Translations under genes and position numbers: made by a program
Virus record (IMG/VR): IMGVR_UViG_3300037153_000029
Location: 1-48,223 of that record
From: a virus
DNA length: 48,223 bases
Reading direction: 5' to 3' (one strand)
Shown: in pieces, positions 1-48,223 of the stretch
How the letters are laid out: each line of letters opens with the position of its first letter
Numbering within the stretch: the stretch's first letter is position 1
Notes under the pieces: generated by a model
Database searches by the model: none
Told to the model about the DNA's origin: nothing
The model's input: only the letters and a program-made list of their open reading frames with translations

Positions 1-243
1 AAGATCGAGAACGAAGTGACGACCGCCCGGTGCGCGCAACAGTGTCGCGCCAGTCGGCACGATCGAACTGAACTCGATCTTGATCTCTTTCTTGCCGTCT
101 TTGAACGTCGCGATGCCGCCCTGCATCGTCATGTAGAGATGCCCAGCGTTGATCTCGTCGCCGTCGACAGTCTTGTCGCCTTTCAGCGCGGGCTCGATGC
201 GCCCGATTGACGTTTCGATTGCTTTCGCTTTGATCATTTTCAT
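1..243 (-). CDS. Hypothetical protein, 3' end outside window
   Basis: Reading the minus strand from 243, the frame stays open for 81 codons to the window edge, so the C-terminus is missing. The ATG at 243 overlaps the stop of the upstream gene (TGATG), the coupling seen throughout this arm; a second ATG lies two codons later. The visible part is a charged, strand-rich domain with no motif I recognise (for example GHLYMTMQGGIATF near residues 34-47). It is the last visible gene of the minus-strand accessory arm. Confidence 0.7.
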   Translation of the reverse strand, partial: MKMIKAKAIETSIGRIEPALKGDKTVDGDEINAGHLYMTMQGGIATFKDGKKEIKIEFSSIVPTGATLLRAPGGRHFVLDL

Positions 244-530
244 CACTTGACGAGCTGCCACTGGGCGCGTGCCCATGTCAGCTCACTCCGGCAAAACTCC
301 ACAGCGTTGCCACTGTTGCGACTCATTTCGAGCAGCGTCATATAGGTCTCCAGATTCATGCGAATCAGGTCGCGCTGAAAGTCGCGCAGGTCTTTTCCGA
401 GTGTGCTCATGCGAGCCATGTCGGCTTCGATTTGCGCGTGCTGCTGTCGTTGATCGGCAATGAAGTCATCTTCAATTCCCGCGTTCACGCTGGCAGTTAC
501 CGCCAGCGCCAATAGTGTCATCAGTATCAT
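243..530 (-). CDS. Small secreted protein with signal peptide
   Basis: About 95 aa. The N-terminus MILMTLLALAVTASVNA is a classic hydrophobic signal peptide with an AxA-like cleavage site, followed by a helical, Gln/Arg/Glu-rich mature part of about 78 residues with a single Cys. The ATG at 530 overlaps the upstream stop (ATGA); an ATG at 536 adds two residues and lies 9 nt after a GGAG, so either is possible. Export to the periplasm is inferred from the signal alone. Role unknown; an outer-membrane spanin would need a lipobox, and none is visible. Confidence 0.75.
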   Translation of the reverse strand: MILMTLLALAVTASVNAGIEDDFIADQRQQHAQIEADMARMSTLGKDLRDFQRDLIRMNLETYMTLLEMSRNSGNAVEFCRSELTWARAQWQLVK

Positions 531-1096
531 TCGCATGAGATGTTCTCCAGTGCTGATGTGACTTCGCTCCACAGCTCGTCGACTTTCTCTTGCTTCAGCT
601 CGTCGAGTCGCTCTTTCTGTTTCTCTTCGCTGAGCTTGTCAAACTCATCTGGATCGTCGTCGCTGACTGCGACGTAGGCGTCGCGCAGCTCGTCTTTCAG
701 ATCGTCTTCGCTCGGCACATCGACCGAGTCGAGTTCGCTCTCGACCTCTTGCATCGCGTCGACGCGACCCTGCAGCATCTCGCCAACAGGCCCCTGCTGC
801 AGCGAATCTGGCATGTTGCTCAGTTTGTCTTCGCATTCGCTGCCAATGTTCTGCAGCTCGCTCTTGATGTCGTCGATCTCGCCTTCGAGATCATCGAAGC
901 TCGGCTGCTCGCGCTCTTGCAGCGCGTAGACAGGGCTCCAGAATGCGCTCTGCGTCAGCTGTGACGCTTTCGGCGCAGTCTTGCTGCACTGCTTGCGACC
1001 GCCCTTGAACTGCCACCAGTAGTAACTTTCGCCCGCTCTGATGTCGGTGCCAGCGACGTCTTTGCGTGCTTTCTTGACGTAGTGTGCTCGTGCCAT
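527..1096 (-). CDS. Conserved phage protein with MARAHYVKKARKD N-terminus
   Basis: 189 aa. The first 55 residues (MARAHYVKKARKD, then GESYYWW and SQLTQSAFWSP) match a family of uncharacterised proteins I recognise from diverse phages; no function is established. Residues about 65-185 are acidic, heptad-like and Gln/Glu-rich, predicting a long coiled coil. The gene lies 2 nt downstream of the DUF6891-like gene and overlaps the secreted-protein gene. Function unknown. Confidence 0.8.
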   Translation of the reverse strand: MARAHYVKKARKDVAGTDIRAGESYYWWQFKGGRKQCSKTAPKASQLTQSAFWSPVYALQEREQPSFDDLEGEIDDIKSELQNIGSECEDKLSNMPDSLQQGPVGEMLQGRVDAMQEVESELDSVDVPSEDDLKDELRDAYVAVSDDDPDEFDKLSEEKQKERLDELKQEKVDELWSEVTSALENISCE

Positions 1097-1098
1097 AG

Positions 1099-1467
1099 TT
1101 AGTCGTGCCTCCGCTGTGTGAAGTTCTGCTTGTTGATGACGGCGATGCGAGTGTCATCGCTGCCGTCCCAGTTGACGTAGAGACCGTTCTTCGCAAGCTC
1201 AGCGCACACTTCCCAGCCCTTCGACTGATCAGCGAATCTGTGCGCGATGTAGAGCGTGCCGACGAGCTTCCCGTCAACGATCGCTTCAGCATCTTGCTTG
1301 TGATAAAAGATCACGTTCTTCGGCTCGTCGCCGACTGCTGCCCAGCCACAGCTTTGGCAGCACCAGTAGTTCTGACGCGCAACAAAGCCGCGCTTGCGCA
1401 GCTCTTTGAAGGCGTCGTTGAGTCTCTCTTTGTCAGAGAGAATTTTTTCGATTCGATTCATTTTCAT
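1099..1467 (-). CDS. DUF6891-like protein
   Basis: 122 aa. Features are a helical N-terminus, a WCCQSCGW Cys motif near residues 35-42, the FYHKQDAE segment, and a C-terminal strand-rich part ending near VNWDGSDDTRIAV. These resemble the DUF6891 family of uncharacterised bacterial and phage proteins; the assignment is from memory of the motif. The start ATG follows a 17-nt A-rich leader (1470-1486) that is repeated exactly before the gene starting at 6786. Its 5' end overlaps the small gene at 1433-1606 by 35 nt in another frame. Confidence 0.75.
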   Translation of the reverse strand: MKMNRIEKILSDKERLNDAFKELRKRGFVARQNYWCCQSCGWAAVGDEPKNVIFYHKQDAEAIVDGKLVGTLYIAHRFADQSKGWEVCAELAKNGLYVNWDGSDDTRIAVINKQNFTQRRHD

Positions 1468-1606
1468 TTTTCTTTCTGTTGTTGGTTTTTCTGACGACGC
1501 AATCGTGAGCGCGCGAGGCGCCCATGATCGAGTATTTCTTGCCCGTCTCGCGCTCCCTCATCAGGAGCGCGATTCGAGCTTTGAAGTCTGCGACGGTCTC
1601 AGTCAT
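1433..1606 (-). CDS. Small basic protein, 57 aa
   Basis: The ATG at 1606 overlaps the stop of the DUF6011-like gene (ATGA), supporting translational coupling. The N-terminal half (TVADFKARIALLMRERETGK) is amphipathic helical, and the C-terminal half is Lys/Arg/Asn-rich. The last 35 nt overlap the start of the next gene and also contain its repeated leader sequence. No family recognised. Support is the coupled start and the fit to the operon; length alone would not justify the call. Confidence 0.55.
   Translation of the reverse strand: MTETVADFKARIALLMRERETGKKYSIMGASRAHDCVVRKTNNRKKNENESNRKNSL
1470..1486 (-). repeat. 17-nt repeated leader, copy 1
   Basis: The minus-strand sequence ACCAACAACAGAAAGAA ends 3 nt before an ATGAAAA start and is identical to 6791-6807 before another ATGAAAA start. 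It contains CAA repeats and the purine run AGAAAG instead of a strong Shine-Dalgarno. A translation-enhancing role is inferred. Confidence 0.6.
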
Positions 1607-2592
1607 TGCTTGGGTCCGAATTTCGCGCGACGCTCTTCGTTCGACATCGGTCGCAGCGTGTGTGATTCAAGCGCGACGTCGTCATAGTTATAGCTTGCCT
1701 TGCGCGCCTCTTTCGCTGCTTCGAGTCTCTCCATCTCGTCAAAGTCGGCAACGCTCACGATGCCGCTTTTCGCCCAGTAGGCAATGTCTTCAGTCAAGAT
1801 GCCAGCCCAGCGATTTTTCGGGTCTTCAGCGACCCATGCACGCGATCGCGCGTTCATTCGCTTGATCTCGCTGAGCAGTTCTTTCTGATCTGCAGTCATG
1901 TCGAGCTGTGCGTTCTTGCGCGCGTCTTCAGCGAGCATCTCATCAGCTTCATTGCGCTGCCCTTCGTCTTCGATGTCAGCAGCAGCGACCGCCTCTTTCG
2001 AGGCGGTGCTGTCGTGATCTGCACAAGCGTTGACGTGACTGCTGCCCTTGAAGTATTTCGCGCACACGGGGCCGATCGCACCAGCGACGCTTTTCGCCGC
2101 TTTCAAGTGACGACCGCACACGATGCACTTCGAAAACTTTGTGAGAAAATCTTTCGCGTCTGCCAAGTCCATGCGATCAGCTTCAGTCAAGCTGAAGATC
2201 ACGCCGGGTCTGTAGACTGCTTCGAAGTCGACGACTGCACCGCTCTCAGTCATGCGCGCTGGCGACTCGACGATCTCTTTCGCGTAGACGCGAGTCTTGT
2301 CTTTGTTCGGTTTCACGACGTAGATGCGACCGTCTTTTTTGAAGACGCCCATCGTGACAGTCACTTGCTTTGACTGTGACTGCGCTGCGCGCTTCGCCAC
2401 GCGATCTTGCTCATACATGCCGTAGTTCGTGTTCGGGTCGTTGATCTGCCCTTTCGTCTGCTCGGGGCAAGTGATATGACGCACGCCGGCGCCTCGTTCC
2501 CAGATGCAGCGCGTGCCGCTGAAAACCAGCGTGCCGCACTTGGTGCATTTACCACTGAATTTCGCAGTGATTGTTTTCGATTCATTGTTCAT
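1603..2592 (-). CDS. Zinc-finger protein with DUF6011-like domain
   Basis: 329 aa. An N-terminal zinc ribbon (CTKCGTLVFSGTRC, residues 16-29, with a further Cys near 42) is followed by a basic linker. A second Cys cluster, CIVCGRHLKAAKSV then GPVCAKYF (about residues 157-182), is the signature of DUF6011, a small metal-binding domain common in phage and actinobacterial proteins. The C-terminal third is helical and charged. The gene is first in its operon: promoter element 2599-2634 places the -10 hexamer 6 nt before the ATG. A nucleic-acid-binding role is plausible but unproven. Confidence 0.85.
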   Translation of the reverse strand: MNNESKTITAKFSGKCTKCGTLVFSGTRCIWERGAGVRHITCPEQTKGQINDPNTNYGMYEQDRVAKRAAQSQSKQVTVTMGVFKKDGRIYVVKPNKDKTRVYAKEIVESPARMTESGAVVDFEAVYRPGVIFSLTEADRMDLADAKDFLTKFSKCIVCGRHLKAAKSVAGAIGPVCAKYFKGSSHVNACADHDSTASKEAVAAADIEDEGQRNEADEMLAEDARKNAQLDMTADQKELLSEIKRMNARSRAWVAEDPKNRWAGILTEDIAYWAKSGIVSVADFDEMERLEAAKEARKASYNYDDVALESHTLRPMSNEERRAKFGPKQ

Positions 2593-2598
2593 GTGTAG

Positions 2599-2634
2599 AA
2601 TTAAGCACAGGTAGACGCGTGCGCAAGTAGAAAA
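2599..2634 (-). promoter_or_regulatory. Repeated promoter element, copy A
   Basis: Minus strand: TTTTCTA, then CTTGCGCAC (2619-2627), exactly 14 nt, then the -10-like hexamer TTAATT (2599-2604) preceded by TGTGC. The ATG of the DUF6011-like gene is 6 nt downstream. The TTGCGC to hexamer spacing is 16 nt, normal for a sigma70-type promoter. Six other sites in the window share this layout. Confidence 0.7.
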
Positions 2635-2664
2635 TGACGATTTTTGAAAATAGTTTTCTAGCGT

Positions 2665-2874
2665 TCAGCTGAACATATTTTCGAGCTGTCTGCTGAGCGT
2701 CACAGCTGCATTCGAGCAGTGGAACTTGTGACAGTAGCGGCACTCGTAGACGGACTGCCGAGGATTCGCTACAAGCGCAGCGTCGCGCGTCGCGTAGGCT
2801 CGCTTGCGACCGCACGCTCTCCAGCGACGGTGAGCATCCTGCGATCGCCGCGAGTGCTGTCTGTATTTGTTCAT
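2665..2874 (-). CDS. Small basic zinc-knuckle protein
   Basis: 69 aa, strongly basic N-terminus, then YECRYCHKFHC (residues 43-53) as a compact CxxCH..HC metal-binding candidate after a predicted helix (AYATRDAALVA). The start ATG overlaps the stop of the upstream membrane peptide (ATGA). The layout of a helix beside a short zinc knuckle is common in small phage proteins that bind nucleic acid or host RNA polymerase, but I recognise no specific family. Confidence 0.7.
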   Translation of the reverse strand: MNKYRQHSRRSQDAHRRWRACGRKRAYATRDAALVANPRQSVYECRYCHKFHCSNAAVTLSRQLENMFS

Positions 2875-2990
2875 GGAAGGCTCCTGACAGCGTGTGCGAT
2901 CACGACGACGCAGACGAGCAGCGGCGAGAACGCTTTGACTGCAGCTGCGACAACGAACGGCAGCGCGAATGTGAGACCGACGATGATCAT
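2871..2990 (-). CDS. Small membrane peptide, 39 aa
   Basis: The ATG at 2990 overlaps the upstream stop (ATGA), and the stop overlaps the next start. The sequence begins MIIVGLTFALPFVVAAAV and is nearly all hydrophobic, giving one or two membrane segments (about residues 2-18 and 21-34). A longer in-frame extension upstream would overlap the preceding gene heavily and is not hydrophobic, so the coupled start is preferred. Function unknown. Confidence 0.6.
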   Translation of the reverse strand: MIIVGLTFALPFVVAAAVKAFSPLLVCVVVIAHAVRSLP

Positions 2991-3718
2991 TGAATTGCGC
3001 TTTGACGAATTGTGCGAGCTGGGATTGCGATGACTCGATCGTCTGGTCGCTTCAGAAAAGCGTGCAGCATTGATTTGCCGTTCATGTAGGGACCGCAACC
3101 GCTGCACACTTTGTTTTCGAGCTTGATCACTTCGCAGATCATGCCTTTTTTGCCGCCGATCAGCACGCGCGCTCCAGCTTTCAGCTCTTTGCGATCGCTG
3201 CTCGTGCGCGGGTCGAGCTGCAGTTCTTGCCCGTGACGCGCGTCGATCAGCTTGACGAGCATGTCAGCGTGACTGCGCTCGTGACGTGCTGTGCTCTCTG
3301 CGCGATACGCTGCAGCGCTGATCTGTTGCGTCGCATCGTAGTCGCTCAGCTCAGCCCGACTGCATTCGACATCGATGCGATGAAAATTGCGACTGTTCAT
3401 CGTGTCTTCGTGGCGACGCGGAAAATGGCACGCAGCGATTTGCTTCGTGAATTTCGGCTCGACAATTCCGCAGCGCAGATCAGCAGCGCGCTCTTCATGT
3501 CTGAGCGCTTGCTCGCGCAGCAGCTTGATGATCGCTTCAGTGAGCGTCTTCTCTTGTTCGAGCGGCTTCGCGTCAGCGCCTCTGCAGACGCCATTGAAAA
3601 ATCCCCAGTCGACCGTGTAGCCGTGCTTGGCGACTTTGCCGTTGACTTGATATGCTTGCGCGCGTCCGCACGCTTGGCAGGTGCCGAGGTGCGTGTGTTT
3701 TCTTGATTCAGTTTTCAT
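2987..3718 (-). CDS. Hypothetical protein with CxxC motifs at both ends
   Basis: 243 aa from the ATG at 3718. An N-terminal zinc-ribbon-like segment (GTCQACGRAQAY) is followed by HGYTVDWGFFNGVC; the middle is helical and Arg/Glu-rich; the C-terminal 70 residues contain LIGGKKGMICEVIKLENKVC and SGCGPYMNG, suggesting a small beta-barrel with a second Cys pair. The CQACGRAQ plus HGYTV signature recurs in uncharacterised phage and plasmid proteins. The start was chosen because MKTES matches the start of the gene at 6786; an ATG 8 codons upstream is the alternative. Confidence 0.75.
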   Translation of the reverse strand: MKTESRKHTHLGTCQACGRAQAYQVNGKVAKHGYTVDWGFFNGVCRGADAKPLEQEKTLTEAIIKLLREQALRHEERAADLRCGIVEPKFTKQIAACHFPRRHEDTMNSRNFHRIDVECSRAELSDYDATQQISAAAYRAESTARHERSHADMLVKLIDARHGQELQLDPRTSSDRKELKAGARVLIGGKKGMICEVIKLENKVCSGCGPYMNGKSMLHAFLKRPDDRVIAIPARTIRQSAIQ

Positions 3719-3791
3719 CGTGTTTTTTGTTCTGTGCTTCATGCTCAGATTCGCAGCGCCGATCGCTCAGCGCTGCTGATCTGCTCACTGC

Positions 3792-4409
3792 TCAGGCATA
3801 CCAGCTGCAGTAGTGCTGCTTGCCGACGTGCGTCTTGTAGCCGCTGCTGTGACGATGGATGCGCACATACGCTTCGCCGTTGCAACCACCTTGAACGCGC
3901 TTGATGCCGTTGTCTTTCATGTCGTAGTCTTTGGTCAGCTCGACGTCAGGATTCGGCGTGACTGCGCAGCTCATGAAACCGTCAGTGCCGGGCACTTGCT
4001 GCCCCGCGATCGCGACGACTTCGACTGACTTGTCGAGCACGCGCACAACTTTGAAAAATTCAACGTTGGTCTGGTCGTAACCCCATGACGTTGCCAACAG
4101 ATCGCCGACGCTGTAGTGATCAGCTGCGCGGACGTTGTTGCGCGCTGCGTGCTGCTCAGCTTTGAACGCTTCGCTCGCTTTGCGTGACTGCGCATGATTC
4201 GCGATCGCTTCGCGTGCTGCAGCTTCAGTCTTGTAGATGTAATTGAAGTCTGGCTTGTTGCGCTTGCCGCTGAAGGCGACAGCTTGAAAGCGATCGACTC
4301 CGTTCGACTGTGTGAACGGCGCGACATATCCGACCGCTGCGCAGTCGTTCGCTTTGATTTCAACTGAGTTTTTCGGAATATACCAATCTCTGCTTTGATT
4401 CATTTTCAT
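3792..4409 (-). CDS. Conserved phage hypothetical (WGYDQTN family)
   Basis: 205 aa. The stretch SVGDLLATSWGYDQTNVEFF (about residues 108-127) is a recognisable motif of an uncharacterised family found in many phages and mobile elements; flanking strands suggest a small barrel. The C-terminus has GCNGEAYVRIHRHSSGYK. The ATG at 4409 lies 5 nt after the -10 hexamer of promoter copy B, implying a leaderless or nearly leaderless transcript. An upstream in-frame extension would run through that promoter and is not favoured. Confidence 0.75.
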   Translation of the reverse strand: MKMNQSRDWYIPKNSVEIKANDCAAVGYVAPFTQSNGVDRFQAVAFSGKRNKPDFNYIYKTEAAAREAIANHAQSRKASEAFKAEQHAARNNVRAADHYSVGDLLATSWGYDQTNVEFFKVVRVLDKSVEVVAIAGQQVPGTDGFMSCAVTPNPDVELTKDYDMKDNGIKRVQGGCNGEAYVRIHRHSSGYKTHVGKQHYCSWYA

Positions 4410-4450
4410 GATACAAGATCGCACAAAGCTACAAGTGCGCAAGTAGAAAA
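4410..4450 (-). promoter_or_regulatory. Repeated promoter element, copy B
   Basis: Minus strand: TTTTCTA, CTTGCGCAC (4435-4443), 14 nt, hexamer GATCTT (4415-4420) preceded by TGTGC, then 5 nt and the ATG. Identical layout to copies A, C and D, and especially close to D in the GATCTT region. The segment just upstream (4473-4519) is also duplicated near copy D. Confidence 0.7.
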
Positions 4451-4472
4451 TGCAAAAAAACGAAGATTTTTT

Positions 4473-4519
4473 CGCTCTCGCAGCGTGCTGATTTCGAGCA
4501 CTTTACGGATGATTGCTCT
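4473..4519 (-). repeat. Duplicated 47-nt segment, copy 1
   Basis: By eye 32 of 47 positions match 7579-7625 without gaps. Both copies lie just upstream (minus strand) of a promoter of the CTTGCGCAC type. In one frame both read RAIIRK, with the early differences at third codon positions. No start codon is visible for this copy. Confidence 0.5.
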
Positions 4520-4523
4520 CTGA

Positions 4524-4571
4524 GAGAGAAAAGAAAAAGCGCGCTGCAGCGATTTCTCGCACACAGCGCGC
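4524..4571 (-). terminator. Intrinsic terminator after DUF932 gene
   Basis: Minus strand: GCGCGCTG (4571-4564), 17-nt loop, CAGCGCGC (4546-4539), followed by TTTTTCTTTTCT. An 8-bp perfect GC-rich stem with a T-rich tail, 44 nt after the DUF932 stop codon. Confidence 0.8.
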
Positions 4572-4614
4572 CTCTCAGTCGATGACTGGCGAGCAGTCTC
4601 GACGTTGTTGATTG

Positions 4615-5406
4615 TTAGTTCAAGCCCTGCTCGATCATGCCGTCGCCTTCGATGATGTCGCTGCGCTTGAAGTCGAGTCCGACTTGCGTGTCGAACAAGC
4701 CATGCAGGCGCTGCGTGCGTCGCGAAAGCTCGTTGAGCTGCAAGCCCTTCATCACTTCTGTGAAGCTGTTGAACAAGCTCCACGCAGTGCGCGGTGCGAA
4801 CTCTTCATGCTTTGAGTGACGCCACTGTTGAAGCAGCGGCGGGACTTGCGTCGATGTCGCAGCGCGAGCATCGATCGCTCGCACGATCAGATCGTGAGCG
4901 AGCATGTCGGTCAGCTCAAAGTTTTTATACGCTGCGATGCGTGTGTCTTGATCATGCCAGCGCGAGACGAGCTGACCGATCGATGTCTGCACGAGACCCG
5001 GCAGGTCGCGCATGATGTGCGTCGTGTGCTTGCGCGTCATGCGAATCTCGCCACTGAAGCTGAGATTGTCGCAGACGAACACTGAAGCACCGACAACGAG
5101 GCCAGCTGGGAAACTCTTGTCATGCGAATTGCGCAAACCGAGCACCCACGCATAGTCCTCTGAGTTCTGACCGTTAGCGATCTGCATCAGCCCGAAGTAG
5201 CGGTTGCCGCCGCGCGTCAAGCTGTGTGTCTGATTGACGATCGAAAGACCGTCGCTCTTGAGCGTGTCTTCAACGCGCTCGATCAGTGCAGTGTGAGGGA
5301 TTGGCGTCCAAGTATCTGTCGCGTCTGGAGTCGGGACGATCTCGACTTCAGCTCGTTCGACTTTTGATGCTCCACAGTGGAGAATCAGGTCTGTCGTTTT
5401 ATTCAT
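4615..5406 (-). CDS. DUF932 family protein
   Basis: 263 aa. The overall pattern matches DUF932 phage/plasmid proteins: an N-terminal helix (PHTALIERVEDTLKSDGL), the core RYFGLMQIANG, VFVCDNLSFSGEIRMTRKHT, and the C-terminal TAWSLFNSFTEVMKGL. DUF932 proteins are widespread on mobile elements, and their biochemical role is not firmly established. Monocistronic: its own promoter (copy C, 5407-5456) and a strong intrinsic terminator (4524-4571) bracket it. Length is typical for the short form of the family. Confidence 0.9.
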   Translation of the reverse strand: MNKTTDLILHCGASKVERAEVEIVPTPDATDTWTPIPHTALIERVEDTLKSDGLSIVNQTHSLTRGGNRYFGLMQIANGQNSEDYAWVLGLRNSHDKSFPAGLVVGASVFVCDNLSFSGEIRMTRKHTTHIMRDLPGLVQTSIGQLVSRWHDQDTRIAAYKNFELTDMLAHDLIVRAIDARAATSTQVPPLLQQWRHSKHEEFAPRTAWSLFNSFTEVMKGLQLNELSRRTQRLHGLFDTQVGLDFKRSDIIEGDGMIEQGLN

Positions 5407-5456
5407 GGCGCAGACTTTAGCACAAGCAGAAACGTGCGCAAGTATTTTTTTCTACT
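5407..5456 (-). promoter_or_regulatory. Repeated promoter element, copy C
   Basis: Minus strand: AT-rich run, TACTTGCGCAC (CTTGCGCAC at 5434-5442), 14 nt, hexamer TAAAGT (5414-5419) preceded by TGTGC, 7 nt, then the ATG of the DUF932 gene. TAAAGT matches TATAAT at 4 of 6 positions, the best -10 among the left-arm copies. Confidence 0.75.
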
Positions 5457-5461
5457 TTTTT

Positions 5462-5734
5462 TCAAGCGCCGGGAAGCGTCACTGTGAGCACGTTCGCGGG
5501 CAGCTTCTCTTCAGGCACAATCGTGAGCCACTGATCTTTCGCGACTTCGAGCTGCAGCGGTGAAAGCTCAGCGTTGATCGTCATCCCTTTCGCGGGGCCG
5601 ACGTAACCGTGCGGCATCTCGACGTAGATTTTGACGGGCACTTGCTGCCACTGTGTGACGTGCCCGCCTTTGTGATCGATCTCAAGCCACTTGATGTCGA
5701 GCTGTGTCGTGCCCAGCATCAAGAATCGCTTCAT
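5462..5734 (-). CDS. Hypothetical protein, 90 aa
   Basis: Predicted all-beta: short alternating hydrophobic strands (KRFLMLGTTQLDIKWLEI, QQVPVKIYVEMP, LTIVPEEKLPANVLTVTLPG). No motif or family recognised. The start overlaps the stop of the upstream 57-aa gene (5731-5734), and it is the last gene of this operon before promoter copy C. Codon use and coupling support a real gene. Confidence 0.7.
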   Translation of the reverse strand: MKRFLMLGTTQLDIKWLEIDHKGGHVTQWQQVPVKIYVEMPHGYVGPAKGMTINAELSPLQLEVAKDQWLTIVPEEKLPANVLTVTLPGA

Positions 5735-5904
5735 GGCTGTGTGCGTGAGTATTTGATCGCGCGCAGAATCAGCGTGATGGCGTCTTTGCGCTCGCGTTCA
5801 GTCAGCTCGCGCGAGTCGTAGAAAAAGTCCTGCACGAGACGCTCGAACAGCGCTTCAGCGAGTTCGACCTCGTTGTCTGCATCTTCAATGTTGACTGCGC
5901 TCAT
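5731..5904 (-). CDS. Small acidic helical protein, 57 aa
   Basis: Starts at ATG 5904, which overlaps the stop of the basic 35-aa peptide upstream. The sequence begins MSAVNIEDADNEVELAEALF and then VQDFFYDSRELTERERKD, an acidic helical protein. A longer frame to 6042 exists but lies over two other coupled genes, so the ATGA-coupled start is preferred. No family recognised. Confidence 0.65.
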   Translation of the reverse strand: MSAVNIEDADNEVELAEALFERLVQDFFYDSRELTERERKDAITLILRAIKYSRTQP

Positions 5905-6008
5905 CGTTTGCGATTGCGACGTGTGCGCACGACGACTTTGCGCTTGCGCTGGCCGCCCTGCTGTCTGCGCGTGTAGACAGTCTTGTCGCCTTGTCTGCTG
6001 CAGCTCAT
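5901..6008 (-). CDS. Very basic 35-aa peptide
   Basis: A 36-codon frame, ATG at 6008 and TGA at 5901, coupled by ATGA overlaps on both sides. Composition is dominated by Arg, Lys and Gln (TRRQQGGQRKRKVVVRTRRN). No family recognised. Such a composition would bind nucleic acid non-specifically. It resembles in character two other basic micro-proteins at 7971 and 8669 that open the late operon. Confidence 0.6.
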   Translation of the reverse strand: MSCSRQGDKTVYTRRQQGGQRKRKVVVRTRRNRKR

Positions 6009-6241
6009 CGACCGCGCACTCCGACGACGTTGTTCTTCTCAAACATCAGCCCGTTCGAATAGACGTCGATCTCGCGCTTGCCAATGATGATGCGCGACGT
6101 CGGCACACCCTGCACGGCGCCGATTTGCTGTCGTTCGATGATGTAGTTGTGATGCTCTGCACGCCAAGCGCGTTTCGCTCGACGATCATCAGCGTGTGCG
6201 CTCGTGGCAATCGCCAGTAGTATTGTGATCAATGTTTTCAT
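6005..6241 (-). CDS. Small secreted protein with signal peptide
   Basis: 78 aa. MKTLITILLAIATSAHA is a signal peptide with an AHA cleavage site. The mature part is basic and beta-prone (HNYIIERQQIGAVQG, SRIIIGKREIDVYSNGL). The ATG at 6241 lies 5 nt downstream of the -10-like hexamer of promoter copy E. It heads an operon running to 5462. A periplasmic location is inferred; the function is unknown. Confidence 0.75.
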   Translation of the reverse strand: MKTLITILLAIATSAHADDRRAKRAWRAEHHNYIIERQQIGAVQGVPTSRIIIGKREIDVYSNGLMFEKNNVVGVRGR

Positions 6242-6276
6242 GATGTATTTTTGCACTTGTAGAAAAAGAGCACAAG
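6242..6276 (-). promoter_or_regulatory. Repeated promoter element, copy E (diverged)
   Basis: Minus strand: CTTGTGCTC (6268-6276) in place of CTTGCGCAC, 15 nt (one more than the other copies), hexamer AAAAAT (6247-6252) preceded by TGC, then 5 nt and ATG. The upstream end abuts the T-tract of the terminator at 6276-6318, so one unit ends where the next begins. Confidence 0.55.
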
Positions 6277-6318
6277 AAAAAAGTTGCCCGCGTCGTGGAT
6301 TAGACGCTCGCTGCGGGC
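6276..6318 (-). terminator. Intrinsic terminator after the gene at 6418
   Basis: Minus strand: GCCCGC (6318-6313) pairs with GCGGGC (6291-6286), with further internal GTC/GAC pairing, then AACTTTTTTC. Stem plus T-tract fits a rho-independent terminator. The 99 bases between it and the gene stop at 6418 hold nothing I recognise. Confidence 0.65.
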
Positions 6319-6417
6319 GGACGAGCTGTATGTTGCGCTGCCAAGGGAAAGCAAGACAAAAACCTCAGCAGCTTTCTGTGTCGTCTTACGCTCTCACGAC
6401 TTACGAGATTCAATGCT

Positions 6418-6786
6418 TTAGTCCTTCTTGTTGAGTGCTTCGTCGATGAGCTGCATCAGCGCACGCGCGCCAGCTGGCGTGAGACTGCCCCACGCTTCCT
6501 TGCCGTTGCGCGCGCCATCAGCTTGCTCATTGCAGATGATCGTCAGCGCGCCGTCGTGCTCGACCGTGATCTCAGTCATCTGAGTGCCCTCGCCGTATGC
6601 TTTCCAGTGCGGTCGCGAGACACGAAAATCAGAGACTTTCGGTCGATCGATTGCGTCGAAGCCGATCGTTGTGTGCTGCGTGTATTGATCGCCAGCTCGC
6701 GCTTGTTCGATCGTCTTGCACTTGAAGCGATCGAGCTTGCCGAGAATTTCTGGCGCCGTCAGTTGTTTTTTCGATTCAGTTTTCAT
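6418..6786 (-). CDS. Hypothetical protein, 122 aa
   Basis: Starts MKTESKKQLTAPEILGKLDR, then a mixed alpha/beta body with FRVSRPHWKAYGEGTQMTEI and a C-terminal helix (AGARALMQLIDEALNK). No family recognised. The start was chosen by the repeated 17-nt leader just upstream (6791-6807) and by similarity of MKTES to the gene at 3718. The first codons overlap the end of the upstream gene by 11 nt. Confidence 0.7.
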   Translation of the reverse strand: MKTESKKQLTAPEILGKLDRFKCKTIEQARAGDQYTQHTTIGFDAIDRPKVSDFRVSRPHWKAYGEGTQMTEITVEHDGALTIICNEQADGARNGKEAWGSLTPAGARALMQLIDEALNKKD

Positions 6787-7192
6787 GTTGTTCTTTCTGT
6801 TGTTGGTTGATGAAGTTGAAAAGCTCGACCTCGGCATCGAGAATCTCGCGCTTGAGCTGAGCGCGCAGGCAATAGCTTGCTTCGCCGATCTGATTGCCGT
6901 CAGCGTCTTTCTTGATCACAGTCCACAGTCGCAGCGATCGATCGAACCAGTGATCAACGCGCGGACGTCGCTCGCGTTCGAGCTTCGCGATTAAGCGATC
7001 GCAGCGCCGTCTGTAGCGCTTGTCTTTGAAAGTCGCATCGCTCACTTGCTGCGAGCAGCACGGGCAGATCGCGTATTTCAGCGAGCCGAACAGCACATCA
7101 AGCTGCGCGCTCTCGCGCTGTTTCTCATGCGTGATCGACTGAAAGCAGACGCTGCAATCGAGCTGGAAAGTTTGTGCCAGTGAGCAGTTCAT
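6776..7192 (-). CDS. Zinc-ribbon-like hypothetical protein
   Basis: 138 aa from ATG 7192 (a GTG four codons upstream is possible). Two Cys pairs, LDCSVCFQ near residues 12-19 and CPCCSQQ near 43-49, can form a zinc ribbon, followed by a strongly basic stretch (KDKRYRRRCDRLIAKLERER) and an acidic C-terminal helix. This suggests nucleic-acid or protein binding but no catalytic function. It lies 2 nt after the stop of the 109-aa gene. Confidence 0.7.
   Translation of the reverse strand: MNCSLAQTFQLDCSVCFQSITHEKQRESAQLDVLFGSLKYAICPCCSQQVSDATFKDKRYRRRCDRLIAKLERERRPRVDHWFDRSLRLWTVIKKDADGNQIGEASYCLRAQLKREILDAEVELFNFINQQQKEQHEN
6791..6807 (-). repeat. 17-nt repeated leader, copy 2
   Basis: Identical minus-strand sequence ACCAACAACAGAAAGAA to 1470-1486, here 4 nt before the ATG at 6786. 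Confidence 0.6.
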
Positions 7193-7194
7193 GA

Positions 7195-7524
7195 TCAGCG
7201 CCACTTGTAGGTGCCGCTTGCTTCGTCGAAATACTGCGTTGACGAGATTGGCTTGTTGTTGCGAAAAGTGATCTGCGTGTGCTCGTCGAAGCGCACAGTC
7301 TGCGCGCGTCCCTTGTTCTGTTCCGCCTGCAGCTTTCTGATCTTGCGCCGAATGCTGCGACGTTGACTGCGACGACGACTTTCAGCTGAGCGCGTGCGAC
7401 GATTTTCCATGTTGCCATGCGGCCAAGATTCCCACTTGAAATATGGCGTCACGGGATTCGCTTTCGACTCAGCGAGCGACTCCGCAAGTTGCTGCTTCAG
7501 TTTGTTGATTGATTCAATTTGCAT
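7195..7524 (-). CDS. Basic hypothetical protein, 109 aa
   Basis: An N-terminal helix (INKLKQQLAESLAESKA), then a very Arg-rich centre (RRRSQRRSIRRKIRKL) and a C-terminal beta-prone tail ending GTYKWR. No family recognised. The ATG at 7524 is 5 nt after the -10 hexamer of promoter copy D, as in the WGYDQTN gene. Probably binds nucleic acid, on charge alone. Confidence 0.7.
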   Translation of the reverse strand: MQIESINKLKQQLAESLAESKANPVTPYFKWESWPHGNMENRRTRSAESRRRSQRRSIRRKIRKLQAEQNKGRAQTVRFDEHTQITFRNNKPISSTQYFDEASGTYKWR

Positions 7525-7558
7525 CGTGTAAGATCACACAATTCTACTTGTGCGCAAG
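7525..7558 (-). promoter_or_regulatory. Repeated promoter element, copy D
   Basis: Minus strand: CTTGCGCAC (7550-7558), 14 nt, hexamer GATCTT (7530-7535) after TGTGT, 5 nt, ATG. It lacks the TTTTCTA block of copies A and B but matches copy B through GATCTT. Confidence 0.7.
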
Positions 7559-7578
7559 CGATTTCTTCACATTTTCTT

Positions 7579-7625
7579 CGCACACGCAGCAAGCTGTAGA
7601 TCAACAACTTGCGGATGATCGCTCT
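7579..7625 (-). repeat. Duplicated 47-nt segment, copy 2
   Basis: Ungapped partner of 4473-4519 (32 of 47 identical by eye). Here it continues in frame with the 57-aa gene ending at 7641, beyond that gene's TGA. Confidence 0.5.
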
Positions 7626-7640
7626 GACTTGTTCTCTTGC

Positions 7641-7814
7641 TCAGTGCCAGTAGCCAAGCTCTTTGAACAGAGCTTTCAGCTGCTTGCGATGCTGATGCGC
7701 GCGAACGAGTGCGATCGTTGCTTCGATGTAGCGAAGCGTGAGATTGCGACCCGCGCGCCAATAGCGGTGTGAGACGAGTCGAGTTTGTTTTGTTGTTAAG
7801 GTCTGATTTTTCAT
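7641..7814 (-). CDS. Small basic helical protein, 57 aa
   Basis: ATG at 7814, TGA at 7641. Sequence begins MKNQTLTTKQTRLVSHRYWR and continues NLTLRYIEATIALVRAHQHR, ending FKELGYWH: a compact basic helical protein. A longer antisense-like frame covers the same bases, but this frame has the better codon use and the MKN start. It is the first minus-strand gene left of the late promoter. The frame past the TGA carries the duplicated RAIIRK segment, which could be a decayed or read-through extension. Confidence 0.55.
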   Translation of the reverse strand: MKNQTLTTKQTRLVSHRYWRAGRNLTLRYIEATIALVRAHQHRKQLKALFKELGYWH

Positions 7815-7905
7815 CACCGATGTTCTCCGACAATGCCATCGTGAAGTTCTCTTTTTTGTGCCAAAATCGTCGCGCTCTTCTCTCTGCAGTAGCGACGAAA
7901 ATCAA

Positions 7906-7940
7906 TTTCTACTCGCGCGTTGAATGTTCGCGTGTAAGTT
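7906..7940 (+). promoter_or_regulatory. Probable late-operon promoter, element variant
   Basis: Plus strand: TTTCTA, CTCGCGCGT (7912-7920), 14 nt, hexamer TAAGTT (7935-7940). Spacing equals the minus-strand copies, but T to C changes the -35 core to TCGCGC. Unlike those copies it leaves a leader of about 25 nt with a real Shine-Dalgarno (GAGGTG, 7960-7965) before ATG 7971. Confidence 0.55.
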
Positions 7941-7970
7941 TCGCGACGATCGAGAAAGTGAGGTGCAGTC

Positions 7971-8159
7971 ATGGGAAAAGTCAGCTCGAAAGTCCGATCG
8001 TTTCGCAAGCGCGCAAAGCCCAGCGCGATCATGTCGAGTGCCACGTTCAAAAAGATCGCTCGACGCTACGGCGGCGCACGCGGGCAAAAAGCAGCAGGGC
8101 GCGCCTACTGGAACGCAGCGAAACGACGTGCAGCGGGCAAACCGAAACGCAAACGATGA
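7971..8159 (+). CDS. Small basic protein opening the late operon
   Basis: 62 aa, about one third Lys/Arg, with a helical middle (MSSATFKKIARRYGGARGQK) and a C-terminal tail KRRAAGKPKRKR. SD GAGGTG lies 5 nt before the ATG. Its stop overlaps the next start. No family recognised; the position directly before the packaging genes and the charge suggest DNA association, which is inference. Confidence 0.75.
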   Translation: MGKVSSKVRSFRKRAKPSAIMSSATFKKIARRYGGARGQKAAGRAYWNAAKRRAAGKPKRKR

Positions 8160-8308
8160 TCATGCGCGACGATCAGCACACAGTTGAGAAACCACTCGGC
8201 GCGATGAAACTCGTCGCGCTCATCCTGTTCGGCGATCTCTTCGTCGTTGCATCTGTGCTTGCATTCGTCGTGGTCTCAGTGTTACGCAGTTGTGGGATTC
8301 GCGCATGA
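8156..8308 (+). CDS. Single-pass membrane peptide, 50 aa
   Basis: ATG 8156 overlaps the preceding TGA. A hydrophilic N-terminus (MIMRDDQHTVEKPLGAM) is followed by a long hydrophobic segment (LILFGDLFVVASVLAFVVVS, about residues 21-40) and a short basic tail. An N-out or N-in topology cannot be decided. Candidates include a holin- or antiholin-like protein, but the likely lysis genes lie at 31008-31896. Confidence 0.6.
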   Translation: MIMRDDQHTVEKPLGAMKLVALILFGDLFVVASVLAFVVVSVLRSCGIRA

Positions 8309-8688
8309 AAGACGAAGCATGGGTCGTGAACATTGAAGATGGCGCTGTGATCAGCGGCGATGCGCAAGAGAAGTTCGCCGAAGATTTGATCTCGCTCATC
8401 GAGCGCACGTTCATTCGCGCCTACACTTCGCGCATCAACGGCATGACTGAAGATGAGATGCTGATCTTTCACGACATCGAAGCAGCAGCGCGCAACGTTG
8501 ACAAAACGATCGTGCAAACATGCAGAGCAACGATTCGCTGCGCCGTCAGAGCGGTCGATTCGAAAGTGCAATTCGATCAAGCGCACCAATATCTTGTTGA
8601 TCAGCTGCGATCGAAAGTCGACAAGATCATCAAACGCAACAACAGAAAGCAGCAAAGGCGACAACGCAATGCCATGGGTCAAAACTAA
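8305..8688 (+). CDS. Hypothetical helical protein, 127 aa
   Basis: The ATG at 8305 overlaps the preceding stop (ATGA). Mostly helical: GDAQEKFAEDLISLIERTFI in the N-terminal third, repeated acidic/basic helices, and a very basic C-terminus (KRNNRKQQRRQRN). No family recognised. It overlaps the start of the next small gene by 20 nt. Confidence 0.7.
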   Translation: MKDEAWVVNIEDGAVISGDAQEKFAEDLISLIERTFIRAYTSRINGMTEDEMLIFHDIEAAARNVDKTIVQTCRATIRCAVRAVDSKVQFDQAHQYLVDQLRSKVDKIIKRNNRKQQRRQRNAMGQN

Positions 8689-8821
8689 TCGCAAGAACAA
8701 AAGAGGGCAGCGACTCTACCGCTCGCCCTCAGGCAAACTCTGGACACGCAGACAGATCGGCGCCTACAAATCAACCGGCGGGTTCAAGCGCCCAGTGCGT
8801 AGCACGAGGCGACGGCGATGA
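8669..8821 (+). CDS. Small basic protein, 50 aa
   Basis: ATG 8669, overlapping the end of the previous gene in another frame. MPWVKTNRKNKRGQRLYRSP then a beta-prone GKLWTRRQIGAY and an Arg-rich tail (STRRRR). Small basic proteins of this kind occur upstream of phage terminase genes; no defined family recognised. Third Arg/Lys-rich micro-protein in the window. Confidence 0.65.
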   Translation: MPWVKTNRKNKRGQRLYRSPSGKLWTRRQIGAYKSTGGFKRPVRSTRRRR

Positions 8822-9015
8822 CTACAGTTGAAGCTGACTATTGGCGCGCTGTCGCCGTTCATGAAAGAACCGGGGACTATGACGACAGCTGCGCGGTTCT
8901 CGCCGCTTTCGATCGCTGGCAGTGGCAGCTGAGCGAGTCGTCGCCGCAAAATTTTCTTTTTCGTGAGCCTTACCAAAGCTCGGCCAGTCAGCGCGTGCAG
9001 AGACGCCCAAAATAA
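8818..9015 (+). CDS. Hypothetical protein, 65 aa
   Basis: The ATG overlaps the previous TGA (ATGA). The N-terminal half is acidic and aromatic (ADYWRAVAVHERTGDYDDS, AAFDRWQWQLSE), the C-terminal half polar. No family recognised; it precedes the small terminase gene by 9 nt. Confidence 0.55.
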   Translation: MTTVEADYWRAVAVHERTGDYDDSCAVLAAFDRWQWQLSESSPQNFLFREPYQSSASQRVQRRPK

Positions 9016-9024
9016 AAACAGTTT

Positions 9025-9642
9025 GTGCGTCGAGAAAAGCAAAAAGCTGACGCAGGAAAGCAGCACGACGACACAAAACCAGACTTCAAAACAGCTCTGG
9101 AAATGGCACATTTGCTGCACCTTTCTGAGCTGGAATTGGCACAACTGTGCAAATCTGGCGTCTTGCATCGATCGACAGAACGCCGCGCGGGTCGATTGCA
9201 CTACGTTTTTGATGTCGCAGCTACAGTCGGCGCCTACATCGAGCACCTGAAAGCGCCAGCGCGCCAAGCGAAAGAATCATGGGTATTTGAGAAGACTGAG
9301 ACGCAGCGAATCGTGCGCGAGCACAAGCAGATGGAGCTTGACTACGCTCGCGGCGATCTCGTGAAGAAAAGTCGAGTGCGCTTTGTGCTGACGAACATGC
9401 TCACAGCGATGAAGTCGAAGCTGTTAGGGCTGGGGCCGAACTGTGCGCGGCTTGTTGCCGGGCAAGACCCAGCGAAGGCACGACGCATTCTTGACGAATA
9501 CGGCGCTCGTGTGCTTCAAGAAATAGCAGATTTCAACCCTGATTTGTTCGACGAACCGCACAAGAACGGCCAGCATGAAGACATCGATCGCACGATCGCC
9601 ACGCGCTTACGCAAGAGACGCGGAGACGCAAAGCGTCCATGA
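9025..9642 (+). CDS. Terminase small subunit, Nu1-like
   Basis: 205 aa with a GTG start; the small subunit binds the packaging site and loads the large subunit. An N-terminal winged-helix-like segment (EMAHLLHLSELELAQLCKSG, then GRLHYVFDVAATVGAY) resembles the DNA-binding domain of Nu1-type terminase small subunits. It is followed by a central helical part with TETQRIVREHKQMELDYARG, a typical linker-helix pattern of the family, and a basic C-terminus. Immediately upstream of, and overlapping, the large subunit gene by 68 nt, as expected for a packaging pair. Confidence 0.85.
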   Translation: MRREKQKADAGKQHDDTKPDFKTALEMAHLLHLSELELAQLCKSGVLHRSTERRAGRLHYVFDVAATVGAYIEHLKAPARQAKESWVFEKTETQRIVREHKQMELDYARGDLVKKSRVRFVLTNMLTAMKSKLLGLGPNCARLVAGQDPAKARRILDEYGARVLQEIADFNPDLFDEPHKNGQHEDIDRTIATRLRKRRGDAKRP

Positions 9643-11560
9643 GCTGCTGCGCGAAGCGTTCGAAGTTTGTCGACCGCCGCGCCGCTTGAGTCTGAGCGAG
9701 TGGGCTGACGAATATCGCATCTTGTCGAGCGAGTCGAGCGCTGAACCCGGGCAATGGGTGACAGCAAAGGCGCCCTACGAAAAAGAGATCATGGACGCGA
9801 TCAGCGACCCTGAGGTGCCGCGTGTTGTCGTGCAGAAAGCGAGCCAGATGGGCATCACTGACAGCGCCATCGTGAACCCGATCGGATATTTCGCCACAGA
9901 AGACCCGTGCCCGATCTTGGTTGTGCAACCGACGATCGAGATCGCTGAAGCATTCTCGACAGATCGCTTGGCGCCGATGATTCGCGACTCGCCGCGAGTG
10001 AAAGAGCGCTTCGCAGACCCGCGCGCACGCGACAGTCAGAACACGCTGCGCAGAAAAGCGTTCAAGGGCGGCTATGTCGCGCTCGGCGGCGCCAATTCTG
10101 CAGCGAGCTTGAGCGGCCGCCCGATTCGCGTTGTGCTGCTCGACGACGTTGATCGCTATCCGCTCAGCGCAGGCACTGAAGGCAACCCGCTGCAGCTTGC
10201 GATCGCTCGCGCCTCAGCATTCTGGAATCGCAAGATCGTCATCATCAGCTCGCCCGGCATCGCGGGAATTTCTCACGTTGAACGGGAGATGCTGCGCACG
10301 ACGTGCGAATTTTGGTATTTGCCATGTCCCGACTGCGGTCTGCTGCAGATTCTCGAATGGGACCGCATTCGCTTTGAAGACATGACGCATCGCTGCTTGC
10401 AATGCCAAGAGCACAGCGAGAAATATCTGTGGCTTGCTGGCGACGGCGAATGGCGCGCGCATCGCCCGATCGACGATCGTGGTCGACGTGTGCGATCGCG
10501 CGGCTTTTATCTCGGCGGGCTTTACAGTCCATGGGTCGAATGGGATGAGCTGCGCGACGAGTTCATTCGCGCGACGAAAGCGAACGAAGAGGGCGATGTT
10601 GAGCTGCTGAAGGCGTTTCGCAACACGCGTCTCGGTCTCTTGCATCAAGATGAAGGCAACAAAGTGAAGATCGATCTGTATCAGCGCAGAGAAGAGTTCG
10701 AGTGCGAAGTGCCCGACGGCGTGCTCGTGATCACAGCTGGAGCTGACGTGCAAGATCAATCGCTCTTCGCAGACATCATCGGCTGGGGCCGTGGTCGCGA
10801 GAACTGGCATCTCGACTACATCGCGATTCCGGGAGACCCGCGCACGGCTGAGCCGTGGGAAGCGCTCGATGAAGCAGTCTTCAATCGTGTGTTCATCACG
10901 AAAGACGGCGCGAAAATGCGCGTGCGTCGCCTGTGTGTCGACTCAAGTTTCGCGAGCGACTACGTCTACGCATACACAAAGCCGCGACAGCCGCGCTGCA
11001 TCGCGATCAAAGGCATCGGCGGTCTCGGCAAACCGCCCATCACAGCGATCACATTCTCGAAGTCGAATCGCTGCATGATCGCGTCGCTCGGCGTCGACAC
11101 GCTCAAAGAGGAGATCATGAATCGACTGAACGTCACAAAGTTCGGCCCCGGCTATTGTCACTTTCCGCGCACTGATCGATTCGACGTCGCGATGCAGGCA
11201 CACGAGCCGATCAATGGCTACGACGTCACCTACTTCGAAGGGTTGCGCGCTGAGCAGCGCATCGTGAAAAGCAAGTTCGGCTTCAAAACTTACATCTGGA
11301 CAAAGCGACTCTCGCAGCGCAACGAATCGTGGGATTGCTTTGTCTACGCGCTGGGAGCGCTGCAGCTGCCACATTCCGGCATCAAGCTGGATACAATGAA
11401 GCGTGACACGATCACGATCGCTGACGACGCAAAGAAAATCGCGACAAAATTCGGCGCACAACAGGCGCAGACTGAGCGACCGATCGCAGGGCGTGAGAAA
11501 CCCAGCAGCACGGTCGAGCGCACATCGAAATTCGGCGCCACAAATCGCCCGATCTACTGA
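9575..11560 (+). CDS. Terminase large subunit, GpA family
   Basis: 661 aa, usual length for lambda GpA-type terminases, which translocate DNA into the prohead by ATP hydrolysis and cut it at the packaging site. Seen: LSEWADEYRILS (N-terminal adenine-binding region), a variant Walker A KASQMGITDS (residues 88-97), Walker B VVLLDDVDRY (186-195), a zinc-like CPDCG...CLQC pair, and the nuclease domain with VITAGADVQDQSL and CVDSSFASDY. The ATG sits inside the small-subunit gene. The GpA class suggests site-specific (cos-type) packaging, which is an inference. Confidence 0.95.
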   Translation: MKTSIARSPRAYARDAETQSVHELLREAFEVCRPPRRLSLSEWADEYRILSSESSAEPGQWVTAKAPYEKEIMDAISDPEVPRVVVQKASQMGITDSAIVNPIGYFATEDPCPILVVQPTIEIAEAFSTDRLAPMIRDSPRVKERFADPRARDSQNTLRRKAFKGGYVALGGANSAASLSGRPIRVVLLDDVDRYPLSAGTEGNPLQLAIARASAFWNRKIVIISSPGIAGISHVEREMLRTTCEFWYLPCPDCGLLQILEWDRIRFEDMTHRCLQCQEHSEKYLWLAGDGEWRAHRPIDDRGRRVRSRGFYLGGLYSPWVEWDELRDEFIRATKANEEGDVELLKAFRNTRLGLLHQDEGNKVKIDLYQRREEFECEVPDGVLVITAGADVQDQSLFADIIGWGRGRENWHLDYIAIPGDPRTAEPWEALDEAVFNRVFITKDGAKMRVRRLCVDSSFASDYVYAYTKPRQPRCIAIKGIGGLGKPPITAITFSKSNRCMIASLGVDTLKEEIMNRLNVTKFGPGYCHFPRTDRFDVAMQAHEPINGYDVTYFEGLRAEQRIVKSKFGFKTYIWTKRLSQRNESWDCFVYALGALQLPHSGIKLDTMKRDTITIADDAKKIATKFGAQQAQTERPIAGREKPSSTVERTSKFGATNRPIY

Positions 11561-11582
11561 GTGCAGTTTTCTATTTGACGAC

Positions 11583-12152
11583 GTGTCGCTGAATGTTCAA
11601 TCATGCTTTGTGTATTGTAATCCAATCACACCGCAGATTTGTCGCGACGCTGACGCTGAGGTGAGAAAGTTCGACGATGCACACGCTAAAAATCCGAATT
11701 TTGCTGGCGGCGACAGTCGCTTTGTCGGTTTCGTCGGCGAGAAAATCTACTTGATCGATTTTCCAAGTTCATCGCTTGCGCGCCTGCGGCGATACGACTT
11801 TGACATGAGCGCGTGCTGTTCAGGCACGATCTACCAGCTCGCGCAGCGCTTGATCAACGTGAAGAGCAACGGCTATCACTGCCCGTTCAAGCCACTGAGA
11901 AACTACCGCGTGATGGTTGCATCGAAAGAACTGCCGACAGGCAACATCGTCAGCGAGATCGATTTCGTCTTCGTGCAAGTCGATCTGCAGCGCCTGAAGG
12001 CATACACGGTCGGCTGGCTCCCGCTGACTGAGTTTTTGCGTTGCGCGGTGCGGGTTGTCCCACCTCAATGCAAATTTCCAGCGCACACAATGCTGATCGC
12101 TGATCTCAATCCGATCGAGACACTGAGCGCGCCCAGAGTTCTGAGCTACTGA
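11583..12152 (+). CDS. Unknown moron-like protein after terminase
   Basis: About 189 aa from a GTG at 11583; the start is uncertain because no ATG or Shine-Dalgarno is convincing. Seen: Cys-rich N-terminus (SCFVYCNPITPQICRDADAE), VGFVGEKIYLIDFP, and a strand-rich C-terminal half with IVSEIDFVFVQVDLQRLKAY and TVGWLPLTEF. This alternation of strands with E/D residues recalls restriction-like or HNH-associated phage proteins, but no catalytic signature is clear. It ends convergently against the RHH gene, interrupting the usual terminase-portal order. Confidence 0.6.
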   Translation: MSLNVQSCFVYCNPITPQICRDADAEVRKFDDAHAKNPNFAGGDSRFVGFVGEKIYLIDFPSSSLARLRRYDFDMSACCSGTIYQLAQRLINVKSNGYHCPFKPLRNYRVMVASKELPTGNIVSEIDFVFVQVDLQRLKAYTVGWLPLTEFLRCAVRVVPPQCKFPAHTMLIADLNPIETLSAPRVLSY

Positions 12153-12385
12153 ATCGCGCCGAACTTCGAGCTGTTGCTGATGTTCTGCCCAGTCTCGCGC
12201 GATGCCCATGTGCAGAGAATGCGCGCTGCGATGCGCGTTCTGTAGCCGTGCCCTTCGCGCTCGCGTTGAATCAGAAGCTGCAGAACAGTGCGCGGCACGC
12301 TGCATTCGATTCGACACGTATCGCTGCGCGGTCGACCTCGCCCACGCTGCTGCTGGCTCTGCGTTGTCGCTTTAGTGAGCGCCAT
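12146..12385 (-). CDS. Ribbon-helix-helix type regulator
   Basis: 79 aa on the opposite strand inside the late operon. An AT-hook-like GRGRPRSDT precedes a likely RHH fold: beta strand CRIECSVPRT, helix VLQLLIQREREG, and helix YRTRIAARIL. CopG/Arc-type RHH proteins dimerise and bind operator DNA with the paired strands. It has its own promoter of the repeated type (12402-12436). Its 3' end overlaps the convergent gene by 7 nt. Probably represses this or a related promoter; the target is unknown. Confidence 0.75.
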   Translation of the reverse strand: MALTKATTQSQQQRGRGRPRSDTCRIECSVPRTVLQLLIQREREGHGYRTRIAARILCTWASRETGQNISNSSKFGAIQ

Positions 12386-12401
12386 GAGTCATCGCTGAAC
12401 A

Positions 12402-12436
12402 CCTAGCGCAAAGTCTGACCGGGCAGCAAGTATTTT
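12402..12436 (-). promoter_or_regulatory. Repeated promoter element, copy I
   Basis: Minus strand: AAATA, CTTGCTGCC (12422-12430), 14 nt ending TTTGC, hexamer GCTAGG (12402-12407). Same spacing as copies A-D with a weaker -10; 16 nt to the ATG of the RHH gene. Confidence 0.5.
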
Positions 12437-12497
12437 TCTGAGTATTTTATTCGGTCGCGTTGACAAACTGCACTCGCCCAGACAAAAGACGTCGCGA

Positions 12498-12833
12498 ATG
12501 GAAGTCGTCCCAGCTCCCACTGTTGCTGTTGCTCTGCCGCGCGCAGTCACGATCTTTGATCTCACTGGCACACCACCGCCGCCGTTCGCGACATGGTGTG
12601 ACTGGGCGAGAGCAGGACTTGCGAACGCGCTCGACGGCATGAACAAAGCCGGTGGCGGCGTCACTGAATATCACATCGGCTCGCGCGGTCTGCATCGCAG
12701 CGGCCCCGCCGATCAGATCAAGAACGTCGACTACTGGAACGAAATGGTGAAACTGTGTTGTGGCTATAGCGTGCTGCCATCATCGCTCACTGGTCGCGAC
12801 ACTGCATGTCGAATTGTGCCGAGGGACGTATAA
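12498..12833 (+). CDS. Possible head-tail connector (DUF6148-like)
   Basis: 111 aa. The C-terminal half contains TEYHIGSRGLHRSGPADQIK then NVDYWNEMV, which resembles the signature (sysIGsRslt...l..i.k..dYWe) of small head-to-tail joining proteins such as DUF6148/gpW-like families that sit beside the portal gene. The first 40 residues are hydrophobic and Pro-rich (LTGTPPPPFATWCDW). Directly upstream of the portal block, which fits the assignment; medium confidence. Confidence 0.6.
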   Translation: MEVVPAPTVAVALPRAVTIFDLTGTPPPPFATWCDWARAGLANALDGMNKAGGGVTEYHIGSRGLHRSGPADQIKNVDYWNEMVKLCCGYSVLPSSLTGRDTACRIVPRDV

Positions 12834-12997
12834 TGAATCCAGTCGCAAGATACCAAGTGCAGAAAATCAACGAGGCGATCGCCGAGCTGTGGAAGAACCC
12901 GAGTCTCACCGACCCGGCAGAGAAGCTCGAAGCGATGCAAGCAGTGACTGACAACGCGCAGAGCTTTGTTGATATTTTGTCGCCGCCTACGCCATGA
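12833..12997 (+). CDS. Small helical protein upstream of portal
   Basis: 54 aa, ATG overlapping the previous stop (TAATG). Helical throughout: NPVARYQVQKINEAIAELWK, then DPAEKLEAMQAVTDNAQSFV. Its stop overlaps the portal ATG. Lambda encodes gpW (68 aa) here, but the similarity is positional only. Confidence 0.65.
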   Translation: MNPVARYQVQKINEAIAELWKNPSLTDPAEKLEAMQAVTDNAQSFVDILSPPTP

Positions 12998-14760
12998 CGC
13001 TCGCACCGACAAACGGTCAAGCGAAGCGCTTGCCGCGCGGCGCGCTCGTCGACACGAGCGGCAGCGTGATCAACGGTCTCTCACTGCTCGAAGCGAAAGC
13101 GAGCGCGATGTCTGGTCTCTACTGGGGCAGCGGCACCGGCTATGGAAACTATGGCGCAAACGTTCAGAAGAACTCGCTCATCGGCTGGCTCTGGCGCGGC
13201 GGGGACGCAGACGCTGACATCGGCTCGAACGTGCAGATTCTGCGCGAGCGATCGCGCGACGCGTTCATGGGCATTCCGCTTGCAGCAGCTGCAGTTGAGA
13301 CACTCGACACGAACGTGATCGGCGAAGGCTTGTTTCCGGCGCCGAACGTTGACGGTGAAGCGCTCGGCCTCGATGAACAAGAGACAGCTGATCTCAATCG
13401 CGAGATCGCTGACAAGTTCAACTGGTGGGCGAGCGACCCGCGCGAGTGCGACTTCGAAGCGAAACACAGTTTTTATACGCTGCAGAGCGTCGCGTTCAAG
13501 TCGATGCTGCTCTCAGGTGACTGCCCAGTGCTCTTTCCGCTGAAGCCGCGACAACAGACGCTGTTCGAGTTTCGTCTGCGCGTGCTCGAAGCTGATCGCA
13601 TCGTCGACCCGGCGCTGATCAATCCGATGACGCAGAACATCTACAACGGCGTCGAGCTTGCGCCAGACGGCGAGCTTGCTGCGTATCACATCTGCAAAGT
13701 GCATCCGTTGTCGATTCGCACATCGCGCTTCATGCGCACGATCAACGATACAATCCGCGTGCAGCCGTTCGGGGAAGCCAGCGGACGGCGCAACATGGTG
13801 CTGCTGATCAAGCCAGAACGGCCTGAGCAGCGCCGTGGCGTTCCTATTTTGTCAGTCTGTCTTGAGCTGCTGAAGCAGCACGGTCGCTACATCGACAGCA
13901 CAGTCGTCGCTGCAGTGATTCAAAGCTATTTCACGGCGTTCATCACAAGCGAATTTCCCGACCCGAATCTGTTCGATTCGCTGCTCACTGAAGAGCAGAA
14001 AGCTGAAGTGATGAACTTCAATCCCTACAATGTGCAGCTCGGCCCCGGCATCGTGAACTTCATGCGCCCGGGTCATGCAGTGAACTTTGCGAACCCGACG
14101 ATGCCGCAGTCGACGTTCGGCGAGTTCACGATCAGCGTCGCAAAGTTTATCGGGGCAGCGCTGGGAGTTCCCTACGAAGTGCTCTTGAAACAGTTCAACG
14201 CGAGCTATTCGGCAAGCCGCGCAGCGCTGCTCGATTTTTGGAAACGTGTGCGCAAGTATCGCGCGCAAGTGATCGATCAATTCTGCCAGCCCGGCTACGA
14301 AGAGTGGATGTCAGACGCGATCGGGCTGAGTCGCATCGAGCGCTTCAAGTGGAACTGGGACGATCTCTACATTCGCAAGGCGATGACGCGCTGCATCTGG
14401 ACTGGTTCGAGCGCAGGCTCGCTCGACCCGCAGAAAGAGGTCGACGCCGCCGACAAGAAAGTGAAGTGCGGCTTCTCAACGATCGAGCGTGAATCGATGG
14501 AGCTGAATGGCTCGAACTATCGCGACAACATTCGCCAGCAATCGATCGAGCAGACTGAGTTCGACGAAGCTGACCTGACTTTCCCGCCGTATCGCCCGAC
14601 GCAGATCGCTGCAGCGCCGCCTGCAAAGGGCACGCCGCCAGCTGCGCCACCACCGCCGCCGAAAGTCGTGCCGCCGCCGCAAAAGAAAGCAGCGCGCACG
14701 CGCAAAACAGTCAACAGAGCTGCACTTGCAAGCAGCTTGAGTGGGAGATTTGAACGATGA
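12994..14760 (+). CDS. Portal protein, lambda family
   Basis: 588 aa. The portal dodecamer at the capsid vertex is the DNA channel and terminase dock. The N-terminal half has the family pattern: RERSRDAFMGIPLAAAAVET then NVIGEGLFPAPN, GDCPVLFPLK, and later LGVPYEVLLKQFNASYSASR, a highly recognisable lambda-portal motif. The C-terminus adds a Pro/Lys-rich tail (PPPPPKVVPPPQKKAARTRK) not needed for the fold. Coupled to the neighbours on both sides by ATGA overlaps. Confidence 0.95.
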   Translation: MTLAPTNGQAKRLPRGALVDTSGSVINGLSLLEAKASAMSGLYWGSGTGYGNYGANVQKNSLIGWLWRGGDADADIGSNVQILRERSRDAFMGIPLAAAAVETLDTNVIGEGLFPAPNVDGEALGLDEQETADLNREIADKFNWWASDPRECDFEAKHSFYTLQSVAFKSMLLSGDCPVLFPLKPRQQTLFEFRLRVLEADRIVDPALINPMTQNIYNGVELAPDGELAAYHICKVHPLSIRTSRFMRTINDTIRVQPFGEASGRRNMVLLIKPERPEQRRGVPILSVCLELLKQHGRYIDSTVVAAVIQSYFTAFITSEFPDPNLFDSLLTEEQKAEVMNFNPYNVQLGPGIVNFMRPGHAVNFANPTMPQSTFGEFTISVAKFIGAALGVPYEVLLKQFNASYSASRAALLDFWKRVRKYRAQVIDQFCQPGYEEWMSDAIGLSRIERFKWNWDDLYIRKAMTRCIWTGSSAGSLDPQKEVDAADKKVKCGFSTIERESMELNGSNYRDNIRQQSIEQTEFDEADLTFPPYRPTQIAAAPPAKGTPPAAPPPPPKVVPPPQKKAARTRKTVNRAALASSLSGRFER

Positions 14761-15932
14761 ACGAGCACACGCCTTTCTACCGATTCAGAGCTGAAGCAGT
14801 CGACAACCCAGCGAGCGCAGAACTGCTGATCTTCGACGTCATCGGAAACTGGGATGACATGGGCGAAGTGAGCGCGAAAGCGTTCGCGCGTGATCTCTCG
14901 AAGCTGCCGTCGTCGATCAAGCGTCTCGACATTCACATCAATTCGCCGGGCGGCTCAGTCAGTGAAGCAAGCGGCATCTATTCGCGGCTCGCAGATCACC
15001 GCAGTGACAAACACGTCTACATTGACGGGCTGGCGGCGAGCGCTGCGACGATCATCGCGATGGTCGGCCACAAGATTTACATCCGCTCGCACGCGAACAT
15101 GATGATTCATCTGCCAAGCGCGATCGCCATGGGCAATGCTGACGACATGCGCAAGATCGCGGCTGCGCTCGATTCGCACACTGAATCGATGCTGAACATC
15201 TACGCGAAGCGCACGAAACTCGATCGCGACGAGATTCGCCAGCTCATGGCTGATGAGACTTGGTTCAGTGCGCAGTCAGCAGTCGATCACGGCTTCGCTG
15301 ATGAGATGCGGGGCGTCGTCAAAGCTGCAGCGCAGATCGATGACGCGAAAAAGATCGTGAACTTCAACGGGCTTGAGTTCGATCTCAGCAAATTTCGAAA
15401 TGTTCCGGCGTTCACCGCCAAATCAACAGAAGGAGAGAAAACAATGAAGACGAAAGTGAAAAATGATGCTACGGCGGGCGGCGCCGCCGATGATGACAAC
15501 GGGAATGGCAACGGCGACGAGGGCAAGGGCGGCAAAGAGACGCCTACCCCGCCGACGCCACCCACACCGCCGACACCGCCAAAGACTGGCGACGAGAATG
15601 CTGACGCTGGCGCGAAAGCAGTCGAAGCCGAGCGCAATCGCGTGAAAGCATTGCTCGAACTCGATCGCCCAGCGACGCACGACATCATCACTGCAGCGAT
15701 CAAAGACGGGAAGTCTGTCGCTGACGTGACTGCTGCGTGCATCGAAGCGATGGACAAAGCTGGCAAACAGCAGGCGCGCAGAGAAGATTCGCGCGTGCTC
15801 GATCAAGTCCCGCCCTCAGACGGTGGCGACGGCAAGAGCGGCGATGACAAGAAAGCCTTCGGCACACTTGTGAAAGACAAGGTGCAAGCACGAATGAAGT
15901 CGCGAGTGCGCTTCAATCACAGTCGCAACTGA
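14757..15932 (+). CDS. ClpP/S49-type prohead protease
   Basis: 391 aa. The protease matures the prohead and degrades scaffold. The ClpP-like fold is visible: INSPGGSVSEASGIYSRLAD, the nucleophile region GLAASAATIIAM (Ser near residue 100), HANMMIHLPS with the catalytic His, and the Asp-containing TKLDRDEI region. After residue about 215 a low-complexity linker follows (PTPPTPPTPPTPPK, acidic Gly/Asn/Asp runs) and a helical tail (RVKALLELDRPATHDIITAA). An in-frame internal start at 15444 probably makes the tail separately as scaffold, as lambda C/Nu3 does. Confidence 0.93.
   Translation: MNEHTPFYRFRAEAVDNPASAELLIFDVIGNWDDMGEVSAKAFARDLSKLPSSIKRLDIHINSPGGSVSEASGIYSRLADHRSDKHVYIDGLAASAATIIAMVGHKIYIRSHANMMIHLPSAIAMGNADDMRKIAAALDSHTESMLNIYAKRTKLDRDEIRQLMADETWFSAQSAVDHGFADEMRGVVKAAAQIDDAKKIVNFNGLEFDLSKFRNVPAFTAKSTEGEKTMKTKVKNDATAGGAADDDNGNGNGDEGKGGKETPTPPTPPTPPTPPKTGDENADAGAKAVEAERNRVKALLELDRPATHDIITAAIKDGKSVADVTAACIEAMDKAGKQQARREDSRVLDQVPPSDGGDGKSGDDKKAFGTLVKDKVQARMKSRVRFNHSRN
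15430..15435 (+). promoter_or_regulatory. Shine-Dalgarno for nested scaffold start
   Basis: AAGGAG inside the protease gene, 8 nt before the in-frame ATG 15444. It is among the strongest SD sequences in the head module and has no other start to serve. Confidence 0.75.
15444..15932 (+). CDS. Nested scaffold protein (internal in-frame start)
   Basis: 162 aa, identical to residues 230-391 of the protease. Starts MKTKVKNDATAGGAADDD after the SD AAGGAG. Composition is typical of scaffolds: acidic, low complexity, then helical (VEAERNRVKALLEL, SVADVTAACIEAMDKAGK) with a basic C-terminus (KDKVQARMKSRVRFNH) that could contact the capsid protein. Lambda Nu3 is made the same way from the end of gene C. 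The role is inferred from position, SD and composition. Confidence 0.7.
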   Translation: MKTKVKNDATAGGAADDDNGNGNGDEGKGGKETPTPPTPPTPPTPPKTGDENADAGAKAVEAERNRVKALLELDRPATHDIITAAIKDGKSVADVTAACIEAMDKAGKQQARREDSRVLDQVPPSDGGDGKSGDDKKAFGTLVKDKVQARMKSRVRFNHSRN

Positions 15933-15969
15933 AACCACAGCACTCAGAGAGAGAAAGGACACAACTAAA

Positions 15970-16392
15970 ATGATCAAAGGTTCAACAAACCCATTCACGA
16001 ACGTGCTGGGTCTCGGGATTCACACGACGTGGAAAGTGTTTCGCTATCCCTTCACGGGAGTCGCGACAGAAACAGTCGACAAAATGCAGGAGGGTTACCT
16101 CGTCAAGTTCAACACTGCTGGCGACAAAGTCGAACCAGCACTCGCAGCTGACGACGCGTCACTCGACGGCATCATCGTCGGGCTGCCGGGGCCTGAAGAG
16201 CCAGCCGGACAAGAGACGGTCGCCGTTGCGGTGCAGGGCGAGTTCAACTTCAATCAAGTTCACTACGCGGACGCACACAAAGTCGTTCCGCCGGCAGCTC
16301 CTGCTGCGTTGACTGCAGCTGCGCTCGAAAGACTGCGCACGCTGAACATCTTCCTCGACCCAGCGATTCCCGCTGGCGCTTTGCAGGCGTAA
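15970..16392 (+). CDS. Capsid decoration protein, gpD-like
   Basis: 140 aa between scaffold and major capsid genes, the position of lambda D. Seen: GYLVKFNTAGDKVEPALAAD, DASLDGIIVGLPGP, ETVAVAVQGEFNFNQVHY, the alternating strand pattern of head decoration proteins that trimerise on the expanded capsid. An SD-like GAAAGGAC precedes the ATG by 12 nt. Longer than lambda D (110 aa) at the C-terminus. Confidence 0.75.
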   Translation: MIKGSTNPFTNVLGLGIHTTWKVFRYPFTGVATETVDKMQEGYLVKFNTAGDKVEPALAADDASLDGIIVGLPGPEEPAGQETVAVAVQGEFNFNQVHYADAHKVVPPAAPAALTAAALERLRTLNIFLDPAIPAGALQA

Positions 16393-16434
16393 CACGCGCA
16401 GAAAAATCAACACAATAGAAGGACATCAAACATC

Positions 16435-17844
16435 ATGAATCCAAACTATGAGCCAGTGACGCTGCTCGAAGCGTTCGAGCAGGGGCCTCTCGTTCACACA
16501 TTTCTTCGCGACACGTTCTTCGGTGGCAGGGAGTATCCGCCGACGAACATGATCGAGTTCGATTTCAAGCGTGGTCGCCGGAAGATGGCACCATTCATCG
16601 CTCCGTTGATCGGTGGTAAGATCATCGAGCGTGAGGGCTATGAGACGCGGTTCTTCAGAGCGCCGCGACTCGCGCCTGTGCGCAATCTGCGCATTCCCGA
16701 TCTCGAACCGCGGCTGATGGGCGAGACGATCTACAGCGGTCGCACGCCAGCAGATCGAGCTGCTGAACTGCTCGCTGACGACGCGATCTACCTCGATGAG
16801 ACGATCACGCGTCGCGAAGAGTGGATGTGCCGGGAAGTTCTTGTCAATGGCGTGATCACGGTCACTGCCGACAATGACTACACGAGCGTCATCAGCTTTC
16901 TCGAAAGCGCGAGCGGTGCAGTCGACAATCACTTCACACCGACAAACGGCACTTGGGACACCGCGCCCTCGACGCCGCTTGCCGACTTCGAAGCTGCGCG
17001 TCTTAACACGATCAGAGTCTCGGGCATCGCTCCGAACGTCGCGCTGCTCGGCACTGATGCAGCTGCAGCGTTCGTCAACAACGCGAACGTGGCGAAGTTT
17101 CTCGACAACACTCGCTTTCAGTGGGCGAGCGTCGAGCCGATCATTCAATCGGATTCAGTCGTGCGCCTTGGTCGTGTGCCCGGGCTTGAGCTTTACACTT
17201 ACGCGGAGTATTTCGAAGACGACCTCGGTCAGCTCTTCCCGATGCTGCCGCCGGAACTTGTGCTGCTCGCTTCGACGAACGTGCAGAACAAGATCGTGTA
17301 TGGCGCCTACACGCAGCTCGAAGACGCGAAGGCGAAGCGGTATGTGACTTACCAGACGGCGCGAATCCCGTTTGTGTATGGCGACGAAGAGAACGGGCAT
17401 CTCTTCTATCGTCTGACGAGCTGCCCACTGCCGATGCCGAATGACATCTTGTCGTTCTGCTTGATCGATGCGTTGCCGGGTGCGCTTGAGCGTGAAGGCA
17501 CAGACCCGACTCGCACGCCGTTCTTCAAGCCGACGAAGCCGGGCGAAGAGCCTGAGCGCGCTGGCGAGCACGAAGAACTCGTGCTGACTGAAGGCAGCGA
17601 TCACGTTCCGCAGACTGAGAAAGAGTCGAAGTTCGGTGTGCTGCCGGGTGGACGCACGAGTGCATCTGCGAAGAAAGCCGCTGGGGAGAAAGGCAAAGGC
17701 GGAGCTGAAGGCAATGAATCGCTCGAAGATCACACGGTCGAAGAGCTGCGAGACATCGCGCAGAGTGAGGGCGTCGATGTGCATTCGCACGCGACGAAAG
17801 CCGAGATCATCAAGGCGATCAAGAAAGAGAGGCGCAACAAGTAG
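16435..17844 (+). CDS. Major capsid protein, lambda gpE type, with C-terminal extension
   Basis: 469 aa. Residues 1-345 match the gpE family (HK97 fold): TNMIEFDFKRGRRKMAPFIA, GYETRFFRAPRLAPVRNL, ADRAAELLADD, NVALLGTDAAAAFVNN and GRVPGLELYTYAEYF. Typical gpE-type capsids are near 340 aa. The remaining 120 residues are a Pro/Glu/Gly/Lys linker followed by a compact helical module (SLEDHTVEELRDIAQSEGVD then ATKAEIIKAIKKERR) like HeH/SAP/LEM domains. An SD GAAGGA lies 11 nt before the ATG. The fusion is unusual. Confidence 0.93.
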   Translation: MNPNYEPVTLLEAFEQGPLVHTFLRDTFFGGREYPPTNMIEFDFKRGRRKMAPFIAPLIGGKIIEREGYETRFFRAPRLAPVRNLRIPDLEPRLMGETIYSGRTPADRAAELLADDAIYLDETITRREEWMCREVLVNGVITVTADNDYTSVISFLESASGAVDNHFTPTNGTWDTAPSTPLADFEAARLNTIRVSGIAPNVALLGTDAAAAFVNNANVAKFLDNTRFQWASVEPIIQSDSVVRLGRVPGLELYTYAEYFEDDLGQLFPMLPPELVLLASTNVQNKIVYGAYTQLEDAKAKRYVTYQTARIPFVYGDEENGHLFYRLTSCPLPMPNDILSFCLIDALPGALEREGTDPTRTPFFKPTKPGEEPERAGEHEELVLTEGSDHVPQTEKESKFGVLPGGRTSASAKKAAGEKGKGGAEGNESLEDHTVEELRDIAQSEGVDVHSHATKAEIIKAIKKERRNK

Positions 17845-17861
17845 AAAGCTGACTGCGTGCT

Positions 17862-18230
17862 ATGGCTTTGAGAGATCAGTTCGTGCCTGATCTGGCGATC
17901 GTGTTCATCAACACGGACGAGTTCGCCACCACGCGCGAATTTCGCATCAACGATGGTCACGGCGGCTTCAAAATCTTCAATGCTCCAGTCGTCTGGGACA
18001 AAGAGGCTGCGAAGCGCCACCCGCTTGTTGCAATCCATGGCATGTATCTCGGCGACGTCATCTGCTTCATTGAACACAAATATCTTCCGCGTGCTCCAGT
18101 AGCGGGCGAGCTGATCTACTCGCCCGCGAACCAGCCGTGGGAGGTGATCGATGTGACTGACGAGGAGAGCTGTTATCAAATCGCGCTCAGCGCGACGCGA
18201 TCGCAACCCGGCAAATACGGAAACAACTGA
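17862..18230 (+). CDS. Head-tail joining protein, gpFII-like
   Basis: 122 aa directly after the capsid gene. Strand-rich: LAIVFINTDEFATTREFRIN at the N-terminus, VAIHGMYLGDVICFIEHKYL in the middle, and GELIYSPANQPWEVIDVTDE near the end. This pattern and the position agree with the lambda FII / ATP-binding-sugar-transporter-like family that joins head and tail. The family assignment is moderate; the position supports it. Confidence 0.7.
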   Translation: MALRDQFVPDLAIVFINTDEFATTREFRINDGHGGFKIFNAPVVWDKEAAKRHPLVAIHGMYLGDVICFIEHKYLPRAPVAGELIYSPANQPWEVIDVTDEESCYQIALSATRSQPGKYGNN

Positions 18231-18233
18231 CAC

Positions 18234-18788
18234 ATGCTGACGATCGACTCTTCACAGTTAAAAAAACTCGATCGCGCACTCGGGCACATCAAGAACGGCG
18301 TGCCGCGAGCGCTCGCGCCAGCGATCAATCGCGCGCTCTCTTCAGGTCGCACAGTTGTGAAGAAAGAGATTCGCAAAGAGTATGTCATCAAGGCGAGGGA
18401 CATTCCGATCTCGCTGCATCGAGCAAACTACACGTCGATCGCCGGGCATCTCTTGATCAAAGACTCGATGCTTGAGCTGAACAAGTTTCGCTTCAATCCG
18501 AAATTCGCGCCGCACGGCAAGATGCGTCGACCGCTCTTCGCGCAGATCAAAGTCGGCGGCGGCGGCACGATCTCGCGCGGCTTTGTCACTGCAGGCGGCG
18601 AGGGGCCATACGTGCGAAAAGGCGACGCGCGTCTACCGATCAAGAAACTTTTGGCGATTGGCGCGCCGATCATGGCGTCGCAACCGTCTGTGGGGCCAGC
18701 TGCAAACAAGCGCATGGGAGACGTGCTGGCACAACGCATCGATCACGAAATAAAACGCGTGCTCGCATCTGCAGGAGGCAAATCATGA
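18234..18788 (+). CDS. Minor tail protein Z-like
   Basis: 184 aa. The prophage minor tail protein Z pattern is clear: GVPRALAPAINRALSSGRTV followed by KKEIRKEYVIKARDI, a Gly-rich middle (KVGGGGTISRGFVTAGG), and ASQPSVGPAANKRMGDVL near the C-terminus. gpZ-type proteins act in tail completion at the head-proximal end in lambda. Its presence next to contractile-tail genes marks the junction between lambda-like and P2/Mu-like modules. Confidence 0.85.
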   Translation: MLTIDSSQLKKLDRALGHIKNGVPRALAPAINRALSSGRTVVKKEIRKEYVIKARDIPISLHRANYTSIAGHLLIKDSMLELNKFRFNPKFAPHGKMRRPLFAQIKVGGGGTISRGFVTAGGEGPYVRKGDARLPIKKLLAIGAPIMASQPSVGPAANKRMGDVLAQRIDHEIKRVLASAGGKS

Positions 18789-18946
18789 ACTCACTTCTCG
18801 TCATTTTCTACTGGGTGCTGCTGTTGCTGATCTTGGTCGGCGCATTCGCATCACCAAATTGGACTTGGTATCCGCGAGCGAACGCGATCGTCACGCTGAT
18901 CTTGTTCATCATCATTGGGCTGAAAATTTTGAAACCGCAGTGGTAA
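18785..18946 (+). CDS. Two-pass small membrane protein, 53 aa
   Basis: The ATG overlaps the preceding stop (ATGA). Two hydrophobic helices (LLVIFYWVLLLLILVGAFA and AIVTLILFIIIGLKIL) flank a short polar turn with NWTWYPRAN. The general layout echoes the DUF3309-like gene that follows it, suggesting a paired or duplicated function. Role unknown; membrane insertion is inferred from hydrophobicity. Confidence 0.7.
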   Translation: MNSLLVIFYWVLLLLILVGAFASPNWTWYPRANAIVTLILFIIIGLKILKPQW

Positions 18947-18953
18947 TTTTTTT

Positions 18954-19106
18954 ATGGGAACGATTCTCATCATCATCTTGATCTTGCTGCTGATCGGCGC
19001 ATTCCCGCGCTGGCCATATAGCACTGGCTGGGGCTATGGTCCCAGCGGTCTGCTCGGCATTCTGTTGATCGTCGTGATCGTGTTGCTATTGCTTGGACGA
19101 CTGTGA
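18954..19106 (+). CDS. DUF3309-like small membrane protein
   Basis: 50 aa: MGTILIIILILLLIGAFPRW, PYSTGWGYGPSGLLG, then a second hydrophobic helix ending LLLLGRL. This is the recognisable signature (two short membrane helices around PRWPYS.GWGY.PSG) of DUF3309, a family of about 50-residue bacterial membrane proteins of unknown role. A host-type gene inside a tail-assembly block is unexpected. Starts 7 nt after the previous stop, no clear SD. Confidence 0.85.
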   Translation: MGTILIIILILLLIGAFPRWPYSTGWGYGPSGLLGILLIVVIVLLLLGRL

Positions 19107-19109
19107 ACA

Positions 19110-19820
19110 ATGAGCGCACCCGAACCAGTCACACCGCCAGAGCGCGACTTCGGTCGGCGTGCGCAATCTGTCTATGACTTGGAAGAGACGCTTGTGGGTT
19201 TTATTTCACGACTCGTGGATTCTGCTCGTCTTGACAATCCGACTCTCAATCTTGCGCAGGAAACTGCCGTTGAACCGCGGATTGTTCGCGACCCAGACGA
19301 ACCGCCCGTCAGCTACGACCCGACACAACGGGCACAGACTCTCGCGCTGAAGGTGCCGCCGCGCGTCGAGCGCGGGCGCATCCCGCGCACAGTGACTGGC
19401 GAGATCGCGGTCGACAAGCTGCCAGATCATCCCTCGATCACGGTGCAGGCGATCGCCTCGCGCACTGAGATCGTCGACTCGAACGTGAAGCGAACTCTGA
19501 CTGTGCGCATCTGCGTCAACGTCTACGACGAGAACCCTGACAGTGGCGGCTATCAAGACGCGCAGAATCTCTGCGAAGCGATCGAGATCGCGCTCACGAG
19601 TTTCGGCCAGCAAGCGATCGATGAAGCATATCCGATCGAGCTGCCGATCGACTGGAAGATCGTCGAGAGCGACACGTTCCCGCATTTCATCGGCGAGCTG
19701 ACTGCGAATTTCATTCTGCCAGCAGGGCGGCCATTGCCCGATTCAGAGACGTTCGGCATCGTGCCTGCTGAGCACATCGAAACGAGAGTCGAAGTCAGCG
19801 GCGAAAGGCAATGGGAATGA
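19110..19820 (+). CDS. Probable tail terminator / tail completion protein
   Basis: 236 aa. The N-terminal 100 residues are Pro/charged and likely flexible; the C-terminal 140 form an alpha/beta domain with LTVRICVNVYDENPDSGGYQ, DAQNLCEAIEIALTSFG and IGELTANFILPAGRP. This is the strand-helix pattern of phage tail terminator proteins (lambda gpU, Mu gp37-like), which cap the tail tube and set the head-tail joint. Position before the sheath gene fits. Assignment by pattern and order. Confidence 0.65.
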   Translation: MSAPEPVTPPERDFGRRAQSVYDLEETLVGFISRLVDSARLDNPTLNLAQETAVEPRIVRDPDEPPVSYDPTQRAQTLALKVPPRVERGRIPRTVTGEIAVDKLPDHPSITVQAIASRTEIVDSNVKRTLTVRICVNVYDENPDSGGYQDAQNLCEAIEIALTSFGQQAIDEAYPIELPIDWKIVESDTFPHFIGELTANFILPAGRPLPDSETFGIVPAEHIETRVEVSGERQWE

Positions 19821-20131
19821 GCACGCGATTCACACAGCGCATCTACGTGGGGCCGCAGATTCCGACGGTCGTCAGCTACAGCACGATTTTTCGCACTGCT
19901 GAGACGCCGAAGAACATTCTCGCAGCGATCAAAGAATGTCCGTCGATCGGCGAGCTGATCATTCCGATCACTGAATTTTCTCACGCACGCAAAGAGCTGA
20001 ACTTTGACATCGGTCGCAATATGCGCGGCACTGAAGGTAAGCTCGTCACTTTCTATCACGAGGTCGAAAACTGGCTTCGAGCGAAGAGCAAAAAACAACC
20101 ATCAACTGGAGTGAAACTACAACATGCCTAA
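19811..20131 (+). CDS. Tail protein of unknown role upstream of sheath
   Basis: 106 aa. Starts in the end of the terminator gene; a second ATG at 19817 is equally good. RIYVGPQIPTVVSYSTIFRT and PSIGELIIPITEFSHARKEL suggest a small mixed alpha/beta protein. Mu-like phages encode a small protein (gp38) at this place, but I do not recognise sequence similarity. Overlaps the sheath start by 8 nt. Confidence 0.65.
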   Translation: MGMSTRFTQRIYVGPQIPTVVSYSTIFRTAETPKNILAAIKECPSIGELIIPITEFSHARKELNFDIGRNMRGTEGKLVTFYHEVENWLRAKSKKQPSTGVKLQHA

Positions 20132-21764
20132 TCTTGGACCCTTCAAGCACGGCGTCAGCTGGGCTGACGTTCCGACATCAGTCATCTCGCCTGTCGTTGC
20201 AGTCGCAGGCATCAACGTCGTCATCGGCTCGGCCCCGTTGCATCTTTCGGCGAACGGCAAGAACGCGATCAACAAGCCGCGCGTCTACAATCGATTTGAA
20301 GACGCAGTCGCTGAACTCGGCTATTCAGCAGACTGGGACACCTACGACATCTGTGAGCACATGGACGCAGTCTTCGTTGAGTTCGGCGTCTTTCCCGTCG
20401 TCTACATCGCAGTCAACGACCCTGAAGCCGGCGCTGTCGACTTTCCCGCGACGTCGTTTGATCTGATCAATGGTCGCATCGACACGCAAGAGGAGCTGAT
20501 TCGCTGGACGATCGTTGTCGCTCCCGGGGCGATGGCGTCTGCAGCGGCGCCTGCGAGCGGTGCAGCTGCAGGCAGTGGCGTTCCGCCGTCGTCAACGCCG
20601 CCAAAGAAAAAGAAAAAGGGCGGCAACGGCGAACCCGCTCCGCAAGCGGGCGGCGACTATGTCGAGGGCACTGACTATCTCGTGAGCTACTCGAAGACAG
20701 GCACTGTGATCATCACGCGCATCGCGGGCGGTGCGATTCCCGCTGATGACTCGTCAATCTTGGTGAGCGGCAAGAATCCGAGCGCGACAGCGATCACGGC
20801 TGCAGACATCATCGGCGGCGTCGACGCAGGCACAGGCGTGCGCACTGGTCTCGAAGTGATCGAAGACGTCTTTCAACAGACTGGCTATGTGCCGGGCGTG
20901 ATCATCTGCCCGAAGTTCTCGAAAGACCCAGTCGTCGCAGCAGCGATGGAAGCGAAGTGCGAGAACATCAACGGCTGCTTCGCTTGCACTTGCTTGATCG
21001 ATGTCGACACGACCGCAGTCACAGCTGCGCAGGATGTGAAAGACTGGAAAGAGACGAACAACATCGTCTTTCCGCGTCAAGAATGCTTGTTCGGCAAGCC
21101 CGCGCTCAAGGGCGCGATGGTCGGCGAACCCGGCTCAGCAGTCGCAATCGACAAAGTGTTCAACTTCGCGAGCCAGCAGGGGCCGCTGCTGCAATGGACT
21201 GACGCTTATCGCGGCAACGGGTTGCCGTATCACTCGCCGTCGAACAAAAATCTGCGCATGAACGCACTGCTCGTTGAAGACGGCAGCGAACTGCCGATGC
21301 ACCTCTACGACGCGAACATGCTGAACAGTCAAGGCGTCATCACAGCGCTGAACTGGATTGGTGGCTGGCGCTCGTGGGGCAACCGGACTGCTGCGTATCC
21401 AGCGAACACTGACGTCAAAGACATGTTCATCAGTGTGCGTCGCATGTTCGACTTTATCGGGAACTCGATCGTGCTGACGATCTGGCAGAAAGTCGATGAG
21501 CCGGGCAATCGTCGCTTGATCGACGCGATCGTGAACTCGCTGCAGCTCTGGCTCGACGGCTTGAGCAACAGCGAAGCGCTGCTCGGTGCGCGCATCGAGT
21601 TTCGTCACGACGAGAACCCGACGACCGAATTGCTCAACGGTCACTACGTCTTTCACGTCTTCATCGCCGTGCCGACTCCAGCTGAGTGGCTGGACTTCCG
21701 AATCGAGTATTGGCTGCCGTATGTTCAAAACTTGTGGCCGGAGGAAGCGACCGCAGCAGCGTAG
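20124..21764 (+). CDS. Contractile tail sheath protein
   Basis: 546 aa. The sheath subunit contracts to drive the tube through the envelope. Seen: FKHGVSWADVPTSVISPVVA with AGINVVIGSAP (N-terminal sheath domain), GVRTGLEVIEDVFQQTGYVP, VIICPKFSKDPVVAAAMEAK, the conserved GWRSWGNRTAAYP, and a C-terminal handshake region with EFRHDENPTTELLNGHYVFH. A low-complexity insert (PPKKKKKGGNGEPAPQ, near residues 155-170) interrupts the usual barrel domain. The Mu/P2-type family defines the phage as a myovirus. Confidence 0.95.
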   Translation: MPNLGPFKHGVSWADVPTSVISPVVAVAGINVVIGSAPLHLSANGKNAINKPRVYNRFEDAVAELGYSADWDTYDICEHMDAVFVEFGVFPVVYIAVNDPEAGAVDFPATSFDLINGRIDTQEELIRWTIVVAPGAMASAAAPASGAAAGSGVPPSSTPPKKKKKGGNGEPAPQAGGDYVEGTDYLVSYSKTGTVIITRIAGGAIPADDSSILVSGKNPSATAITAADIIGGVDAGTGVRTGLEVIEDVFQQTGYVPGVIICPKFSKDPVVAAAMEAKCENINGCFACTCLIDVDTTAVTAAQDVKDWKETNNIVFPRQECLFGKPALKGAMVGEPGSAVAIDKVFNFASQQGPLLQWTDAYRGNGLPYHSPSNKNLRMNALLVEDGSELPMHLYDANMLNSQGVITALNWIGGWRSWGNRTAAYPANTDVKDMFISVRRMFDFIGNSIVLTIWQKVDEPGNRRLIDAIVNSLQLWLDGLSNSEALLGARIEFRHDENPTTELLNGHYVFHVFIAVPTPAEWLDFRIEYWLPYVQNLWPEEATAAA

Positions 21765-21781
21765 GAGGTTAAACAACAACA

Positions 21782-22309
21782 ATGAGAATCCCAAATCACG
21801 TAGCCAACTATTCAATCTTTCTCGCAGGCCGGCGTTTGATCGGTCTCGCTGACGTCACGTTGTCGAACTCGCAGAATCTTGTCGACACGCTGAAAGGCAG
21901 CGGCATCTTCGGCGAGATCGAGATGCCGACGCAGGCGCACTACCAATCAATGACAGTGACGCTCAACTGGCTGACAATCGTCGACGACACGCTCTTCGCG
22001 ACGATTCAAGACGGCGCGCAGCTCGACGCATGGGCAGCACATCAACTGCACGACAGCGGCACGAACAAGATCATTCACGAGGGCTGGCGCTATGTCATGG
22101 GCACAGTGCCGAAGTCGCTCAACTGGGGCAAGCTCGAAGTCGGCACCAAGGGCGAGGGCGTCAGCGAATATGAGGTGATCAGTCTGCGCGTATTTCGCAA
22201 TGATCGCGTCGTCTACGAGATGGACAAAGAAAATGCCGTATCGCGGCAGTGGAACGGCATCCAGCTTGTCGACAATGCGCGCAACATCAGACAGTTGATC
22301 GGCTTGTAA
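21782..22309 (+). CDS. Major tail tube protein
   Basis: 175 aa, usual length of P2 FII-type tube proteins. Seen: VANYSIFLAGRRLIGLADVT, GSGIFGEIEMPTQAHYQSMT, GWRYVMGTVPKSLNWGKLEV, and the C-terminal VYEMDKENAVSRQWNGIQL, the typical end of this family. A strong SD (GGAGG, 21766-21770) precedes the ATG by 11 nt, fitting high expression of a structural subunit. Confidence 0.95.
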   Translation: MRIPNHVANYSIFLAGRRLIGLADVTLSNSQNLVDTLKGSGIFGEIEMPTQAHYQSMTVTLNWLTIVDDTLFATIQDGAQLDAWAAHQLHDSGTNKIIHEGWRYVMGTVPKSLNWGKLEVGTKGEGVSEYEVISLRVFRNDRVVYEMDKENAVSRQWNGIQLVDNARNIRQLIGL

Positions 22310-22339
22310 CCAAAAGGAGATTCGACGTAGACTGCGTTC

Positions 22340-22765
22340 ATGCACACGAACGATCACACAGAGACGGAGCCGGTGAACCGGCTTGAGACGAGCGTCGAAA
22401 CAGACGACGAGCGCGACTTCCGCGACATCGCAATCGAAGCGCCGAAGCCACCATGGCGAATGAAGATCGAACCGCCGCTTGAGTTTGACGGCGAGAAATA
22501 CAGCGAGCTGGTTCTCGACTTCGATTCATTGATCGCGAAAGATTTCGTGCGCGCAGAGCGAACGTTCACTCGCATCTACAAGCCGGACAAGAATGAGACG
22601 GCTGTGCTGCCTGAGATGAAACACGAATATCAGTGCGTCCTCGCTGCACAGGTTGCCGATGTCCCGATCGGCGTCATCTATAAACTGCCACGGCGTTACT
22701 ACATACCGCTGCGGCTTGAAGTCCTAAAAGCCTGTGGCAGCTCGCCGGAAGAGGAGAAAGTGTAA
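22340..22765 (+). CDS. Tail assembly chaperone, gpE/gp41 family
   Basis: 141 aa in the zero frame. The pattern EPPLEFDGEKYSELVLDFDS, LIAKDFVRAER is the signature of the E/41/14 tail assembly chaperones, which bind the tape measure during tail growth. They are normally made as a short form and a frameshifted long form. The -1 frame is open across the 3' end (22720-22932), so the long form is probably produced at CTAAAAG (22724-22730). Located between tube and tape measure, as expected. Confidence 0.85.
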   Translation: MHTNDHTETEPVNRLETSVETDDERDFRDIAIEAPKPPWRMKIEPPLEFDGEKYSELVLDFDSLIAKDFVRAERTFTRIYKPDKNETAVLPEMKHEYQCVLAAQVADVPIGVIYKLPRRYYIPLRLEVLKACGSSPEEEKV

Positions 22766-22932
22766 CAGCACTCCTGCGCACAATCGCGATGCGTCTGGCG
22801 CGCGCCGGTTGCGGCAGCGTCAGCTACTGGATGGAGCTGCCGGTCTCGGAGCTTGCACGTTATTTGATCGAACTCGTCGATCAGTTGGAGGACGAACGAG
22901 AGGCGCAAGAGAGCGCCGCAAAAGGGAGGTGA
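22720..22932 (+). CDS. Frameshifted extension of tail chaperone (gpE'-like)
   Basis: Open in the -1 frame relative to the chaperone from 22720 to the TGA at 22930-22932. The stretch after the zero-frame stop reads MRLARAGCGSVSYWMELPVS then ELARYLIELVDQLEDE, the typical helical extension (methionine, small residue, ELa.Y.elve) of frameshifted chaperones. An ATG at 22789 would give a 47-aa separate protein, but it lacks an SD. Frameshift fusion of about 196 aa is preferred. Confidence 0.7.
   Translation, partial: SPKSLWQLAGRGESVTALLRTIAMRLARAGCGSVSYWMELPVSELARYLIELVDQLEDEREAQESAAKGR
22724..22730 (+). other. Candidate -1 frameshift site
   Basis: CTAAAAG with zero-frame codons CTA AAA GCC. The Lys-tRNA on AAA can re-pair with AAA after a one-base slip. 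It falls within the only 46-nt overlap (22720-22765) where both frames are open. Not a perfect X XXY YYZ heptamer. Confidence 0.5.
22925..22930 (+). promoter_or_regulatory. Shine-Dalgarno deciding the TTG start of the tape measure gene
   Basis: GGAGGT (within GGGAGGTGATG) is a near-perfect SD 8 nt before TTG 22939. Nearby ATGs are out of frame and reach a stop after a few codons. Confidence 0.8.
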
Positions 22933-22938
22933 TGATGA

Positions 22939-24840
22939 TTGGCTGAAGCACGTCGAGAATATCAAGCGATCTTCGCGATCGGCGGCAAGCTGCTTGGTTC
23001 GTTTCGCAGCACGATGGTCGCAGCGCAAGCGCGCTTGAAAAAGCTGCAGGTCGCTGCGATCGCCGTCGGGCGTGCAGTCAAGACGATGTTTCTCGGCGTC
23101 GCGGGACTCGCCGGGCTTGGCGGCTTTCTTGCGATCGCCGAAACGCTGAAAAGTCTCTTCGCGGGCGCGACTGATCAAGCGATCGAGGCGCTGCATCGCG
23201 AGCGCGAGCTGACGACAGCGCTGATGAAGAACAACATCATCCGCAAGCAAGGTATCGAGTTCGCGCAGCGACAGAACGCGATGATCTTCAAGCAGGCAGA
23301 CGCGCTCGGACAAGTCGGCGTCGTCAGCGAGGACATGTTCAAGAACATGGCAGTGACGCTCGCTGAAGCTGGCGTGCCGACAAAGCAGATCATCGATTCG
23401 CTTGCGCCAATGGGCGATATTCTCGCGCAGATGAAAGGCGTCAAGGCGACCGAAGAGGACTCGATCGCGCTCGCGAACGCAATGGGTCGCGCGATCAACA
23501 CGGGGCAGATGCGACCGATGCGCGCGTTCATCAAAGACTTGAGCGCCGCTGATCAGAAGCAGTTCAAAGCACTGAAGACGCGACAGCAGATGCTCGATTT
23601 TCTGATCAAGCGAATGCAGTTCGCAGCTGGCGCAAACGTGCGCGAAGGCAAGACGAGCGAGGGCACAGTCAAGATGCTGCAGAATCGAATGCAGCAGCTG
23701 CGCGAAGAGATCGGCATGAAGATGCTGCCGATGCAAAAAAAAATGGCGGAGCTGTGGCTGAAAGCGCTGCCAAAACTTGAGCCGGTCATTCTCACAGGAC
23801 TCGACAAGCTCAGTGAAGTGATGGATTGGTTCATCACAAACGGTCCCGCGATCATCAGTGTCTTCAGAACGCTGACCGGGTTCAGCTGGAAGATTCTCAC
23901 GACTGAGTTCAATTTGCTCTCTGCAGCATGGCAGGGCATCAAGGGCTTGCCGCAGACACTCGCTGACATGTGGAACTGGCTGATGCAATTCCCTGCAATC
24001 TCTGGCGTGTTTCAGCCGTTGATTGATGCGTTCAACGATCTGTGGGACACGCTGGCTTCCGTCGACTGGGGTGCAGTTTTCGAGGGTCTGAAGCAAGCGG
24101 CTGAAATAGTGTTCGCGCCACTCTTGCTGCAAATCAAGCTCTGCAAAGTCGCATGGGATGCGTTCGTCAAAGCGTTTCCCAGCGCGCCGTCAGTCATCAA
24201 AGGCGTGTTGCTCGACATCGGGCGAGCCGTCACATCCGCGCTTCTGTTGCCGCTGCGAGCAGTCACTGCTGAACTTAAACTGATCAACTGGGCTTTCGGA
24301 TTTTTGCCGAAAAAATTACAGCCACTGGGCGGAATGCCTGCCGGGGCAGGTGGTGGTGGTGGCGGCGCTGCAGGTGACGCGGGCGAAGCTGCTGCGCGTG
24401 CAGCTGCGAACATTCCCAGCACGCAGTATTCAGGCACGCGAATGCAGCAAGCAGCGCAGATTCAAGCTGAGCAGATCAGAGCGGGCACAGCTGCGCCTGA
24501 TCTACCGCCGGACACGACTCATGCCTATGGCGGCATCGTGCGCGGTCTGACACGTTCATGGCTTGGCGAGCGCGGTCCCGAAGCAGTCATTCCGTTGAGC
24601 GGCGGCCGACGAGCTGAATCGCTGCTCAACTACGCGAGCAGAGCGCTGGGCATGGGCGGCGTCGGCGGTGCAACGCATCTCAGTTTTGCGCCGAACATCG
24701 TCATTCACGGCAACGCGACCGAGTCTGAACAGCGAGCAATGGACACTCGTTTGCGCGATCTCGCGCGTGACTTCATCGATCAATTTTCTCGCGCTCAGAA
24801 TCACGAGCGTCGTCTCAGCTACGAAAGCGGCTACGGATGA
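22939..24840 (+). CDS. Tail tape measure protein
   Basis: 633 aa, TTG start chosen from the consensus SD just upstream. Residues 1-65 form a basic helical head; a hydrophobic segment (MFLGVAGLAGLGGFLAIAE) near residue 50 is typical of tape measures. The middle is helical with KTSEGTVKMLQNRMQQLREE, a phage tape-measure motif. The C-terminus has a Gly-rich hinge, then GLTRSWLGERGPEAVIPLSG, conserved in many tape measures. At 633 aa it implies a short tail (roughly 0.15 nm per residue, a general rule). Confidence 0.92.
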   Translation: MAEARREYQAIFAIGGKLLGSFRSTMVAAQARLKKLQVAAIAVGRAVKTMFLGVAGLAGLGGFLAIAETLKSLFAGATDQAIEALHRERELTTALMKNNIIRKQGIEFAQRQNAMIFKQADALGQVGVVSEDMFKNMAVTLAEAGVPTKQIIDSLAPMGDILAQMKGVKATEEDSIALANAMGRAINTGQMRPMRAFIKDLSAADQKQFKALKTRQQMLDFLIKRMQFAAGANVREGKTSEGTVKMLQNRMQQLREEIGMKMLPMQKKMAELWLKALPKLEPVILTGLDKLSEVMDWFITNGPAIISVFRTLTGFSWKILTTEFNLLSAAWQGIKGLPQTLADMWNWLMQFPAISGVFQPLIDAFNDLWDTLASVDWGAVFEGLKQAAEIVFAPLLLQIKLCKVAWDAFVKAFPSAPSVIKGVLLDIGRAVTSALLLPLRAVTAELKLINWAFGFLPKKLQPLGGMPAGAGGGGGGAAGDAGEAAARAAANIPSTQYSGTRMQQAAQIQAEQIRAGTAAPDLPPDTTHAYGGIVRGLTRSWLGERGPEAVIPLSGGRRAESLLNYASRALGMGGVGGATHLSFAPNIVIHGNATESEQRAMDTRLRDLARDFIDQFSRAQNHERRLSYESGYG

Positions 24841-25064
24841 GAATCTACATTTCAACGCAAGGTGACTGGTGGGACTTGATTGCGCTGCGCGTCTACGGGA
24901 TGCGTCGCGGCGACGATCATCTGATGCACAAGCTGATCGAAGCGAACTACGCACTGCGCGACGTCTGTCACTTCCCAGCTGGTCTCGTCGTCTACGTACC
25001 CGACGTCCCGACGCGCACAGAGATTCCGCTCGTTCCGTGGAAGCTCGCGAGTGTTGTGACATGA
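24837..25064 (+). CDS. Tail protein X (LysM-like)
   Basis: 75 aa: TQGDWWDLIALRVYGMRRGD, LIEANYALRDVCHFPAGLVV, VPDVP. This is the P2 gpX pattern, a LysM-like module that helps assemble the tail tip and may contact peptidoglycan. Starts in an ATGA overlap with the tape measure and ends in an ATGA overlap with the 21-aa frame that follows. Confidence 0.9.
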   Translation: MRIYISTQGDWWDLIALRVYGMRRGDDHLMHKLIEANYALRDVCHFPAGLVVYVPDVPTRTEIPLVPWKLASVVT

Positions 25065-25126
25065 AAGCGCAAACAAAACCAATCCTACGCAATCCTCGAC
25101 CGCTCCCTGAGCGCCCTAGCACATGA
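25061..25126 (+). CDS. 21-codon coupled micro-ORF
   Basis: ATG at 25061 overlaps the stop of gene X, and its TGA overlaps the ATG of gene D, so the frame fills the gap exactly. Peptide: MKAQTKPILRNPRPLPERPS plus T, very Pro/Arg-rich. No SD. It may be a peptide in its own right or only a coupling device carrying ribosomes from X to D. Confidence 0.5.
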   Translation: MKAQTKPILRNPRPLPERPST

Positions 25127-26337
25127 TCTCAGTCATCACGCAAGTCAGAGCAGCGCGCCCGTCGATCGTGATGGACGGAAAAGACTACTACAGCTCACTG
25201 GCTCCGTATTTGCTGACGCTCAGCTACACTGACAACTGCGACGGCGAGAAAGCTGACGACTTGCAGCTGCAGCTCGCTGATCGCGATCGACGTTTCATCA
25301 GCGATTGGCGACCCGACATCGGCGCTTTCATTGACGTGTCGATCATCGCTGAGCGCTGGTTTTCGCCGAATGCTGCTGGGATCTCGCTCGATTGCGGTCG
25401 CTTCTGGATTGACTCGCTCGACTTCGAGCTGCCCGCGCACACAGTCAGCGTCAAAGCGACGTCGATTCCGACACAAGCGCACTTGAAAGCGAACGACGAA
25501 ACGCGCGGCTGGGAAAAGACATCGCTGAAAGACATCGTCACGCAGATCGCTGGCGAAAACAGCATGGAAGTCGACTGGCAAGCTGACGTCAATCCGCGCT
25601 ACAATCGCGTGGAGCAGACTGAAGAGAGCGCGCTCAGCTTCATCAAGAAACGCGCGAACGATTCGAAGCTCGCGATCAAAGTGCATCGCAACAAGATCGT
25701 GGTCTTCGACCCGCAGAAACTCGAACAAGCGGCGCCGAAGTTCTGTCTCGTCTACGGCAGCACATCGCCCGACGTCGGTGTGGCGTTTTATCAGCTCAAA
25801 GGCGCGCAGTTCTCGCTCAAAGTCACTGACAGTCAGAAAAAAGCGACCGTGTCACATCTGAATCCTGAGACGGGCACAAACAGTCAGGGCGTCTTCGATG
25901 CTGGCGCGGGCGGCGGCGAACTGACATCGCCCTCGCGCGGCACGCTGCTTTCAGGCGCAGTCGACAAGTGGAATCAGAACGTGAACATCAACCCAGAAGA
26001 GCACGGCGACGGCGATCAAGGCGAAGAGGGTGACGGCGGCAACGGCGGCGGTGACGGCAGTCTGCGCGAAGAGCAGCCAGTCTCAGAATGGAACGAGCCG
26101 AGCAGCGCTGGCGCTTCACGACGTGCGAAAGCTGAAGTGCGCGACGCGAACAAAGACACAGAGACAGCATCGATCGAGATGGGTATCGGCAATCCGCTGA
26201 TCGCGGCAGGTCAGACTTTCACGCTCAAGGGCGTCGGCCAGTTCGACGGAAAATGGTTCGTCAAAACTGCGCAGCACGACGTCGGCGAGATTTACGAAAC
26301 GAAGCTCAGCGTGCGACGCTGCTTGGAGGGCTATTGA
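25123..26337 (+). CDS. Baseplate hub, late control protein D-like
   Basis: 404 aa. Matches gpD-type hub proteins: LTLSYTDNCDGEKADDLQLQ, LADRDRRFISDW, FWIDSLDFELPAHTVSVKAT, KTSLKDIVTQIAGENSMEVD, then KVTDSQKKATVSHLNP. The C-terminal half has an acidic Gly-rich insert (HGDGDQGEEGDGGNGGGDGS) before the last barrel (GQTFTLKGVGQFDGKWFVKT). The hub is the connector between tube and spike; P2 D also gave the family its late-control name. Confidence 0.9.
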   Translation: MISVITQVRAARPSIVMDGKDYYSSLAPYLLTLSYTDNCDGEKADDLQLQLADRDRRFISDWRPDIGAFIDVSIIAERWFSPNAAGISLDCGRFWIDSLDFELPAHTVSVKATSIPTQAHLKANDETRGWEKTSLKDIVTQIAGENSMEVDWQADVNPRYNRVEQTEESALSFIKKRANDSKLAIKVHRNKIVVFDPQKLEQAAPKFCLVYGSTSPDVGVAFYQLKGAQFSLKVTDSQKKATVSHLNPETGTNSQGVFDAGAGGGELTSPSRGTLLSGAVDKWNQNVNINPEEHGDGDQGEEGDGGNGGGDGSLREEQPVSEWNEPSSAGASRRAKAEVRDANKDTETASIEMGIGNPLIAAGQTFTLKGVGQFDGKWFVKTAQHDVGEIYETKLSVRRCLEGY

Positions 26338-26338
26338 T

Positions 26339-27118
26339 ATGGGACGCAAAAATCTACTCGCAGACACTGACTACACGAGCGGCAGAGACAACCGCTACAA
26401 ATCGAGCGTGCTGATGGGATTCGTGTCGAAGATCGAGTGCGACGACAAGCACGCGAACGTTCGAGTGATCATGCCCGATCGCATCGATCACGAAGGCACA
26501 CCGCTGAACACGAAGCCGATTCCAGTGCTGCAGATCGCGTCGAGCGCGAAGAAAAGTTTCGCGATGCCGCGATTGAAAGACGTCGTCGCGATCGTGAAGA
26601 TGCCGAACTCAACGAGTGACTACTTTGTGATCGGTTCTTTCTACACGCCGCGCAACCCGCCGCCAGTGACAGACCCGCTCGTCGACTACACAGAATGGGA
26701 AGGCGGGCACATTCAGAAGTTCGACGCGAACGAAGACGCTGACGTCTTTCTGACGCAAGATTTCAAGGGCGGCTGGGATGCGACGATCAAGAAAGACGTC
26801 AATCTCAAGACGACTGACGGCGCGAAGTTTAACATCGAAGCCGACGGCGACGTGCTGATGAAGTCTGCGAGCGGCAACATCAACATCGAAAGCCCGACCG
26901 GCACAGTCACGATCAAGCAGGACGTCATCGAACTGAACGCGACGACGATCAAGCTGATTGGTCATGTGATCGTGACAGGCGCAATCGATCAGAGTGGCGG
27001 CGTGCATCACGACCCGAACGGCTTTCACACAACTGGGCGCGCACGCGAAGAGGAGCTGCTGCGCAGGATTGCAGCGCTTGAAGAGCGCGTCACAGCGCTC
27101 GAAGGGAGAGCAGCATGA
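26339..27118 (+). CDS. Baseplate spike protein V-like
   Basis: 259 aa. N-terminal OB-fold (GFVSKIECDDKHANVRVIMP), PVLQIASSAKKSFAMPRLKD, then a beta-helical needle with strands rich in Asp/Thr/Ile (NLKTTDGAKFNIEADGDVLM, NINIESPTGTVTIKQDVIEL) and a C-terminal coiled coil (RRIAALEERVTALEGR). A GVHHDPNGFHTTG stretch (near residue 220) may bind the apical metal ion. Punctures the outer membrane; position next to D fits. Confidence 0.9.
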   Translation: MGRKNLLADTDYTSGRDNRYKSSVLMGFVSKIECDDKHANVRVIMPDRIDHEGTPLNTKPIPVLQIASSAKKSFAMPRLKDVVAIVKMPNSTSDYFVIGSFYTPRNPPPVTDPLVDYTEWEGGHIQKFDANEDADVFLTQDFKGGWDATIKKDVNLKTTDGAKFNIEADGDVLMKSASGNINIESPTGTVTIKQDVIELNATTIKLIGHVIVTGAIDQSGGVHHDPNGFHTTGRAREEELLRRIAALEERVTALEGRAA

Positions 27119-27576
27119 CTGAAGGCATCTTTGGAGCAATCATCTTTGGACGCGCACGCGGGCGCATTCACACGTTCGAAGAGATCAATCGCACCTACAA
27201 AGGGCGCTTCGGTTCGCACATGGTTCACTTGCGCAAGCCGCTGCTCGAATGGGCTGGCAACGATCTGCTTGAGATCGAGATCAATGTGCATCTGAACGCC
27301 AGCTGGTGCGGCGACCCGCTGCCGATTCTTGCTGAGTGGCATTTCTTTCATGAGAACGCGCTCGCGGCGCCGCTGATCATTGGCGGCAAACCCATGGGAC
27401 CGGGTCTGTCGATGTTCGTGATCGATCAGATGAGCGAGCATCACAAGCACTGGCTGCCCGGCGGTCGACTGATCGCTGTTGAGCTGCAGATCAGTTTCAA
27501 AGAATATATTCCGTTCACTGAGGGCTTGCTCTCATCGCTCGGCATTCCGGGCTTTATCGGAGCAGGCGCAATCTGA
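27115..27576 (+). CDS. Tail protein U-like (P2 gpU)
   Basis: 153 aa. HLRKPLLEWAGNDLLEIEIN, LNASWCGDPLPILAEW and the C-terminal GGRLIAVELQISFKEYIP match P2 gpU. In P2 the order is T-U-D; here U follows V, so the order differs. Role: a small tail-end protein required for tail completion or baseplate assembly. Confidence 0.85.
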   Translation: MTEGIFGAIIFGRARGRIHTFEEINRTYKGRFGSHMVHLRKPLLEWAGNDLLEIEINVHLNASWCGDPLPILAEWHFFHENALAAPLIIGGKPMGPGLSMFVIDQMSEHHKHWLPGGRLIAVELQISFKEYIPFTEGLLSSLGIPGFIGAGAI

Positions 27577-28379
27577 TGACAGCAGTCACACAAACACCAA
27601 TGACGCAATCGCGCAGCGACCCATCGACAGCGTCGCTCGGTGCGAATTGGCGTCTTCAATTTGCTGACGCTGACGGCATCCCGTTGAATATGCTCAGCTT
27701 CGAGCAGATCGATTTCGGTGCGATCTCTTACAAAGAAATTTTTCAGAACGTGAAGACGATTCTCGCCACGCCGCTTTTCAGCGCTGCGCTTGAACGCACG
27801 CTCGGTCTCGATCAAACGATCGTCGATCGCCCGATCACGCAAGCTGACGACGCGACAGTCGCGATTCTCGTCGCGATCAATCAATGGGAACCACGCGTCG
27901 AAGTCGTCTCGATCTCATTCGACTACAGTGACGCGCTCAACGGTCATCTGATTGTGAACATTCAGCTGAAGATCAAGAATGTGATCTACGGCACGAACGA
28001 ACCCTACACAGCGAAAGACATCGGCTCGACGCCAGAGAAAGTGACGCAAGTTCCGCCCGTGATTGAACCCGTGCCGGGACCGCCGGGCATAAAAGGCGAC
28101 ACGGGGCCGCGCGGCTCGCTCTGGTTCGCGGGCACAACAGACCCAACAGCAGTGAAGACACTCGAACCGATTCACATCAAGGGCGGCGTGCCAGTCACGG
28201 GACCGAAAGGCGAGCAGGGCGATCAAGGCAGACGTGCAAGCGCTTGGTTCAAGGGCACAGTCGACCCGAGCGCAGCGACATTGACGCCGCAAGCTGGCGA
28301 CATGTATCTCAACGCTTCGAACGGGGACGTCTGGCAGTTCGATGCAGCGACAGTCTCGTGGAGGCGAGTCAACAGATGA
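27576..28379 (+). CDS. gp25/W-like baseplate protein fused to collagen-like tail
   Basis: 267 aa. Residues 30-145 are the gp25/GpW domain (ISYKEIFQNVKTILATPLFS, ALNGHLIVNIQLKIKN), the baseplate wedge component that initiates sheath assembly. P2 W is about 115 aa. The C-terminal 110 residues add two collagen-like runs (GPPGIKGDTGPRG, GPKGEQGDQGRR) and two similar modules with SLWFAGTTDPTAV / SAWFKGTVDPSAA. They end in GDMYLNASNGDVWQF, a form common in tail-fibre tips. The fusion is uncommon. Confidence 0.85.
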   Translation: MTAVTQTPMTQSRSDPSTASLGANWRLQFADADGIPLNMLSFEQIDFGAISYKEIFQNVKTILATPLFSAALERTLGLDQTIVDRPITQADDATVAILVAINQWEPRVEVVSISFDYSDALNGHLIVNIQLKIKNVIYGTNEPYTAKDIGSTPEKVTQVPPVIEPVPGPPGIKGDTGPRGSLWFAGTTDPTAVKTLEPIHIKGGVPVTGPKGEQGDQGRRASAWFKGTVDPSAATLTPQAGDMYLNASNGDVWQFDAATVSWRRVNR

Positions 28380-30730
28380 GCTGGGAACTTGCAGGCAACA
28401 TCATGGGTCCTGAGGGGCCGCCCGGCTCGATCGCTGACGCGCCAGTGACGAGCATCTTCGGTCGTCTTGGCGACGTCGTCGCAGACCCAGACGACTACGC
28501 TGAGTTCTATCAGCCGCTCGGCGCGATTCCCGTGACGAGCGTCTTTGCTCGCGCTGGCGACATCACTGCGCAAGCTGGCGACTACGCTGCGTTCTATGCG
28601 TCACTGAGCGGAAGCTACTCGAACCCGTCATGGATTGCGTCACTGGCATGGACAAAGATCACAGGCGCGCCGTCGTTCGAGCCTGCGCTCGGCAATCCCA
28701 GCACGAACGGTTTCATCTTGTCGTCGACAACAGCAGGTGTGCGATCATGGGTCGCGCCGCCGACGTTTGTTGATGCAGTGCCGAGCGTGTTCAGCCGCAC
28801 AGGCGCGATCGTCGCGCAAGCTGGCGACTACAGTTCATTCTACGCATCACTCAGTGGCAGCTACTCTGACCCATCGTGGATTGCTTCGCTCGCATGGAGC
28901 AAGATCACCGGCGCGCCGAGTTTCGTCACGGGGCCAGCTGGCAGCCCCGGTCAATTTCAATACAACAACGCGGGCGTCTTCGCTGGACAAAACACGCTTC
29001 GCATGAATGGCATTCAGCTTGAGATCGTCGCGGGCGGCCAGACTGTCTTTCTCGACAACAGCGACCCGACAAAAAAGCTGAGTCTCGCGCTCGCGAACAT
29101 TCCGCCCGGCGTGACGCGATCGCTCTTGATTCCGAACAGCGTGAACACAGTCGCAGTCGCTGGCTTGAATGCTGCTGGCGGCGATTTCTTGAGCTACATC
29201 GACGCGCTGGGCATTCAGCAGTTCGGGACTTTCCCAGCTGCAGCTGTGTCGAGCTTCGCTGCTGGTGATTTGTCGCCTCTTTTCACGACGAGCGAAACGA
29301 ACACAGCAGGCGCAGTCGCGCTTTCGTTTGCAGCGATACCGGTGAACGCTGGCAAGTATCTCGGGCGCGTGGGCAGTGCAGGCTCAGATGGCGCGCCGTC
29401 ATTCGTCAACATTCCCGCGGTTGACATCACTGGGAATTGGCCTGCTGCTCGCGGCGGTGTGCCAGCTGGCGGCACTGCCAGCTATGTTCTGACGAAGAGC
29501 ACCGGCACAGACTACGACTACGTCTGGGCGGCGCTTCCCGCAGCTCCCGTGTCGAGCGTCTTCACGCGCACGGGCGCGATCACTGCAGCAGAAGCTGACT
29601 ATCAATCTTTTTATCCGCGCTTGTCGCAGACGTATGCGAACCCGTCATGGATTTCATCACTCGCGTTCAGCAAGATCACGGGAGTCCCGTCTTATGAGCC
29701 AGCGCTCGGCAATCCGAGTAGCAACGGCATGGTGCTCAGTTCAACAACTGCAGGCGTGCGATCGTGGATTTCTGCTGGCGGCACAGGCACAGTCACGCAG
29801 ATCAACACGAACTCGCCCATCACTGGCGGCCCCATCACCGGCACCGGCACGCTCGACCTGAATCAGAACGTCGATCTCGGAATGACGGCGTCGCAATCAA
29901 TCAAGGTCAATGATGCAGCGAGCACAACGTTGAACGTGCTGACGCTCAGTCACAATGTTTCGATCACACCGACAGCAAATCTCGGCACGGCGATTCTGTT
30001 TCAAGGCGAGAGCGACACGACTGTCGATCGCACGATGGCTCAGATCACAGCGTCATGGGGAACGATTACAGACGCGAGCCGCACTGCGTATCTCGACTTG
30101 CGCACAGTGCTCAACGGCACACTCGGCACCGCGCTGCGACTCTGGGGCAGCAACGGCGCATCTCTCAACAATACGACAGACCCGGGCGCGGGCTTTTTCA
30201 ATGTGCCGACTGCTGGCGGTTACAAGATCAACAATGTCAACATTTTTGGCCCCGGTATGGGCAGCATGGCAGTTGGCGATCAGCTGCGCGCACTTGGCAC
30301 GAGCACGTTCGACAGTTTCCCGACGAACACACTGCAAGCGCAACCGACTGATAAAGCTGGCACAACAAATACATCTGCGGGAACAATGCTCGGGCTTGCT
30401 CAGACGCTGACGATGCAATACAGCGGACGTGTTTTGATACTCGTGCAGGGTCGAATTGGAACCAACACGGCAAGCGGCTTTGGTTCAGTTTCCATTCGCT
30501 ATGGCACAGGGTCAGCACCAGCCAATGGCGCCGCTGCAACCGGCACACCAGTTGGAAACAACGCTTTCGGACTCAACGGTGCGGCTGCAAATCAGATCAG
30601 CAACTTTTGTCTGGTCGCAGTCGCAACCGGATTGACCAAAGGCACGACTTACTGGTTTGATCTTGGGCAGGCTACCAGCACGGGCACCACGAATGTCTAC
30701 AACGTCAGCATCGCAGTCATCGAACTATGA
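28376..30730 (+). CDS. Repeat-containing tail fibre
   Basis: 784 aa. The ATG at 28376 overlaps the previous TGA. After a short GPEGPPG stretch come four copies of a repeat: PVTSxFxRxGDI.AQxGDYxxFYxxL, then NPSWIASLAW(T/S)KITGAPS and NGFILSSTTAGVRSW (copies start near residues 23, 52, 136 and 390; the first is short). The C-terminal 90 residues (SVSIRYGTGSAPANGAAATG, FCLVAVATGLTKGTTYWFDL) form a beta-sandwich like fibre tips that contact the receptor. Probable adhesion protein. Confidence 0.85.
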   Translation: MSWELAGNIMGPEGPPGSIADAPVTSIFGRLGDVVADPDDYAEFYQPLGAIPVTSVFARAGDITAQAGDYAAFYASLSGSYSNPSWIASLAWTKITGAPSFEPALGNPSTNGFILSSTTAGVRSWVAPPTFVDAVPSVFSRTGAIVAQAGDYSSFYASLSGSYSDPSWIASLAWSKITGAPSFVTGPAGSPGQFQYNNAGVFAGQNTLRMNGIQLEIVAGGQTVFLDNSDPTKKLSLALANIPPGVTRSLLIPNSVNTVAVAGLNAAGGDFLSYIDALGIQQFGTFPAAAVSSFAAGDLSPLFTTSETNTAGAVALSFAAIPVNAGKYLGRVGSAGSDGAPSFVNIPAVDITGNWPAARGGVPAGGTASYVLTKSTGTDYDYVWAALPAAPVSSVFTRTGAITAAEADYQSFYPRLSQTYANPSWISSLAFSKITGVPSYEPALGNPSSNGMVLSSTTAGVRSWISAGGTGTVTQINTNSPITGGPITGTGTLDLNQNVDLGMTASQSIKVNDAASTTLNVLTLSHNVSITPTANLGTAILFQGESDTTVDRTMAQITASWGTITDASRTAYLDLRTVLNGTLGTALRLWGSNGASLNNTTDPGAGFFNVPTAGGYKINNVNIFGPGMGSMAVGDQLRALGTSTFDSFPTNTLQAQPTDKAGTTNTSAGTMLGLAQTLTMQYSGRVLILVQGRIGTNTASGFGSVSIRYGTGSAPANGAAATGTPVGNNAFGLNGAAANQISNFCLVAVATGLTKGTTYWFDLGQATSTGTTNVYNVSIAVIEL
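28529..29775 (+). repeat. Coding repeats in tail fibre
   Basis: Three long copies (about 28529-28770, 28781-28925, 29545-29775) of a unit encoding VFxRxGxI.AxxxDYxxFYxxL and PSWIxSLAxxKITGxPS. Copies 1 and 3 also share ALGNPS(T/S)NGxxLSSTTAGVRSW. A truncated unit precedes them at 28442. The repeats are recognisable at protein level and partly at DNA level. Confidence 0.8.
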
Positions 30731-31011
30731 GCACAACCATCGACAAAAAATCAATCGAAGAACGCATCAAAGAATATCGCATCGAGCAGGCGTGTCTGCA
30801 GCAGCAGCACGAAGTGATGATTGCGAAATTTCAGCAGACCGAACAAGAATTTCGCCAGCGCGTCGGCGCGAATCAGTCGCGCTTTCAGCAGATCGCAGGC
30901 GCGATCGCCGAGCTTGAACAGCTGCTGGGCGCGAAAAAAGAATCGACAAACGACGCGCCGACGAAGAAAGAAAAGCGCAAACACGAGGAGGCACCGAACC
31001 GACTGAAATGA
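30727..31011 (+). CDS. Small coiled-coil protein, possible spanin-like role
   Basis: 94 aa. The ATG overlaps the fibre stop. Almost entirely heptad-forming: SIEERIKEYRIEQACLQQQH, RFQQIAGAIAELEQLLGAK, then a Lys/Glu tail. No membrane segment, so it is not an i-spanin as such. Directly upstream of a holin-like gene, hence placed with the lysis group; a fibre chaperone is an alternative given its gene order. Confidence 0.7.
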   Translation: MSTTIDKKSIEERIKEYRIEQACLQQQHEVMIAKFQQTEQEFRQRVGANQSRFQQIAGAIAELEQLLGAKKESTNDAPTKKEKRKHEEAPNRLK

Positions 31012-31385
31012 TATTGCTGCTCGCAATCACAGCGCAAGGCACAGATCAGCTGCCGATCTGGCCGAATCGCATCTTCAACGTGATCAGCTGCGTCACGGTC
31101 TGGATGCTTGCGCTGTTCGTGAGCTATTGGAAGGCGCATCCGCAGGCGTTCACGTTCGTCGATTGGTGGCGCGATGATCGGACTCGATTCATCGCCGGTT
31201 GCGTAGTGACGATCGGTCTGGTTATTTTGAAAGCAACGAGCACCGGCGTTGACGAAATGCTGAAGCTGCTCGGCTTCGAAGTGTCGAACACTTCAGGAGT
31301 CGCTTACGGGTTAGCGATCGCGGCATTCTTGCAGGCTCTCAAACCCGTTTCGAAAGGAAAGAGCAATGGCGAAAAAACAGCGTAA
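31008..31385 (+). CDS. Holin-like membrane protein
   Basis: 125 aa with three hydrophobic segments: RIFNVISCVTVWMLALFVSY (about 21-40), RFIAGCVVTIGLVILKA (60-76) and GVAYGLAIAAFLQAL (97-111), and a Lys-rich C-terminus (KPVSKGKSNGEK). Size, topology and position directly before a lysin-like gene suggest a holin; no specific holin family recognised. Confidence 0.65.
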   Translation: MILLLAITAQGTDQLPIWPNRIFNVISCVTVWMLALFVSYWKAHPQAFTFVDWWRDDRTRFIAGCVVTIGLVILKATSTGVDEMLKLLGFEVSNTSGVAYGLAIAAFLQALKPVSKGKSNGEKTA

Positions 31386-31896
31386 GAAACACAAAGCAAC
31401 GATCGAGGGCGTGCGCAATGTCGACTGGGTGCTTGAGCTACTGACCGAGATCGACGTGCCGATCTTCACTGCACTCGAAGATCACTACATTGCTTTCATC
31501 AGCGATCTCGACATCTGCAATGATGGCACTGGCCCCGACTACGGCGACCCGAGCTACCAGAGCGAGACTGCCTACTACAACGGCGGGAAGTTTCTCAACG
31601 CTGACAAAGACAAATACATCGTCATCCCGCCGCAGGTGCGCTCGATGATCGCGCCAGTCGTGATGGGCTGCCAAGGGCGATTGACGCGACTCGACACGGG
31701 CATCTGGAGCGCAGCCGTCACGGGCGAGATCGGCCCCGACGACATCACGGGCGAAGCTGCCTATTGTCTCGCGAAAGAGATCAACCCGAAGATCACGCAC
31801 AACAGCGGAGACGATCGTCGCATCTATCTGTATGAGCTTTGGCCAGACGTGCCCGCGATCGTCGACGGCAAGAAATACAAACTGGAGCCCGCATAG
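31366..31896 (+). CDS. GH75-like hydrolase, probable endolysin
   Basis: 176 aa. DLDICNDGTGPDYGDPSYQS, KYIVIPPQVRSMIAPVVMGC, then GEIGPDDITGEAAYCLAKEI follow the layout of GH75 chitosanase-fold proteins (DxDxDG, a VIP strand, GDxGPxxxIGEaS). GH75 enzymes cleave beta-1,4 linked amino sugars. Acidic residues in DLDICNDG and GEIGPDD are the catalytic candidates. The pairing with a holin-like gene makes a lysin role likely; the substrate in this phage is inferred. Overlaps the holin gene by 20 nt. Confidence 0.7.
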   Translation: MAKKQRKKHKATIEGVRNVDWVLELLTEIDVPIFTALEDHYIAFISDLDICNDGTGPDYGDPSYQSETAYYNGGKFLNADKDKYIVIPPQVRSMIAPVVMGCQGRLTRLDTGIWSAAVTGEIGPDDITGEAAYCLAKEINPKITHNSGDDRRIYLYELWPDVPAIVDGKKYKLEPA

Positions 31897-31898
31897 AC

Positions 31899-33146
31899 AT
31901 GCCAATCATCTCACCGCCACCCATCACAAACGGCAACAACGGCAGCACAAGCGGTTCGCTACCACCGGGTGCGCCGGACTACGGCGTGCAGTTCGTGCCC
32001 GACATCGACTTCGCAGTCAAAGACCCGACAGTCATTCAGAATGAAGTGATCGCTGACTACGAAGCGGCATTTCTCGCGCTCACGAACATCGCGAAGACCC
32101 TCGCACCCGGCGACCCTGTGCGCTTGCACTTGCTCACTGTCTGTCATTGGCTCTCGCACCAGCGCACGCTGATCGACTTCACTGGCAAAGAGAATCTGCT
32201 CAAATACTCGCATGGCGACTACCTCGACAACCTCGCTGCGCTTTATGGCGATCGCACTCTGCGTCAGCAAGCATCGCCCGCGCTGACGACGTTACGCTTC
32301 ACGCTCACGGCGCCGCTGGCGACAGATGTGACAGTGCCACAAGGCACGCAATGCCAAGCTCCGAACGGAGTCGTGTTCGAGACGCTCGTGAACGGTTTTC
32401 TCGGCGGCGGCGTGCTGTCTGTCGATGTGCCTGCGCGTGCGACGCAACCCGGCGAGATTGGCAACAACTTTGGCCCCGGCTCGATCAATTCCATCATCAA
32501 CTGGAATCAGCCCTTCGGTCTGACTGTCTCGAACACGACGACAACTACAGGCGGCGCTGACAAAGAAACGGACGATCAATATCGCTACCGCGTCTGGCTT
32601 GCGATCGAGTCTTTTTCGACGTGCGGACCCAGAGACGCCTATGAGTTCTGGGCGCTCAGCGCATCGCCCGACATCATTCAGTGCGTCGTGCATTCAGCGC
32701 CTGAGATCGCGGGCGAAGTATGGCTCTATCCATTGCTGCGTGGCGGCGTGCTGCCGGGGCCTGAAATTCTCGCGCTTGTCGAAGCGAAGTGCAGCCCGGA
32801 CACGGTGCGACCCGTGACAGACTTCGTCACTGCGAAGCTGGCGACTGCGTTCACTTACACGCTCGACATTGACTACTACGTGCTGCAGTCGAACGAAGTG
32901 CTGCTCTCAACGATTCAAGCGAACGTCGAGCAAGCTGTCGCCGACTGGATTGAATGGGAGCACAGCTACATTTCGCGCGACATCGTCGGCGACGAGCTGC
33001 GCAGGCGCTGTCTCGAAGCAGGCGCGAAGCGCATCGTGATCAATTCGCCGACGCCAGATTTTCAAGAGATGGACTACAATCAGCTCGCTGTGCATGATGG
33101 CGCTGTCGCGCCAGTGATCAATTTTGCGGGATTTGAAGACCCATGA
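31899..33146 (+). CDS. Baseplate protein J-like
   Basis: 415 aa from the ATG at 31899, 3 nt after the lysin stop; an in-frame extension into that gene is rejected. Matches GpJ / Mu gp47: HGDYLDNLAALYGDRTLRQQ, PALTTLRFTLTAPLATDVTV, VPQGTQCQAPNG, ETDDQYRYRVWLAIESFSTC, and the C-terminal SYISRDIVGDELRRRCLEAG. J forms the baseplate wedge ring with W (gp25) and I. Confidence 0.92.
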   Translation: MPIISPPPITNGNNGSTSGSLPPGAPDYGVQFVPDIDFAVKDPTVIQNEVIADYEAAFLALTNIAKTLAPGDPVRLHLLTVCHWLSHQRTLIDFTGKENLLKYSHGDYLDNLAALYGDRTLRQQASPALTTLRFTLTAPLATDVTVPQGTQCQAPNGVVFETLVNGFLGGGVLSVDVPARATQPGEIGNNFGPGSINSIINWNQPFGLTVSNTTTTTGGADKETDDQYRYRVWLAIESFSTCGPRDAYEFWALSASPDIIQCVVHSAPEIAGEVWLYPLLRGGVLPGPEILALVEAKCSPDTVRPVTDFVTAKLATAFTYTLDIDYYVLQSNEVLLSTIQANVEQAVADWIEWEHSYISRDIVGDELRRRCLEAGAKRIVINSPTPDFQEMDYNQLAVHDGAVAPVINFAGFEDP

Positions 33147-34024
33147 GCACAATTCTCAGAGGCTCGCGATTGATCGAGAACTGCACGCCGTCGATCAGCT
33201 ACGACGCGCAAGTGCAGAGCGCGAGCGAAGCGTTCGACAATCAGATGTGGGAGATCATCGACGAGACGGGTCAAGTGATCATGATTCCGTCGATCATGTC
33301 GCTCACTGACGAAACGTTGATCGACATCCTCGCTTGGCAGTTTCACGTCGATTTCTACGACAAGACGCGCGACATCGAATTTCGAAAAAAGCTCGTGCAG
33401 ATGTCGATCGTCTGGCACATCACGAAGGGCACAGTGGCGCTCGTCGAAGAGGTGATCAACACTTACTGGCCGGGCAGCGCGTATCTGCAAGAGTGGTTCG
33501 AATACAAAAACCCATTCCCGCCGAACTACGGCGACCCAGCGCTTGCTGGCACGTTCACTGCAGCTGCGATCAATCCCGGCTCGAACACGTTTACCTATTC
33601 GGGCGCAGTGAACGGCACTGAAGTCGCGTTCACGAATGCAGCTGGCGCGCTGCCGACGCCCATCGTTGCCGGACAGATTTACTACATCGTGAACGCAACA
33701 GCGACGACGTTTCAAATCTCAGACGAACCGGGCGGTGCGCCAGTCGACATCCAAAATCAAGGCAGCGGCACGAACTCGATCTACACGCGCAACAACGCTT
33801 GGCACGATCGCTACCGTTTCCGCGTGATGATCAATGAGGGCGTGATCACAGACCCAGAAGAGGAAGCGCAAGTGCTGACGTTGATCGATCGCTATAAACC
33901 CGTGAGCCGCTGGCTCGAAGCTGTCGTGCATCCAAAGCACAGCTACATGCAAGCGTTCGTCGCTGGCGTTGCGCAGATTTTCATCAATCGCAGATCGAAC
34001 GCACCACCAATCAGAACACCATGA
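33143..34024 (+). CDS. Tail protein I-like with inserted domain
   Basis: 293 aa, longer than P2 I (about 175-200). The N-terminal 120 residues are gpI: MSLTDETLIDILAWQFHVDF, YDKTRDIEFRKKLVQMSIVW, HITKGTVALVEEVINTYW. The C-terminal gpI end (YRFRVMINEGVITDPEEEAQ, YKPVSRWLEAV) is also intact. Between them sits an 85-residue module (SGAVNGTEVAFTNAAG, VAGQIYYIVNATATTFQISD) like tail adhesion domains that occur in other virion proteins. The baseplate protein that carries fibres. Confidence 0.88.
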   Translation: MSTILRGSRLIENCTPSISYDAQVQSASEAFDNQMWEIIDETGQVIMIPSIMSLTDETLIDILAWQFHVDFYDKTRDIEFRKKLVQMSIVWHITKGTVALVEEVINTYWPGSAYLQEWFEYKNPFPPNYGDPALAGTFTAAAINPGSNTFTYSGAVNGTEVAFTNAAGALPTPIVAGQIYYIVNATATTFQISDEPGGAPVDIQNQGSGTNSIYTRNNAWHDRYRFRVMINEGVITDPEEEAQVLTLIDRYKPVSRWLEAVVHPKHSYMQAFVAGVAQIFINRRSNAPPIRTP

Positions 34025-36102
34025 GTCTTTCACAACAAGTCTTCACCAACGCGGGCATCGACATGCTCGGGCAAGCGAACGCAGGCGTGCTTCTCACGAT
34101 CGAGAAGATCGTCGTCGGCAACGGCAGCGCGACAGGCGACAGCGACATCTATCCGCTCACAGCACTGATCGGCTACAAAGCTGACGTCACGATCACGCGC
34201 AAGCAAGATCAGGGCAGCGGCAAGATGCTCATCAGCGGCGTGCTCAACGAATGGGAGCTGACCGGCTCACCCTTTCAGTTGAAAGAACTCGGCATCATGG
34301 CGCACACGGGCACGCTCGGCGGCGTTACGACTGGAGCTGACACGAAAGCGAAAGTCGGCGGCCCCGTGCCGCCAGACCCGTCACCAACACCGCGCGTCGT
34401 TGGAGCTTCGCAGCTTTACTGTGCATCGAACGTCTACTCAGACCCAGCTGACACAGTCACTCCGGGCGGCTTGAATCAGCACGCGTTCGACATTCTGATC
34501 GAGATCGATCGCGCGACCGACGTTGAAGTGATCATCGGCGACGCGAGCACAGTCGACATCCAGAACGAGCCAGCTGACGCGACGGTCGGCCCCGGCTGGT
34601 ATGACAAGCGCGTCGGCAATGTTTTCTACATCAAGCGCGCCGTCGCAGGTCCCGGCATCGGTCTCGACGAGACGAGTTATCCAGACCGCGTGATCATCTC
34701 AGTCAAGACGATCGTGAACGATGTCGATCTCTATGTGCCGGTGAATCATCACTCGAAGCCGCCGGGCGGTCTCGGCTTTCCCGATATTCAGACTGCGCAC
34801 AACTATCTGCTCGGCTTTCGCATTCCGTCTGACAAGACTGCGCGCATTCACGTCGACGCGGGAACGTTCAATGTCACACCGCCAGCTCCGGGCGCATCAG
34901 CGATCTTGTTCTCGCATCCCGATTCCAAGCAGATTCAGCTGCTCGGTGAACCTCGCAATGATCGAAACGTCGCAGCAGGCGGGATTCAAGCTGTTGGCGG
35001 TGGCGTGACGAAAGATGTCTTTCTCTCAAACACGAGCGGGCTTGCTGTTGGTCAACGCATTTACATCGCGAGCGCAGGCTCAGGCTGGTGCGGCGGCTGC
35101 AAGATCAATTCGATCGTGACGAACTCGAAGATCAACTGCAGCGTCGAGCGCGGCGATACTCAAGCGCAATACACGATTCTCGGCGGCGCGAACGTCGGCC
35201 GCGTCTCGTTTCATCCCACAGTCGTTGTCTGGACGACAGCGCCATCTCGCGCGCCTGCAAGCGGTGAGTTTTTGCTCAACTGCCCGAACGGTATCGGCTT
35301 GATCAAAGACATGACTTTCGACGGCGGGTTCTATTGTCTCGCGCTCGAATATGGCAACATCGTTGATTGCGCAGTGATCTGCATCGCGAAGCCGGGCGGC
35401 TTCAGAACGCGCAGATCGGTCACTGGTGGCTCTGGCACAGTGGGTCTTGGCGGTGAATGCGTCTTCACGCAGACTGACTTCGGTCTTGTCGGCGTCGGCG
35501 TGATGTATGCGTTCGATCAGACCTACATCAACGGCTGTGGGCAAGCGATCTCTCCGAGCGGCTCTGGCTTTGCAATCGGCTCGATCACGGGCAACATGGA
35601 CAACACGATCGTCTATCTCATCCACAATCAGTATGCGATCAACGTCGCGAACGGCGCGATCTTCGACGGCGGTTCGATCATCTTTGAATCGAACGACTAT
35701 GGCATCGCTTGCGGTGGCGGCACTGTTTTGATGAACGTTGCCTATCCGTCAGTCTTTGCGCGCAACGGCATTGATCTGCTCGCGCAGGGAATGGGCTATA
35801 TTCAGCTCAATCGCTGGCAGCAACCGCTGCCGAGCTGCAGCCCGCCGGTCTCAGTGCTGCCATTGCCGCCAGCTCCGAATCAAATCTACGACGGCGAAGG
35901 CAATCAGAACTCTTTCATTCATCTATTGAACTCGTCACTGCCGCCGAGAGGCGCGGCTGTCGGTGGCGCGCCAGCTCCGACTCCGACACGTTACGAAGTT
36001 GTGACACGCAGGCCGACAGTCGAAGGGCGCTCGATCTACGAAGCTGCTGAAGACGTCAGCGGCCAAGATTCACAAAGCAGATCGGCTGAGCCAGCTGAGT
36101 GA
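34021..36102 (+). CDS. Tail fibre/tailspike with pectate-lyase-like core
   Basis: 693 aa. The N-terminal 150 residues match the phage tail fibre N-terminal domain (DUF3751-like): MSLSQQVFTNAGIDMLGQAN, EKIVVGNGSATG, EWELTGSPFQLKELGIMAHT, anchoring to the baseplate. A right-handed beta-helix follows, with FPDIQTAHNYLLGFRIPSDK, ARIHVDAGTFNVTPPAPG and many Gly/Asn-rich turns (GGSIIFESNDYGIACGGGTV), as in pectin-lyase-fold tailspikes. Probably binds or degrades host surface glycans. Its last 47 nt overlap the convergent PLP enzyme gene. Confidence 0.85.
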   Translation: MSLSQQVFTNAGIDMLGQANAGVLLTIEKIVVGNGSATGDSDIYPLTALIGYKADVTITRKQDQGSGKMLISGVLNEWELTGSPFQLKELGIMAHTGTLGGVTTGADTKAKVGGPVPPDPSPTPRVVGASQLYCASNVYSDPADTVTPGGLNQHAFDILIEIDRATDVEVIIGDASTVDIQNEPADATVGPGWYDKRVGNVFYIKRAVAGPGIGLDETSYPDRVIISVKTIVNDVDLYVPVNHHSKPPGGLGFPDIQTAHNYLLGFRIPSDKTARIHVDAGTFNVTPPAPGASAILFSHPDSKQIQLLGEPRNDRNVAAGGIQAVGGGVTKDVFLSNTSGLAVGQRIYIASAGSGWCGGCKINSIVTNSKINCSVERGDTQAQYTILGGANVGRVSFHPTVVVWTTAPSRAPASGEFLLNCPNGIGLIKDMTFDGGFYCLALEYGNIVDCAVICIAKPGGFRTRRSVTGGSGTVGLGGECVFTQTDFGLVGVGVMYAFDQTYINGCGQAISPSGSGFAIGSITGNMDNTIVYLIHNQYAINVANGAIFDGGSIIFESNDYGIACGGGTVLMNVAYPSVFARNGIDLLAQGMGYIQLNRWQQPLPSCSPPVSVLPLPPAPNQIYDGEGNQNSFIHLLNSSLPPRGAAVGGAPAPTPTRYEVVTRRPTVEGRSIYEAAEDVSGQDSQSRSAEPAE

Positions 36103-36823
36103 TCTGTTCTTCGAGCCACGAGTATGCGATGCGCTCCCAGAACTTCGTGACTGGCCACGTTGCGTTGTCGCTCTCGTGATGATGCTCGAAGACGCGCACG
36201 CGAAAATCGAGCGGCGCGTTCTCTTGAATGACGCGCTCGACGCTCGCTCTCGGTCGCGTGGCGATCGCGCAGATCGTGCAAGCAGTCGGAGTCGCGAGAG
36301 CGACACATGACGAAGCTGTGCCGCTGCCTGCGGGCACGACATACGTTCGCGCATACGGCAGCGGGAATTGTTTGAAGAACAGCGTCTGCAGTCTGACGAA
36401 AGTGGGCGTATTGATTCCCATCGGAAGCATCAGCGCGCGATCGCCGTGACGCTCATGCAGCAGCTTGCGCGAGATCGCGAAGTTGATCGCGTAGTGATTC
36501 GGGTTCAAAAAATAGAGATCGCCGTGCATCTGCTCAGCCCACGGCGCCAGCTCTTTGATCTTCGGATGCGTGATCAGCGTGTCGATTCCGCGCTTCGTGC
36601 ATTCGCGAAAGAGATCAGCGACCCAGTAGCTTTCTTTGATCGCGTAGTAGCCAACCGCGTCGACGTGCTCTTTCGCCCAGTCACAGAACGCGGGCATCAC
36701 TGCGCACTTCACGAACGGCACGAACTCATCAGCGACTGACAAGTCTGCGCGATACACAAGCACACGCACGCCTTTGACTGGGTGCTCTTCGACGACTGGC
36801 GCCTGCTTGATCGCGAAGTTCAC
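36056..36823 (-). CDS. PLP fold-type II enzyme (ACC deaminase-like)
   Basis: 255 aa. Order of motifs: VRVLVYRADLSVADEFVPFV then K39 (PLP lysine candidate in PFVKC), GYYAIKESYWVADLFRECTK, NHYAINFAISRKLLHERHGD, MLPMGINTPTFV, and a phosphate-binding loop VVPAGSGTASSC. These line up with phage ACC deaminase-like enzymes of the tryptophan-synthase-beta fold, found next to phage DNA methyltransferases. Its start overlaps the methyltransferase stop (ATGA). A role in base modification is inferred from the context; the substrate is unknown. Tail-to-tail overlap with the tailspike gene. Confidence 0.75.
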   Translation of the reverse strand: MNFAIKQAPVVEEHPVKGVRVLVYRADLSVADEFVPFVKCAVMPAFCDWAKEHVDAVGYYAIKESYWVADLFRECTKRGIDTLITHPKIKELAPWAEQMHGDLYFLNPNHYAINFAISRKLLHERHGDRALMLPMGINTPTFVRLQTLFFKQFPLPYARTYVVPAGSGTASSCVALATPTACTICAIATRPRASVERVIQENAPLDFRVRVFEHHHESDNATWPVTKFWERIAYSWLEEQITQLAQPICFVNLGR

Positions 36824-37752
36824 GGCTTCACGAAGATGAGCGCATATTCATGGCGCTTCGGCAAGATTTTCTGCGAGAGCACTTGCGTCGCGAACGAAGC
36901 GCGCATTGATGTGCCGAGATCAGTGATCGCGATGTCCCACTGCTTGAAGCCAGCGTCGCGCATTAGTCTGATTGTGTCGCCGTGGTAATTGTAGAACTTC
37001 CCATCGTAGCGAAAATCGTTGACGCACCAGACAGCGAAAGAGCCACTGCGCAGACAGCGAAAGTTCTCGCGCATGACTTGACCGAGTTTCTGCAAAAAAG
37101 TCGGATAATCGTTCTTGCCGAGCTGCTGCATCTCGTCGCCGTAGTCTTCGAGGCACCAGTAGGGCGGCGACGTGATCGTGAAGTCGCCAGCGTTGTTCTT
37201 GACTGGCATGTGCTGCGAGTCGCATTCATGCAGCTCGATCGTCGCTTTGTTGATGTCGAGCATCTGTTCTTTGTTCTCAGCGAACAGTAGATCGCGCAGC
37301 TCGAAGTTCGCCTTCATGAATTTCTTCGACAGATCGCAGCCGATATAATTGCGACCTAAACGCCAGCACAGCTCCATGCGCGAATTGTGCCCAGCGAAAG
37401 GGTCGACGACTGTCATTCCGCGCTTCGTGTAGAGCTTCAGCAGGATGCGCCCGACGTTCTGCGGGAAGCGCGACAACCCGCCCCAGCGCGCGCCTGCACC
37501 GCTCAGCATGAACAAGTCGAAGTTCTTGTCGCGCTTTGCGCGTTCTTCAGCGACGCTCTTCGACTCGTCTTTGCTGTTTTTGCTGTAGCCGGTGTCTGTG
37601 TAAGCGCGACCCTGTTCTTCGACGAGCAGGTCGCGCGATCTGTCTGCTGTGTTGTAGCGCAGAATCGATTCAGGCAGCTCACCGCCGAACAGCTGGAGAA
37701 TCTCTTTTCGCTTGTCGCGAGAATGGTCAGCGTCGTCAAGTGTCTTGCCCAT
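36820..37752 (-). CDS. DNA methyltransferase (SPPY-type, amino-MTase)
   Basis: 310 aa. Motif I VVDPFAGHNSRMELCW (DPFAG, residues 117-121), the GRNYIGCDLSKKFM strand with the cofactor Asp, and motif IV FTITSPPYWCLEDYG (TSPPY, 194-198), followed by VLSQKILPKRHEYALIFVKP at the C-terminus. TSPPY is typical of N4-cytosine or N6-adenine amino-methyltransferases; base and target site cannot be read. An N-terminal 75 residues with TADRSRDLLVEEQGRAYTDT may recognise the target. Operon partner of the PLP enzyme. Confidence 0.9.
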   Translation of the reverse strand: MGKTLDDADHSRDKRKEILQLFGGELPESILRYNTADRSRDLLVEEQGRAYTDTGYSKNSKDESKSVAEERAKRDKNFDLFMLSGAGARWGGLSRFPQNVGRILLKLYTKRGMTVVDPFAGHNSRMELCWRLGRNYIGCDLSKKFMKANFELRDLLFAENKEQMLDINKATIELHECDSQHMPVKNNAGDFTITSPPYWCLEDYGDEMQQLGKNDYPTFLQKLGQVMRENFRCLRSGSFAVWCVNDFRYDGKFYNYHGDTIRLMRDAGFKQWDIAITDLGTSMRASFATQVLSQKILPKRHEYALIFVKP

Positions 37753-37847
37753 GCTGTCAGAGCTTAGCAGCTGTCATGAGTCGAATCCAGCTGAAAAACG
37801 GTTTCCTGAGCATCCTAGAGCGTTCCCGGGCGCGTCCCAGAGCGACT

Positions 37848-38912
37848 CTACAACAGCTCTCCGCGACCCGCTGCAGTTGACGTCTTTGCTGCGTGCTCTT
37901 CGAGCGCTTCCATGACGAACTCCCACACGTCAGACTTCATGAACTGCTCGATGCGTTCAGCCGGAATCTCGTCGAACTTGCACGGCTCAATCCAGCCCTC
38001 GTCGATCGCGACTTTCACGAAGCGCTCGGGCGTATAATTGCCCATCGCGAGCATGTCAGTGAAGCGCTTGTGCGGTGACGGCGGTGGCGGTGTCTGCTCA
38101 GTAGGGGCCGAACGGGCTGTCGGGCTCTTTCGTCTCAGCTCGGCCGGCGGCTCCTTTTTTTTTGGCGTCGCTGCAGTCTCTTTCTTCGGCGCTGTTTCTT
38201 CCACCACTTCAGCGCGAACAGGTTCTGCTTTAGAAACAGCAGCAGAGTCAGCTTTCGCACCGTTGTCAGTTTCTTGAAAGACTGGTCGAGCGATCTCGCC
38301 CTGTGCTCCGCCCATCTCTTCAGCGATATACATGCCGCCGAGCATCGTCGGAAAGCTCGATCGCAGTGCGTCAGCTTCAGCGCATTTCACGATCATCCCT
38401 GCAGGGTCGTCGCGCCAGATGCCGTAGTTCTTGTTGAAGCGCGCAAGTCGCACTCGCTTCGTCATCGGGTGCGATCGATTCTTGAAAAAGACTGTTGCCC
38501 AGCCGCCCAAGACAGCGTCGTTCGGCATGTGCCAGTCGCCGATCAGATCGATCTGCTTGCCTTCGCGCGTGACGATCGTGCCGCTTTCCATGCCGTCAAA
38601 CTCTGGATGCAGCTCGGCTCGTTTCAAGAACGCTTGATGCGCTGTGATCAAGCTGAAAGTGGGGCCACTCTGCGAGTCGTAGCCGATCAGAAACGCATCG
38701 CCCTCGAACGGGTTCAGCTTTCGCGCTTGGCACATCAGCATGAACTTGAACGCGTCTTCGTCGCTGCAGCTTTTGCCCGTCTTCGTCTTCACTGCGACGA
38801 GTCGCTTCACGATCTCGATCGACAGTTGAATCTTGTCTTTCGTGCCGAAGGGCACGAACTCAACGAGATGCTTTTCTGAGCTGCTGCTTGTGGTCTTTTG
38901 TTCACTCGCCAT
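37848..38912 (-). CDS. RecT/Bet single-strand annealing protein
   Basis: 354 aa. The Bet/RecT core covers residues 15-200: FKFMLMCQARKLNPFEGDAF, LIGYDSQSGPTFSLITAHQA, FLKRAELHPEFDGMESG, and KCAEADALRSSFPTMLGGMY then IAEEMG, the standard end of the core. The C-terminal 150 residues are Ala/Pro/Lys-rich linker plus a final helical domain. Anneals ssDNA in phage recombination; the matching exonuclease is likely the gene at 42668. A 95-nt gap to the methyltransferase holds no gene. Confidence 0.93.
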   Translation of the reverse strand: MASEQKTTSSSSEKHLVEFVPFGTKDKIQLSIEIVKRLVAVKTKTGKSCSDEDAFKFMLMCQARKLNPFEGDAFLIGYDSQSGPTFSLITAHQAFLKRAELHPEFDGMESGTIVTREGKQIDLIGDWHMPNDAVLGGWATVFFKNRSHPMTKRVRLARFNKNYGIWRDDPAGMIVKCAEADALRSSFPTMLGGMYIAEEMGGAQGEIARPVFQETDNGAKADSAAVSKAEPVRAEVVEETAPKKETAATPKKKEPPAELRRKSPTARSAPTEQTPPPPSPHKRFTDMLAMGNYTPERFVKVAIDEGWIEPCKFDEIPAERIEQFMKSDVWEFVMEALEEHAAKTSTAAGRGELL

Positions 38913-39210
38913 TGTCTTCTCCTGCCTCAGTTTTCACTTTGAGATCGTCTTTGCCGTGCTTCAGCGTGACGATCAGATCGTCATGACGGTAGACGATTGT
39001 GCCGTCTCTGTCAGTGCCGATTTTGTCTTTGTTTTCACGCAGCTCATCGATCAGCGCAGTCTTCGCTTCGACTTCGCGCTTCGTGTGCTCCATGCGTATG
39101 TCGCGCGCTTTCACGTAGCGATCGACGAGCTTGTCGACCGACGGAATTGAAATGCGCTCGACGCCGGGGCCGGTCATGCCGGGCAGATCAGTTGATTTTG
39201 TCACTCTCAT
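38902..39210 (-). CDS. Helical hypothetical protein upstream of Bet
   Basis: 102 aa from ATG 39210 (overlapping the previous stop; a GTG at 39204 is 7 nt after AGGAGG and is a good alternative). IPSVDKLVDRYVKARDIRME and EVEAKTALIDELRENKDKIG form helices, followed by a small strand pair (TIVYRHDDLIVTLKHGKDDL). Such small helical proteins often precede recT; no known family. Confidence 0.7.
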   Translation of the reverse strand: MRVTKSTDLPGMTGPGVERISIPSVDKLVDRYVKARDIRMEHTKREVEAKTALIDELRENKDKIGTDRDGTIVYRHDDLIVTLKHGKDDLKVKTEAGEDNGE

Positions 39211-39377
39211 GCCTCCTCTTCGTGTTTGATGTCGCTCTTCAACGCGTCGCACTTGCTCTGGACATCGCTCTCGATTTCTTCGAGCAGTTCGAGCGTCTGT
39301 TTTTTGCTCACACTTGTGTCGCCGAACAGCTGTTCGATCGATTCAAGCGCCTCATTTTTGTAGGTTTCTGGTGTCAT
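39207..39377 (-). CDS. Small acidic helical protein, 56 aa
   Basis: ATG at 39377 and TGA at 39207, coupled on both sides by ATGA. Helical: EALESIEQLFGDTSVSKKQT, LELLEEIESDVQSKCDALKS. No family recognised. The AGGAGG before its stop serves as SD of the next gene. Confidence 0.65.
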   Translation of the reverse strand: MTPETYKNEALESIEQLFGDTSVSKKQTLELLEEIESDVQSKCDALKSDIKHEEEA

Positions 39378-39652
39378 AGTGCTTTGCTTGGCGCTTTGTA
39401 GTCTTTGTCGCCGCGCAGCCAGTAGCCGACGAGCATCAGCGCGTTGTAGAGATCGTTGTCGCTCTCTTCGTAGTCTTCCATCGTCTCGTCGACGTAGTAG
39501 GTGCGCTCGATCTCTTCGACGCTCATGCGTTTCTGCAGCACTTCGATCGTCTGCTTGATCGTCTCGCGCGCCTGATCATTCCAGCGAGTCTGCTTCGCGA
39601 GCGCGTTCTTCAGCGCGACGATTTCATTGCTGATCTCAGTCTCGCTTCGCAT
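39374..39652 (-). CDS. Hypothetical protein, 92 aa
   Basis: N-terminal coiled coil (ISNEIVALKNALAKQTRWND, ETIKQTIEVLQKRMSVEEIE) then an acidic stretch and a hydrophobic helix (NALMLVGYWLRG). No family recognised. Overlaps the upstream Cys-rich gene by 17 nt. Confidence 0.65.
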   Translation of the reverse strand: MRSETEISNEIVALKNALAKQTRWNDQARETIKQTIEVLQKRMSVEEIERTYYVDETMEDYEESDNDLYNALMLVGYWLRGDKDYKAPSKAL

Positions 39653-39815
39653 TGTCTTTCTTCGCTCTGATCGCTTTCATCGCTTTGTCGAACTCGCGAT
39701 CGTCGAGCAAATTCATTTTCGATTTGAAGTTCTCACTGTTGACGTCGTTCATCTCGTCGCCGGGCTGCACAGTGATGCAGTCGCAGTCGTTCTCGCAGTG
39801 ACAGACTTTGTTCAT
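39636..39815 (-). CDS. Small Cys-rich protein, 59 aa
   Basis: ATG at 39815 and TGA at 39636. The N-terminus MNKVCHCENDCDCITVQPGD has four Cys and a His that could bind metal; the rest is charged and helical. Coupled to the HNH-like gene upstream by an ATGA overlap. No family recognised. Confidence 0.65.
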   Translation of the reverse strand: MNKVCHCENDCDCITVQPGDEMNDVNSENFKSKMNLLDDREFDKAMKAIRAKKDNAKRD

Positions 39816-40159
39816 TTTCTCTTTTTCTCCCAGATGCTAGGTGTTAAATTCGCCCGACGCAAATCAAAACAGCAGCCGTTTCGAAATGTGACGCGAATCT
39901 TCGGGTCGCTGATGCCCGCGATCAAGCGATGCAGCTCAGGGCGCAGCGCGCCTTTCTTCGTGCGAAAGTAGCAGACGCCCAGCTCAGTGTTGCGCTCACG
40001 CCACCAGACATGATCGAACACGAGCTGGACGTCTTCACGATCGACGATCACAGAATGCCCATCGCAAACGACAACGAGCACGCCGGGTCGACCGTCAAAG
40101 ACGGCTTCCCACTTGATCAGTGTGTCGTTGAAAAGAGCAGTTGTTGCGTCGCCGATCAT
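39812..40159 (-). CDS. HNH-like protein lacking the usual catalytic His
   Basis: 115 aa. The layout WWRERNTELGVCYFRTKKG, PELHRLIAG, then RNGCCFDLRRANLTP follows phage HNH homing endonucleases (LHRxIxG...vdHxNGn.lDNRxxNL). The position of the conserved DH pair reads VTFRNG here, so the central catalytic His is absent; the Asn/Arg end (DLRRANL) is kept. Probably a DNA-binding relic or a re-purposed protein. Coupled at both ends. Confidence 0.65.
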   Translation of the reverse strand: MIGDATTALFNDTLIKWEAVFDGRPGVLVVVCDGHSVIVDREDVQLVFDHVWWRERNTELGVCYFRTKKGALRPELHRLIAGISDPKIRVTFRNGCCFDLRRANLTPSIWEKKRK

Positions 40160-40302
40160 TTCTTTTCTGAGTCGGCTTTGCGTTTCAAGCGCAGCACCAG
40201 ATTGAAGCGCGAGCGCGCTTTCTTTGCTGCCTTGTCCGCTCGTTCGAGTTCAGCCGCGAGTTCTTCGCGGTTCATCTTATTCGGGTTTTTGGGTTTTGCC
40301 AT
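40156..40302 (-). CDS. Small basic helical protein, 48 aa
   Basis: ATG at 40302, TGA at 40156 overlapping the next ATG. MAKPKNPNKMNREELAAELE then RADKAAKKARSRFNLVLRLK: a single amphipathic basic helix. No family recognised; the start follows an A-rich stretch without clear SD. Confidence 0.6.
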   Translation of the reverse strand: MAKPKNPNKMNREELAAELERADKAAKKARSRFNLVLRLKRKADSEKK

Positions 40303-40309
40303 AGTTGTG

Positions 40310-40855
40310 TCACTTTCTACTGCCACTCATGAGCTTTGCAAACTCTCGCTCATGCGCTGGCAGCGCGGGTTCTGTGAGAGTATCAGCAAGCGTGCGCGCG
40401 ACGGGCTTTGTGAGTTTGCCCTTCATGCTCTCGATCGTGATGCGATCTAAGATCGCCGACTCTTGCCCGTGCAAGTTTGAACTGCGCAATCTGAAATACA
40501 TCAGCGCCATCGGGTCGTTGTGCTGCCCTTTCATCGACAGCAATCTGATGCCAGCTGCAGCTCGCCCAGCGAGAGCGATGCACAGCGCGATCTGCTGCGC
40601 GCCTTTCGGCTCGTGTCGATCGTAGGTGTCGAAGTAGAACTGCGTCACGAGAATCGCACAGATGCCGCGCTTGCGTAGACGCTTCTCTGCCGCGTGCCAG
40701 CGCGCTCTGATCTCATCAATGTCGTCGATTGTCGGCGCTTTCACTCCAAAGACGCTCGACGCGATCTCTTTGTAGGTGAGACGATACTGACCGTTGTCGA
40801 GAGATTCGCGCAGAAATGCCGCCAGCCGTCTTGGCTTTATCCAATGCGTGGCCAT
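40310..40855 (-). CDS. Hypothetical protein, 181 aa
   Basis: N-terminal part WIKPRRLAAFLRESLDNGQY and LTYKEIASSVFGVKAPTIDD suggests a winged-helix-like DNA-binding domain, then a hydrophobic core (ALCIALAGRAAAGIRLLS) and a basic C-terminus. No specific family recognised. Begins 2 nt after the J-domain gene's stop. Confidence 0.65.
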   Translation of the reverse strand: MATHWIKPRRLAAFLRESLDNGQYRLTYKEIASSVFGVKAPTIDDIDEIRARWHAAEKRLRKRGICAILVTQFYFDTYDRHEPKGAQQIALCIALAGRAAAGIRLLSMKGQHNDPMALMYFRLRSSNLHGQESAILDRITIESMKGKLTKPVARTLADTLTEPALPAHEREFAKLMSGSRK

Positions 40856-40856
40856 A

Positions 40857-41471
40857 TCAGATCATCCTCGCAGCTGCATGAATGAGCGCGTCCTGCAGCA
40901 GTTTCTTCGCTGCGTTCAAGCGACGCATCCCGACGTCGGTGCCGCCGTTCTTGTCGGGGTGCATCTTCACAGAGAGCGTTCGAAAGCCGACGTTGATGAT
41001 CTTCTCTGCCAGCTCTTGAATCATCTCTGCGTCATTCTCGCGCTCGACTTCGAAGCGCGTCGGCTCTTTGATCTCTTCGTCGATGATGTTCTTGTAGCGC
41101 TCGCGTCGCGTGCCGATGTGACTCGTGTTGCGCAAGCCGCCGCCTCTCAGCGGTGGCAGATCAGCGATCTGTGCAGCTGTGACTGCGCCGAGTCGCTTAC
41201 GGTAGGCGACATACTCGTCGCGCGTAGGGCGCTTGATCGCTGGGAATTTGTCTTGACAGAAACTCTGAAATTCAGAGTCGCCGTCGCGTGATTTGCTGAA
41301 TGTCATGCGCAGCTGAATGAACAGCTCGCCGAGTCGGTGGTAGTGATGACGTCTCACTTGCTCCATGCTGGAGAAGAGTCGCGCATTCGCTTCGCCGATC
41401 TCGTCGACAAGATGTTCGCGCAGCTGCTGCAGTTTCCCTTTTTCGTCAGTTATTAGTGTTTTTGTTTTCAT
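40857..41471 (-). CDS. J-domain-like protein
   Basis: 204 aa. Residues 1-150 are helical and charged (REHLVDEIGEANARLFSSME). The C-terminal 50 residues read VGFRTLSVKMHPDKNGGTDV then GMRRLNAAKKLLQDAL, the core of a DnaJ J-domain with the HPD tripeptide (171-173) that stimulates host DnaK. It probably recruits host Hsp70 to a phage complex, as lambda O/P do through DnaJ. Heads the operon down to 36056; promoter copy G lies upstream. Confidence 0.75.
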   Translation of the reverse strand: MKTKTLITDEKGKLQQLREHLVDEIGEANARLFSSMEQVRRHHYHRLGELFIQLRMTFSKSRDGDSEFQSFCQDKFPAIKRPTRDEYVAYRKRLGAVTAAQIADLPPLRGGGLRNTSHIGTRRERYKNIIDEEIKEPTRFEVERENDAEMIQELAEKIINVGFRTLSVKMHPDKNGGTDVGMRRLNAAKKLLQDALIHAAARMI

Positions 41472-41511
41472 AGTGCTTGGCTGTTCTACGAGAACGCCGT
41501 GTCAAAGTTTC

Positions 41512-41547
41512 AAAATATCTGGCAGAAAAAAGGACGCAAGTAGAAAA
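41512..41547 (-). promoter_or_regulatory. Repeated promoter element, copy G
   Basis: Minus strand: TTTTCTA, CTTGCGTCC (41532-41540), 14 nt, hexamer TATTTT (41512-41517). Spacing is identical to copies A-D, and the -10 is the best of the set. The leader to ATG 41471 is about 34 nt. The upstream half overlaps a terminator hairpin. Confidence 0.75.
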
Positions 41548-41555
41548 TTTGCGTC
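41525..41555 (-). terminator. Terminator overlapping promoter copy G
   Basis: Minus strand: GACGCAA (41555-41549), 9-nt loop, TTGCGTC (41539-41533), then CTTTTTTC. A 7-bp perfect stem plus T-tract 6 nt after the stop of the YkgJ-type gene. The 3' arm is the -35 region of promoter G. Confidence 0.7.
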
Positions 41556-41560
41556 GTGTT

Positions 41561-41995
41561 CTAGTATCGCGCCGGCTTGTAGGTCATCGCATACGGCAGC
41601 GAGTCGCGCAGCTTGCGAAATTTCTCAGTCAGATTCTGTCGCACCATCCAGATCGATCGCGGGTGCGCTGTGACTGCGCTCATGTGCGTGTCGAAGAACG
41701 CGCAGCCGAACGGCGCCACAGCGTGAATCTTGCAGCGATCGTTCTCATCGAGAAAAACACAGCGACCGCGCGTCATGCGCGGCACGATCGAGCCGACGCG
41801 ATGCACCGAACCTTCAGCGAGCTTGACGAGAGCGCCGGGACTTGCGCAGAACAGCTTGCGCATTTCAGCGTCGTCGACGCCAAGATGCGCTTGAATGCGC
41901 TCGAAGTCCCCTTCGACGAGCGGACCCGGCTGCCGTTTGCAGCAGCGAATGCACTCGACACATGAACAACTTGTGCGCGGGAATGGTGGCGTCAT
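41561..41995 (-). CDS. YkgJ-type Cys-cluster protein
   Basis: 144 aa. CSCVECIRCCKRQPGPLVEG at the N-terminus and RCVFLDENDRCKIHAVAPFG then CAFFD are the CxxCxxCC and second Cys cluster of the YkgJ family, thought to bind zinc or an iron-sulfur cluster. The molecular role is not established. Cotranscribed with the RHH regulator upstream (start overlaps that stop) and ended by a terminator. Confidence 0.85.
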   Translation of the reverse strand: MTPPFPRTSCSCVECIRCCKRQPGPLVEGDFERIQAHLGVDDAEMRKLFCASPGALVKLAEGSVHRVGSIVPRMTRGRCVFLDENDRCKIHAVAPFGCAFFDTHMSAVTAHPRSIWMVRQNLTEKFRKLRDSLPYAMTYKPARY

Positions 41996-42174
41996 GCTGC
42001 AGCTTTTTCCGGGCGATCGTAGGCTTTTTCTCGCAGTCCGAAGAGCAGCAAATTTTCGATGAACTCTTGCATCGGCATCCGCTTCTGCACAGAGAGCACT
42101 CGAATCTTGTGATGAATGTCATCACTGATCTTCACCGTCCGCGTCAGTGGTGTTTTCACTTTGTTATTTTTCAT
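41992..42174 (-). CDS. Ribbon-helix-helix regulator (CopG/Arc-like)
   Basis: 60 aa from the ATG at 42174. Basic N-terminus, strand RTVKISDDIHHKI, helix RVLSVQKRMP, then MQEFIENLLLFGL: a textbook RHH layout (VKI.....h.kir.lA...g.s..eFI...L). RHH repressors bind inverted repeats as dimers; the gene lies beside the inverted-repeat divergent promoter 42184-42213, a likely operator. Confidence 0.75.
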   Translation of the reverse strand: MKNNKVKTPLTRTVKISDDIHHKIRVLSVQKRMPMQEFIENLLLFGLREKAYDRPEKAAA

Positions 42175-42183
42175 CGAACGCGA

Positions 42184-42213
42184 GCTTGACATGCAATCGC
42201 AAAGTCGTCAAGT
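42184..42213. promoter_or_regulatory. Divergent promoter with CTTGAC/GTCAAG inverted repeat
   Basis: CTTGAC (42185-42190) and GTCAAG (42207-42212) form an inverted repeat. Plus strand: TTGACA (42186-42191), 16 nt, TCAAGT (42208-42213) towards the DUF1064 gene. Minus strand: TTGACG, 16 nt, TCAAGC towards the RHH gene, preceded by TTTTCTA as in copies A, B and G. The -35 of each overlaps the -10 of the other. Confidence 0.65.
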
Positions 42214-42227
42214 AGAAAAGGCGACAA

Positions 42228-42686
42228 GTGAAAAGGAAGGGCATTCAGCTGACAATCGAGCAGGCGAACGAGCATCAAGTCAAGCACGGCTTCCCGCCGC
42301 TCGAAGACTTTGTGCGACGCGGGCAGGCAGCGCAGCAAGCTGTCGATCGCGAGATCAAGAAACCGAAAAAGCTGCGCGTAGGCGGTCGCACAATGAATCA
42401 GACTGAGCGCGAGTTCGATCGAATGCTGAGCATCAAAAAGATGAACAAGCAGATTCTCGACTATCGCTTCGAAGGCATCGTGCTGCCGTGGGGTGATGGG
42501 ATGCGCTTCAAATCTGACTTCAGCGTCAAGCAGCTCGATCGATCGATCACGCTGATCGAAGTGAAGGGCGAGCACATCTGGAAGCACGCGATCGTTCGCT
42601 TCAAGGGTTGCCGCGCTGAGTGGAAAAATTGGTTCGACTTTGAGTTCTGGCAGAGAAGCAACGGCCGATGGAATCAATTAGTGTAA
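42228..42686 (+). CDS. DUF1064 nuclease (PD-(D/E)xK)
   Basis: 152 aa with a GTG start. MNQTEREFDRMLSIKKMNKQ, ILDYRFEGIVLPWGDGMRFK, SDFSV...ITLIEVKGEHIW give the restriction-endonuclease-like core (D in SDF, E-x-K in EVKG near residue 111) of DUF1064, a phage family described as related to Holliday-junction and replication nucleases. First gene of the right arm; the divergent promoter lies just upstream and the gene overlaps the exonuclease. Confidence 0.85.
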   Translation: MKRKGIQLTIEQANEHQVKHGFPPLEDFVRRGQAAQQAVDREIKKPKKLRVGGRTMNQTEREFDRMLSIKKMNKQILDYRFEGIVLPWGDGMRFKSDFSVKQLDRSITLIEVKGEHIWKHAIVRFKGCRAEWKNWFDFEFWQRSNGRWNQLV

Positions 42687-43864
42687 AGCGACCGACGACA
42701 ACGCCGTCGAATCTACGTCGGCGCTTTCTATGCCCGGGCAGCGCGCAGCTCGAAGCTCGACAGCCCGAAGATCAATCGCGCGACGCGCAAAAGGGCAAGC
42801 TGCTGCATGGTTACTGGGCGAATCCCGACTTCGATCGATCGTTCTTGAGTCCCGCCGACCGCGATCTGCTTGAACTGAGTGATCGACTTTGTGACGACGT
42901 GCTGAATCGTCTCGCGTTCGAAGTGATTCATGAGCCGCCGACACATGCGCGACCGAATCAAAGATTGCACGATGACAGTCACTTGCAGCCAATGTATCAC
43001 GTAGAACATGCCATGCACGATCGCGAGCATCGACTTCCGGGAAAGCCCGATCGCATCTACGTCTGGCCGCTGCGCAAAGCTGCGCTCGTCGTCGATCTCA
43101 AGACGGGCTGGGCGATCGTTGAAAGCGCTGATCTGAATCTGCAGCTGCGCGGCTATGCGTTGAACGTCGCAGACAGTTTTGACGTCGACGAAGTCTTCGT
43201 CGCGATCTTACAACCGCGCTTGTGGTCTCCAGCTGAGCGCATTACACTGGCGCGCTATGAGAAAGCAGACATCGAAAAAGCGCGAGGGCAAATCTACGCG
43301 ATCATCGACGCGTCGGAAAGAAAAGGCGCGCCGCTCCGGGCAGGGGAAGAGCAATGCAGATACTGCAAAGCGAAGCTCAACTGCAAAGCGTTCAGGCAAG
43401 CCGTCGCGCTTCCAGTAGCCAGTTTCAAATCAGAGCTTGATCTGACGAAAGCTGCGCGCGAAGCATTCGTCGCAGAGCGCATCAAGCAATGCAGCGACGA
43501 GCAGCTTGAGCAAGTGCTCGAAGCGTGCGCGCTCGCGAAACAAGTCAGCGAACCCGCGCACATCGAAGCGCGCACTCGCATCAGAGACGGGCGCTTCAAT
43601 CGCTTCATTCTCGGCAAAGAATTTGAAGTGCGCACAGTGACGAATGTGCGACGCGCGATCGCAATGCTCGCGCTCAGTGGCGTGGCCACGCGCGAAGACA
43701 TCTTGGACGTCTGCGAGTTTTCGATCAGAACGATCGAAGAAAAGTTCCGCGACAAGCACAGAGGCATGACGTGGCAACAAGCAAGAGACAAAATCAACAA
43801 AGTGCTCGCGAGCGTGATCGCCCGTGAGCCAAGAGAACCGAAAATCATTAAACGAAAAAAATGA
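42668..43864 (+). CDS. DUF2800/Cas4-like exonuclease
   Basis: 398 aa. NLRRRFLCPGSAQLEARQPE (N-terminal helix), GKPDRIYVW near residue 125 and LVVDLKTGWAIVESADLN (D-x-K near 142-150) form a PD-(D/E)xK core, followed by CRYCKAKLNC (about 229-238), the Cys cluster of Cas4/AddB-type proteins. This pattern fits phage DUF2800 proteins, which pair with RecT-type annealing proteins as exo and bet do. The C-terminal 150 residues are helical with NVRRAIAMLALSGVATREDI. Bet lies on the other strand at 37848. Confidence 0.85.
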   Translation: MESISVKRPTTTPSNLRRRFLCPGSAQLEARQPEDQSRDAQKGKLLHGYWANPDFDRSFLSPADRDLLELSDRLCDDVLNRLAFEVIHEPPTHARPNQRLHDDSHLQPMYHVEHAMHDREHRLPGKPDRIYVWPLRKAALVVDLKTGWAIVESADLNLQLRGYALNVADSFDVDEVFVAILQPRLWSPAERITLARYEKADIEKARGQIYAIIDASERKGAPLRAGEEQCRYCKAKLNCKAFRQAVALPVASFKSELDLTKAAREAFVAERIKQCSDEQLEQVLEACALAKQVSEPAHIEARTRIRDGRFNRFILGKEFEVRTVTNVRRAIAMLALSGVATREDILDVCEFSIRTIEEKFRDKHRGMTWQQARDKINKVLASVIAREPREPKIIKRKK

Positions 43865-44130
43865 CATCGCACTTCCCATCGAACCCGCACCGCGATCGCT
43901 GCAGATCGTGCAAACGCCCGATCATGTGGGCGATCACAGAAAAGAATCGTCGCATCCCGCTCGACCCAGAGCCATGCGCTGACGGCAACATTCTGCTGAC
44001 GCCGCGCGGCAATTTCATGCTGCCGATCGCGACAGTTCGATTCGCAGTGCAGCTCGACAATCCGCAGCGATACAAGTCGCACTTCGCGACGTGCCCGAAC
44101 GCTGCGCAGCATCGCAAAGTGAAACGATGA
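43861..44130 (+). CDS. Small zinc-ribbon protein
   Basis: 89 aa. DRCRSCKRPIMWAITEKNRR then IPLDPEP is a Cys-x2-Cys zinc ribbon found in phage and actinobacterial proteins; the second pair is partly formed by HFATCPNA near the C-terminus. Starts at the exonuclease stop (ATGA). Function unknown; probably binds nucleic acid. Confidence 0.75.
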   Translation: MTSHFPSNPHRDRCRSCKRPIMWAITEKNRRIPLDPEPCADGNILLTPRGNFMLPIATVRFAVQLDNPQRYKSHFATCPNAAQHRKVKR

Positions 44131-44315
44131 AGCCGAAGACATTGCTCGCGCAGCTCGATCAGCTGATCACTGTCACATGGGACGGCAATTTGCTGAGCAA
44201 AGATGCGCGCGACGAACTCGTGCGACGCGGACTTGTGCAACGTCATCACGGCTGGAACTGGCTCACGCGCGAAGGCATCGAACTCGCTGAGCACTACAAA
44301 TTTCTGAAAACATGA
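44127..44315 (+). CDS. Winged-helix-like small protein, 62 aa
   Basis: ATG 44127 overlaps the previous TGA. LLAQLDQLITVTWDGNLLSK, DARDELVRRGLVQRHHGWNW and TREGIELAEHYKFL form the helix-turn-helix plus wing of small phage DNA-binding proteins. Putative transcription or replication factor; no named family. Confidence 0.65.
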   Translation: MKPKTLLAQLDQLITVTWDGNLLSKDARDELVRRGLVQRHHGWNWLTREGIELAEHYKFLKT

Positions 44316-44533
44316 GCGACGAGCGCGAACAATATCCGCACGGCAAGATCAGCGCTGATGATGATGGCTCGCTCGACATCGCTGTCGCTGCCGACCCCGG
44401 CTACAACGTCGTGCGCATCGAGTTCGGCAAAGAGATCAGCTGGCTCGCGCTTGACGTCGAATCAGCCGAGCGACTCGTCGCTGTGCTCGAACAAAAGATC
44501 GATGACTTGAAAGCAGGTGGCACATCATCATGA
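44312..44533 (+). CDS. Small acidic protein, 73 aa
   Basis: Begins MSDEREQYPHGKISADDDGS, then a strand-rich middle (IAVAADPGYNVVRIEFGKEI) and a C-terminal helix (SAERLVAVLEQKIDDLKAG). Acidic, possibly a DNA mimic or regulator, but this is not shown. Coupled at both ends. Confidence 0.7.
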   Translation: MSDEREQYPHGKISADDDGSLDIAVAADPGYNVVRIEFGKEISWLALDVESAERLVAVLEQKIDDLKAGGTSS

Positions 44534-44700
44534 CTGAAGGCGAACTCACAGCGATCATCGCGAGCTGCCGCGATGAGATCGCTCAGGGCATTGCAGACGA
44601 GATGGGCAAAGATTTCGCAATTCACACGACGCGCTGGGATGAGATCATCCGGCGCGCGTGCCTTGAAACCTACAAACTTGGACTGAGAGACGCCGCATGA
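44530..44700 (+). CDS. Hypothetical helical protein, 56 aa
   Basis: ATG 44530 overlaps the previous stop, TGA 44698-44700 overlaps the next ATG. ELTAIIASCRDEIAQGIADE and DEIIRRACLETYKLGLRDAA are helices. No family recognised. Confidence 0.65.
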   Translation: MTEGELTAIIASCRDEIAQGIADEMGKDFAIHTTRWDEIIRRACLETYKLGLRDAA

Positions 44701-44978
44701 ACAAACCGAAGCTCCGCGCATGGCACTCTGATGAACTCGCATTCACCGATTCAGTCGAGGCAATGAAAGCAGTGAGCACGAGCGACGCGATGGCTGAGAA
44801 ATTTTGGGGCGAATTGTTCGGGCGTCATCCCGGCGTGCAGCTGTTGACGATCTCGGACATGGCCGCTCGATGGATAAACAATCATCCGCCGGAGCTTCGT
44901 GACAACGCCAAGCAGGCGATGAGCGAAGCGATCGCCGGACTCACAGCGATCGATCAAAAATATGAGCAAAGAGAGTGA
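44697..44978 (+). CDS. Hypothetical protein, 93 aa
   Basis: SDELAFTDSVEAMKAVSTSD, KFWGELFGRHPGVQLLTISD, MAARWINNHPPELRDNAKQA: alpha-rich small protein with an aromatic centre. No family recognised. Coupled to the neighbours by overlaps at both ends. Confidence 0.65.
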   Translation: MNKPKLRAWHSDELAFTDSVEAMKAVSTSDAMAEKFWGELFGRHPGVQLLTISDMAARWINNHPPELRDNAKQAMSEAIAGLTAIDQKYEQRE

Positions 44979-45348
44979 AAAACAACAGCAACAACTTGAA
45001 CTGCTGATCAGCGCAGCGAAAGAGAGCAAGTCGCGCACGCCAGAAGAGCTGCTCGACTACGTGATCAGCCTCTATGGCGAGCAGTTTATCAAAGCGAATG
45101 ACGAGATCGCGCGACTGAAGAGCGCGAACGACGAGCTGTTCAAGATCAAGCAGCGCGTCGTGATCGTGAATCGCGAGCTGCTCAACAAGAACACCGAGCT
45201 GATCGATCGCGTGATCGTAGTTGTGAAGACGACGCTCGATGATTGCACGCACCCAGACTGCATCGTCGATCGCAAAGAGAAGGGTTTTTCAAACTGCGCA
45301 GGCGGACATCTCGCGCGCAAAGTCGTCACGAATGTCAAGAAACTCTGA
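44962..45348 (+). CDS. Coiled-coil protein with Cys pair, 128 aa
   Basis: The N-terminal 100 residues form coiled coils (KESEKQQQQLELLISAAKES, EQFIKANDEIARLKSANDEL). The end has DDCTHPDCIVDRKEKGFSNC then AGGHLARK, a possible zinc site. No family recognised. Confidence 0.65.
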   Translation: MSKESEKQQQQLELLISAAKESKSRTPEELLDYVISLYGEQFIKANDEIARLKSANDELFKIKQRVVIVNRELLNKNTELIDRVIVVVKTTLDDCTHPDCIVDRKEKGFSNCAGGHLARKVVTNVKKL

Positions 45349-45352
45349 ACCC

Positions 45353-45649
45353 ATGTGGCAAGTCAATCTCGACTTCGTCGATCGAATGCAGCGCGAGCTT
45401 GAAGCGAACGCGCACAAGGGCGATTGGCTCGCGTGGCAGCCCGATCGCTACGATCTATATGTCGAGCTGCGTCATCATTCGAAGAAACTGCTCGACGCGA
45501 TTCACAGTGCTGATCACAACTTGACCGCAGAGCGCGCAGCTGATCTCGCAAATCTCTGCATGAAGGCATGGGAGATGGCACAGAAAAATGTCACCACAGA
45601 AGTCGAACCAAAAAGTGTGGGTCGAGACGCGAACGATCGACCCGCCTGA
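45353..45649 (+). CDS. Conserved phage protein (NAHKGDW family), 98 aa
   Basis: MWQVNLDFVDRMQRELEANA, HKGDWLAWQPDRYDLYVELR, then ADHNLTAERAADLANLCMKA. This helical pattern recurs in small phage/mobile-element proteins with an HxGDW motif, reminiscent of MazG-type all-alpha proteins although the catalytic residues are not evident. The start at 45353 is 4 nt after the previous stop; an ATG at 45332 is equally possible. Confidence 0.7.
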   Translation: MWQVNLDFVDRMQRELEANAHKGDWLAWQPDRYDLYVELRHHSKKLLDAIHSADHNLTAERAADLANLCMKAWEMAQKNVTTEVEPKSVGRDANDRPA

Positions 45650-45890
45650 AGGCATCACGATTAGCGGCCGCTTCGGTGGCTCGATCATGTTCGTCGCCTA
45701 CAGCAGAGTGCTCGATCGCTGGCTCTGGATTCAACCCGGCGGCGTCGAAGAGAAGATCGCAGAGCCAGAGATGATCTTTGTCGACGAAGACTACATCAAA
45801 AAACACACGCTCGCGAAGCCGCGATCGCGCACAGAAAAGCCGTCGCACATTCATCGAAAACGATCGTCGCAGCTGCAGCTCGATCTGTGA
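45588..45890 (+). CDS. Hypothetical protein, 100 aa
   Basis: Begins within the previous gene (62-nt overlap). WVETRTIDPPEGITISGRFG and IMFVAYSRVLDRWLWIQPGG form a strand-rich domain, then a basic tail (KPRSRTEKPSHIHRKRSSQ). No family recognised. The overlap is unusually long for this genome, so the start may be internal. Confidence 0.6.
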   Translation: MSPQKSNQKVWVETRTIDPPEGITISGRFGGSIMFVAYSRVLDRWLWIQPGGVEEKIAEPEMIFVDEDYIKKHTLAKPRSRTEKPSHIHRKRSSQLQLDL

Positions 45891-45922
45891 ACAAGTTGCG
45901 AATAAGAAAAGTAGAAAAATTT

Positions 45923-45951
45923 CTTGCACGGCTGCGAGCCGCGAGCTGATC
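45923..45951 (+). promoter_or_regulatory. Weak promoter-like element upstream of helicase
   Basis: Plus strand: AGTAGAAAAATTT then CTTGCACGG (45923-45931), 14 nt containing the small hairpin CGGCT-GCG-AGCCG, hexamer CTGATC. Same spacing as copies A-D but a poor -10. A 27-codon frame starts directly after it (45952-46035). The 193 bases from 45891 to 46083 hold nothing else. Confidence 0.35.
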
Positions 45952-46083
45952 ATGTTTGTTCAATGTTCAGCGACGCGCAATCTTCCACTCTGCGGTCGGG
46001 CGCGGGCACTTGCTCTCAGCATCTGCTCGGGCTGAACCGCTCGGCTGCAGAGTCGAAGGGTGCGTCATAGGCGCGAGCTGTCG

Positions 46084-47814
46084 ATGCCCATTTCGTTCGA
46101 CGATTTCAAAGCTCGACTCGCTGCTTCGAAAGCGAAGTTCGAACAGAAAAAACAAGCTGACACCGGCAGCGCTGCAGAAATTGGTGATACGGTCCCAGCG
46201 CAAGACCCGCAAGATGTTCAAGATCAACAGCCGATAGCCTCGTCACAGCCTCAGCCGCCGGCGTGGTCAGGGGCAAAACCGCGCAAGCGCGGGAAGCGCG
46301 ATCAACAGCAGCAAACGGTCGACGTGCAGCGCGAGAGTGCGCCACACTCAGTCGAAGCAGAGCAGGGCGTCATCAGCTCGATCATGCGCGACTGTCAGCG
46401 CGGCGAGCGCACCGTGATCGCTGAAGTCGCATCAAAGATCAACGAGAACTTTTTCTACGTTCCCGCGCACAAGACGATCTACGAGATGATGGTGTCGCTG
46501 TGGCGCGCGAATCGACCGATCGATCTGATCAGCTTCACTGAGTTCATGCGTCGCAAAGATATTCTCGCAGCTGTCGGCGGCGCCGCTTACGTCACCGAGC
46601 TGCACAGCTACATCGACAAGCTGACGAACTTTGTGCCGACTGCAGCTGCTGTCGACTACTATGTCGCGATTGTGCGCGAAAAATTTGCGCGTCGCGAGAT
46701 CATCGCTGATGCGACGCGACTTGTGCGCTCAGCTTATGGCGCCGACGCTGATGAATTTTCGGGCATCGTGCAGCGAGTGACGAATCGCATCGTTCACATC
46801 GGCGCCGCGACGAACGGGCAATTTCCGCAGCTGCAAGACACAGCAGACTTTTTCTCGACTGACGACCCGCCGCTGCCAAAGCTGGTCATTCATCATCTCT
46901 TACACAGAGGCAGCAAGATGCTGCTCGGCGGTAATTCGAAAGGGCGAAAAACGTGGGCGCTCATGGACTTGGCGATCGCAGTCTCGTGCGGCGTTGATTG
47001 GTGGGGATTTCACACCCAGCGCGGCGCCGTCTGCTACATCAACCTCGAACTGCAGCCAGAGTTCTTTCGTGTGCGCCAGAAGAAAATCTGCGAAGTGCGC
47101 AACATTCAGCCGGAGCGCGGCATGTTTATGGCTTGGCATCTGCGCGGGCACGCGAAGCCGATGACGCAGTTGATCGGCGATCTGCTCGGCTTTCTCAAGC
47201 AGTATCGTTTCAAGCTGATCATCATCGACCCGATCTACAAGACGCTGCCTGCTTTTCGTGGCAGCGAGAACGACAGCGCGATGATCACGCAGCTGCTGAA
47301 CGAAGTCGAGACGATCGCTGTCGAGACTGGCGCAGCTGTGTTGTTCTGCTCGCATTTCTCGAAGGGCGATCAAGCTGACAAAGAGTCGATGGACAGAGTG
47401 AGCGGCAGCGGTGCGTGGGCGCGCGACCCAGACACGCTGCTCACGATGACAGCGCACGAAGAGCAGGACTGCTTCACTGTCGAAGCGACGCTGCGCAATC
47501 TGGCGCCGATTTTTCCGCTCGTCGTCAAATGGGACTATCCGCTTTTCGTGCGCCAAGATGAGCTGTCGCCTGATCGACTGAAGCGGCGCGGTCCCAAAGC
47601 TGCATCGCCCGACAAATTGCTCGACGTGCTCAGCGAGTTCAACGGGCAAGAGCCAAAAGATGTGCTGCAGCAGATGCGCGATCAACATGGAATCACGCGA
47701 GCGACCGTCTACAGAATGAAGACAGTGCTTGAAGAACGTGGTCAGTTGAAGACCGAAGACGGATTGTGGTTGAAAGTGAAACCTGAGACAGAACAAAAAG
47801 CGACAAGCGAATGA
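46084..47814 (+). CDS. Replicative helicase-like protein: DnaB N-domain plus RepA-type ATPase
   Basis: 576 aa from ATG 46084. After a Gln/Pro-rich leader (DPQDVQDQQPIASSQPQPPA), residues 86-190 match the DnaB N-terminal domain (PHSVEAEQGVISSIMRDC). The second half is RecA-like of the RepA/AAA_25 type: a variant Walker A GGNSKGRKTWALMDLA (about 272-287), Walker B KLIIIDPIY (near 378-383), and a sensor region LFCSHFSKGD. The C-terminal 90 residues contain a winged-helix part (DQHGITRATVYRMKTVLEER). Probably unwinds the origin that follows at 47837-48050. Confidence 0.88.
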   Translation: MPISFDDFKARLAASKAKFEQKKQADTGSAAEIGDTVPAQDPQDVQDQQPIASSQPQPPAWSGAKPRKRGKRDQQQQTVDVQRESAPHSVEAEQGVISSIMRDCQRGERTVIAEVASKINENFFYVPAHKTIYEMMVSLWRANRPIDLISFTEFMRRKDILAAVGGAAYVTELHSYIDKLTNFVPTAAAVDYYVAIVREKFARREIIADATRLVRSAYGADADEFSGIVQRVTNRIVHIGAATNGQFPQLQDTADFFSTDDPPLPKLVIHHLLHRGSKMLLGGNSKGRKTWALMDLAIAVSCGVDWWGFHTQRGAVCYINLELQPEFFRVRQKKICEVRNIQPERGMFMAWHLRGHAKPMTQLIGDLLGFLKQYRFKLIIIDPIYKTLPAFRGSENDSAMITQLLNEVETIAVETGAAVLFCSHFSKGDQADKESMDRVSGSGAWARDPDTLLTMTAHEEQDCFTVEATLRNLAPIFPLVVKWDYPLFVRQDELSPDRLKRRGPKAASPDKLLDVLSEFNGQEPKDVLQQMRDQHGITRATVYRMKTVLEERGQLKTEDGLWLKVKPETEQKATSE

Positions 47815-47836
47815 CTTACATTTCACAAGCAGCAGT

Positions 47837-48050
47837 TGTCTCACGTTTCACGTTCAAAGAATGCGAGACAGTGCTCAAATCTCGACTGTCTCAGCTTGTT
47901 TTCTACTGTCTCACGTTTATTCTTGAGACGCCCTTGTTCGCTGTCTCATGTTCACACAACCCTCCGGGTTGTTTGTGTGTGAGGACACACCCAGAACATC
48001 GAGACAGCACGACAAAGGGCGCTCAAATCTGAGACAATTAACTTGAGACA
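47837..48050. repeat. Iteron-like TGAGACA array, candidate origin
   Basis: Nine copies of TGAGACA or a one-base variant: reverse-oriented at 47837, 47887, 47907, 47942; forward at 47864 (CGAGACA), 47924 (TGAGACG), 48000 (CGAGACA), 48030 and 48044. Six are exact. GCTCAAATCT also occurs twice (47873, 48021). Spacing is irregular (14-58 nt). The region is AT-richer than the flanking genes and is immediately after the helicase gene. Origin or operator array; an origin is preferred from the position. Confidence 0.65.
47956..47974 (+). terminator. Hairpin after helicase gene
   Basis: ACAACCC-TCC-GGGTTGT (47956-47972), a 7-bp perfect stem with 3-nt loop, then TTGTGTGTG, T-rich but not a pure T-tract. 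It could be a terminator or a structural part of the repeat array. Confidence 0.55.
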
Positions 48051-48223
48051 ATGAAGCACTGGGCTGAACCGTCGCAGAAAAAGCTCGAAGAGTGGGCTGA
48101 AGCTGAGCGCGAATATCTCGCGAGCGCGCCCGCAGTCGGTGCGCCCGTCATGTTCAACGGCGCGCGAATGATGTGGTTCGTCGGCGCTGAGCTGCACGTC
48201 GACGGCTACGTCTGGGCTGAGTT
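48051..48223 (+). CDS. Hypothetical protein, 5' part only
   Basis: ATG 48051, directly after the last TGAGACA repeat, open for 57 codons to the window edge. Residues: MKHWAEPSQKKLEEWAEAER, EYLASAPAVGAPVMFNGARM, MWFVGAELHVDGYVWAE. An N-terminal helix then a strand-rich part. No family recognised; the C-terminus is missing. Confidence 0.6.
   Translation, partial: MKHWAEPSQKKLEEWAEAEREYLASAPAVGAPVMFNGARMMWFVGAELHVDGYVWAE

Follow-up and report, generated by a model that had tools for sequence, protein, structure and literature searches.

A conserved iteron array behind a RepA-like phage helicase gene: a very likely replication origin, probably read by the helicase's own winged helix

The window analysed here is the whole of the IMG/VR virus record IMGVR_UViG_3300037153_000029 (48,223 bp), which may itself be a fragment. 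It carries the gene set of a contractile-tailed phage (terminase, portal, protease, major head protein, sheath and baseplate) together with RecT and exonuclease genes. The last complete gene (46084..47814, plus strand; ATG at 46084, with a GTG at 46060 as a possible alternative start) lies downstream of short unidentified genes and encodes a RepA-like replicative helicase and putative initiator. Its Pfam matches are to DnaB (N-terminal domain, 1.6e-22) and AAA_25 (RecA-fold ATPase, 1e-23), upholding the DnaB/RepA-like identity given to it in the original prediction, and Pfam together with alignment to relatives yields a layout of DnaB-type N-terminal domain, AAA_25 RecA-fold ATPase and C-terminal winged helix; all 12 members of helicase set A3 match AAA_25. 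The N-terminal domain (window 46250-46850) shares 40–42% identity with DnaB encoded on the chromosomes of soil Chthoniobacterales (L162-L165); the helicase thus looks like a host-like DnaB N-terminus fused to a RepA-like ATPase, possibly a hint at a verrucomicrobial host. The next gene (48052..48223, plus strand), of which only the start is present before the record ends, belongs to a family that varies among relatives; its start had been placed at 48051, one base too early.

An irregular array of TGAGACA iterons occupies the end of the helicase gene and the gap behind it. The original prediction, made from sequence alone, had counted six exact and three one-base variant copies in both orientations within 47837-48050, which held exactly, and the array proved larger, as a seventh exact copy (iteron 1, 47784..47790, plus) lies within the 3′ end of the helicase gene, giving ten sites in 47784-48050 (267 bp). 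The other exact copies are iterons 2 (47837..47843, minus), 4 (47887..47893, minus), 5 (47907..47913, minus), 7 (47942..47948, minus), 9 (48030..48036, plus) and 10 (48044..48050, plus), the last ending one base short of the next start codon, and the variants are iterons 3 (CGAGACA, 47864..47870, plus), 6 (TGAGACG, 47924..47930, plus) and 8 (CGAGACA, 48000..48006, plus). Iteron 1 keeps its position in relatives, and the extended iteron consensus is AACNYGAGACAR. The whole-record count that had been suggested as a check gave eight exact copies, seven of them in the array and a single one outside it (13296), a total not above chance (shuffle mean 9.7); the clustering is nevertheless extreme, with 10 copies (at most one mismatch) in 280 bp vs a maximum of 3 in any other 280-bp stretch. 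The claim that the repeat is far denser here than in its surroundings therefore held as clustering, not as a record-wide total. The array region is modestly AT-rich (46.6% GC vs 56.5% for the record) without a strong AT tract, and the suggested GC-skew test of the record revealed no clear switch at the array, a test that is uninformative because the record may be a fragment. A second repeated element, the 10-mer GCTCAAATCT, does occur twice at the array as claimed but is absent as a conserved element in relatives; it is therefore probably incidental and was dropped.

Around iterons 7 and 8 lies a cruciform-capable dyad (47930..48020) with an outer stem GCCCTTG/CAAAGGGC, an inner stem CTGTCTCATGTTC/GAACATCGAGACAG, of which iterons 7 and 8 form the left and right arms, and two tip hairpins. 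Hairpin 1 (ACAACCC-TCC-GGGTTGT, 47956..47972) keeps 7/7 pairs in four relatives with four different stems: its tip differs yet is fully paired in all four (CCC/GGG, GCC/GGC, ATC/GAT and TAC/GTA). Hairpin 2 (GTGTGT-GAGG-ACACAC, 47975..47990) was placed by DNA folding. Changes in the outer stem are likewise compensated, both sides changing together in relatives, and the DNA fold of the dyad scores z = −3.4 to −4.5 in three relatives. Because MAFFT misplaced gaps in the stem of relative L154, pairing was counted on arms anchored by hand. The hairpin noticed in the original prediction is thus confirmed, and the covariation of the dyad is shown by the sequences themselves. A hairpin centre CC(C)TWWAGG was found in 32 of 105 post-helicase regions (350 bp around and after the stop) vs 6 of 1628 control windows, and may reflect a shared structure for priming or loading; in the window, CCCTCCGGG stands in its place.

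Relatives of the phage were found via the terminase first and the helicase second. Three of them (G002, G004 and L154), with helicases 69–76% identical to that of the window, carry the same array: relative to a fixed reference point, the ten GAGAC cores all agree in position and orientation between the window, G002 and G004, while L154 has most cores in matching or slightly shifted places, has lost that of site 8 and has an additional one at −52. This conservation is a plain observation, made all the sharper by the inter-site spacers, which diverge among relatives while the sites stay. After the array, the window and G004 have a gene of one family, G002 and L154 a gene of another. A search with a 17-base origin pattern found, besides the three relatives already known, a single unrelated contig (L182). 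A recognizable copy of the helicase was found in only 4 of 20 terminase-sharing records (L003-L021); several 57-kb terminase relatives without it may have exchanged their replication module. In G005/G020, overall identity of the helicase is 57%, its C-terminal end diverges and its recognition helix differs, and directly behind its gene lies a different repeat array, of the ACTGCC/GGCAGT type with hairpins, whose repeat count did not exceed the locus controls in a simple test. The different array under a divergent C-terminal end pointed to the C-terminal domain as the part on which the repeat depends.

Across the family, arrays of this kind recur behind helicase genes. Genomes of the Verrucomicrobia (order, class and phylum) were entered through matches to host DnaB, which yielded 61 usable distinct RepA-like (AAA_25) helicases, mostly from Verrucomicrobia genomes and counting in the window's own group; about 100 related genes were compared overall. 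In the first 300 bp behind the stop codon, the most repeated 6-mer outscored all control windows from its own locus in 28/61 cases, as did the best hairpin in 27/61, so that 40/61 loci were top in repeats or hairpins, with about 2.2 expected per measure. About a third of the homologues showed no outstanding array in this simple test, and the controls, being stretches of the same loci and mostly coding, control for composition only partly. The repeat sequence is lineage-specific across the surveyed helicases. Several loci show individual features. The array lies partly or wholly in the 3′ coding tail of the helicase gene in L265 (about 1410-1490, minus strand), L316, L321 and, with one site (47784-47790), the window; read as GAG ACN codons, such an array makes the protein end rich in ET/NET repeats. 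In L191 and L202, GTCTCA and GTATC repeats alternate in a single array downstream of the helicase, the L202 helicase locus having an in-frame TGA that might indicate a decayed prophage. The C-terminal end of the L230 helicase differs, yet GAGACA occurs eight times after its stop codon.

The domain that would read the iterons is encoded at 47608..47775 (plus strand; residues about 509-564) and is predicted from AlphaFold2 and Foldseek to be a winged helix. The AlphaFold2 model of the whole helicase was poor (pLDDT 48), so only the model of the C-terminal domain was used (pLDDT about 87–90, element order H-H-H-E-E). Its nearest folds in Foldseek were the winged helices of Fur, IclR, MecI and MCM, none below E = 0.001, and its Pfam match to HTH_IclR was weak and below the cutoff. 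The third helix of the model, the predicted recognition helix (TRATVYRMK, codons at 47695..47721, plus strand), contains the columns that carry a correlation with the repeats. Among 19 non-redundant members (<60% core identity), similarity over eight recognition-helix columns correlated with similarity of repeat content from −90 to 260 around the stop (r = 0.29, p < 0.001). No such correlation was found in these 19 members for regions further from the stop, nor did repeat similarity correlate with the ATPase core (r = 0.00) or with the remainder of the winged helix (r = −0.08). Starting the region at −70, which omits most of the helix codons, left r = 0.26 (p = 0.001); with 5-mers the signal was weak.

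One helix class stands out. Helices of the form [ST][RK][AS][ST]x[YF]R were accompanied by at least three GAGAC in 9/9 members vs 0/21 others, four of the nine being the window and its close relatives; 32 of 1561 control windows reached three or more. This rule was fixed beforehand and then applied to 43 previously unseen helicases, where GAGAC repeats occurred with 4/4 rule-matching helices (one of which, L278, is a sister of L256) vs 2/39 others (Fisher p = 1.2e-4), and both exceptions, TRPTFYR and ARSSYFR, are near matches to the rule. The general correlation between helix and repeat was again present in this later set (r = 0.37, p = 0.003; 18 non-redundant members), but here the ATPase core correlates too (r = 0.28, p = 0.02), and a weak helix signal (p = 0.03) came from one region upstream, so that shared descent is not fully excluded there. 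Two further classes, neither fixed beforehand, point the same way: PRK helices go with 6–7 copies of CCGCCA vs at most 3 for others, as seen in both sets, and xxR[TV]F helices go with TGCCA (p = 0.006 and 0.005 in the two sets). The co-variation itself is an observed property of these sequences. That the repeat follows the helicase's own recognition helix, not the ATPase core, is a likely conclusion, which rests on co-variation with no binding data and is qualified by the core correlation of the later set. To this extent, and with the fold model, the earlier suggestion that the C-terminal winged helix of the helicase binds the sites is supported.

Several known systems resemble this arrangement in part. 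In SaPI Rep and SCCmec Cch2, the C-terminal domain recognizes iterons directly downstream of the protein's own gene (PMC7581432, citing Ubeda et al. 2007), and these initiator helicases are believed to be self-loading (PMC7581432). The window resembles them in having iterons directly downstream of a helicase with a predicted C-terminal winged helix, whose specificity for the iterons is inferred from co-variation alone, but their helicases are DUF927 or D5/Primase_Cterm proteins whereas that of the window is DnaB-N plus AAA_25; with a core of neither DUF927 nor D5 type, it may work like SaPI Rep without being a member of that group. The annotated origin of Streptococcus thermophilus phage Sfi21 (the PER element, 302 bp), described as acting independently (PMC6356513), overlaps the 3′ end of a helicase/primase gene and served as a positive control, showing 9 copies of AGTAAC in both orientations directly after the helicase gene. 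It differs in its Pox_D5/DUF5906 helicase, its unrelated iteron and its AT-rich core, to which the window, without a strong AT tract, offers no clear counterpart. RSF1010 RepA is likewise a RecA-fold hexameric helicase dedicated to its replicon; an AAA_25/RepA-like phage helicase has been placed in the RSF1010 RepA cluster (PMC8965321), and the criterion of an AAA_25/RepA-type ATPase is met by the window helicase. The iterons of the RSF1010 oriV are bound by a separate protein, RepC, whereas the window helicase itself carries a winged helix. Phages Javan249 (Streptococcus), EFC-1 (Enterococcus) and Vadim (Paenibacillus) also have an AAA_25 primase-helicase with a repeat-rich stretch directly after its gene (the repeat count in Vadim was not above all control windows), but with an N-terminal PriCT_2 primase-type domain in place of DnaB-N, and with other iterons. 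An origin of the lambda/TP901-1 type, lying within a separate replisome-organizer gene, was considered and rejected, as only 1 of the 10 sites is coding, at the helicase 3′ end. In the literature searched, coverage of which was partial, the arrangement was not found for RecA-fold helicases.

We consider it very likely that the array is the phage's replication origin, as originally proposed, with the proviso that origin activity is inferred and not shown by any computation. This reading is favoured because the number, orientation and spacing of the sites are exactly conserved in relatives, because lineage-specific arrays recur right after homologous helicase genes, because repeat and recognition helix co-vary, and because the annotated Sfi21 origin has the same layout; a usual criterion for an iteron origin, clustered repeats beside a helicase gene that are kept in relatives, is met. 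It is likely, though again inferred, that this origin is read by the helicase's own winged helix. The array would then act as a theta-type origin with the adjoining helicase as its own initiator. Copies of the helicase would bind the roughly 12-bp iterons (AACNYGAGACAR) via the recognition helix TRATVYR of the C-terminal winged helix, and the cruciform that lies between sites 7 and 8, together with the inverted pairs, might help to open the DNA or to present it single-stranded. The helicase ring would load at the array without a separate loader, and its DnaB-type N-terminal domain would recruit the host primase. Binding, opening, self-loading and primase recruitment are all inferences. There is no experiment and there are no replication data, and a winged-helix protein beside its own gene may possibly act on transcription.

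The latter possibility underlies a first alternative, in which the array is an operator through which a phage regulator, or the helicase itself, controls the gene or operon starting at 48052. In its favour, the last site ends immediately ahead of the start codon, and winged helices are common in repressors, the fold search giving Fur, IclR and MecI. Against it, G002 and L154 keep the array as it is but have a downstream gene of another family, which weakens the operator alternative raised in the original prediction; arrays occur family-wide downstream of helicase genes, some inside the gene's 3′ end; a search of the array region for sigma-70-like promoters found none; and ten sites and a cruciform are much for an operator. 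We therefore regard it as unlikely. A second explanation, which we also judge improbable, is that the array is an origin bound by another initiator, the helicase being recruited by protein contact in the style of lambda O/P/DnaB and its winged helix serving some other role. Many phages use a separate origin-binding protein, and short unidentified genes are present upstream of the helicase, but the iteron follows the helicase's own recognition helix and not its ATPase core, and the helix rule fixed beforehand held in new loci. A parS-like partition site, or an attachment or recombination region with arm-type sites, is very unlikely: such loci also have irregular inverted and direct repeats, but here the repeats vary with a domain of the helicase and not with a recombinase or partition protein, and the position directly behind the helicase is kept across the family. 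Also very unlikely is a structured RNA or a transcription terminator ending the helicase operon, since hairpin 1, although it covaries and scores as terminator-like with a weak T tail, would account for the hairpin only and not for ten conserved flanking sites, one of them in a coding region, while an Rfam search of the array region gave no match and terminator-like matches are near shuffle level.

Returning to the origin read by its own helicase, a bolder reading can be proposed, towards which the evidence tips only slightly. These loci may represent a large class of replicons in phages and prophages, apparently not described so far, whose RecA-fold helicase of DnaB/RepA type is its own origin-binding initiator, self-loading at an iteron-cruciform origin behind its gene, with the first residues of the recognition helix specifying the iteron by a simple code reused in distant lineages (e.g. 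SRATFYR with GAGAC, PRKTF with CCGCCA and xxRTF with TGCCA). It is a basic question how helicases of the DnaB/RepA fold come to be loaded at origins when there is no dedicated loader and initiator, and a helicase and an origin-reading domain in one protein would be a minimal system for testing it. The correlation between helix and iteron would also allow prediction in both directions, of the origin from the protein and of the protein from the origin, for many uncultured phages.
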